A DNA stretch of 35,494 nt from a virus, in the IMG/VR virus record IMGVR_UViG_3300031758_000262, positions 1-35,494 of that record, one strand, 5' to 3'. A program made the position numbers and the translations under genes. The notes under the pieces were generated by a model, which worked only from the letters and a program-made list of their open reading frames with translations, ran no database searches and was not told the origin of the DNA. Positions within the stretch are counted from its first letter, which is position 1; every line of letters begins with the position of its first letter. Positions 1 through 35,494 of this stretch are shown here, piece after piece.

Positions 1-144
1 GGCGCTTCATATACGAGCTACCCTTATAATGACAGATACAATGGCAGCACTGGATCTGGAGTATGGAGTTCAAGCGGTTATACGTCTAAAGACGATGCTA
101 TCAAAGCCGGTAAAGAGTTCATGAAAAACGTAAAAATGTCCTAA
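1..144 (+). CDS. 3' end of an unidentified gene (partial)
   Basis: The window opens inside a reading frame that runs 47 codons to a TAA at 142-144. The visible C-terminal part is rich in Ser, Gly, Tyr and Thr and then turns into a short charged helix-like end containing SKDDAIKAGKEF. I do not recognise it. In T4 the genes just before the capsid gene encode the prohead protease and scaffold, so a head-assembly or structural role is possible, but the fragment is too short to decide. The gene is followed by a late-type promoter and the capsid gene. Confidence 0.6.
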   Translation, partial: GASYTSYPYNDRYNGSTGSGVWSSSGYTSKDDAIKAGKEFMKNVKMS

Positions 145-166
145 TTGAAAAAGTCAATTTGAGACA

Positions 167-176
167 TAATATATAG
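167..176 (+). promoter_or_regulatory. Putative late promoter (TAATATATAG) for the capsid gene
   Basis: TAATATATAG matches a motif (ATATATAG, usually preceded by GA) that recurs just upstream of virion genes in this window at 2001, 8314, 13591 and 18570. It resembles the T4 late -10 element TATAAATA in length, composition and lack of an obvious -35 box. The start codon is 92 bases downstream of it, a much longer leader than at the other copies. Assignment is by pattern only. Confidence 0.5.
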
Positions 177-191
177 TACAACTAAACACTA

Positions 192-241
192 TCACGTCCT
201 TAACTGCTGAGAAGCAAAGAGCGGAATAAGATAAAACGTGA
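192..241 (+). promoter_or_regulatory. Structured 5' leader of the capsid mRNA
   Basis: Nested inverted repeats can be drawn in the leader: TCACGT (192-197) with ACGTGA (236-241), CTTA (199-202) with TAAG (227-230), and TGCT (205-208) with AGCA (213-216) closing a GAGA tetraloop of the GNRA type. The remaining bases to the ATG are almost pure A. A stabilising or translation-enhancing leader for the most abundant virion protein is plausible. The pairings were found by eye and no folding energy was calculated. Confidence 0.3.
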
Positions 242-268
242 AATAAGCATAAAAACAAAAAACAAAAA

Positions 269-1945
269 ATGCACAATCAATTAATCAATGAGGCAGAAGT
301 CGTAAAGACTTGGGCTCCTGTGATTGAAGAGGCGACTGGCATTAACGACAAGAGCAAGCTCTCTTGGATGTCTAAATACTGCCACTTCCACCAATTGAAC
401 GAGAACGTGTACAACCAAGTTCACCTTAACCCTAACATGAACCTTTATGGCATGGGTGCGGTATCTTTCCCTGGCGATCCTGGTTTGAACACTGCGTTCC
501 CAACACAAGCAGCCGGTTCTGGTGACAAGCCTTTCAGCTTGCTTCCACTTGCTATGCAAGTTGCAGCTCAAACTGTAGGTTTAGACCTTGTACCAGTTGT
601 TCCAATGAGCGGTCCATTAGGCGTTCTTACTTATCTTGACTTCATCTACCAAGGTGGTCGTCTTGACAGCTTAGAGACTCCTTTGATGGTTAGAATCGAT
701 GGTGGCAACACTACTTACGCTTCTGGCTATGCTGCTTCTTCTTTCGCTGGTAACACTGTTTACTACTTGAGAGATTCAGGTGGAACTACTCAGTACGCTT
801 TGACTTTCATCGGTCTTTCTCGTATCGACGGATGGCCAATCTTCAAAGTGAACGCATGGTCTGGTGGCGCTCAGCAGCCTAACGGTACTGCAGGTGCAGT
901 AACTCTTGCTGCAGCAGTTGACGCTGGAGACATCTACACAGCAGCTTCTGGTGGAACTAAAATTGCAGATCTTACTGCAGGTGCAGCTCTTCTTGTTAAA
1001 GCTCTTGAAGATCACATCACCGGTTTCTCTGGTAACGGTCTTGCTGGTTACGGCGGTACTGCTAACAACGTAACTTCTGATCAGCCTTACCTCAGACAAA
1101 ATGGTGAGAACACTCCTGATAACATCATGGGTCTTTCTCTCTTCAACAAGTCTGTTGAGGCATTCACTTACCAAGTTGCTGCTGCAGTAACTCGTGAGCA
1201 AGTTCAAGACCTTAAGCAGTTCGGTATCGATGCAGTTGCTCAAGTAGAAGCTGTACTCGTGAACGAATTGACTCAGTCAATCAACAAGCTCATCCTTGGA
1301 AGACTCTTCCAACTTGGTGCAACCAACGCTGAAAAAGTATACGGCATCGATGGTACTAACTTGAACCTCTATGTTGCTTCTACTTCAACTTCAGCATCTC
1401 TTTCTCTCGGTAACGACTGGGAAGGAAACGCGGTAAGTATCACTACATCATCTACAGTTCCAACTTCAGGTGACAATGCTGGTACTCTTCAGAGAAGAAT
1501 TCTCTCTAAGATCCTCGCATCTTCTAACCTCATCGCTATCCGTGGTCGTAGAGGAGCTGCTAACTTCGCCGTTACTAACGGTCAAGTAGCTTCTGCTCTT
1601 CAGGACATCGCAGGATTCATCACCTATCCTTTGGCTAACACTGTTAACCAAGCTGGTGGTTCTCTCTACCCTGTAGGTGCTATCGCAGGCGTAACAGTCT
1701 ACGTAGATCCTAACATGAGCTGGACAGATACAAGAATCTGCGTTGGTAGAAAAGGTGACGGAAACTCTCCAGGTTTGGTATTCATGCCTTACTTAATGGC
1801 AGAAAGCGTACAAACAATCGCAGAGCTTACAATGGCTCCTAAGATTGCAGTAAAATCAAGATTCGCTCTTGTAGACGCTGGTTTCTTCCCATTCCTTTAC
1901 TATTTCACAATGAGAGTAAGATTTGATAACTATCAAATCATCTAA
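269..1945 (+). CDS. gp23: Major capsid protein, T4 gp23 family
   Basis: This 558-residue protein should form the hexameric capsomers of the phage head. The N-terminus has the gp23 pattern of an amphipathic region with a W-x-P-(L/V)-(L/I)-E motif (TWAPVIEE, about residues 15-22), followed by a short Lys/Asn-rich stretch and LNEN. The rest is a Gly/Ala/Thr-rich beta-containing chain typical of HK97-fold T4-type capsid proteins; length is close to T4 gp23 (521). An I-x-E/A site (INE/A, residues 6-9) matches the consensus cut by the T4 prohead protease gp21, so the N-terminus may be trimmed on maturation. Codon use is strongly biased (AAC, GGT, CTT, GCT), as expected for the most highly expressed gene. 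It has its own promoter, leader and terminator. No separate gp24-type vertex gene is visible nearby. Confidence 0.9.
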   Translation: MHNQLINEAEVVKTWAPVIEEATGINDKSKLSWMSKYCHFHQLNENVYNQVHLNPNMNLYGMGAVSFPGDPGLNTAFPTQAAGSGDKPFSLLPLAMQVAAQTVGLDLVPVVPMSGPLGVLTYLDFIYQGGRLDSLETPLMVRIDGGNTTYASGYAASSFAGNTVYYLRDSGGTTQYALTFIGLSRIDGWPIFKVNAWSGGAQQPNGTAGAVTLAAAVDAGDIYTAASGGTKIADLTAGAALLVKALEDHITGFSGNGLAGYGGTANNVTSDQPYLRQNGENTPDNIMGLSLFNKSVEAFTYQVAAAVTREQVQDLKQFGIDAVAQVEAVLVNELTQSINKLILGRLFQLGATNAEKVYGIDGTNLNLYVASTSTSASLSLGNDWEGNAVSITTSSTVPTSGDNAGTLQRRILSKILASSNLIAIRGRRGAANFAVTNGQVASALQDIAGFITYPLANTVNQAGGSLYPVGAIAGVTVYVDPNMSWTDTRICVGRKGDGNSPGLVFMPYLMAESVQTIAELTMAPKIAVKSRFALVDAGFFPFLYYFTMRVRFDNYQII

Positions 1946-1968
1946 TCTCTAGTAGATAGGATTTTTAG

Positions 1969-1996
1969 AAAGGGACTCTTCGGAGTCCCTTTTTTT
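1969..1996 (+). terminator. Strong intrinsic terminator after the capsid gene
   Basis: AAAGGGACTC (1969-1978), a TTCG tetraloop (1979-1982) and GAGTCCCTTT (1983-1992) form a perfect 10-bp stem whose right arm runs into seven T residues (1990-1996). UUCG loops are exceptionally stable, and this is a textbook rho-independent terminator. It should isolate the capsid transcript from the next gene, which has its own late-type promoter. Confidence 0.93.
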
Positions 1997-2000
1997 GTGA

Positions 2001-2010
2001 GAATATATAG
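2001..2010 (+). promoter_or_regulatory. Putative late promoter (GAATATATAG)
   Basis: GAATATATAG lies directly after the capsid terminator and 26 bases before the ATG at 2037. The identical decamer occurs at 8314 and 18570, again shortly before virion genes. It is the best example of the late-type motif in this window because a promoter is required here after the terminator. Confidence 0.6.
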
Positions 2011-2036
2011 AACAAGAATCTACTAAATTCAACATC

Positions 2037-3566
2037 ATGCCAAAAGTAAAACTATTAGAACAATTCTTGCAAGAAGACTTAAATGAAGGACTCTTTGACG
2101 TAGTCACTAAGAGCAAAGCCTTTGTTAAAAATCCGATCGCAGCGACCAAAATCAGCAATAACGGTAAGAAGCTGGCCCAGGCTCAAGTTGATTCAGCATC
2201 TACTGAATTAGACTTTGAGAAGAGAAAGCTGGCATCCTCTAAAGCTGCTAAGCAGAAGATTGAAGCCCTGAAGAAGAAAGGAGACAATGACGGTGCTCAG
2301 AAAGTTAAAGATGAATTTACTGATAACAAAGACGCTCTTAAAGCTGCTCACGATCAAAAAAGTGATGCCCTTACAGACAAAGTCGGGAGCATCAAAGACC
2401 GAATAGACGATCTCGCCAAGAAGAATTCTTCTTTGCAGGACTTGGCTTCTTTAGTTAAGACTGCAGCAAGAGTGAAGAAGAATGAAGTTCTTTTCAAAGG
2501 AGCTGATGATGAAGAGAAGAAGCAATTGAAGCTACAGATGAAAGATGACATGGAGAAAATCCAAGGTCTTCAGAAGGGTTTCGGAGATTACGAAGGCGCT
2601 GATGAGCCAGAAGATAAGGGTGAAAAAACCAAAGATAAGAAGGATAGCGATGTGACAGTAGATACTGGAGACGATAAGACTTCAAGCTCGACAAGCACAA
2701 CACCGCCACCACCTCCTCCGGCGGCTCCTAAGTCTGATAAGCCAACTGATAAGCCTCTTACTACATCACAAGCTCCTAAAGATGAAACCCCTGATGAAGC
2801 CGTAGCTAGAACGAGACAAGATGTTCGGGATCAGCAGAGAATCATTGCAGATCATAAAGGTAGAATAAAAGATGCTGAGGATAAAATAGCTGATCTTAAA
2901 GCCGGTAAATATGACAAAAAGAAGGTAGCAGACCCGCAAGCTGAAATAACTAAATTGCAAAATTCCATACAGGCTGAAAAGGACGCCATGACTATAGCAC
3001 AATCAGAATTAGAAGATTTAGTAAAAGCTTCACAAGAAGCTGAAGCTAAAGTACCTAAGGATGAGCCTACAGCAGAACCAAAAGCAGCTGAGCCAAAAGC
3101 TGAGCCAAAAGCAGCTGAGCCAAAAGCTGAACCAAAGGCAGCTGAACCAAAAGCTGAACCAAAAGCGGAACCAAAAGCAGCTGAACCAAAAGCTGAACCA
3201 AAAGCAGCTGAGCCAAAAGCAGCTGAGCCAAAAGCGGAACCAAAAGCAGCTGAACCAAAAGCGGAAGATCCTATGGTCGCCCTTGACGCAGAAATTGAAA
3301 AGAATATAGAGGACAGAGGTAAAATAACCAGACAGATAAAGGATTTAGAAAAAGAACTTGAGTGGAAGTCTGGTGATGAAGAGAAAGCGGTGAAAGACAA
3401 AATTGAGAGTCTTAAAGCAGAACGCCAGAAGATAGATGATGAAGGAGAAAATCTTTCTAAAAGAAAGAGAGAATTAGAAGGCGACCCTTGGAAGGGAAGC
3501 GCGAAAGAATCATTCACCACTCTTAAAAGCTTCAAAGATTTTGTCAACGAAAAGAAATTCTCGTAA
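2037..3566 (+). CDS. Coiled-coil, AEPK-repeat protein; probable head core or internal protein
   Basis: A 509-residue, highly charged protein I cannot match to a named family. Residues 1-170 are predicted helical and Lys/Asp/Glu-rich. A low-complexity linker with a run of six prolines follows, then a second coiled coil, then a tract of 14 AEPK units (residues about 346-408), and a third coiled coil. The C-terminus (LKSFKDFVNEKK) resembles the short FxxFxNE end found in T4-type head-core proteins. Near the N-terminus LNE/G (residues 15-18) fits the gp21 prohead-protease consensus. Its position right after the capsid gene and its late-type promoter fit a scaffold, core or packaged internal protein. 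It is not clearly gp22, which normally precedes gp23. The stop lies inside the next reading frame. Confidence 0.7.
   Translation: MPKVKLLEQFLQEDLNEGLFDVVTKSKAFVKNPIAATKISNNGKKLAQAQVDSASTELDFEKRKLASSKAAKQKIEALKKKGDNDGAQKVKDEFTDNKDALKAAHDQKSDALTDKVGSIKDRIDDLAKKNSSLQDLASLVKTAARVKKNEVLFKGADDEEKKQLKLQMKDDMEKIQGLQKGFGDYEGADEPEDKGEKTKDKKDSDVTVDTGDDKTSSSTSTTPPPPPPAAPKSDKPTDKPLTTSQAPKDETPDEAVARTRQDVRDQQRIIADHKGRIKDAEDKIADLKAGKYDKKKVADPQAEITKLQNSIQAEKDAMTIAQSELEDLVKASQEAEAKVPKDEPTAEPKAAEPKAEPKAAEPKAEPKAAEPKAEPKAEPKAAEPKAEPKAAEPKAAEPKAEPKAAEPKAEDPMVALDAEIEKNIEDRGKITRQIKDLEKELEWKSGDEEKAVKDKIESLKAERQKIDDEGENLSKRKRELEGDPWKGSAKESFTTLKSFKDFVNEKKFS
3072..3260 (+). repeat. In-frame tandem repeat encoding AEPK/AEPKA units
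   Basis: Fourteen copies of a 12-base unit (GCx GAr CCA AAA) occur here, separated irregularly by an extra GCA codon, giving AEPK or AAEPK. The copies are nearly identical at DNA level, which suggests recent expansion by slippage or recombination. All six frames stay open through it, so spurious ORFs appear on both strands. Confidence 0.9.
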
Positions 3567-4068
3567 GAGCCCCAAGATCAGCATTAGAGACTGGGGTAAA
3601 GCTCCTAGAAAGCATGGAATCATGCTCAAATTTCTGACGGAAGATCAAAGGAGATTTCTCTTCGATAACGATCATCTTAAGTTTATTTCTCGAAAAAAGG
3701 ACTCTATCTCTGCCGTGTTCTACGTCTTCTACCAAGAACAATTGCGTAAGATTGATAGAGCAGCTTTGCACAATCCTTTCGCTGGAACCTTTACCAACCG
3801 CATTCAGTTATACAAAGATGCTCAGTTAGTAGATTGGAAGTGTGCCGTTTGCGTTGATGAGATTAAATCTAGCATGACAGATTTCTCACCTGAAAACTTT
3901 CTCTGTTCTACGTGTCAAGAAGCTCATTCCGGGTCAAAGAGAATAGATTCTAGAATCAAACAGAGCTCATTAGAATTCACAGAGCACTGCAAATCTCTGT
4001 TAAAGATAGAACAGAAAGACTTCTTAAAGTTTGTGAAAGCTAATCGAAAGCAAGAGCCTCCTCGATAG
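3541..4068 (+). CDS. Zinc-finger-like protein of unknown function
   Basis: A 175-residue protein with four cysteines in two CxxC pairs (C101/C104 and C122/C125), which look like a treble-clef or ribbon zinc site. The N-terminal 27 residues are very basic (RNSRK, APRKHG), and the region around residues 30-75 is rich in aromatic and charged residues. I do not recognise the family. The start is uncertain: a TTG at 3541 overlaps the previous gene by 26 bases, while the first ATG is at 3622. I kept the longer form because codons between them look coding (AGA, GCT, CCT, AAG). The ATG at 3622 sits in an inverted repeat (AGCATG/CATGCT, 3611-3626). Its 3' end overlaps the convergent gene by 29 bases. 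Confidence 0.65.
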   Translation: MSTKRNSRKSPKISIRDWGKAPRKHGIMLKFLTEDQRRFLFDNDHLKFISRKKDSISAVFYVFYQEQLRKIDRAALHNPFAGTFTNRIQLYKDAQLVDWKCAVCVDEIKSSMTDFSPENFLCSTCQEAHSGSKRIDSRIKQSSLEFTEHCKSLLKIEQKDFLKFVKANRKQEPPR

Positions 4069-4906
4069 AGATTTTCTGAAAAGATTCAAGCTTGCTGATT
4101 TGAGAAGCGTTATAGACTTTGACTTTTCTCTTTTCTAATGGATCTATCAGAGTATCAAAGTTAGGTACCATCAATCGAGCCATAGTATCTGTATCAGCAG
4201 TTGAAGGGTAACCTTCATGCCAGTGAGTTTCTTTTCCATTAGTCTGCATATCAAATCCTAGAAGAACAATTCTTTTTGCTCCGAGATGGTATGCTAAATT
4301 GATAGCAGCGTAACCAGAATTTCCACCGTCTCTCAATCCATAAGACATTGTTTCTAATCCAGTCTTTCCAGTGTTGAGCAGATTAATAATGTCTCCTCTC
4401 TTCGGCTGAGCTCTGCAGGTGACTTTAATTCCTTTGAAATTATCGACTTCTTTCGAGTGCCATTCGTAGAATCTCGTATCGCTCCAATAAAGAACTTGAG
4501 CAAATGGTAAATGCATGAACGCCTTGTTGACTGCGATGACGACCTTGTCTTTGAGCCTATTGAAATCAAATCCTTTCAGAGAAGTTCCACCACCTACAAT
4601 ATAGATAGTGTCTCCGAGAAAAATTGGATCAATGTAAGTATAGTTGTCGTATTTCCAGACATTGGCTATTCTTCTGTGCTTTTCTTCCGGCGGCGTGGTG
4701 GCTCTTATTTCTCTAGCCTCCTCGATAGCAGTGATCTTCCCTACTGCTCTATCCACCATTGATTGTCTGGATGATGAGATCTCTAAGACTCTTACCGGTC
4801 TAGGATCGTCAAACTTTTTCTTGATTTCTTGGGGCTTGACTCGGATGACGTTTGTCCTCCTCCTGATGATATATTCACCGCCACCTTCATTTCTACGTGT
4901 TGCCAT
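4040..4906 (-). CDS. MptE-like (DUF115) Rossmann-fold protein, possible glycosyltransferase
   Basis: This is the only minus-strand gene: 288 residues from an ATG at 4904-4906. Residues 1-90 are basic and Arg-rich with no recognised domain. From about residue 95 a Rossmann-like domain begins with GDTIYIVGGGTSL, the glycine-rich loop of the DUF115/MptE-like and sialyltransferase-like proteins, followed by WSDTRFYEWH, a GNSGYAAINLA segment and a LLGFDMQ...HWHEG segment. These match that family's nucleotide-binding and conserved GxD regions. Phage members are usually thought to modify glycans, but the substrate is unknown. An in-frame extension to 5059 exists but crosses the divergent promoter region and reads as non-coding. 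It is convergent with the zinc-finger gene and divergent from gp44, so it is probably a separate transcription unit. Confidence 0.75.
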   Translation of the reverse strand: MATRRNEGGGEYIIRRRTNVIRVKPQEIKKKFDDPRPVRVLEISSSRQSMVDRAVGKITAIEEAREIRATTPPEEKHRRIANVWKYDNYTYIDPIFLGDTIYIVGGGTSLKGFDFNRLKDKVVIAVNKAFMHLPFAQVLYWSDTRFYEWHSKEVDNFKGIKVTCRAQPKRGDIINLLNTGKTGLETMSYGLRDGGNSGYAAINLAYHLGAKRIVLLGFDMQTNGKETHWHEGYPSTADTDTMARLMVPNFDTLIDPLEKRKVKVYNASQISKLESFQKISIEEALAFD

Positions 4907-4926
4907 ATTGATATTTATCCTATGCG

Positions 4927-4941
4927 TAGAAGTGACTTCTA
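4927..4941. promoter_or_regulatory. Perfect 7-1-7 palindrome in the divergent intergenic region
   Basis: TAGAAGT-G-ACTTCTA is a perfect inverted repeat in the 110-base gap between the minus-strand gene and gp44. On the minus strand a GATAAATA-like sequence lies between it and the ATG; on the plus strand it lies about 20 bases upstream of the GAAACT element. The position suits an operator that could affect both directions. Confidence 0.35.
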
Positions 4942-4960
4942 GGGGCCTCGAAATGTCTCT

Positions 4961-4989
4961 GAAACTAAAGATCGATTCCACATATAAAA
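4961..4989 (+). promoter_or_regulatory. Putative promoter for gp44 (GAAACT-N15-ATATAAAA)
   Basis: GAAACT (4961-4966) and ATATAAAA (4982-4989) are separated by 15 bases, so the TATAAA hexamer starts 16 bases after GAAACT. The same two elements with exactly the same spacing precede the topoisomerase gene (23909) and, in a variant form, the 28888 gene. The start codon is 27 bases downstream of it. Confidence 0.45.
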
Positions 4990-5016
4990 GATAGCAACAA
5001 CAAAAAACAGAAAAAC

Positions 5017-5976
5017 GTGAAAATAGACAATGTCCTCTTTTATGAGAAGTATCGGCCAAAGAATTTGAATGAGCTCATCGTTCCGGCTAGAGTCATGGAG
5101 AAGCTCAAGAAAGGAGTTTATCAACATCTATTGCTTTACGGCAGCCCTGGTACAGGAAAGACCAGTAGTGCTAAAGTATTGGTCAAAGAGTTCGGTCTTC
5201 CTTATTGCTACATTAACGCTTCGGTTGATACCAGCGTTGATACCGTCAGAAACAAGATTACCGACTTTTGTGCAAACAGAAGCATCATGGACGAAGCCGG
5301 AAAAATGAAAGTAGTAATCCTCGATGAGATCGACGGAGTATCTGATCAGTTTTTCAAAGCTCTTAGGGCTACGATGGATCAGTTCAGCGCTAATGCTCGA
5401 TTCGTAGCCACGTGTAATTACATCAACAAGATTCCAGAACCGATTCAATCTCGTTTTGAGATGATCAACTTCGACTTTTCGAAAGAAGAGGAAAATGAAT
5501 TGATGAAGAGTTACATCCTGAGGATCAACCAGATCTGTAAGAACGAAGGAGTTGAGATGGACAAAATGGCTATGCTGGAACTCGTGAAACGTAAGTTTCC
5601 TGATCTTCGTAGCATTTTGACTACTATCCAAGGGTATTATTCACAAGGCATTACAAAGATCACTGTCGAGGATGTCAAGAAGTTCAACAGCATGTATAAA
5701 GATGTTTTTGAACTCGTCTTTAATTCGATTGATCCAATTAAGAATTATCAGCTCTTGGTTTCTGACTATTCCAATCGGGTGGATGATGTCCTCTCGGCAT
5801 TAGGATCTGAACTCATCGATTACATTAGAACTGAACAGCCGACCTATGACAGAGCAGTACCTCAAATCATAGTCACAGTGGCTAAGTACCAATCAATGAG
5901 AACTCAAGTCATCGATCCTGTGATCACCATGCTGGCATGTGTTTATGAATTACAAAGCATCATAAAAGAGTCTTAA
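5017..5976 (+). CDS. gp44: Sliding-clamp loader large subunit, T4 gp44 family
   Basis: A 319-residue AAA+ ATPase of the RFC type, the same length as T4 gp44. The N-terminus has the RFC-box-like FYEKYRPKNLNEL. Walker A is GSPGTGKTS (42-50), Walker B is VVILDEID (99-106), and the arginine-finger motif is SRFE (145-148) after IPEPIQ. It would load the sliding clamp on primer ends together with the small subunit, probably the gene at 7235. The clamp itself is not in this window. The start is GTG: no ATG lies in frame before FYEKYRP, and the preceding bases are strongly A-rich, like other starts here. A GAAAC-type promoter lies just upstream. Confidence 0.93.
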   Translation: MKIDNVLFYEKYRPKNLNELIVPARVMEKLKKGVYQHLLLYGSPGTGKTSSAKVLVKEFGLPYCYINASVDTSVDTVRNKITDFCANRSIMDEAGKMKVVILDEIDGVSDQFFKALRATMDQFSANARFVATCNYINKIPEPIQSRFEMINFDFSKEEENELMKSYILRINQICKNEGVEMDKMAMLELVKRKFPDLRSILTTIQGYYSQGITKITVEDVKKFNSMYKDVFELVFNSIDPIKNYQLLVSDYSNRVDDVLSALGSELIDYIRTEQPTYDRAVPQIIVTVAKYQSMRTQVIDPVITMLACVYELQSIIKES

Positions 5977-5979
5977 TAG

Positions 5980-6008
5980 TTTCTGTTGTCGCTTATTTTA
6001 ACTATAAT
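5980..6008 (+). promoter_or_regulatory. Putative promoter before the 5' nuclease (TTTCTG-N17-TATAAT)
   Basis: TTTCTG (5980-5985), a 17-base gap and TATAAT (6003-6008) give sigma-70-like geometry. The intergenic sequence before 22808 aligns with this one without gaps from the TTTCTG to the ATG, with TTTCTG, TCG and ACTATA conserved. The -10 is only five bases from the ATG, so a transcript from it would be nearly leaderless. Confidence 0.4.
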
Positions 6009-6013
6009 TAAAC

Positions 6014-7222
6014 ATGGGAAAGCTTACTCTTTTAATAGATGGCAACTACTTTCTTTTTAGAAGCTTTTACGTCCTGCCAAAGACGTCCGGAAAAGCTCTA
6101 GACAGCAAGAAAGAGATGGACATATTCATGAGAAAATTGTCAATCGACTTTACTTCGGAGATGAGAAAGTTTCGTAATATAGTAGATCAGGTGGTCTTTA
6201 CTATAGATTCAAAATCTTGGCGAAAAGATTTTTTTCCAGAAGCTGAGTACAAAGCCAACCGATCAGAAGACGGTGCAATCAACTGGGATAATTTTCACAA
6301 AGTAGGAGAAGAATTCAAGGCCATTCTGAAGAAGAAAGGCGTTATTCTCCACAAAGTAAACGGAGCAGAAGGCGATGATCTCGTTTTTGCTTGGTCTGTC
6401 AATTGCAATCTCAGAGGAAAATCTACTATCATTTTTTCAGGTGACAAAGATTTGATTCAGCTTGTCAATAGAAATTCTTCGACAGATGCCTTTACTCTGT
6501 GGTATGCTAACGCCAATAAGAGATTAGTGGCATACGAGGGATTCAAGGATTGGATGAACACCGATGATCCTCAAGTTTCTGATATTTTCAGCATGCAAAA
6601 AGCGATCAGCAGCAGTTCTTTTTTGAAAGAACAGATGAGAAATATCATTAAAGAATCTAAGCTCGAGGTTGAAGAGGTTAACGCTGGAGACTTTGGCTTC
6701 AAGAAAGTCCTGATGGGAGATGCAGGTGACAACGTAAAACCTGTCTATTATTATTCAGAAATTAACAAAAAAGGACAGAACAGAAACTACGGTGTCTCAG
6801 AAAAGAAAGCTGAATCGGTGCTCTTAGAATTTGAAAAGAAGTACGGAAAATTCAAAGTTGAATATCTCTACGATGAAAGTTATCAAAGACACATTTGCAA
6901 TCTTTTGATAAAAGTCCTATCTGCCACTCGAATGACCTATGAACAGATTCATAGAAACATCCAAGACAACACCAGCTTGGTCATACTTCACCAAAAGTCT
7001 ATTCCTGAACCCATTTACAACCAGCTTTTCGAACACGTAGAAAGCATGGAAGAAAAGAAAGTTCCAGGGTTTGAAGGCATTTCTACCAAAGAAGAATTTT
7101 TGAAAGACACTGAGTATTTAGATGACAATCGAGCAATTTCTGCAGATTTTTTCAACGGAGAATCAGTCAGCGATGATATGTCTTTCATCAAAAAGAAGAA
7201 ACCTTCAGACGAGATTTTCTAA
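6014..7222 (+). CDS. rnh: 5'-3' exonuclease / RNase H, FEN-1 superfamily (T4 Rnh-like)
   Basis: A 402-residue 5' nuclease expected to remove RNA primers and 5' flaps from lagging-strand fragments. Metal-binding acidic motifs are all present: DGN (9-11), D65 in FTIDS, the YKANR arch-side motif (79-83), EGDD (119-122), SGDKD (142-146) and the H3TH-type MGDAGDN (234-240). It is longer than T4 RNase H (305) through an insert around residues 165-225 and a C-terminal extension. The C-terminus is a lysine run followed by PSDEIF, resembling the tails of three other proteins in this window and possibly a clamp-binding peptide; FEN-1 proteins commonly bind clamps this way. It sits between gp44 and the probable gp62. 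Confidence 0.88.
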   Translation: MGKLTLLIDGNYFLFRSFYVLPKTSGKALDSKKEMDIFMRKLSIDFTSEMRKFRNIVDQVVFTIDSKSWRKDFFPEAEYKANRSEDGAINWDNFHKVGEEFKAILKKKGVILHKVNGAEGDDLVFAWSVNCNLRGKSTIIFSGDKDLIQLVNRNSSTDAFTLWYANANKRLVAYEGFKDWMNTDDPQVSDIFSMQKAISSSSFLKEQMRNIIKESKLEVEEVNAGDFGFKKVLMGDAGDNVKPVYYYSEINKKGQNRNYGVSEKKAESVLLEFEKKYGKFKVEYLYDESYQRHICNLLIKVLSATRMTYEQIHRNIQDNTSLVILHQKSIPEPIYNQLFEHVESMEEKKVPGFEGISTKEEFLKDTEYLDDNRAISADFFNGESVSDDMSFIKKKKPSDEIF

Positions 7223-7234
7223 AATAAATAACAC

Positions 7235-7648
7235 ATGGATCTATTCGATTACGTAAAGACTGTCTTCAGCCAGAGCAAAGATTACGAGGAATTAAAAGAC
7301 TACGCAAAGAAAAAGAATGCTTTCATGTTGAATCGTTTCTTTTCGATACAATATCCAGTACAGGCTCAAATGTTCAACATCTTGAACGTTAATGCAGTAG
7401 GCGTTGCAGATTCATGGAGAAAGGTAGGCATCAGACACAAAAGAACTCCAGGTTGGATCTTCACTAAGACTAAAAAGAAAGCTAAAGATCCTTCTACATA
7501 TTCTCCTTCAGAAGAAGCTCTCTCGACTTATTTAAAGATCAACGAAATCGGAATGAGAGAATACAAAGATGCAATGCACTACGATTCTGAGAAGGTGATT
7601 TCTGATCTAAAAACCATAGAAAAACAAATCAATGGAGGTGGTAGATAG
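7235..7648 (+). CDS. gp62: Probable clamp loader small subunit, gp62-like
   Basis: A 137-residue protein starting MDLFDYVK, with FMLNRFFS near residues 30-37 and ending in a GGR motif. This pattern (LFDY near the start, then an NRxLS-type motif, a basic Lys/Arg-rich centre and a GGR end) is what I recall of the short gp62 proteins of cyanophage-type T4 relatives, which are shorter than T4 gp62 (187). The gene lies close to gp44, its expected partner, but is separated from it by the RNase H gene. Function is inferred from this resemblance and context. A conserved unknown is the alternative. Its end overlaps the next start by 17 bases. Confidence 0.6.
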   Translation: MDLFDYVKTVFSQSKDYEELKDYAKKKNAFMLNRFFSIQYPVQAQMFNILNVNAVGVADSWRKVGIRHKRTPGWIFTKTKKKAKDPSTYSPSEEALSTYLKINEIGMREYKDAMHYDSEKVISDLKTIEKQINGGGR

Positions 7649-8312
7649 CGCCAGACGGTTCGATTTTCCTTTAGTGATAGAGATGCCTCTATACACTCGA
7701 AATCACATTGACTCTTATCTGTTAAAGGATTTGATAGAAAAGTGTCATGGGATTAGAGACCCTCACCAAAAGAACGATTTCTATTTCTCAGTGACTGAGA
7801 TCATGGACGTTTTGAAGCTGAAAAAGTATTCTACCCTCATCGATTCTTTCTCCAAGACCAAAGACATGGATCTTCTGTCCAACGGAAATTCAGTCTATTT
7901 CATTCACAATCTCATACAGCACTATCATAACTTAACTCTGCTGAAGATCAAACCGATGAAGTCAGAGTCGTTTGTAGCAGTTGGAGATGCGATAGACGTC
8001 TTTTCTTACATGTTTAGAATATCCTATGGGATCTTGGATTTTTCAAAGTACTTAAGCCCTAGTAGGTTAACGATGCTTAACCGAGTATTTTTAGAGAGAG
8101 GGTTTTTGTCTAATAAGTATCTGCTCAGAAAGTCTTATTTTAACATACAGGCTTCAACTTTGATGGAGCTCTTTCAAGATTACGAGCCAGATAGTCCTCA
8201 GAAAATGGACTTCATTAATCAAGTCTCAGACGTACTCTTCGACATTATCGATCCTAAGATCGAACAAGACAACCCGTCGATCCTCGTGAAGACGGACTAT
8301 AACTTCCTCTAG
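7632..8312 (+). CDS. Hypothetical protein, replication-block end
   Basis: A 226-residue, mostly helical protein with no motif I recognise. It begins inside the end of the gp62-like gene (17-base overlap), so the two are probably translationally coupled. It contains many aromatic and Leu-rich helices, no cysteine pairs, no membrane segments and no Walker or nuclease motif. The centre (about residues 110-150) holds RLTMLNRVFLERGF, which is encoded by DNA containing a GGTTAA/TTAACC inverted repeat. The next gene is a virion gene with its own late promoter, so this one closes the replication unit. It does not resemble T4 regA, gp33 or gp55 by eye. Confidence 0.65.
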   Translation: MEVVDSARRFDFPLVIEMPLYTRNHIDSYLLKDLIEKCHGIRDPHQKNDFYFSVTEIMDVLKLKKYSTLIDSFSKTKDMDLLSNGNSVYFIHNLIQHYHNLTLLKIKPMKSESFVAVGDAIDVFSYMFRISYGILDFSKYLSPSRLTMLNRVFLERGFLSNKYLLRKSYFNIQASTLMELFQDYEPDSPQKMDFINQVSDVLFDIIDPKIEQDNPSILVKTDYNFL

Positions 8313-8313
8313 G

Positions 8314-8323
8314 GAATATATAG
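8314..8323 (+). promoter_or_regulatory. Putative late promoter (GAATATATAG)
   Basis: This decamer is identical to those at 2001 and 18570 and begins two bases after the preceding stop codon. It lies 19 bases before the ATG at 8343. It marks the switch from replication genes to the virion and packaging block. Confidence 0.55.
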
Positions 8324-8342
8324 ACAAAATCATCATCTTTAG

Positions 8343-10292
8343 ATGGCCGTAAATGGACGCACAGTCGACGCAATCGGCGATTCGATAATCATTTCTCTAG
8401 TTTCTCCCTATTTAAGGGTCAGGAGCGTTACAGGTTTTGTCGATCATGTCATCGGCGAAGACACAGTAAATTATTTCGATAAAGAATTCAGATGGTCTAC
8501 TGACAATGTGACTTATTCTGACTATCAAGAGCTGAACAGCAGCAATTTGCTGGCTCTGAACTTAAATCCAAATAACCCTTTTTGGATCCAGTATCGTTAT
8601 ACTGTAGTTGCTCTAGAAACAGGGCATGAGATGACTTTTGAATCTATCTCTTTAGAGGTTCTCACCGAAGAAGGCACTCTGGTAATGGTTCCTCAATATG
8701 AATGTTGCGATAACTCACCGAATATATGCAGCAATCTAGTGATAGAATGTTGCCCTGACAGAGTTTGGAATCCTTACAATATAGGAACTGGAGTCAACAC
8801 GTACAAGATGTTGAGCCAGGTAGTCTCTAACATTTTTGGATTCTGCGTTCAATACTATAAGACAGAAGCTGACCAGAGAAGCAGAGACGTCATCTTAAAA
8901 GAGTACAGTCTTTTTAACGTGATGGAGGAAGCTGAAGTGAAGATACTCGTCCCTGATAATGCTCTTCCTACTCGTGAGATCATGTTTAATCCTCTGATGA
9001 TGGATTATGCGATGGACTCCTTTGAAATTCACATTGTGAAGACTGAGTTTGAAAAAGTTTTCGGTAGAGGAACTCACCCAGCCGAAGGTGATTATCTCTA
9101 TTTCCCAATCATGCGGAAGATGTATCAGGTAAACAGCTTAGCAAACCCTGACGATTTCATGTATTCTGCTAGTTATTGGAGAGTAGGAATCGTCACTTAC
9201 CAACAATCTGCTAATTTTCAATTCCCTGATGTCAATATCGAGGAATCTACTAATGATCTCATATCGAGTCTTGATACTGAATTTGGTGCAGAAGCTGAGG
9301 CTGAACAGGTTCAGACTGCAAAACCTAATGAGTACAGAAGAGTAGGCACCGGATCCAATGATTACATCAGAAGAGTTCTCAATAAGAAGTTGGTCATCAG
9401 AGACGACAAAATATACAACAACTGGACCATCATCGCGAAGAACTATTATGATCTATCTTCAATACCTGCTAAAACCGAAGCTCTAACATATCGTTACGAG
9501 TACGGTATTAATGCTGATGAAGACAGATCCATCAATTTTTGGTTCAGACCTAAGTTTATTAAACCTGTCTATTCTAACATGCAGATTAGCACACTGGCTT
9601 CTTCTGCAACAGGAAAGACTGTAGTCACTACTGTGCAAACGCCTTCTCTTTCTCCAGGAGATATCGTGGTTCTATCAGGAACTGCAGATTATGACGGAGC
9701 TTCGATCGTCTTGGAAGTCAGCGATGGAGATTTTACTATTAGCAGAGATTTTATCTCTAACGGTCTAAGAAACAATCCTAAAGCATTCAAAGAAGAGACT
9801 TGTGGATTCTTAGTCTACGATTCTGAGACTGCTAATTATTTCCTTCTTTCTTACTCACAAGACTTCTTTATCGTCAAGATAGAAGAGAACTATTTTTACT
9901 TTGATCTCAGAGGTAAAGCAATGCTCCTAAAAGACAGATGGTATGCAGTAGTTCTCAACATTTCTAATTCTTTCGATCAACTTAGTCTCTTCATCTGGGA
10001 ATCTCAAGCTCAGACTGGACTCAGCGATCCAACCAAAACTGCAGATCTCGGCAATATCTATTCTCTTACAATACCTCTAACTTCAAAAATAGAGCTACCT
10101 GACGGAGATAGATGGAGGCTGCTAGGATGCAATATGCATCTGACTAACCTTAGGATCTTTGTCAAACCGATTGAAATAGACCAACAATCATTAGTGTTAT
10201 CGCAATATGTAGTAGCTGACAATCAGCTGGCTGACGTGATAGACAACGCTTCACCAGAATTAAGATTAGCAACAGTAACGAATCCAAGATAA
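8343..10292 (+). CDS. Large virion structural protein, possibly neck or head-tail joining
   Basis: A 649-residue beta-rich protein without Walker or catalytic motifs. Residues 1-115 look like an Ig or fibronectin-type domain. Residues 121-137 hold a compact cysteine cluster (CC-x6-C-x6-CC). The middle part (about 235-305, with FGRGTHPAEGDYLYFP and a Tyr-rich strand region) recalls T4-type neck proteins, and an acidic linker follows. The C-terminal part (about 395-620, containing INFWFRPKF and RWYAVVLNIS) looks like a concanavalin/LamG-type jelly roll. In T4 the neck genes 13-15 lie directly before the terminase genes 16 and 17, as this gene does, so a neck or connector role is plausible. A decoration or fibre-like protein is an alternative. 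Confidence 0.75.
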   Translation: MAVNGRTVDAIGDSIIISLVSPYLRVRSVTGFVDHVIGEDTVNYFDKEFRWSTDNVTYSDYQELNSSNLLALNLNPNNPFWIQYRYTVVALETGHEMTFESISLEVLTEEGTLVMVPQYECCDNSPNICSNLVIECCPDRVWNPYNIGTGVNTYKMLSQVVSNIFGFCVQYYKTEADQRSRDVILKEYSLFNVMEEAEVKILVPDNALPTREIMFNPLMMDYAMDSFEIHIVKTEFEKVFGRGTHPAEGDYLYFPIMRKMYQVNSLANPDDFMYSASYWRVGIVTYQQSANFQFPDVNIEESTNDLISSLDTEFGAEAEAEQVQTAKPNEYRRVGTGSNDYIRRVLNKKLVIRDDKIYNNWTIIAKNYYDLSSIPAKTEALTYRYEYGINADEDRSINFWFRPKFIKPVYSNMQISTLASSATGKTVVTTVQTPSLSPGDIVVLSGTADYDGASIVLEVSDGDFTISRDFISNGLRNNPKAFKEETCGFLVYDSETANYFLLSYSQDFFIVKIEENYFYFDLRGKAMLLKDRWYAVVLNISNSFDQLSLFIWESQAQTGLSDPTKTADLGNIYSLTIPLTSKIELPDGDRWRLLGCNMHLTNLRIFVKPIEIDQQSLVLSQYVVADNQLADVIDNASPELRLATVTNPR

Positions 10293-10293
10293 G

Positions 10294-10959
10294 ATGCAAG
10301 AATTATTCTACGGAAACCCCCTCCTCTATCAGAAAGAGATCATGATCTCTCAGGAGCTCAGTATTTTAATGAATAAGATCAAGAGCGAAAACCCCCAAAT
10401 TTGGAACGCCTGGGTGAGCAGTTTTCCTCCACAGCCTAATTCTGAGATAGTCGAGGAAGATCTCCTCGATATGATAAAAGAAATTGAAAAGCAGACTCCT
10501 GCTGATGTTTCTTTCGTTAATGAAGCAGAAGATGACAAAGAAAAACTTTTTGTCAAAATGATGAAAGAAAAAGGAATTGAAATCAGCGAAGGCGAGCTTA
10601 AAGAGATCACATATTATCTGGATCCCATTACAATGTGGCTCAAATATCACTTCAATTATCCTAGGCCATATCAAGTAGCTTATTTTAGAAGTGTACCTTT
10701 GTACCCGAGCCAATCCACTAATGCTAATAGTCCTTCGTATCCTTCGGGTCATTCTATAGACAGTCTTTGCATTGGTGTGATTTTGTCGAAAAAATATCCT
10801 GAACATAAAGAAGCTATCATGGCTCTTGCTTATAGAATATCAATGAGCAGACATATTTCAGGAATTCATTTCTCATTTGACAAATCTTTCGGAGAGTCAA
10901 TTGGAATTTACATAGGAGAGAATTATTCAGAATTTTTAACCGAGATATCTAGAGGATAG
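10294..10959 (+). CDS. PAP2-family phosphatase (vanadium haloperoxidase-type fold)
   Basis: A 221-residue protein carrying all three signatures of the PAP2/class A acid phosphatase superfamily: K-x6-RP (K117, R124, P125), PSGH (150-153, with catalytic His153) and SRxxxGxHxxxD (S185, R186, G190, H192, D196). The active site appears intact. No clear signal peptide or transmembrane helices are seen, so it looks soluble, like class A acid phosphatases, rather than a membrane lipid phosphatase. The first 100 residues are helical and acidic. It starts two bases after the preceding stop, between a structural gene and the terminase, so it is probably expressed late. Substrate is unknown; phosphomonoesters, nucleotides or lipid phosphates are possible. 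Confidence 0.85.
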   Translation: MQELFYGNPLLYQKEIMISQELSILMNKIKSENPQIWNAWVSSFPPQPNSEIVEEDLLDMIKEIEKQTPADVSFVNEAEDDKEKLFVKMMKEKGIEISEGELKEITYYLDPITMWLKYHFNYPRPYQVAYFRSVPLYPSQSTNANSPSYPSGHSIDSLCIGVILSKKYPEHKEAIMALAYRISMSRHISGIHFSFDKSFGESIGIYIGENYSEFLTEISRG

Positions 10960-10980
10960 ATATTCTCATATCGCAAATTT

Positions 10981-11739
10981 ATGTCAAAGAAAAATTTAAG
11001 GAACAGCATCAGCGAGCTACTAGACGACGACCTCCCTGATGAGGTTGACATTCCGTCAGAAGATTTAGATGATCTCAGAGACCAGAGACCAGTCACTTCT
11101 TATGATACGATGAGAAACGGCGCTTATGCCAAAGCAAAGAGAGTAATGGATGGTCTCTTAAAGCTCTATCTGTCACAAGAGATCATCGAAGAACAGGAGT
11201 ACATTAAAGCTCGCGTTGAACTCGATAAAATGTCTCTCGGAGCTTTAATCTTTCAAATGGAAACTGCCGAAAGAGCGATCATCACAATGCTAGACAATAT
11301 CGACAGCGGTGAAATGCACCCTAGAATGTTTGAAGTTTTAGGAGGTCTGCAAAAGACGTTATTGGATATCGTCAAGAGCCAAACCATGTATCTGATGGCC
11401 TCAGAAGAAAACATGAAAAAGCTCAGTAGAGATATTGATGTCTACAAACCGCAGTACAAAGCTATCGCAACTGAAAAAACCGGAAACGCAGGGCTGATCA
11501 GTTCTCGTGGCACTAAAGAATTGATGAGAAGCATCAGAGCAGAGATTCAAGAAGTTGAAGACGCTGATGCTGAAACAGAGACTATATCAGAATCAGAATC
11601 AATTTCTAGAAATCTGATGGAATATGATCCTCCTTTCGAAAGTGCTAAGATTAAAAGAGTAGGCGAAGAAGAATTTTCAGATGATGAAGAAGATTCTGAC
11701 GAGAACTTTGACGAAGAAGATAACGAATTTGGACTATAA
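10981..11739 (+). CDS. gp16: Terminase small subunit, gp16-like
   Basis: A 252-residue protein directly upstream of and overlapping (TAATG) the large terminase gene, the canonical place for gp16. Acidic N- and C-terminal tails flank a helical core (about residues 40-150) with repeated amphipathic helices suited to the ring-forming coiled coil of small terminases. The last 40 residues are almost entirely Asp, Glu and Ser. It would recognise or regulate DNA for packaging by gp17. The identification rests on position, size and helical build, as gp16 sequences diverge strongly; T4 gp16 is 164 residues. Confidence 0.72.
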   Translation: MSKKNLRNSISELLDDDLPDEVDIPSEDLDDLRDQRPVTSYDTMRNGAYAKAKRVMDGLLKLYLSQEIIEEQEYIKARVELDKMSLGALIFQMETAERAIITMLDNIDSGEMHPRMFEVLGGLQKTLLDIVKSQTMYLMASEENMKKLSRDIDVYKPQYKAIATEKTGNAGLISSRGTKELMRSIRAEIQEVEDADAETETISESESISRNLMEYDPPFESAKIKRVGEEEFSDDEEDSDENFDEEDNEFGL

Positions 11740-13559
11740 TGCCAGCACAATACAAACCAAGTGAGGTAGAGATCACTCTTCCAAAAAACGAGAGCGAAGA
11801 GAGAATATCTTGGTCCACCGAGAAGGTAGAGAAATTACTGACATCGATGGACGATGGCTATAAGCCTAGAGGAGGAGTACCTTTTTATGACGGTAACCCT
11901 ACTCTAAGAAAAGGCAATATCCTTTTTGATTATACTCCTCACGAAATGGATGAGATCAAGAAGTGCGCAGCTGATATCTGTTATTTCGCTAACAACTACT
12001 GCACAGTAATGACAGATGAAGGTCTGAGAACTATCGGCCTTAGAGACTATCAATTCGACATGTTGGAACATTTCAAAGCAAACCGTTTCAGCATTTGTCT
12101 AGCCAGTCGTCAGATCGGAAAGACGATCTGTTCATCCATCTATATTGCATGGTACGTCCTTTTCAATTTTGATAGAAATGCTCTTATTCTCTCCAACAAA
12201 GGAGCGACAACAAGAGAGATCATCGATAAAGCCAAAGTCATTCTTGACAACTTGCCCTTCTTTATGAAGCCGGGCATCGTTAAGAACGACGTCTTTAACA
12301 TGAAATTTGATAATGGATGTCGAATCATCGGTCAAAGTACGACAAAGAAAGCCGCGATCGGTTTTACCATCCACATGTTATTCATGGATGAGTTTGCTCA
12401 CATTCATCCGAGCTTCTTGGATACTTTCTATGAAAACGTATACCCTACAATCTCATCTTCCAAAGTTTCTCGAGTAATCATCACGAGTACTCCGAACGGC
12501 TTTAACAAATTCTATGACATTTATAGAATGGCTGTTCAAGGCCGCAGTGAATATAGACCTTTTAGAGTTGATTGGTGGCAAGTTCCTGGTAGAGACGAAG
12601 ATTGGATGCATCGAGAAGTTGCAAACTTAGGTTCTGAAGAAGCATTCAATAGACAATATGGAAACCAGTTCATTGCTAGCTCTAATCTTCTACTAGGACC
12701 TGAATCTATCAAGAGGCTGCAGAAGAAACAAAAAACATATGTTCACCACGAATTCTTCGAGCTTGATGATCTAGAGATCAATTATAGAGATCTCGTCTGG
12801 GATCCAGACTTTGACATTAGAATGATCGAAGAAGAAGGAACGTACTGGGCTTTCTCAGTAGACATCGCAGAAGGCAACGGCGGAGACTATTCCGTCATTA
12901 ACATCTTTTCTGTAGAACCGATGGCTGCTGCAGACATCAAAAAGATCAAAAACCCTGGAAGCTTCATTGAGCTCTTCGGATTAAAACAGATAGGAGTTTT
13001 TAGAAGTAACCAGCACAGCATTGAAGATTTCAGTAAGATCTTATATGTGCTTTCTATCGGGATTTTCAACTCAGAGAACGTAAAGATGGTAATTGAATGG
13101 AATATGTTCGGTTCGGAGCTGATACGTAGAATGCAGACAATCTTTCCATCTAAGAACGAATTCGATGAAGAGATGGTGGTCAAATTTAAGCATCGAAACG
13201 ATGCTCGTACGTCTTCTTTCGGTCTAAAGCTAAAATCTGACAATAAAGCTATATTCTGTCAGAACTTCAAAAAATATGTCAACATTGGTCGAATAACAAT
13301 CACGAACAAAGACACCATCGAAGAATCGATAAGCTTCGGTAAGACCCCTAGCGGAAGATACGAAGGGCAGTTAGGAAACGATGATCTGGTAATGTCCAGC
13401 ATTAACGTTACAGAGTTCTTTCACACCACGGATTTTTCTGATTTCGTGGAAGAAAAGTTTGATCTATTAGATCCAACAATACAAAAAGTGATGGACGATG
13501 CCCTTTCTAAGTCTCGAGATGAAGGAAATCTTTACTTTGATATTTATGATCTGGTGTAA
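11739..13559 (+). CDS. gp17: Terminase large subunit, T4 gp17 family
   Basis: A 606-residue packaging motor, nearly the length of T4 gp17 (610). The ATPase domain has the adenine-binding LRDYQ (101-105), Walker A SRQIGKT (123-129), Walker B MLFMDE (213-218) and the coupling motif TSTPNG (249-254). The C-terminal RNase H-fold nuclease begins with VDIAEGNGGDYS (D375 and D383), and a conserved MVIEWN segment follows; further acidic residues (GNDDLVM) lie near the end. It translocates DNA into the prohead and cuts concatemers. The start codon overlaps the gp16 stop, indicating coupled translation. Confidence 0.96.
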   Translation: MPAQYKPSEVEITLPKNESEERISWSTEKVEKLLTSMDDGYKPRGGVPFYDGNPTLRKGNILFDYTPHEMDEIKKCAADICYFANNYCTVMTDEGLRTIGLRDYQFDMLEHFKANRFSICLASRQIGKTICSSIYIAWYVLFNFDRNALILSNKGATTREIIDKAKVILDNLPFFMKPGIVKNDVFNMKFDNGCRIIGQSTTKKAAIGFTIHMLFMDEFAHIHPSFLDTFYENVYPTISSSKVSRVIITSTPNGFNKFYDIYRMAVQGRSEYRPFRVDWWQVPGRDEDWMHREVANLGSEEAFNRQYGNQFIASSNLLLGPESIKRLQKKQKTYVHHEFFELDDLEINYRDLVWDPDFDIRMIEEEGTYWAFSVDIAEGNGGDYSVINIFSVEPMAAADIKKIKNPGSFIELFGLKQIGVFRSNQHSIEDFSKILYVLSIGIFNSENVKMVIEWNMFGSELIRRMQTIFPSKNEFDEEMVVKFKHRNDARTSSFGLKLKSDNKAIFCQNFKKYVNIGRITITNKDTIEESISFGKTPSGRYEGQLGNDDLVMSSINVTEFFHTTDFSDFVEEKFDLLDPTIQKVMDDALSKSRDEGNLYFDIYDLV

Positions 13560-13590
13560 CTTCTTTTTGAAAGTTCTTCCCGGATCCAAA

Positions 13591-13599
13591 GATATATAG
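13591..13599 (+). promoter_or_regulatory. Putative late promoter (GATATATAG)
   Basis: GATATATAG differs by a missing A from the GAATATATAG decamer seen elsewhere. It lies 16 bases before the sheath ATG and 31 bases after the gp17 stop. It would drive sheath and tube up to the terminator at 17389. Confidence 0.5.
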
Positions 13600-13615
13600 A
13601 AAAAAATTAAGAAAA

Positions 13616-16600
13616 ATGGCATTGAGTCCTCAAATAGCAGCTTTCAGATCGGCTGGCGTTTACAGACTGGAATTCGATAAAAGCCAGACTGTGGCTATTC
13701 CCGCCGAGCAACTGAGACTCGTCATTGGTTTCTCTAGAAAAGGACCGTTCAACACTCCAGTTTTCTGCCCTGATACTTCATTCTTCACGGCAGTATTCGG
13801 AGACATCAACAGAGTTGATGAGAGAAAAGGAAGCTTCTTCCACAGAAGCTGCTTGGCAGCTTTGGAGAGAGGTCCTATCCTCGCTCTTAACCTCTGGAGA
13901 TTGGACAATTCTACCGATGGAACCGGTGATTACGACGAAGCGTACCTCTTCAGTACGAGCTCAACAGAAGCCAACGAAGGCTTCACAACAGAGGCTTTGT
14001 ACTCTGGTTATTTCAATCAAGACAAATTCTGGTTCCCAAGCACGGATTCTTTCTTGAATAACGTAGGAGCTACAGACAACACTCCTTTTAACGACCTCTT
14101 CAACTTGGTTAATATCGGAAGTAAGCAAGTATCTGTACTTGTTAGAAAAGCAGCTCCAGAAAACGTGAGAGGCTTCCAGATCAAGGCACAAGATTGGTAT
14201 GGTCCGGCTAACGTTCCGGCATTCCTTAATCCAGAGAGTTTCATCTCTGACTTTATGGTTGATGTGTTCCTCTACAACGGTAACTACGGTGGAGATCCTA
14301 CCGCTGTTTACCCTTATGAGAGATTCTCATCAGATCCTACTTTCGCTAGATACTTTGACAAACAACAAGGTCTTAAGAGAAGAGTATCTGTAACAGACAC
14401 TTCTGATACTTACTTGGAGCAGTTTAACAACTTACCTCAGGTTGGTTTGGTAGCAGTCTACACAGGATGCCTCATCCCAGGATTCACTGATCTCAATGGA
14501 AATAACTTATACATTGAAGATCTGATCAACGCAGACACTCCATCAACTGGTCTTTTCTGCGCGGTCAACGAAGCAATGTTTGATCTCGGTGAACTTCTCG
14601 ACGGTGTCGATAAAGGTCTCGATCTTATCGGTCACGAACTCGAGAGAGTCAATCCAAAAACCATTGACTTCCTTTCTTACAAGGCGACTATCGCATCTGA
14701 TCTTAGCTACGAATCTGGAGCAACTGCTCTAAGAACTGTTAGCTTAGCAGGTGTGACATTTACAGCAAATACTGACGGTAACTACGACTTGTTGGCTTCA
14801 GCTACTTCAGCTGCAGCAGCATACAACGTCTTCAGAAGCTTGGCAGAAAACTCTACTGGAACGGTTGGAGACTTCTTGATCAATGCAGACGGAGATTTGG
14901 CAATTCCAGTAACCGAAGTTACTGTAACTGCTAGCTACGTATTAGTTACAGTATCAGGCGCTAATATCACTCTTCCAACTGGAGCAGATACTCCTTTCGA
15001 TGGTCTCGGTACTTTAAGCTACATCAAAGTAGCTGATATGAACTGGGTTACTCAGAGAAGCGATAACGGCGACACTGGAACTATCATCTGTGGACCTTCT
15101 TCACAAATGTATGAAGACGTTTCAGATGGCGTTCTTACTGACGGTGATAGAGCAGTATTTGGATCTACCATCTCTGCTTCTCAAGTTCTTTACTTAGATT
15201 TCAATCCTTTGACTTACGGTTACCTCGTTTACGATTTAGGTGGATTGCCAGTCAACATTGAAATTTCTGATAGCACTTACGACATTCCTACATTCATCAC
15301 TAATGCTTTTGCAGATGCTGACTTCCAGGATTTGATCACTGATGACGCAGACTTTGGCATCAACCAAACTGGAGAGTTCTTCTTCGATACTGCTGACGAT
15401 GCTTACGCTCAGGGTACTTTTGGAGTTCAATCTTTCAAAGGTTCTCTTAACAACAGCATTACAGTTCTCGAATATAGCGGAACTCCTGGATCTATCCTCC
15501 AGCAGAACGAGATCATCGTATCTGCAGATGATGCAGCTTATGTAGCAGTAGGAAAATATCTTGTTCAATCAGCAGGATCTTCAACGACTCCTTCTAGACT
15601 TACTTACATTAAAGAAGTAGTCGGAATCAGTAATTTCACACCTGGTGTGAATGCTCTCAAAGTTGTCTGCGAAGGGCCAATCCTCATTAAGAGCATCGGT
15701 GCAGTAAATACTGCAGAAGCTTACACTGCCATCACTGAATGGGTAGACTACTACAATATGTTTACTCTTGATGGATTTGAGCTCGGAGCTTACAATCTTC
15801 CTAATGGAAGTAATGAGCAGCAGAACAATATCCTTTATGATACTCTCGGTGGAACAAAGCTCTTCCAAGCTCTTATCGACAAGGATAACATCGCTTACAG
15901 ATACATCGTTGATACTTTCGCTAACGGTATCGAAGCAAACTCTAAAGCGATCTACTTCCAGCTTGCTAAGAACAGACAGAATGCTTTCGCAATCGTCAAC
16001 GCTCCATCTGTAGAAAACTTCAAGAAGAGCACTGATCCAAGTTTCTTAAACTTGCTCGGCCAATTCGATACGAAGTATGTCGCAGAAGGTGGTGACTTGG
16101 CTAAGAATCCTACAGTAAGATACACTCTTCCAGGAGTGACTCAAGGATCTAGCTACGGAGCTTTCTATTCTCCTTTCTTAACAGTAAGAGAGAACGGAGC
16201 TAACATTCAGGTTCCTCCAGCTGGATATGTTTCTAATAACTACATTGACAAATACACTACTGCCTTCCCATGGTCAATCGTGGCTGGTAACAGAAGAGGT
16301 ATCGTCGGTGGTAGAGGAGTGATCGGAGTAGAATACAACTACGACAAGAGCGACAGAGATTACATCGAGCCGTTCGGACTTAACCCGATCATCTTCCAAA
16401 ATGGAACAGGTCTAGTGATCTTCGCTAACAAAACAGCTCAACAAAATGTACAAAGTGCACTTTCAGCAGCTCACGTTAGAGAAGTAATGATCTACATCCA
16501 AGACGGTTTAGCAGCGATCTTGAAGAATTATCTCTTCGAATTCAACACTGCTCAGACTAGATTGGAGATCAAGACTCTCGCGGATAACTTCATGGCGACA

Positions 16601-16786
16601 GTACAAGCTGAAAACGGAGTTTATAACTTTAGAAACATCATGGATGAGACCAACAACACTCCAGATGTCATCGAAAGAAACATCGGTATCCTTGATACTT
16701 TCGTAGAACCAGTTAAAGGAATGGAGATCTTGGTAACAAGAACAACTATCCTCAGACCTGGACAAATCGCGAGCGGTCAAGTATAA
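13616..16786 (+). CDS. gp18: Contractile tail sheath protein, gp18 family, enlarged
   Basis: A 1056-residue sheath protein, far longer than T4 gp18 (659). The N-terminus (about 1-130) contains VIGFSRKGPFNTPV, typical of sheath proteins, and the C-terminal domain (about 760-1056) has FPWSIVAGNRRGIVGG, the YNYDKSDRDYIEPFGLNPI segment and the final GMEILVTRTTILRPGQIA, all sheath-like. Between about residues 350 and 740 lies a long Thr/Ser/Gly/Asp-rich beta-type region that probably forms extra domains on the sheath surface. Codon use is as biased as in the capsid gene, in keeping with high expression. It precedes the tube gene as in T4. Confidence 0.92.
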   Translation: MALSPQIAAFRSAGVYRLEFDKSQTVAIPAEQLRLVIGFSRKGPFNTPVFCPDTSFFTAVFGDINRVDERKGSFFHRSCLAALERGPILALNLWRLDNSTDGTGDYDEAYLFSTSSTEANEGFTTEALYSGYFNQDKFWFPSTDSFLNNVGATDNTPFNDLFNLVNIGSKQVSVLVRKAAPENVRGFQIKAQDWYGPANVPAFLNPESFISDFMVDVFLYNGNYGGDPTAVYPYERFSSDPTFARYFDKQQGLKRRVSVTDTSDTYLEQFNNLPQVGLVAVYTGCLIPGFTDLNGNNLYIEDLINADTPSTGLFCAVNEAMFDLGELLDGVDKGLDLIGHELERVNPKTIDFLSYKATIASDLSYESGATALRTVSLAGVTFTANTDGNYDLLASATSAAAAYNVFRSLAENSTGTVGDFLINADGDLAIPVTEVTVTASYVLVTVSGANITLPTGADTPFDGLGTLSYIKVADMNWVTQRSDNGDTGTIICGPSSQMYEDVSDGVLTDGDRAVFGSTISASQVLYLDFNPLTYGYLVYDLGGLPVNIEISDSTYDIPTFITNAFADADFQDLITDDADFGINQTGEFFFDTADDAYAQGTFGVQSFKGSLNNSITVLEYSGTPGSILQQNEIIVSADDAAYVAVGKYLVQSAGSSTTPSRLTYIKEVVGISNFTPGVNALKVVCEGPILIKSIGAVNTAEAYTAITEWVDYYNMFTLDGFELGAYNLPNGSNEQQNNILYDTLGGTKLFQALIDKDNIAYRYIVDTFANGIEANSKAIYFQLAKNRQNAFAIVNAPSVENFKKSTDPSFLNLLGQFDTKYVAEGGDLAKNPTVRYTLPGVTQGSSYGAFYSPFLTVRENGANIQVPPAGYVSNNYIDKYTTAFPWSIVAGNRRGIVGGRGVIGVEYNYDKSDRDYIEPFGLNPIIFQNGTGLVIFANKTAQQNVQSALSAAHVREVMIYIQDGLAAILKNYLFEFNTAQTRLEIKTLADNFMATVQAENGVYNFRNIMDETNNTPDVIERNIGILDTFVEPVKGMEILVTRTTILRPGQIASGQV

Positions 16787-16816
16787 ATAGACTAAGTAAA
16801 CAAAAAAATATAGAAG

Positions 16817-17365
16817 ATGCCTCTTCCTCATTACACTCAAGCAAAAGCATCGATTCAAAAATTTGAACCGGTGTATCAGAACCTCTTCGAGGTGACGATC
16901 TTGACTCCTCTGAATCAGGACTCCTCTTTGATGCTTCAACACGTGAAGAGCATAGGCGGCTTGAACAACCTTAACCCTACGGTGGAAGCTGTAGGCCAGA
17001 AATACAAATTCGCTGATAGAAGCTACGCAGGAATGCCCGGACAGACTTTTGCAGAACTGGCCTTGGTATTCAGTGTTAACCTGAACGATGCGAATCAGGC
17101 TTACATGTACAAGTACATGAGGGATTGGTACAAGCTTACTTATGATCCTCTGACCGGCGAAATGGGCCTCAAGGTCAACTATACCGGAACAATGATTGTT
17201 GTCCAGTATAACAGACGTGGAGACGTATTTAGAAAGATCACTTTCAAAGATTGTTTCCCGACTGGCCAGCCTACTTTCGTAGATTCATTGGCTTACGAGA
17301 CAGCAGATCCTGCTGAGGTCAACATGACTATCAGATCAGATTACTGGATCGAAGAGAATTTGTAA
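16817..17365 (+). CDS. gp19: Tail tube protein, gp19 family
   Basis: A 182-residue protein, a little longer than T4 gp19 (163), forming the inner tube through which DNA passes. It begins with an amphipathic segment, then LFEVTILTP, a loop with Gly/Asn, and PGQTFAELALVFSVN, the pattern of gp19-type tubes; WYKLTYDP, the strand MIVVQYNRRGDVFRKITFKD, and PTFVDSLAYETADPAEVNMT near the end match the family's conserved beta strands. The gene follows the sheath gene by 30 bases and ends the transcription unit at a strong terminator. Confidence 0.93.
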   Translation: MPLPHYTQAKASIQKFEPVYQNLFEVTILTPLNQDSSLMLQHVKSIGGLNNLNPTVEAVGQKYKFADRSYAGMPGQTFAELALVFSVNLNDANQAYMYKYMRDWYKLTYDPLTGEMGLKVNYTGTMIVVQYNRRGDVFRKITFKDCFPTGQPTFVDSLAYETADPAEVNMTIRSDYWIEENL

Positions 17366-17388
17366 GAAGATTCTTAGAATGATAGATA

Positions 17389-17420
17389 AGGAGAGGGCGC
17401 CTAGCGGCCTCTCCTTTTTG
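17389..17420 (+). terminator. Intrinsic terminator after the tail tube gene
   Basis: AGGAGAGG (17389-17396) pairs with CCTCTCCT (17408-17415) in a GC-rich 8-bp stem with an 11-base loop, and the right arm continues into TTTTG. It closes the sheath-tube unit. The next start codon is only eight bases beyond. Confidence 0.88.
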
Positions 17421-17427
17421 TTTGTAT

Positions 17428-18579
17428 ATGATCAAAAAAGTAAAAACAAGAACCAGCTCAACCGGCAAAGCTTCTGTCAAAGGCTCTAAGCCTGAGAAAG
17501 CTGATCTGCTCAGCATATTTTCGGGAGCTGATGAAGATTCAACAGAGAACTCAAAGGCTTTTGATAACCCACAGGAACAAAGAGGCCATAACTCTTCTGA
17601 CGGATCTAGAGTGCCTGAAACGCCCTTGCCTACGCCTGGAGATCCTGGAAGATCAGGAGCTCAGTTCAGCAGTCCTAATTTCAATCTGAATACATCTAAG
17701 CTTACATCTAAACCTCAGGAGCAGATGTCAATGAAACAACCTACTCTGACAGATAGAGTCAAAGAGCCTCTATCACCAGTTCAGACTAAGGACGGCAGCA
17801 TTACTAATTTGGCGAACACTCAGATGTCAAAACCAGTCTTAGAAAAATATCCAGCTGCCAACGACATAGCTCGGTCTAACGCTTCTTTCCCATCTGATTT
17901 TAGTTCTGAACTCTCTCCCATAAAACAGGGCTTTAATGTTGAATCTTTAGATCAAAGAGATCAAGCCAAGAATCAGCTATATCAAAAAATCACAGAGATT
18001 CAGTTTCAAAAAGTCAATGAAGTTAAATCTGAACTGGATAATCAAGCGCAGGATAAAATAAATCAGTTCACGAATCCAGAAATTCAGGCTGATTATTTTA
18101 CGTCCAAAGCCAGAGAATCCATCACACCTGACTTTTTTGCTAAAGGAGACTTAGCTCCTAGCAATGTCTTCTCAGAGTACTCTTCTTCTACTGCTGAATA
18201 CGGAAAAGGTAACTTGCCTCAGACTCAAGAGTCATCCACTATGATGACTAACAATGCAGCTGATGCTGGAAAAATGAGCTCACCTCAGAGAGCATCCGAC
18301 GCTGTAGGTGCAGCAGAAGGCTCCGGCAAATTTCCAGGAGCTCAGATAGAAAATCAACCTGTTTCTTTGGACATGAGCGCTAAAGACAAAGTCTCCGATG
18401 CAAGCAACAGTTCTCTCGGCTCAGAAGGCGATAACACTTCCAATTTAGCATCATCTTCTAAAGCCTTTTTTGTCTCTAACTTTTCACCCATTTCACCATC
18501 TATTAAGAGCGTATCTTCTGATTCTGCTAACAATACTAACGTCGCGGCTTCAGAAGTCAAATCTGCCCAGAATATATAG
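17428..18579 (+). CDS. Disordered Ser/Gln/Asn-rich protein of unknown function
   Basis: A 383-residue protein that is almost entirely low complexity: Ser, Asn, Gln, Lys, Pro and Ala dominate. The N-terminus is basic (MIKKVKTRTSSTGK) and followed by ADLLSIFSG. A single likely helical segment lies around residues 175-225 (LYQKITEIQFQKVNEVKSEL). No domain is recognised. I chose the ATG at 17428 over an in-frame TTG at 17422. Its position between tube and baseplate-hub genes suggests a tail or baseplate assembly factor, an internal virion protein or a flexible tether. No promoter was identified between the terminator and this start, so how it is transcribed is unclear. The late-type motif at 18570 overlaps its stop codon. 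Confidence 0.72.
   Translation: MIKKVKTRTSSTGKASVKGSKPEKADLLSIFSGADEDSTENSKAFDNPQEQRGHNSSDGSRVPETPLPTPGDPGRSGAQFSSPNFNLNTSKLTSKPQEQMSMKQPTLTDRVKEPLSPVQTKDGSITNLANTQMSKPVLEKYPAANDIARSNASFPSDFSSELSPIKQGFNVESLDQRDQAKNQLYQKITEIQFQKVNEVKSELDNQAQDKINQFTNPEIQADYFTSKARESITPDFFAKGDLAPSNVFSEYSSSTAEYGKGNLPQTQESSTMMTNNAADAGKMSSPQRASDAVGAAEGSGKFPGAQIENQPVSLDMSAKDKVSDASNSSLGSEGDNTSNLASSSKAFFVSNFSPISPSIKSVSSDSANNTNVAASEVKSAQNI
18570..18579 (+). promoter_or_regulatory. Putative late promoter (GAATATATAG) overlapping a stop codon
   Basis: This decamer is identical to those at 2001 and 8314. Its last three bases are the TAG stop of the upstream gene, and it lies 25 bases before the next ATG. It would drive the RHH-hub-tape-measure unit. 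Confidence 0.5.
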
Positions 18580-18606
18580 TACTATAATCTAATAATACAG
18601 TACTAT
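18578..18606 (+). promoter_or_regulatory. Twin AGTACTAT boxes, possible operator
   Basis: AGTACTAT occurs at 18578-18585 and again at 18599-18606, start to start 21 bases, which is two turns of the DNA helix. Each contains the palindrome AGTACT. The first overlaps the end of the promoter motif and the second overlaps the start codon of a ribbon-helix-helix gene. Ribbon-helix-helix dimers often bind paired short sites and repress their own genes, so autoregulation is suggested. Confidence 0.38.
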
Positions 18607-18865
18607 GACGGAGAAAGAAAACCTGACGGAGAAGCTTCAGGTGTTGCTTTCAAAAAGTGATCTAAGAGCATTGAACATCATCATTGCCCGAAGATCCTTA
18701 GAAAGGGGCACAAAGCCACCTCCCATCTCCTCCTACATTCGAGAACTGATTAAGAAAGAGATAGACGAGAACATCGTCGATCAAGTCAGTTTCGCCGGAG
18801 AAAAGGCTAGGGAGATCATCACTAATTATCAAAAACAACAAAAACCTCAAAAAACTAAAAACTAA
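18605..18865 (+). CDS. Small ribbon-helix-helix-like DNA-binding protein
   Basis: An 86-residue protein whose residues 8-55 fit the Arc/MetJ/CopG fold: a short beta strand (EKLQVLLSK), a first helix with ALNIIIARRSLERG, and a second helix after a Pro-rich turn with the typical SSYIRELIKKEI ending. The C-terminus is a Lys/Gln-rich tail. Such proteins are usually dimeric repressors. It lies between tail genes and just after twin AGTACTAT boxes, so it may regulate this late unit, though a structural role cannot be excluded. No partner toxin gene is present. Confidence 0.65.
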   Translation: MTEKENLTEKLQVLLSKSDLRALNIIIARRSLERGTKPPPISSYIRELIKKEIDENIVDQVSFAGEKAREIITNYQKQQKPQKTKN

Positions 18866-18870
18866 GATTC

Positions 18871-19815
18871 ATGTCAGAAGAACAAAATTATCAAGCAGCT
18901 TTTGATCAGATGGAAGAACCTGTGGTAGAAACCGTTCCACAAGGCCTAGGAAAAGTTCAAGTTGGACGTTCTGACGAAGAGTTCGAAGAACTCCGTCAGA
19001 TCAACGAAAAGATGGGCTACATTCCTCTATTGACCAACAATCTACCTTCTCAAGGCAGATTCTATAGGAACGACGTACAGGTTAGCATCAGAGCAGCCAG
19101 AGTGGCTGAGATCAGAGATTTTTCAACTATGGATGAAAACAATCTTTTTGATGTCGATGAGAAGCTGAACAACATTCTCGCAACCTGCGTCAGAGTAGAA
19201 TTCACTGGAAGAAGAGGCAGCTACAAAGATCTTTTAGAAGAAGACAGACTTTTTATCATCCTTTCTATCAGAGAGCTTACTTTTAAGACTGGAGAGAACA
19301 AATTGATCATGAAGTCTCGCTGTGAACAGTGTAGTCACGACAACGAGTACGAGTTAAAAACCACGACTCTTCAGTATCACGACTCTTCGGAATTGAACAA
19401 GTATTACGATGCAGAAATGAAAGCTTTCGTCTTTTCAACGAAGACTGAAGGAACGGTTGTCATGGCACCTCCTACGATCGGAGTAATGAGAGTCGTAACA
19501 GAGTTCATCAAGAACAAAGAACAGAAGAAAGAAAAATGGGACAAGTCGTTCCTACAAGTTCTACCATATCTCCACAGAGAATGGAGAGGATTTGACGACA
19601 AGGCTATCTTCCAAATGAACGTAGAGTTCAACAGCTGGTCAGAGAAGAAATTTTCAATCGTCTACAGGTTAGCTGAAAAGATGCGTATAGGTGTCAAGCA
19701 GGAATTAAACATGTTATGCGCAAACTGCGACGCGGAGGTCGCAGTGCCGGTCACCTTTCCTGGAGGCGTCAAAAGTCTATTCGTTGTTTCAGATATCTTT
19801 GAAGAACTTCTTTAA
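18871..19815 (+). CDS. gp26: Baseplate hub protein, T4 gp26/gp51-type family
   Basis: A 314-residue protein with the features of the T4 baseplate-hub assembly family. After an acidic tail it has LPSQGRFY (58-65), the LPS(K/Q)GxxY motif common to this family, and then an all-helical body. It also has two CxxC pairs, C151/C154 (CEQC) and C283/C286 (CANC), that could build a zinc ribbon. It is longer than T4 gp26 (208), as zinc-containing members in other T4-like phages can be. It is followed by a small partner gene and a tape-measure-like gene, the arrangement expected of a hub and tail-initiation complex. Its end overlaps the next reading frame by 32 bases. Confidence 0.75.
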   Translation: MSEEQNYQAAFDQMEEPVVETVPQGLGKVQVGRSDEEFEELRQINEKMGYIPLLTNNLPSQGRFYRNDVQVSIRAARVAEIRDFSTMDENNLFDVDEKLNNILATCVRVEFTGRRGSYKDLLEEDRLFIILSIRELTFKTGENKLIMKSRCEQCSHDNEYELKTTTLQYHDSSELNKYYDAEMKAFVFSTKTEGTVVMAPPTIGVMRVVTEFIKNKEQKKEKWDKSFLQVLPYLHREWRGFDDKAIFQMNVEFNSWSEKKFSIVYRLAEKMRIGVKQELNMLCANCDAEVAVPVTFPGGVKSLFVVSDIFEELL

Positions 19816-20068
19816 GGCTAAAGCTGTTCTCTATTATCACATGAGGATTCAACCTAGTGAGATAGAGAACATGCCTTACTATGAGATGGAGATCACTTTA
19901 GAAGAATTGATCGACATCTTAAAGCAGAAGAATGAAGCAGAGAAAAAGGCTTACGATGGACAGAAGGGCGGAGGTAACGTTCCGGACTTCAATAAATATA
20001 CCAACGTGGCTAAAGGGATGGCAGGCGGAGTTAAAATGCCTTCATTCTCAATGCCGCGGATGAAATAG
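19784..20068 (+). CDS. Small tail-assembly protein adjacent to tape measure
   Basis: A 94-residue protein with LYYHMRIQPSEIENMPYYE, a pattern shared by small helical proteins next to tape-measure genes (tail chaperone-like), then a charged helix (LEELIDILKQKNEAEKK) and a Gly/Met/Pro-rich tail. The start is uncertain. ATG 19784 overlaps the hub gene by 32 bases, and ATG 19841 would remove NFFKAKAVLYYH, which looks conserved. The frame is +1 relative to the hub gene, and the overlap contains CTT CTT TAA, so a hub-fused product by +1 frameshifting at CTT-TAA is conceivable. I keep it as an independent gene. Confidence 0.65.
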   Translation: MFQISLKNFFKAKAVLYYHMRIQPSEIENMPYYEMEITLEELIDILKQKNEAEKKAYDGQKGGGNVPDFNKYTNVAKGMAGGVKMPSFSMPRMK

Positions 20069-20090
20069 ATAGAAAAATAAGTTCACATAG

Positions 20091-22772
20091 TTGGCTTACG
20101 AGAAAGGTTTTGAGAAAAAAGCCCTTGAACAACAAGCGGCGATACTCGGAGTTCTACAGAAGATTCAAGTTGCTCTTGATTCCCCTTCAGAAGGAGGGGA
20201 CTCTGGAGCTTCTTCTGCTGTATTAGTCGGTCCCATGAACATGTTGGCTCAAACTAATCAGCTGGTCGTCTCTGAGCTCCAGACTCAGACTTCAGTACTT
20301 AAAGACATCAGATCATCCATAAAAGATGCAATTTCTGCTTCTAGATCATCTGGTGGTGATTCAGGTAATAGCGAGACCAAGAGCGCAAAAGATAAGATCA
20401 TGGAAGTCGCTGGCAAAGTCGGTGATACTGTGAGAAACATTGCTCTATTGGCTGGAGCTATTGTCGTTTTTGCTGGAGCCTTGAAGCTCGTTTCTGCAAT
20501 CATATCACCTCAAGATCTCATTGTCATCATTCCTTTCATGCTTACGATGAGCCTTGCGTTCCTCGCTTTCAGCAAGATCGTAGAAGCTTCCAAGGGGACC
20601 AATTATAAAGAAGCAATGGCGACCGGTCTCTTAATGGTCGTGATCGCTGGAGCGATAGTAGGAGTAGCTGCGATTTTCAAAGCCTTGACTGCTCTCGGGC
20701 CTCTTTCATTCCCAGATCCTCTTTGGGTCTTAGGCGCAGGTTTGGCCATCTTTATTTTTACTCTCCCTGTCATGTTGATCATGAAAGCCATGACTAGCGG
20801 AGGAAAGCTTGGATCTCAAAATGTCGCAGGCGGCCAATTAAGTCCAAAGACTGCTCTAACGATCGGTCTGTTGATGGTCACTACGGCTTTAGCGATTGCT
20901 GGAGTTGCCTTGATTTTTTCTAAAATGCTTGTTCCGGTTACTCCGGACGATGCTCCGAATCTCATTTGGGCTCTAACTGCAGGCTTAGGTATCGCTATTT
21001 TTGGTCTTACCACCGCAATGTTCATTAAGAGCATCAAGCAGACTGGAGGTTACGCAGATATGATCAGAATTCCTATCATCATCGCTGGAGCTATCATAGC
21101 CACAGCAGTAGGTATGGTCGGAGCTGCATACGTGATGAGAGGATTCCCTCAAGTAGGTCCCGATGACGCTCCAGACATTATCTGGGCTTTAACAGCTGGA
21201 TTAGCTGTAGCTATCTTCGCTGTTGGAATGGTGCTTCTTGCAAAATACATCCCAGACGCTAAAGCTGCTCTCATCGGTGGATTAGCGATGGTCATCGTAG
21301 CCGGAATCATCTTCACGACAGCTTGGATCTTTAGCTACTTACCAGACACTATGAGATCTCCAAGTCTCGATTTCACATTAAATGCTGGTATTGCAATAGC
21401 TGCTTTCGGAGCAGCTTACGCTCTAATGACTAAGTTCATCGGTAGCATGCCGATCGGTGACATACTCAAAGGAGCTCTAGCGATGCTGATCACAGCTGCT
21501 CTCATTGTCGGCGTAGCTTATATCTTCCAGCTCTTACCTTCAGATCTTAAATTCCCTTCTGTGGAATTTGGACTAGGTGCCGGTATTTCAATTGCGGTCT
21601 TTGGCGCTGCGATTGCAGGAGTAGGACTTCTCGTTTCAGCATTGACTCCAGCAGTATTCGGCATGGGAGCTTTAGGAGTCTTAGTAGCAGCTCTAGTAAT
21701 AGTCGGAGTTGCATGGATCTTCTCTCTCTTACCAGAAGCTATTTTTAAGCCAGGCGGCTTAATCTACTTGGCTACAGACGCTTTAGTGTATTTTGGCTCA
21801 GGAGTCATTAGCCTTTTTGAAAAATTCGGAAATGCTCTCGTAGACGTCGGACTTAGATTTATCAACGGACTCGGAGACTTCTTCGTAAAGCTCGACAAAA
21901 TAGATCTCTATGACATCGCAGGCGGAATCACAGCAGTCGCTGCAGCGATGGCTCTCTTAGCCGGATCTCTCATGGGAAGCAGTATCAGCGGAGTGGTATC
22001 GGGAGCCGCTAATGCAGTTAGTAGTGTTCTTAACTGGGGAGCAAGTCTTTTCTCCGGAGAAGAACCTGCCAAAACGCCTCAAGGATTTTTAGAATATCTG
22101 ATTGCCAATCAAGCAGCCCTCATCTCTGCAGGAGCCGGTATTAAGGTCGTGGCAGACAATATGAAGGCCCTCATCGAAACTACGCCTCCGGTCGCTGGAG
22201 CAATGGAAAGATTCGTGAATCTTCTAGTAGGACCGAAGAAAGGAAGCGGAATTTTCCCAGGTGTGTCTCAGATAGCATACACAGTGGTCGATGAAATCGC
22301 CATCGGATTCAACTCGATGAACGTCCAACTTGCTAAAATGGTCACTTACAAGAAGCCTTTGGAATCTATCGCTGACTCAATGCAAGATTTTGCAGACGCG
22401 ACTCGAGATTTTGCACAAGCGATCAACAGCATTCAGATTGAAAACTTGAACAGTCTTCAAACAAGCGTTGCTCAACTGAACAACAGCCTCAATGAAGGAA
22501 TGATTGAAAGGCTGAGACAAGCCGGAGAACAGATGAATAAAATATCTGAAAGCTCAGGAGGTGTTGGTGAAGCAATCACAGGAGCAGTAACAAATCTAGG
22601 AAATAAGCTTACTGGTGCCGGTGACGAAGAGAATCTGCCTAAGAAGATCGCAGAAGAGCTCGTTAAAGTTCTTAGAACTCAAGGCTCAATCAAAGTCAAT
22701 CAGACAGGTTCAGCGATATTTGAGTTCAAAGATGGTAAAGATGTAGTAGCCAATTTTATTCTGCAGTCTTAA
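20091..22772 (+). CDS. Tape-measure-like protein with tandem hydrophobic two-helix repeats
   Basis: An 893-residue protein placed where a tape measure is expected, after the hub and chaperone-like genes. Residues 1-110 are helical and polar. From about 113 to 580 there are six or seven diverged units of roughly 65 residues, each with two very hydrophobic helices separated by a Pro/Asp-containing linker. Recurrent pieces are GLLMV, AGVALIF or VGVAWIF, PDDAP(N/D)(L/I)IWAL, and AGLAIAIF-like segments. The rest is helical with Ala/Gly-rich parts and a coiled coil near 790-810. Tape measures often carry membrane-active hydrophobic segments that help DNA enter the cell, but this many is unusual. 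The start is TTG at 20091; no ATG is nearby in frame and the sequence is clearly coding from there. A membrane channel protein is the alternative. Confidence 0.72.
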   Translation: MAYEKGFEKKALEQQAAILGVLQKIQVALDSPSEGGDSGASSAVLVGPMNMLAQTNQLVVSELQTQTSVLKDIRSSIKDAISASRSSGGDSGNSETKSAKDKIMEVAGKVGDTVRNIALLAGAIVVFAGALKLVSAIISPQDLIVIIPFMLTMSLAFLAFSKIVEASKGTNYKEAMATGLLMVVIAGAIVGVAAIFKALTALGPLSFPDPLWVLGAGLAIFIFTLPVMLIMKAMTSGGKLGSQNVAGGQLSPKTALTIGLLMVTTALAIAGVALIFSKMLVPVTPDDAPNLIWALTAGLGIAIFGLTTAMFIKSIKQTGGYADMIRIPIIIAGAIIATAVGMVGAAYVMRGFPQVGPDDAPDIIWALTAGLAVAIFAVGMVLLAKYIPDAKAALIGGLAMVIVAGIIFTTAWIFSYLPDTMRSPSLDFTLNAGIAIAAFGAAYALMTKFIGSMPIGDILKGALAMLITAALIVGVAYIFQLLPSDLKFPSVEFGLGAGISIAVFGAAIAGVGLLVSALTPAVFGMGALGVLVAALVIVGVAWIFSLLPEAIFKPGGLIYLATDALVYFGSGVISLFEKFGNALVDVGLRFINGLGDFFVKLDKIDLYDIAGGITAVAAAMALLAGSLMGSSISGVVSGAANAVSSVLNWGASLFSGEEPAKTPQGFLEYLIANQAALISAGAGIKVVADNMKALIETTPPVAGAMERFVNLLVGPKKGSGIFPGVSQIAYTVVDEIAIGFNSMNVQLAKMVTYKKPLESIADSMQDFADATRDFAQAINSIQIENLNSLQTSVAQLNNSLNEGMIERLRQAGEQMNKISESSGGVGEAITGAVTNLGNKLTGAGDEENLPKKIAEELVKVLRTQGSIKVNQTGSAIFEFKDGKDVVANFILQS

Positions 22773-22773
22773 T

Positions 22774-22802
22774 TTTCTGCTTTCGGCTTTCTTTACTATA
22801 TT
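22774..22802 (+). promoter_or_regulatory. Putative promoter before the membrane protein/exonuclease pair (TTTCTG-N17-TATATT)
   Basis: TTTCTG (22774-22779), 17 bases, TATATT (22797-22802), five bases, ATG. This region aligns base for base with 5980-6013 before the 5' nuclease gene, including an ACTATA block and a central TCG. The match makes a shared replication-class promoter likely. Confidence 0.4.
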
Positions 22803-22807
22803 TCTTC

Positions 22808-23125
22808 ATGAAACAAATAGCAACAGCAATCGGTCTTCTCTTTATCGGTAGCTCTTTATTCTTTGGAATGGGTTTTTTGCAGACTTATGTCCTAATGGAT
22901 CTAACAAGTCTCTTCAACGTTCCTTATCTCAAAGAAATTGGATTCTGGCAGTTTTTTGGATTAGTCATCATCTTTTCAGTTCTTACTTTGAAAGCAAAAC
23001 CTAAAAAAGATGACGATTCTGAAGATGAAAAAATTGCACACGGCATCGCTCAATCCATATCAGGAGCTCTAACTGTTTTAATGATCTGGGGTCTATGCTA
23101 CCTCGCTAAATTCTTATTCATGTGA
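22808..23125 (+). CDS. Small membrane protein of unknown function
   Basis: A 105-residue protein with three hydrophobic segments: about residues 5-32 (ATAIGLLFIGSSLFFGMGFL at its core), 46-62 (FWQFFGLVIIFSVLTL) and 85-104 (ISGALTVLMIWGLCYLAKFL). A charged loop KAKPKKDDDSEDEK separates the second and third. Nothing identifies it as a holin, although size and topology would allow that. It overlaps the following exonuclease gene by four bases (ATGTGA region), so the two are translated together. Its transcription with replication genes argues against a late lysis role. Confidence 0.7.
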   Translation: MKQIATAIGLLFIGSSLFFGMGFLQTYVLMDLTSLFNVPYLKEIGFWQFFGLVIIFSVLTLKAKPKKDDDSEDEKIAHGIAQSISGALTVLMIWGLCYLAKFLFM

Positions 23126-23901
23126 TAAAACTAGAAAAACCGGTCGTATTCTTCGACCTTGAGACAACTGGTGTTGAAATCATCAACGACAGAATAATTG
23201 AGATCTGTATGGTGAAGCTCTATCCAGATGGATCCACTGAAAAATGGTATTCAAAGATCAATCCTGAAGGCAGACTTAGCCGACCTGAAGCTTTAGAGAA
23301 ACATCAGATCACTGATGAAGAACTTTTGGAATGTCCGACTTTTTCCGAAGTTGCTCCTGAGATTCATCTCTTTTTTGAAGACGCTGATCTCGGTGGCTAT
23401 AATGTTCTTCGTTTTGATCTGCCTATTCTCTGTGAAGAGTTTATGAGAGCAGGCATTCCTTTTTCTTACAGAACTAAAAAAGTCATCGACAGCTATTTGA
23501 TTTTAGCCAAGATGGAACCTAGAAAGCTCGAAGACGTCTACACTAAATACACAGGTAAAGTTCTTGAGAATGCACACTCGGCAGAAGACGACATTTTGGC
23601 CACGATTGAGATTTTTCAAAAACAGAATGAGCTTTATGATCTTCCTGAAAATATAGAAGAATTAGAAAAGATGACAGCAGACAGATCTTCTTCTATCGAT
23701 CTATCTGGAAAATACAAGTACAAAGATGGAAAAGTCATGGTCTGCTTCGGAAAACATCAAGGAAAGACTTTCAAAGAAGCACATGATCTAGACTCTTCAT
23801 ATTTCGAATGGGTAAAGACTTCTGACACATTTACTAAAGACACTAAAGCTGTCACCTCACTTCTCCAAAGAAGATTAAAAGACGGATCTCTACCGGGCTA
23901 A
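23122..23901 (+). CDS. DnaQ/ExoX-like DEDDh 3'-5' exonuclease
   Basis: A 259-residue protein with the DEDDh motifs in order: FFDLETTG (D12, E14), NVLRFDLPIL (D99) and HSAEDD (H152, D156). Residues about 197-255 hold a second small domain with VCFGKHQGKTFKE and YFEWVK, like the C-terminal domain of exodeoxyribonuclease X. It could proofread, degrade single strands or trim ends in recombination. The start is GTG, overlapping the upstream stop by four bases. No ATG is available before the first motif. Confidence 0.87.
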   Translation: MIKLEKPVVFFDLETTGVEIINDRIIEICMVKLYPDGSTEKWYSKINPEGRLSRPEALEKHQITDEELLECPTFSEVAPEIHLFFEDADLGGYNVLRFDLPILCEEFMRAGIPFSYRTKKVIDSYLILAKMEPRKLEDVYTKYTGKVLENAHSAEDDILATIEIFQKQNELYDLPENIEELEKMTADRSSSIDLSGKYKYKDGKVMVCFGKHQGKTFKEAHDLDSSYFEWVKTSDTFTKDTKAVTSLLQRRLKDGSLPG

Positions 23902-23908
23902 CTCTTTA

Positions 23909-23937
23909 GAAACTTATTGGCATTCTGGGATATAAAA
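23909..23937 (+). promoter_or_regulatory. Putative promoter for topoisomerase genes (GAAACT-N15-ATATAAAA)
   Basis: GAAACT (23909-23914) and ATATAAAA (23930-23937) have exactly the spacing seen before gp44 (4961-4989). The intervening bases differ, so the elements rather than a recent duplication are conserved. The topoisomerase ATG is 19 bases downstream. Confidence 0.45.
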
Positions 23938-23956
23938 TCTAGAAGATAGCAAAAAT

Positions 23957-25876
23957 ATGAAATCAGTAGAACAGAAATACAGGAAGCTCTCTGACATTGA
24001 GCATGTGATTCTACGTCCAGGAATGTACGTTGGATCTATAAAACCTCACGATTCTGAGGTCTTTCTGTTAGGATCTGACGAGAAATTTAAGAAGAATCCT
24101 GTCACATATAACCCAGCTTTTCTCAAGATCTTTGATGAGATCATATCCAATTCAGTAGATGAGCACAAGCGAAATCCAAAGCTGAACAAGATAGAAGTGA
24201 CGGTAGACAAAGAGAAAGGTTCAATCACAATTTGGGACAATGGTGGCATACCCGTACAAAAACACAAAGAGTATGGTGAATGGATTCCAGAACTCATCTT
24301 CTCTTCTCTAAAGACAGGATCAAATTTTGATGACTCTGAAGAGAGACTTGTAGCAGGAACCAACGGTGTCGGAGCTACGCTCACTAACATTTTTTCAAAA
24401 GAATTCCGAATTAGAACATGTGATGGAAAGAAAGTCTTTGAACAGACTTTTAAGAATAACATGCACGACAGAGGAAATGTGAAGATCAGCGATGGAAAGA
24501 AAGGATTCACTGAAATTACATATTGGCCAGAGCTAGAGAGATTTGGAATGACTTCTATCGATCAAACTCATTTTGCTCTGATGAAGAAAAGGGTCATTGA
24601 TGCCGCGGCATGTAACCCTAAACTTTCTGTTAGTTTTAACGGAGAGGCTTTCTCTTTTAAATCTTTCAAACACTATACTGAACACTACATTTCTGATGTC
24701 TTTTACGAAGAAAGCCAGAGATGGAAGATAGGTATTGGTCTTTCAGAGGATGGATTCCAACAGGTGTCTTTCGTTAATTCTGTAGAGACTAAAGACGGAG
24801 GAACCCACGTAGAATATATTGCCAATCAAATTACTAATTGGCTAAGAGAAAGAATCAAGAAAAAACATAAAGTCGAAGTCAAGCCGTCAGAACTCAGGAA
24901 CCACATGTTCCTTTTTGTCGAAGCTTCTATCGTGAATTCTGGATTCTCTTCTCAGACAAAAGAAAAACTGATCACTGAACCTAAAGACTTTGGTTCATAT
25001 CACGAAGTCTCTGAAAAGACTCTGAAGCTGATCTTTCAATCTGAGATCATCAAACAGCTTCTCGATTGGATCCAAGAAAAGAAGCTAGCAGATGAGAGGA
25101 AACAACTCAGAGCTCTGAACAAGTTCCTTGACAAGACGAAGATCATCAAGCTGATAGATGCAAAGAACAAGAACGATCGTCATAAATGTACTCTTGCAAT
25201 TTTTGAAGGTGACAGTGCAAGTTCAGCATTTAGACAATTTAGAGATCCAATGACAATGGGAGCATTTCCTCTTAGAGGAAAGTTCATTAACGTAATGGAA
25301 CTCCCCAACACCAAAGTCATACAGAATCAGGAGGTCAAAAATCTCTTAGCTTCCATTGGATTGAAGATGGGTGAAGCACCTACAGATCTCAGATACGGCA
25401 AGGTCTTCATCTACTCAGATGCTGATCCAGACGGAGATTCTATCGCAGGACTTTTGATCAACTTCTTCGGTAAGTATTGGCCAGAACTCTTCGAAAAGGG
25501 AATCATCTGCAGAGTAATGACCCCTCTGGTTGTCGCTAAGAAAGGAAATGAAAAGAAATGGTTCTATACAAATAAAGAGTTCGATGCCTGGCAGGAGGCC
25601 CAGAAGACCTTGAGTGGTTGGTCTATTGAATATAAGAAAGGATTGGCTGCTCTAGAAAATGAAGAGTACCGAGAAATCATACAGAATCCTAATTATTTCG
25701 TGCTTGAGAAAGGAAAAGACTTTCAAGGTACTCTTGAAACTTGGTTTGCTGGAGATTCAAGTCCTCGCAAATTAAAGATTCTAGGAATTGCCGGAGAAGA
25801 CGAGATAGAAGAAGTAGAAGAGCCACAAGAGCCACAAACCCCACAAAAGAAAGAAAGATCTAAAGCTATATTTTAA
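23957..25876 (+). CDS. gp39: DNA topoisomerase II large subunit, gp39 (gp39-gp60 in one chain)
   Basis: A 639-residue type IIA topoisomerase ATPase/TOPRIM subunit. GHKL motifs are DEIISNSVDE (60-69), WDNGGIPV (93-100) and GTNGVGAT (134-141). The TOPRIM domain has EGDSAS (417-422) and DADPDGD (488-494), which bind Mg and support strand cleavage. In T4 this protein is split into gp39 (516) and gp60 (160). Here it is continuous, as in many T4 relatives. The C-terminus is a Glu/Pro/Gln linker followed by KKERSKAIF, a basic-hydrophobic tail resembling those of the nuclease at 6014 and the glycosyltransferases at 33121 and 34278. The stop overlaps the gp52 start (TAATG). Confidence 0.95.
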   Translation: MKSVEQKYRKLSDIEHVILRPGMYVGSIKPHDSEVFLLGSDEKFKKNPVTYNPAFLKIFDEIISNSVDEHKRNPKLNKIEVTVDKEKGSITIWDNGGIPVQKHKEYGEWIPELIFSSLKTGSNFDDSEERLVAGTNGVGATLTNIFSKEFRIRTCDGKKVFEQTFKNNMHDRGNVKISDGKKGFTEITYWPELERFGMTSIDQTHFALMKKRVIDAAACNPKLSVSFNGEAFSFKSFKHYTEHYISDVFYEESQRWKIGIGLSEDGFQQVSFVNSVETKDGGTHVEYIANQITNWLRERIKKKHKVEVKPSELRNHMFLFVEASIVNSGFSSQTKEKLITEPKDFGSYHEVSEKTLKLIFQSEIIKQLLDWIQEKKLADERKQLRALNKFLDKTKIIKLIDAKNKNDRHKCTLAIFEGDSASSAFRQFRDPMTMGAFPLRGKFINVMELPNTKVIQNQEVKNLLASIGLKMGEAPTDLRYGKVFIYSDADPDGDSIAGLLINFFGKYWPELFEKGIICRVMTPLVVAKKGNEKKWFYTNKEFDAWQEAQKTLSGWSIEYKKGLAALENEEYREIIQNPNYFVLEKGKDFQGTLETWFAGDSSPRKLKILGIAGEDEIEEVEEPQEPQTPQKKERSKAIF

Positions 25877-27240
25877 TGGTAAAAGAGAAAAAGAGAGAAG
25901 TCAGAGATTTTTTCGATACAGAATATCTCGATTATGCTAAATACGTAGTAGAGAGCAGAGCAATCCCTTCTGTCATTGACGGCTTCAAGCCTACTCAAAG
26001 AAAAATCATCCACGCAGCTAACAAGGTATGGAGAACAGGTTCTGAAAAACCGATGAAGGTCTTTCAACTAGCAGGTGTAGTCGCTTCTACGACTTTTTAT
26101 CACCACGGTAACGGATCGCTAGAAGGAGCCATTGTCGGAATGGCTCAAGATTTTAAGAACAGCATGCCTCTCTTTCAAGGCATCGGCCAGTTTGGTTCTC
26201 TAAGAAGTCCAGAAGCCGGAGCACCTCGATATATCGGAGTCAAGCTAAACAACAATTTCAAGCTTCTTTACAAAGACTTTGAACTAGTAAATTCTCAGTT
26301 TGAAGAAGGGGAAGAAATAGAACCGCAGTTCTTTCTACCTATCATCCCAACGGTTCTTCTCAACGGCAGCTCAGGCATTGCAGTAGGTTTTGCCACTAAT
26401 GTTCTAAACAGAAATCCTCTAGATTTGATAAGTGCATGTCTGGACGTTCTCAATGAAAAGAAAAAGTTGAAGGAGCTTAAACCTTGGATCAGACATTTTC
26501 AGGGTACTTATGAAAAGGCTCCAGACGGAGAAAGAAGCTGGTTATACAAAGGTCTTCACGAGATAAAAAATACGACTACTGTAGAAATCACTGAGATTCC
26601 ACCAGGACAGACTTACGAAAAATACGAGACTCATCTCAATTCTTTGATCGAGAAGAATCTTCTGGTTTCTTACGAAGACAATTCTTCAGGGCAGGTCAAC
26701 TACACTCTAAAATTCTCAAGACAAGTCTTAAGTGATCTTATGACTAGAGAAAAAGTAGAAGACGTCCTCAAGATGCAAGAAAGAGAAAGCGAGAACTTAA
26801 CGGTACTTGATGAATTCGGAAAATTAAAAATCTTCGAAAAAGCTGAAGACATTGTCAGATATTTCGTAGATTTCCGATTAGTCTATTATCAAAAGAGAAA
26901 AGACTATCTCATCGATCAACTGCAAAGAGAACTAAAAGTCCTGAATAACAGAGCCCGTTTCATCAAGGGCATCATTGATAGCAAGATCAAAGTAAATAAA
27001 GTCGAGAAGCAGAAAATTATAGAGACTCTCAAAGAACAAAAATTCGATGAGATTGACGGTAATTACAACTATCTCTTAAACATGCCGATCTATGCTTTGA
27101 CTCTAGAAAGATATCAAGAATTATTGAAGCAGGTAGAGATCAAAAAAGCTGAGCTGGAAGAGATCAAAGCTGCAGACATCAAAGATCTCTATAAGAAAGA
27201 TCTAAACGAATTAAAAACAAAGTTACAAAATGAACGATAA
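25876..27240 (+). CDS. gp52: DNA topoisomerase II medium subunit, gp52
   Basis: A 454-residue GyrA/ParC-type breakage-reunion subunit, near the T4 gp52 length (442). It begins with the conserved SRAIPSVIDGFKPTQRKII (28-46), followed by HHGNGSLEGAIVGMAQ (76-91) and APRYIG with the likely catalytic Tyr119. The C-terminal third is long helical coiled coil (about 325-454) and there is no beta-propeller wrapping domain, as in T4. Together with the gp39-like subunit it would relax or decatenate replicating DNA. Translation is coupled to gp39, and its end overlaps the next gene by 11 bases. Confidence 0.95.
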   Translation: MVKEKKREVRDFFDTEYLDYAKYVVESRAIPSVIDGFKPTQRKIIHAANKVWRTGSEKPMKVFQLAGVVASTTFYHHGNGSLEGAIVGMAQDFKNSMPLFQGIGQFGSLRSPEAGAPRYIGVKLNNNFKLLYKDFELVNSQFEEGEEIEPQFFLPIIPTVLLNGSSGIAVGFATNVLNRNPLDLISACLDVLNEKKKLKELKPWIRHFQGTYEKAPDGERSWLYKGLHEIKNTTTVEITEIPPGQTYEKYETHLNSLIEKNLLVSYEDNSSGQVNYTLKFSRQVLSDLMTREKVEDVLKMQERESENLTVLDEFGKLKIFEKAEDIVRYFVDFRLVYYQKRKDYLIDQLQRELKVLNNRARFIKGIIDSKIKVNKVEKQKIIETLKEQKFDEIDGNYNYLLNMPIYALTLERYQELLKQVEIKKAELEEIKAADIKDLYKKDLNELKTKLQNER

Positions 27241-27490
27241 TCAACAGATGCTGATGATTCAGCAGTACCTCAAAGATTCTAAAGGCGTTTCTTGCGAAAA
27301 GTGTAACCACCATCTCTTCGTAGAGAAATTTGCTTTGAGAAAAGTTAGCAGACTGATCACCGGATCTCCTAGTGACACTGTAATACCTGTTCCAGTTTTT
27401 GCATGCAGCGCATGTGGTCACGTAAACTCTGAATTTGCACCAAAAGAATTCTCTCTCACTGATGAGGCTTCTGATCAAATTTCCGACTAG
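27230..27490 (+). CDS. Small zinc-ribbon protein
   Basis: An 86-residue protein with two CxxC knuckles: C22/C25 (SCEKCNHH) and C59/C62 (ACSACGHVN). The spacing of 33 residues between them, with beta-type sequence in between, suits a zinc ribbon. No other domain is visible. It starts inside the end of gp52 (11-base overlap) and ends inside the next gene, so it belongs to the topoisomerase unit. Function is unknown; nucleic-acid or protein binding is likely from the fold. Confidence 0.7.
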   Translation: MNDNQQMLMIQQYLKDSKGVSCEKCNHHLFVEKFALRKVSRLITGSPSDTVIPVPVFACSACGHVNSEFAPKEFSLTDEASDQISD

Positions 27491-28841
27491 AGGTCGGAGA
27501 GATCTATTCTTCTCGACGTTCGATAAGTTTCATCAACTTTCGACGAGCGGTCGAGTCATTTATTTAGTCAGCATTGACGAAGACGATTCTGTAATGAACT
27601 CGGACGAAGTCAAATCGCTGATCAGAAGCTATCCCAATACAACCTTGACGGTAGGCGCGAGCAAGAACAAAATTGACGCGCTGAACAGAGATTTAGATTC
27701 CTTCTCTGAAGACTGGGATGTGATAGTGCTCGCAGCAGATGATACAGTACCAGCAGTTCTCGGCTATGATCAAATCATCTTAGATGAGATGAAAACTCAC
27801 TACCCTGACACTGACGGCGTTTTACATTTCAATGACGGCTTTTGGGGTAGAAGATTGAACACTCAATGCATTCTAGGAAAAAGATACTATCAAAGATTCG
27901 GATATGTCTATCATCCTAGCTATTCTTACGTCTATTGCGATAACGATTTTATGGATCTAGCCTACCTACTGGGCAAGCAGACTTATTTTGACAGAGTGAT
28001 CATCAAACACGAGCACCCTGATCTTTATGGTGGTAACACTGACATGATCCACCAGAAAAATTCACAATACGATTCCATTGACAAAGCTGTTTTTGAGGCT
28101 AGAAAGGAAAGACTCTTTGACATAGATCGAAAAAGAAAGATCAAGATAGTTCATCTGCTGTTAAAGCCTCTAGACGGACCTTACGGAGATAAGCAGAAAT
28201 TGTCCATAGAAAAATGGTCAGAAGTCAAGCAATACGTCTCAGCTTACACACAGCTTTTCAGTTTTCCGAATAGAACTGAGCTGCCTGTAGAAGAATGCGC
28301 AGATCCAAGCATGATCAGAGATTCTCAGCCTGCAGATGGAAGCCCTTGGCTTTCTTATGGACATTACGGAGCATATCAGGCTCATCGTAGAGCACTATTG
28401 GAAGAATTCAGCGAAGATTTAGATGCTCTCGTCGTGATAGAAGGTGATGTAATTTTTAACATTTCTCCAGCTGACATGGCTTTTAGACTTCATCATGCTC
28501 TAGAATTTGCTGAAAGCCACCAAGGTTCTCTAGTTACTTTTGCTAACGTTGGATATGGGTTGGCTTCTGATGCTTCCAAGAGAGATACTTCAATTCCGAT
28601 GGGGCCTTACACCCAGATAGATCATTTCATCACCGCTCACTGCTACATGGTTCTTAAGAACGAGAAAAAGAGCATCCAACACAAGCTCATAAATGAGAAG
28701 TGGCATGCTTGGGACATCTGGCTCTATTGGAACTATGACAAGAGAGTACCGATATTCCGCACACCAGAACCTCTAGTCTTTGAACCCGAAGGATTTTCGA
28801 TGATTGACTACAAGACTAAAGAAATTAACGTAAAGCTTTGA
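27462..28841 (+). CDS. Two-domain glycosyltransferase (GT2-like plus GT25-like)
   Basis: A 459-residue protein from the ATG at 27462. Residues 1-205 form a GT-A-type domain starting RLLIKFPTRGRR, with VSIDEDD, a WDVIVLAADDTVP segment (probable metal-binding DD) and a late conserved HPDLYGGN. Residues about 225-459 resemble family 25 transferases: IVHLLLKPLDGP at the start, GHYGAYQAHRRAL, then LVVIEGDVIF where the family usually has EDD, and YMVLKN near the end. EGD in place of EDD may alter metal binding. The target could be DNA, virion protein or a cell-surface sugar. A TTG at 27435 would extend it by nine residues, but the domain starts naturally at the ATG. It overlaps the zinc-ribbon gene by 29 bases. 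Confidence 0.8.
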   Translation: MRLLIKFPTRGRRDLFFSTFDKFHQLSTSGRVIYLVSIDEDDSVMNSDEVKSLIRSYPNTTLTVGASKNKIDALNRDLDSFSEDWDVIVLAADDTVPAVLGYDQIILDEMKTHYPDTDGVLHFNDGFWGRRLNTQCILGKRYYQRFGYVYHPSYSYVYCDNDFMDLAYLLGKQTYFDRVIIKHEHPDLYGGNTDMIHQKNSQYDSIDKAVFEARKERLFDIDRKRKIKIVHLLLKPLDGPYGDKQKLSIEKWSEVKQYVSAYTQLFSFPNRTELPVEECADPSMIRDSQPADGSPWLSYGHYGAYQAHRRALLEEFSEDLDALVVIEGDVIFNISPADMAFRLHHALEFAESHQGSLVTFANVGYGLASDASKRDTSIPMGPYTQIDHFITAHCYMVLKNEKKSIQHKLINEKWHAWDIWLYWNYDKRVPIFRTPEPLVFEPEGFSMIDYKTKEINVKL

Positions 28842-28868
28842 AACAAAAGGTCTTTCTTCTATAGAATT
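28840..28868 (+). promoter_or_regulatory. Putative promoter before the accessory gene block (GAAACA-N15-ATAGAATT)
   Basis: GAAACA (28840-28845), 15 bases, ATAGAATT (28861-28868): a weaker match in sequence but exact in spacing to the elements at 4961 and 23909. It is in the 46-base gap after the glycosyltransferase gene, one of the few real gaps in this part of the window, and precedes a long run of overlapping genes. Confidence 0.33.
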
Positions 28869-28887
28869 AGAAAGAAGGAAATTATTG

Positions 28888-29208
28888 ATGTGGACCGAGC
28901 TTATCGTATTTTTATCTCAGACTCTATTTAACATTTTTAAAGTACTAGAAATTAAGTACACTTATCAGAATAAGATAGGACCTTTACTATTGAACTCAGT
29001 CTGGATAAATCTAGTCTCTTTAGTCTCTGTCTATTATTCAATCGATAACCTATTCAAGGGAAATTTCATAGTGATCATTTTTTATATTTCTGGCAGCGTA
29101 GTCGGAAAATATCTAGGAATGAAATTAGACAATCCCGAGAATCAAATCTGGAAAAAACTATTCAATGGAAAAACCAAAACAAATTCTAGAAGAACATCTT
29201 CTCACTGA
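28888..29208 (+). CDS. Small membrane protein, DUF5698/UPF0316-like
   Basis: A 106-residue protein from the ATG at 28888; an in-frame TTG directly before it is less likely. Hydrophobic segments lie at about residues 3-20, 32-50 and 58-75, ending in a Gly-rich GSVVGKYLGMKLD motif, then a basic tail. The order of features, with an N-terminal helix, conserved IK/KY region and terminal G-x-x-x-G-x-Y-x-G-M, recalls the membrane domain of the UPF0316/DUF5698 proteins. The resemblance is by eye and modest. The next gene starts 44 bases before its end. Role unknown. Confidence 0.6.
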   Translation: MWTELIVFLSQTLFNIFKVLEIKYTYQNKIGPLLLNSVWINLVSLVSVYYSIDNLFKGNFIVIIFYISGSVVGKYLGMKLDNPENQIWKKLFNGKTKTNSRRTSSH

Positions 29209-29404
29209 AGAATCTTCTAACATTAAGAAGAGTGTCTACAATCACTGGGAGAAGACACTTACCGTAGTCTTTCATAATGATCAGATCTATAAGTATCTAG
29301 GAGTCGATGAAGAGACTTTTGAACAATACAAAACACAAGAATCTAAGGGTAAGGCTCATCTGCAGCTGCTCCGAGGGAAATTTGAATTCGAAAAAATACA
29401 ATAA
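29165..29404 (+). CDS. KTSC-domain protein
   Basis: A 79-residue protein whose residues 17-79 match the KTSC domain pattern: S-S-N-I near the start, a strand KTLTVVFHNDQIYKYLGV, and ESKGKAHLQLLRGKFEF at the end. KTSC domains are short beta-rich modules found alone or fused to other enzymes; their biochemical role is poorly defined, with RNA or protein binding suggested. It overlaps the membrane-protein gene by 44 bases. Confidence 0.68.
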   Translation: MEKPKQILEEHLLTEESSNIKKSVYNHWEKTLTVVFHNDQIYKYLGVDEETFEQYKTQESKGKAHLQLLRGKFEFEKIQ

Positions 29405-29407
29405 ACA

Positions 29408-29653
29408 ATGAACATGTCACAGAATCTTTTGTTTGAGGCGACGCTACGCCACTACGAGGCCCAGGAAGCTGAGGCCAAAGCGATTTTATCGGTCTATTTT
29501 ACAAACCCTGTTGGAATTGGAGAGCATCCTGATCTTTTGGCTGAGATCAAAAGATACACGGAAAAACTCGATGCTGCACAGGGGGTTTTAGAAACTCTGA
29601 AAAAGAATTTCTTAGAAGACGATGAAGATCAAGAACTAATTGTGGAGGCTTAA
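29408..29653 (+). CDS. Small conserved phage protein of unknown function
   Basis: An 81-residue helical, acidic protein. The central NPVGIGEHPDLL segment resembles one I recall from small hypothetical proteins of other T4-like phages, in which VGIGEHPD precedes a long helix. The C-terminal helix is followed by an acidic end (LEDDEDQE). No function can be assigned. It lies three bases after the KTSC stop and one base before the kinase start. Confidence 0.62.
   Translation: MNMSQNLLFEATLRHYEAQEAEAKAILSVYFTNPVGIGEHPDLLAEIKRYTEKLDAAQGVLETLKKNFLEDDEDQELIVEA
29644..29648 (+). promoter_or_regulatory. Shine-Dalgarno-like GGAGG, exceptional in this window
   Basis: GGAGG lies six bases before the ATG at 29655, in the last codons of the previous gene. 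It supports that ATG over the in-frame TTG at 29640. Nearly all other starts here lack such a site and have A-rich leaders, so this may be chance from Glu-Ala codons or a sign of a recently acquired gene. Confidence 0.4.
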
Positions 29654-29654
29654 T

Positions 29655-30131
29655 ATGAACAGAATCATCTTAGTCGGAAAGGCAGCTTCTGGTAAAGATC
29701 ATCTGAGAAAGAGATTAGAAAACAGAGGTCTCACCTACGCAGTTTCATATACAACACGCCCTCCTCGCCCTGGAGAAGTCCACGAAGTCGATTACATTTT
29801 CATTTCTGAAGAGAAATTCTCAGAAATGATAGAAAAAGACGAGTGGTACGAATGGGTCTCTTTTAACGGTTGGAAGTATGGTACTTCTAGAATCCAATTC
29901 GAAAAAGACGATCTTTTCATCATGACGCCTGGAGGAATCTCACACATATCTGAAGACGAAAGAAAGAAGAGCTTTATCATCTTTTTAGACGTTGATCAAG
30001 AAAAAAGAAGACAGAGATTAGCCGAGAGAATCATGCCAGGAGATTCAGTAGAGAGAAGAATAATCGCGGATGAGGAAGACTTCAAAGACTTCACCACCTA
30101 CGACTTAAAAATAACAAATGACGATTTTTGA
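29655..30131 (+). CDS. Guanylate kinase-like nucleoside monophosphate kinase
   Basis: A 158-residue P-loop kinase with GKAASGKD (8-15) and the guanylate-kinase signature TTRPPRPGE (33-41), then VDYIFIS and a lid-like Arg-rich region (EKRRQRLAERI) before a final Asp/Glu-rich helix. It is shorter than bacterial Gmk (about 200) but keeps the nucleotide- and NMP-binding motifs. It would phosphorylate dGMP/GMP or a related deoxynucleotide for the phage dNTP pool. T4 uses one broad dNMP kinase (gp1); here a Gmk-like and a Tmk-like enzyme may share that role. It overlaps the next gene by 14 bases. Confidence 0.85.
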   Translation: MNRIILVGKAASGKDHLRKRLENRGLTYAVSYTTRPPRPGEVHEVDYIFISEEKFSEMIEKDEWYEWVSFNGWKYGTSRIQFEKDDLFIMTPGGISHISEDERKKSFIIFLDVDQEKRRQRLAERIMPGDSVERRIIADEEDFKDFTTYDLKITNDDF

Positions 30132-30537
30132 TGGAATAGTCTTTTCAGAAGAAGACTTAAAAGACAAAGAAAGATTGGAAATGATGGTAGAATCAGAATC
30201 AGTTAGAATCTACCAATCAGACGAAGCACGAAAAGGAAGAAGTCTCGAGGACATTCGTAATAAAGTCCGTCAAGGAAAAATCGCAGAACTCTATCTCATA
30301 GAAAATTACGGTTACTCAGAATCAGACATCATGTGGCACGATCTCATCGATCCGATGGGAGATTACACTGAAGTCAAGGCATACTCTGGTCTCTGGGACG
30401 AACACGCACCCCAAGTCACTCGAGATTTGAAGAGATATAGAGCTATCTCTAAATTCAAGTCCAAGTGGTATCTACTTTTCTCTGTTGACAAGAGAAACTT
30501 TTACAAATTCATCGCTAAAATTAAAATAAAGGACTAA
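30118..30537 (+). CDS. PD-(D/E)XK-like nuclease candidate
   Basis: A 139-residue protein with the order of motifs expected of a restriction-endonuclease-like fold: GKIAE with Glu57 in a first helix, D75 (or D78) in a strand, then TEVKAYS with the E85-V-K87 catalytic pair, followed by a helix and the strand KWYLLFSV. The small size is typical of phage members. It could cleave host or unmodified DNA, or serve in recombination or repair. No target-recognition domain is seen. It is embedded between two nucleotide kinase genes, overlapping the first and one base before the second, in a block that may modify the phage DNA. Confidence 0.62.
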   Translation: MTIFDGIVFSEEDLKDKERLEMMVESESVRIYQSDEARKGRSLEDIRNKVRQGKIAELYLIENYGYSESDIMWHDLIDPMGDYTEVKAYSGLWDEHAPQVTRDLKRYRAISKFKSKWYLLFSVDKRNFYKFIAKIKIKD

Positions 30538-30538
30538 G

Positions 30539-31123
30539 ATGGCTCAGAAATACATCATCATCGAAGGTATGGATCGTTGCGGTAAAGACACTCAAATAGG
30601 TCTTATCCAGAAAAAGTTCAAAGATGAGACTTTCCACGTCTTTCATTATGCTAAAGTCCCCTTTAAGACGAAAGAAGATCATCTATCCTACAACCAACGT
30701 CTCTACCAAGACATGTTCAAGGTGATGTTTGAAAATCTCGGCTCTGGTAGGAATTTCATTTTTAACAGATCTCATTTAGGAGAATCTGTCTATTCTCCAA
30801 AGTACAGGGATTACAATGGTGATTATGTTTTCAACATTGAAAAGACCTTTGTAGATGCTCTCAAAGATCAACTGATGCTTATCGTTCTCGTCAATGTCCC
30901 TGACATATTGATGAGCAGAGATGATGGAAATTCTCTTTCTAACAAGAGAGAAGATATTTCTTATGAGAGATCAGCATTCATCAGAGGCTATGGTCTTAGT
31001 TCTATCCATCACAAGAGATTGATAGAATGCGGAGAGAGAAACATCGATTCGATCCACCAAGAGATCATAGAATTTATTCAAAAATCTTTAGAAACCGAAA
31101 CTCTTTATGAACAAATCGATTAA
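30539..31123 (+). CDS. Thymidylate kinase-like dNMP kinase
   Basis: A 194-residue P-loop kinase beginning YIIIEGMDRCGKDTQ (5-19), the dTMP kinase EGxDRxGKxTQ motif. NRSHLGESVY (about 76-85) occupies the place of the DR(Y/H) substrate motif, with Asn in place of Asp. LIVLVNVP and a lid region with Arg residues follow. It would phosphorylate dTMP, or, given the dCMP-hydroxymethylase-like enzyme right after it, possibly hydroxymethyl-dCMP, as T4 gp1 does. The latter is inference. It overlaps the next gene by 17 bases. Confidence 0.82.
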   Translation: MAQKYIIIEGMDRCGKDTQIGLIQKKFKDETFHVFHYAKVPFKTKEDHLSYNQRLYQDMFKVMFENLGSGRNFIFNRSHLGESVYSPKYRDYNGDYVFNIEKTFVDALKDQLMLIVLVNVPDILMSRDDGNSLSNKREDISYERSAFIRGYGLSSIHHKRLIECGERNIDSIHQEIIEFIQKSLETETLYEQID

Positions 31124-32018
31124 GGGTGAATCTTTCGCAGAATGTTACAGAGATCTTCTCTGGAATCTGATAGAGAACCCTGAGTATGCATGCGCACCAC
31201 GAGGAATGGTCATCAACGAAATAACTGATTTCAGTTTTACTTTTTCTAACCCTCTCCAATGTCTTTATGAAAATACGAGAAGAGGTAGTCAAGAAAAATA
31301 CATTGCTGCAGAATTCTTGTGGTATTTTGGAGGCAGACGAGATCTCGAATTCATCCAGAAATATGCTTCTTTTTGGAAGCAGGTCGCTAATCCGGATGGA
31401 ACATTAAACAGTGCTTACGGCTATCTTCTTTTTAACAGAAAGAATGATCACGGAAAGACACAGTGGGAATGGGCTTATGATTCTTTAGTCTCTGACAAAG
31501 ATACTCGTCAGGCCATAATGCACTTCAATACTCCCGATCATCAATGGAACGGTAACAAAGATTTTGTTTGTACCCTCTCTGGCATTTTCCAAATTCGAGA
31601 AAATAAACTAAATTTTACCATTACAATGAGGAGTAATGATGCCATATTAGGAACTGCCACTGACGTAGCTTTCTTCTGTGCTTTACAGACGCAAATGTGG
31701 AAGCTCCTCAGAAAAACATATTCTGATCTGGAGCTCGGAACTTATACGCATTTTGTTCACTCAATGCATATCTACGAAAGACATTTTGAATTAGTGAGAG
31801 AAATGTTAGACGAAGAATTTATTTCAATTGAACTTCCTCAGATGCAAGATGATCTCGTAGATCAAAAAGGAAAAGCTTCAGAATTTGTAGAGGCATATAT
31901 AGAACATCTCGAAGCAGGAAGCATTCTTCCTTCTTCTGAGAACAATAGCTTAGAACAATGGATAACGAAAAAACTCACAGCGTACCCTACCCAAATCAGC
32001 GTTACGACTGGCTCATAG
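31107..32018 (+). CDS. Thymidylate synthase family, probable dCMP hydroxymethylase
   Basis: A 303-residue enzyme of the thymidylate synthase fold. The catalytic cysteine is C155 in DFVCTL, almost the same as DFMCTN in T4 dCMP hydroxymethylase; thymidylate synthases usually have PPCH here. The phosphate-binding MRSND (174-178) also equals the T4 enzyme. Eleven residues after Arg175 lies Asp186, where thymidylate synthases have the Asn that selects dUMP and T4 dCMP hydroxymethylase has Asp. HIYERHF matches the T4 HVYSRHF. I therefore expect dCMP rather than dUMP as substrate, giving hydroxymethyl-dCMP. It is longer than T4 gp42 (246), with a C-terminal helical extension. A dCMP-methylating synthase is the alternative. 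The next gene starts 61 bases before its stop. Confidence 0.8.
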   Translation: MNKSIKGESFAECYRDLLWNLIENPEYACAPRGMVINEITDFSFTFSNPLQCLYENTRRGSQEKYIAAEFLWYFGGRRDLEFIQKYASFWKQVANPDGTLNSAYGYLLFNRKNDHGKTQWEWAYDSLVSDKDTRQAIMHFNTPDHQWNGNKDFVCTLSGIFQIRENKLNFTITMRSNDAILGTATDVAFFCALQTQMWKLLRKTYSDLELGTYTHFVHSMHIYERHFELVREMLDEEFISIELPQMQDDLVDQKGKASEFVEAYIEHLEAGSILPSSENNSLEQWITKKLTAYPTQISVTTGS

Positions 32019-33124
32019 TAGGATCAGGTCTAGCCGGAGCGGTATTTGCTCATGAAATGACTAAGGCTGGAAAAAAATGTCTAGTGATAGACAGAAGAAA
32101 AACTATCGGCGGTAACTGTTATACTGAGACTAAAGATGGAATTCCGATCCACGTATGGGGAGCTCATATCTTCCATACGAACTCTAAGAAAGTATGGGAT
32201 TGGGTCACTCAATTCACAGAGTTCAAAAAGTATCACCATCAGGTGAAGTGCTTTTATCAAGGAAAGTACTACACCTTCCCGATCAATCTTAAGACTCTGA
32301 ACGAGATAGATGAGAACATTAAGACTCCGAAAGATGCAGAAGCATATTTCGAACAGTTCAAACACTTAATTTACGATCCTGCTTATGGCGATCTAACTGA
32401 AGACAATCTAGAGTCTCACTGCATCAAGCAGATCGGTCCAGATCTCTACGAAATTTTTGTAAAAGGCTACACTGAAAAGCAGTGGGGTACTAAACCAAAA
32501 AATCTTCCTTCTAGAATCATCAAGAGGATTCCTGTTCGTACTAATTTCGATGACACTTATTTTCATAATGCAGATTACTGTGGCATTCCAAAAAATGGCT
32601 ACACTGAAATTTTTGAAAATTGTTTAAAGGGCGTAGACGTCACACTTAATATAGACTATCACCTCAATAGAGAATTCTGGGATTCACAAGCTGAAAATGT
32701 TCTTTACACTGGTCCTTTGGATGAGTATTTCGGTTGGGACGAAGGAGAGCTCGAATGGAGAAGTCTTGAATTTGATACCAAGAGAGAAGAAGTTTCTGAT
32801 TATCAGGGCATGGCAGTGATCAATTACAATGAGGCTGAAATACCTTGGACTCGAATCTTGGAACATAAACATTTCGGTGGTCACTCTTCAGAAGTTACCT
32901 GGGTGACTAAAGAGTACCCTGCAGCTTGGAAGAGAGGAAGCGAAGCATATTACCCCATTGCAGACGATAAGAACAACAATTTGCACGGCAAATACGTGGC
33001 TCGCTTCAAAGAGACCGGTAAACACTCTTGCGGTAGATTAGCTGATTACAAGTACTATGACATGGATCAAGTTATCGGATCAAGTCTAGCCCTGGTGGAA
33101 AGAATCTTAAAAAACGAAAAATGA
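31958..33124 (+). CDS. glf: UDP-galactopyranose mutase (Glf)
   Basis: A 388-residue flavoenzyme that interconverts UDP-galactopyranose and UDP-galactofuranose (some relatives act on UDP-arabinose). All hallmarks are present: dinucleotide-binding GSGLAG (22-27), IGGNCY (50-55), HVWGAHIFHT (65-74), GYTEKQWGT, RIPVR with DDTYF, YTGPLDEYFGW, WRSLEFD, WTRILEHKHF and a late EYP. Length is close to bacterial Glf (about 370-390). The ATG at 31958 is the only Met before the flavin loop, which makes a 61-base overlap with the preceding hydroxymethylase gene. A phage mutase next to glycosyltransferases implies a furanose sugar used on DNA, virion or host glycan. Confidence 0.95.
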   Translation: MDNEKTHSVPYPNQRYDWLIVGSGLAGAVFAHEMTKAGKKCLVIDRRKTIGGNCYTETKDGIPIHVWGAHIFHTNSKKVWDWVTQFTEFKKYHHQVKCFYQGKYYTFPINLKTLNEIDENIKTPKDAEAYFEQFKHLIYDPAYGDLTEDNLESHCIKQIGPDLYEIFVKGYTEKQWGTKPKNLPSRIIKRIPVRTNFDDTYFHNADYCGIPKNGYTEIFENCLKGVDVTLNIDYHLNREFWDSQAENVLYTGPLDEYFGWDEGELEWRSLEFDTKREEVSDYQGMAVINYNEAEIPWTRILEHKHFGGHSSEVTWVTKEYPAAWKRGSEAYYPIADDKNNNLHGKYVARFKETGKHSCGRLADYKYYDMDQVIGSSLALVERILKNEK

Positions 33125-34278
33125 AAATAGCAAATTTTAACGAACCTGATGAAAGCGTCAAATCGGTGATGCTATTCTATTTTGGGAAGTATCCCAAGAA
33201 GACTAAACCGGCTAAAGACATCACTCTTCCAATCAGGCTATGGCCTAAAGCGAAGTACTACATTCGCTGTACGACCAAAGGCAACATCGGCAAGAACAAT
33301 CTTCTTTATTTTAGAGAGCTGTTCAGAGGACACCAGTTCGAACTCGTAGAAGACATGGTCTCAGCTGACATGCTCTTCATCCACCACGAAAACTATAATG
33401 CTTTTGGTGGAGTAGTCAGAGAATGCTGTGTAGATTTTGCCAGAGCTCTCAAAGAATGGAAAAAGCCTGCAACAGTCTTCTATAACGATGAACTTTTCTC
33501 TGGTTTCTATGATCTTAGAGACTACATTGAAAATAGAGCAAAGAACGAGAACTTCTTAATTAAGAATCCAGGCATACTCGACAAAGTCAAAAGAAAAGAA
33601 GATTGGACCAACGTCACCCTGTTGATGAATGAGAACAAAATTACAGATTGGGCTGATGAACATGTATGGGACGGACCGGTCAAAGATCAAATTACAGTGT
33701 CTTATTTGTCTGACATTATTCTCTATGATCTCCCTACTTCAGGTATCAGAGGCAAGTCAGAATATGAGAAGAAAGGAGTCTATGTTCCTCTCTTCACTGC
33801 AGAGAGAATTTCTGTCTGTGATAAATTATTCAACGGCAACGTGGACATTACCTTCGCCGGATCTCGATCAGATGAATTGAAAGAAAACATCAGAGGTAAC
33901 GGCAAGTACATAAATAACATAGAACTACCTAATTTTCTCAGAAAGTTCGATTGGACGATCTACATCGGAAAAGGCAAACAGTCTTCTTATTTAGGAGCAA
34001 CTTTTTACGAGCCTCTTCTAAAAGGTCTTCCAGTTTTTGTCTGGACGGAAACTGATAAGATGAAGAAAGTTTTCGGAGATCTAGATTGTTACTTTAGTAA
34101 CGAATCAGAACTCAAAGCATTGGTAGAAAAATGGAATATGAGAGAGCTCTTCAAAGAACAAGTGAGAAGAATTTTTAATTCTGAAGTCGAGGACTCTCCG
34201 ATAGAAATTGAATCTGAAATCCCTACACCTTCTCCGGAACCAGTTCCAGAGAAAAAGAAAATAATGTCTCTTTTCTAA
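33121..34278 (+). CDS. GT-B-type glycosyltransferase with clamp-binding-like tail (1)
   Basis: A 385-residue protein without a close named match. The N-terminal half (1-170) is alpha/beta with SADMLFIHHENYN, and the C-terminal half has VDITFAGSRSDELKENI, DWTIYIGKGKQSS and TFYEPLLKGLPVFVW, the last like the donor-sugar-binding end of GT-B transferases (in T4 alpha-glucosyltransferase a comparable segment ends IPVFW). Residues about 355-376 are Pro/Glu-rich, and the chain ends EKKKIMSLF. That end is nearly the same as that of the next gene and resembles sliding-clamp-binding peptides. It overlaps glf by four bases (ATGA). Probable role: transfer of a sugar, perhaps to hydroxymethylated DNA. Confidence 0.72.
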   Translation: MKIANFNEPDESVKSVMLFYFGKYPKKTKPAKDITLPIRLWPKAKYYIRCTTKGNIGKNNLLYFRELFRGHQFELVEDMVSADMLFIHHENYNAFGGVVRECCVDFARALKEWKKPATVFYNDELFSGFYDLRDYIENRAKNENFLIKNPGILDKVKRKEDWTNVTLLMNENKITDWADEHVWDGPVKDQITVSYLSDIILYDLPTSGIRGKSEYEKKGVYVPLFTAERISVCDKLFNGNVDITFAGSRSDELKENIRGNGKYINNIELPNFLRKFDWTIYIGKGKQSSYLGATFYEPLLKGLPVFVWTETDKMKKVFGDLDCYFSNESELKALVEKWNMRELFKEQVRRIFNSEVEDSPIEIESEIPTPSPEPVPEKKKIMSLF

Positions 34279-35399
34279 TGATTGCAATTGTAAGAACTAG
34301 ACCGCCTTTCGCTCGAGTCGAATACGAACCGTATCATTTTTTAAGATGGACCTCACTTTTTCCTGAAAAGGAATTTGTCTGGCTTACCAAAAACCCTGAC
34401 AAGATCAAAGGGAGATTTGGAGTCGACAATTTTCCAGCCATTAGATCTTACGACATGGCTGATTATTTCGATTTTGACACGGTAGAAGAAAAGGTACAGT
34501 TCTTAGAAAAGGCAGTCTCTGACTTAGGCATCACTCAACTGATCACCATACACAACGACATCCGCTCTCAGTTTAAGAGCGGATCAGAAGAAAAAGGAAT
34601 TTCTTTCTTTGAGACTCAGAAGGTTCCTACTTTTGCTTCAGTGCGGTCTTTTTATGAAATGTCTTTCATCGGCTATCATTTAAGCAAGAGCCTTCCGACT
34701 CTTCACATCTTTGTCGATCCCCAAGAAGGACATTGGCACAAGATCAACGGAGCTGATGAGAAGAACTTTTTCTTCTATGAGAATTCTCGCATCAATGCTC
34801 AATACTTTCCTTTTGTCGAGTGGAGCTTTGCTCAAGAACTTGACAGAAAAAGAAAAAAGTCTAAGAAATTCTCTTTTGGATTCACGGTAGTTACAGAAGA
34901 CAGAGAGTCTCTCTACCACCAACTAACAGCGCTGAACGAGCATAACATCAACTTCCTGGTCAAATTTCCAAAATTGGACATTGATACCACAGTCAAGAGA
35001 TCAGATTATGCTCAAATGTTAGAACAGAGCGAGTTCACTCTGGTTATTCCTTCTTACGAAGATACGGATTTTTCTTCTATCAGATTCTGGGATGCTCTCA
35101 CTAAAGATTGTATACCGTTCGTTCTAGATAGCTGTCAATGGGAACAGGCTTTCATCGAACATCCTGAGATTTCACAGATTCTGAGAGAAGATCTTCTAGT
35201 CTCAGTAGAGACTGTAAAAGACAAGATAGAAAAAACTGATCACGCCTCTCTTCTCCAAAAGATAAAATCTACTTCAGATTGGAAAAAGCTGAAGAATAGA
35301 GAATGGTTCATCGAAAAATCGAAAGCTTTCTTTGAATCTCTAGCAGAGACTCCAAAAGCTGCTCCCATCAAAGAGAAGAAAATAATCTCACTTTTTTAA
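34278..35399 (+). CDS. GT-B-type glycosyltransferase with clamp-binding-like tail (2)
   Basis: A 373-residue protein distantly similar in plan to the preceding gene product. The N-terminal half includes LITIHNDIRSQF and IFVDPQEGHWHK. The C-terminal half has FSFGFTVVTEDRESLY, YAQMLEQSEFTLVIPSY and SSIRFWDALTKDCIPFVLD, close in form to the exostosin-type and other GT-B donor-binding segments. A Pro/Ala-containing linker precedes KEKKIISLF at the end. The start overlaps the upstream stop (TAATG). A 9-bp inverted repeat (ATCCGCTCT/AGAGCGGAT) lies within the coding sequence at 34560-34584. The two genes may have diverged from a common ancestor or acquired the same tail. Confidence 0.72.
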   Translation: MIAIVRTRPPFARVEYEPYHFLRWTSLFPEKEFVWLTKNPDKIKGRFGVDNFPAIRSYDMADYFDFDTVEEKVQFLEKAVSDLGITQLITIHNDIRSQFKSGSEEKGISFFETQKVPTFASVRSFYEMSFIGYHLSKSLPTLHIFVDPQEGHWHKINGADEKNFFFYENSRINAQYFPFVEWSFAQELDRKRKKSKKFSFGFTVVTEDRESLYHQLTALNEHNINFLVKFPKLDIDTTVKRSDYAQMLEQSEFTLVIPSYEDTDFSSIRFWDALTKDCIPFVLDSCQWEQAFIEHPEISQILREDLLVSVETVKDKIEKTDHASLLQKIKSTSDWKKLKNREWFIEKSKAFFESLAETPKAAPIKEKKIISLF

Positions 35400-35494
35400 T
35401 GTCCGAAATAGTTCTTCAAGGCTTCTTGATGAAAAAGAAAGTTGAAGTCTCCTCTACGAAAGCTGAACAGATCAGAAATCAGAACATTTCAGCT
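35399..35494 (+). CDS. 5' end of an unidentified gene (partial)
   Basis: An ATG overlaps the preceding stop (TAATG), and an open frame of 32 codons runs to the window edge, beginning MSEIVLQGFLMKKKVEVSS. The tight coupling to the glycosyltransferase gene suggests it belongs to the same unit. No domain can be judged from so short a piece. Confidence 0.6.
   Translation, partial: MSEIVLQGFLMKKKVEVSSTKAEQIRNQNISA

Follow-up and report, generated by a model that had tools for sequence, protein, structure and literature searches.

Phage T4 modifies its cytosine with a dCMP hydroxymethylase (gp42), a nucleotide kinase (gp1), and alpha- and beta-glucosyltransferases that act on hydroxymethyl-cytosine in DNA; genes 42 and b-gt are adjacent, and the donor is host UDP-glucose, a pyranose sugar nucleotide; T4 has no mutase. 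In the arabinosylation of RB69/Mosigvirus phages and the pentosylation of Shewanella phage Thanatos, the sugar is not glucose; the phage's own donor genes lie by the cytosine-modification genes, and the pentose donor is thought to be made by NTP-transferase/kinase and isomerase-like proteins. Furanose sugars enter a different set of systems, the bacterial pathways for lipopolysaccharide and cell wall, in which UDP-galactopyranose mutase (UGM) supplies UDP-galactofuranose to galactofuranosyltransferases. We describe here a viral gene module in which enzymes of both kinds stand side by side.

The window is the complete 35,494-nucleotide stretch analyzed (IMG/VR record IMGVR_UViG_3300031758_000262); its source is an uncultured virus of bacteria, and the contig is partial. 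The module comprises seven co-directional genes that overlap or abut (Table 1), with successive intergenic gaps of 1, -14, 1, -17, -61, -4, and -1 bases along the + strand; a check of coordinates, strand, and gaps agreed with the layout given in an earlier note made from the sequence alone. A second contig (L002) carries tmk-TS-UGM-GT1-GT2 in the same order as the window and with 65% to 80% protein identity, and this conservation in independent contigs excludes a chance arrangement. Just upstream of the module, L002 also encodes a homologue (62% identity) of the glycosyltransferase-like protein found upstream in the window.

Table 1. Genes of the candidate cytosine-modification module and its upstream neighbor, with the evidence for each assignment.
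Feature	Coordinates	Strand	Evidence
Glycosyltransferase-like protein upstream; module membership uncertain	27435..28841	+	phrog_14945 glycosyltransferase 3.5e-19
Gmk-like (d)NMP kinase	29655..30131	+	PF00625 Guanylate_kin 4e-19; phrog_1815 guanylate kinase 3e-36
Small protein, possible PD-(D/E)XK nuclease (putative)	30118..30537	+	E..D..EVK pattern alone
Tmk-like deoxynucleotide kinase	30539..31123	+	PF02223 Thymidylate_kin 2e-6; phrog_761 4e-11
TS-family pyrimidine hydroxymethylase, dCMP type	31107..32018	+	PF00303 Thymidylat_synt 7e-22; Cys155 catalytic, Thr156, Asp186
UGM (UDP-galactopyranose mutase), predicted UDP-furanose donor supply	31958..33124	+	GLF PF03275 1.5e-68
GT1, candidate primary DNA glycosyltransferase	33121..34278	+	No family match; genomic context
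GT2, GT47/exostosin-like, candidate second transferase	34278..35399	+	PF03016 5.8e-8

PDB search E-values place the thymidylate synthase (TS)-family enzyme nearer to the hydroxymethylases than to TS proper: its best matches are the CMP 5-hydroxymethylase MilA (1.5e-24) and T4 gp42 (2.5e-18; ~26% identity), whereas matches to canonical TS are weaker (1e-10 or worse). Cys155 is invariant across 100 relatives. Asp186 occupies the pyrimidine-specificity position (177 in E. coli TS, 179 in T4), where it aligns with the Asp of T4 gp42, whereas the SP8 dUMP enzyme has Asn; Asp is found at this position in all 100 relatives examined. The residue beside the catalytic Cys (position 147) is Thr156 rather than His; T4 gp42 likewise has Thr there. 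In the MetaGPA study, TS positions 177 (Asp) and 147 best marked contigs with modified cytosine (PMC8670742). The dCMP-hydroxymethylase residues claimed in the earlier note are thus present, and together with the nearest solved relatives they support a dCMP-type hydroxymethylase with predicted activity on dCMP. That the enzyme instead makes 5-methyl-dCMP, or only dTMP, leaving the DNA without glycosylation, appears very improbable. A passage of PMC8670742 cites a single Asn-to-Asp change in TS that can make the enzyme accept dCMP as substrate and methylate it; the nearest solved relatives are nevertheless hydroxymethylases, and a methyl group would give the linked transferases no hydroxyl. Against dTMP supply, a 161-kb relative (G002, the genome of L003) encodes a separate canonical TS, with PPCH and FN, and the module enzyme is therefore not the TS of that virus.

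Pfam and PHROG profiles confirmed both kinases that had been proposed (PF00625 and PF02223 for the Gmk-like and Tmk-like proteins, respectively), and their positions are conserved: the hydroxymethylase of L003, L115, L116, and L134 has a Gmk-like homologue ahead of it, and a Tmk-like gene abuts it in these four contigs as well as in L002 and L004. The Gmk-like protein is a candidate kinase for hydroxymethyl-dCMP or a supporting nucleotide kinase. The PD-(D/E)XK-like nuclease of the earlier note did not hold up beyond its motif: the protein had no significant match in Pfam, NCBIfam, or PDB profile searches, and its E..D..EVK pattern is kept in the L003 homologue (38% identity).

The identification of UGM was upheld by its family profile (PF03275), by a match to E. 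coli UGM (1i8t, 1e-109), and by a score above the curated cutoff of the NCBIfam equivalog TIGR00031 (357 versus 304 bits). A Rossmann FAD motif is recognized by Pfam (NAD_binding_8, 1e-19), and Trp176, Arg190, Arg194, Arg299, Tyr332, Arg360, and Tyr366, which we take to be active-site residues, are invariant among seven phage UGMs. From its family membership, the enzyme is predicted to convert UDP-Galp into UDP-Galf, and the attached furanose would probably be galactofuranose. Arabinofuranose or another furanose, produced by UGM acting on UDP-arabinopyranose in a furanose variant of RB69-type arabinosylation, would have a precedent in the known arabinosylation of RB69 cytosine (PMC6024577), and GT2 relatives in Pseudoalteromonas phage XG4 adjoin an NTP-transferase/kinase fusion of the type proposed to make UDP-pentose. 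We consider it distinctly unlikely, since the window UGM passes a cutoff specific to UDP-Gal mutases and a separate phage lineage (L063, described below) pairs UGM with a GalE-like epimerase. The scanned module genes included no NTP-transferase/kinase fusion, arabinose-5-P isomerase-like gene, or other recognizable pentose-activating gene, which is weak evidence because the contig is partial.

UGM is classically an enzyme of cell-surface glycans, and a TS-family gene lay near UGM in only 10 of the 80 phage UGM loci sampled, 3 of these 10 neighbors being weak matches ~5 kb away. Because most phage UGMs sit elsewhere, the gene by itself is no proof of DNA modification, and we rejected it as a stand-alone marker. 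In Rhizobium/Sinorhizobium phages, UGM has an amidase gene next to it and tail-fibre genes in the vicinity; the Rhizobium/Agrobacterium UGMs were set aside, the gene not being adjacent to cytosine genes. For one of these phages, Atu_ph04, the DNA is resistant to nine restriction enzymes and a dCMP hydroxymethyltransferase is annotated by the authors (PMC6630229); a search of the Atu_ph04 record with T4 gp42 gave no match at the threshold used. Such loci, and an apparent glycan cluster in G002 (GMD, epimerases, GT2-family glycosyltransferases, and FkbM), lend some support to the alternative that the earlier note had itself raised, namely that the hydroxymethylase and kinases modify cytosine while UGM, GT1, and GT2, merely adjacent, assemble a galactofuranose-containing glycan at the surface of the virion or the host. 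It is not the best-supported reading, and we judge it unlikely. The G002 glycan cluster is ~15 kb from UGM, which is located inside the hydroxymethylase module, and several comparative observations also run against it.

The UGMs of the four contigs that carry GT1 fall into three separate lineages, and an AU test rejected a single clade of the four (p 2e-80; subsets, 1e-4 and 1e-56). UGM has thus been replaced at least twice, yet remains beside GT1 and the hydroxymethylase; in L004, the original hydroxymethylase has also given way to one that resembles the T4 enzyme more closely (38% identity to gp42). Retention of the set despite replacement of its partners points to a shared function. UGM, GT1, and GT2 are missing from L134, in which the gmk-tmk-hydroxymethylase core and the backbone downstream of it are syntenic, indicating that the sugar genes form a cassette that can be swapped in and out. 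The comparative check suggested in the earlier note further showed that hydroxymethylase/UGM or beta-GT/UGM pairs recur in unrelated phages. The GenBank record of Lactobacillus phage ATCCB contains a hydroxymethylase, a T4-type beta-GT (PF09198, 9e-22; 31% identity to T4 b-gt over its full length), and UGM as consecutive genes (34336-37391); in L087, a beta-GT overlaps UGM by 4 bases; and the lineage of L063, L070, L072, L074, and L091 has the order hydroxymethylase, UGM, GT-like gene, kinase, and GalE-like epimerase. Aeromonas phage Aes012 encodes a gp42 homologue (57% identity) plus UGM. On a tree of 78 sequences, hydroxymethylase linkage of UGM requires five label changes, at least four of which are forced by well-supported branches. 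This comparative evidence favors DNA as the target, and the adjacency of true T4 beta-GT homologues to UGM argues against a surface glycan.

Of the two proteins called GT-B-like in the earlier note, only GT2 has any indication of being a GT-B enzyme. It scores 32.8 bits against Exostosin_GT47 (PF03016), just under the curated cutoff of 33.4; the family is detected in three homologues, the window GT2 included (5.8e-8, 9.5e-6, and 1e-5), the others scoring 25.6 and 25.5 bits, and a GT2 profile matched EXT1 with an E-value of 0.046, a weak but repeated GT47-like signal. GT2 relatives also adjoin hydroxymethylase and beta-GT-like genes in Agathobaculum phage AB434P2 and Pseudoalteromonas phage XG4, which again speaks against a surface glycan. 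GT1 matched no family in Pfam, PHROG, NCBIfam, or PDB, and comparing its profile against GT2, beta-GT, and further transferase candidates gave no significant result. As to a relationship with T4 a-gt, Pfam, PHROG, and PDB searches matched neither protein to any glucosyltransferase, and homology to the T4 b-gt family was not detected (hhalign, 4% for GT1 and 3% for GT2; no PF09198 match). The AlphaFold models were too poor to use (pLDDT 41 for GT1 from a 4-sequence alignment and 47 for GT2 from a 3-sequence alignment); Foldseek with either model was uninformative, the GT2 hits including many GT-B enzymes at TM < 0.3. No GT1 relatives were found in 50,697 phage records, the L004 GT1 as query giving one match (E 0.3) with no module gene detected nearby, and an IMG/VR search with the GT1 alignment returned only three already-known contigs. 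All four contigs known to carry GT1 have both hydroxymethylase and UGM. From this context, GT1 is a candidate primary DNA glycosyltransferase and GT2 a candidate second transferase.

Taken together, cytosine hypermodification along the lines of T4, but drawing on a furanose donor, is in our view the best explanation and a fairly likely one. The TS-family enzyme would convert dCMP into 5-hydroxymethyl-dCMP, as its residues and nearest solved relatives suggest; the Tmk-like and/or Gmk-like kinase would phosphorylate it, by gene order and analogy with T4 gp1, and the phage polymerase would then incorporate the product. UGM would turn host UDP-galactopyranose into UDP-galactofuranose, GT1 would transfer the furanose onto the hydroxymethyl group in DNA, and GT2 may add a second sugar or serve as an alternative DNA transferase. 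The predicted product is 5-(galactofuranosyl-oxymethyl)-dC, which may carry a second sugar as well, and the DNA would be expected to resist restriction and certain CRISPR nucleases, like that of T4 and RB69. Cytosine replacement with a UGM-supplied furanose on DNA, as the earlier note proposed, is thus the best-supported reading, short of proof, because the module is conserved, UGM was independently replaced, and the hydroxymethylase/UGM or beta-GT/UGM pairs recur. The specific proposition that several unrelated phage lineages carry cytosine-hydroxymethyl-galactofuranose DNA, made by dCMP hydroxymethylase, UGM, and GT1, and that GT2 adds the second sugar of a disaccharide, seems to us evenly poised. 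A direct test is possible because at least two sequenced isolates (ATCCB and Aes012) carry hydroxymethylase and UGM.

If true, furanose would join the list of phage DNA modifications, GT1 would represent a new DNA transferase family, and host restriction enzymes or glycosylases evolved against glucose may not recognize furanose chemistry; such a decoration would be likely to protect the virus against the defences of bacteria. A furanose on hydroxymethyl-cytosine in phage DNA is probably an unreported decoration: our literature search found no paper joining UGM, phage, and hydroxymethylcytosine, although Pyle et al. 2024, on virus-encoded DNA glycosyltransferases, could already include such sugars. 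The gene combination, which the earlier note did not know from described phages, is already present in the ATCCB record; we found no paper discussing that locus, nor did we come across nucleoside data from any of the phages considered here.

Compared with T4, the window has the same sequence of proposed roles, and its hydroxymethylase and transferase genes are likewise adjacent, whereas GT1 and GT2 are not recognizable BGT homologues and a mutase is present. It resembles RB69/Mosigvirus and Thanatos in the clustering of donor and cytosine genes, with UGM instead of the pentose-donor proteins; in Mosigvirus, moreover, the sugar sits on 5-hydroxy-dC, as opposed to the hydroxymethyl-dC proposed here. 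In the bacterial UGM systems, the acceptor is a surface glycan, whereas the neighbors of UGM in the window are nucleotide-modification genes. The ATCCB locus shares with the window a hydroxymethylase-type TS, the role of a DNA beta-GT homologue, and UGM, all in consecutive genes, and differs in having a recognizable T4-type beta-GT in place of GT1 and GT2 and in belonging to another phage group (Tybeckvirinae).

The window spans an entire IMG/VR virus contig of 35,494 bases. Judging by genes recognised by eye for head, tail, terminase, clamp loader, and topoisomerase, it comes from a T4-like phage with a contractile tail. All seven module genes proposed in the earlier note are present at the coordinates given there and share one strand, their gaps being 1, -14, 1, -17, -61, -4, and -1 bases. 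Profiles bore out the proposed Gmk-like kinase, Tmk-like kinase, thymidylate synthase (TS)-family enzyme, and UDP-galactopyranose mutase (UGM), whereas for the small ORF labeled a nuclease, the conserved E..D..EVK pattern is present and is the sole basis of that candidate label. Hydroxymethylase type, UGM identity, the two kinases, the operon-like layout, and the conserved association can be read from the sequences or are strongly supported by them.

Coordinates of the module and of related features (window or named locus)
Feature	Location	Strand	Remarks
Module, seven genes	window 29655-35399	+	
Nuclease candidate	window 30118-30537	+	
GT1	window 33121-34278	+	
GT2	window 34278-35399	+	
Glycosyltransferase-like protein	window 27435-28841	+	phrog_14945, 3.5e-19; just upstream of module
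Match to phrog_4603 'alpha-2,3-sialyltransferase'	window 4040-5059	-	3e-41; among replication genes
C5-cytosine methylase family gene	L002 12282-13478; L010 5363-6580		Directly after GT2 or GT2 relative, in two different phages; PF00145, 3e-18 and 2e-20
Gene pair right after module	L002 13865-16268; L003 14488-16942; L004 14476-16916		Kept in all three relatives
Interrupted topoisomerase large-subunit gene	L002 460-4431		Interruption about 1.4 kb
DAHP/KDO8P-synthase-family gene	L004 9270-10004		PF00793, 4e-47; overlaps GT1
Sulfotransferase	L004 12210-13160		PF03567, 6e-13; abuts UGM
L063-lineage genes, possibly one operon	around 5300-14200 in L063, L070, L072, L074, L091		
Two TS-family genes close together, gmk homologue, without UGM	L153 8268-10861; L164 8226-10873; L166 8271-10861		One TS-family gene divergent (E about 1e-15)
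Pseudoalteromonas phage vB_Psh_XG4 cluster, unannotated	L010 100-6580		gp42-like hydroxymethylase, HAD-like, NTP-transferase/kinase fusion, beta-GT-like, GT2-like, C5-methylase-like

Every sequence test applied identifies the TS-family enzyme as a dCMP-type hydroxymethylase. Its nearest solved relatives are MilA, a CMP 5-hydroxymethylase (1.5e-24), and T4 gp42 (2.5e-18), with thymidylate synthases ranking behind. Asp186, invariant at this position among 100 relatives, matches the Asp of gp42 rather than the Asn of the SP8 dUMP enzyme, and the catalytic Cys is followed by Thr, as in T4. These are the two positions (177 and 147) that MetaGPA found to be the best TS markers of modified-cytosine contigs (PMC8670742). 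A strong internal control comes from the 160.9-kb relative carrying locus L003, which encodes both an Asp/Thr-type module enzyme (65% identical to that of the window in local alignment) and a separate canonical TS (PPCH and LPFN motifs; PF00303, 3.5e-90). The UGM scores above the curated equivalog cutoff, is closest among solved structures to E. coli UGM (1e-109), and is predicted from conservation to be catalytically intact.

Of the two candidate glycosyltransferases, GT1 matched no family in profile searches and could prove not to be a glycosyltransferase. GT2 matches GT47/exostosin at 5.8e-8, half a bit below the curated cutoff; its two close homologues give weaker matches to this family. 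In Agathobaculum phage AB434P2, as in Pseudoalteromonas phage XG4, relatives of GT2 adjoin hydroxymethylase and beta-glucosyltransferase (beta-GT)-like genes. No C5-cytosine methylase family gene directly follows GT2 in the window, where the partial ORF past GT2 resembles the gene after that methylase in L002. The glycosyltransferase-like protein upstream has a 62% identical homologue in L002 and others in several UGM loci (L033, L045, L066, L067, L090, and L110).

Searches recovered GT1 in only three other contigs, each with a hydroxymethylase and a UGM, ordered tmk-TS-UGM-GT1-GT2 in L002, TS-GT1-GT2-thioesterase-UGM in L003 (UGM only 29% identical in local alignment), and GT1-UGM-sulfotransferase-tmk-TS in L004, whose hydroxymethylase is more T4-like (38% to gp42) and whose UGM represents a third lineage. 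In the maximum-likelihood tree, the UGMs of GT1-bearing contigs fall in three places, and their grouping was rejected (p 2e-80; subsets 1e-4 and 1e-56); the set has therefore held together through at least two replacements of its UGM. The sugar in L004 may be elaborated further (DAHP/KDO8P-synthase-family gene, sulfotransferase). The post-module gene pair probably corresponds to the two RimK/GSH-synthetase-like ATP-grasp proteins of the L003 genome scan, and insertion of an intron, an intein, or a homing element could explain the split L002 topoisomerase gene.

Pairing of a hydroxymethylase or beta-GT with UGM arose in other phages as well. Lactobacillus phage ATCCB carries consecutive genes for an Asp-type TS-family enzyme, a homologue of T4 beta-glucosyltransferase (PF09198, 9e-22; 31% over the full length), and UGM. 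The UGM gene of L087 shares four bases with a gene of the beta-GT family. In the separate L063 lineage, hydroxymethylase and UGM genes overlap within the order DNA polymerase III alpha-hydroxymethylase-UGM-GT-like-kinase-GalE-like epimerase, an order inspected closely in L063, L072, and L074; one operon possibly holds the whole UDP-Glc to Galf-DNA pathway. Mapping hydroxymethylase linkage onto a tree built from 78 UGMs requires five label changes, at least 4 of them forced by well-supported branches. Locus L134 retains the gmk-tmk-hydroxymethylase order and the downstream backbone genes of L003 and lacks UGM, GT1, and GT2 at this site; other glycosyltransferases occupy the slot in L116, and in L115, which matches LR756500 (L005), the hydroxymethylase is followed at a distance of about 1.4 kb by a gene of the beta-GT family. 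These sites suggest that the hydroxymethylation core stays fixed and that the sugar cassette can be swapped.

Counted against DNA glycosylation by the module is that most phage UGMs do not lie near a hydroxymethylase: of the 80 UGM loci sampled, only 10 have any TS-family gene nearby, 3 of these weak. Rhizobium and Sinorhizobium phages carry UGM near lysis or tail-fibre genes, and the phage of L003 carries a glycan cluster apart from its module. In the pathway inferred from these genes, one or both kinases would act on hmdCMP, the phosphorylated hydroxymethyl nucleotide would be incorporated into DNA, UGM would use UDP-Gal, and GT1 and GT2 would serve as DNA transferase and second transferase, respectively, the product being protected from host defences. 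The sugar is more likely galactofuranose than arabinofuranose, though not decisively so, because UGM scores above the cutoff for UDP-Gal mutase, a GalE-like epimerase occurs in the L063 lineage, and inspection of the module on this partial contig revealed no recognisable pentose-activating gene. The literature searched, which covered directly relevant work incompletely, yielded no description of a furanose donor enzyme inside a DNA-modification module. The type of pathway is already known from T4 and RB69, and the XG4 cluster resembles the pentosylation clusters of RB69 and Thanatos.
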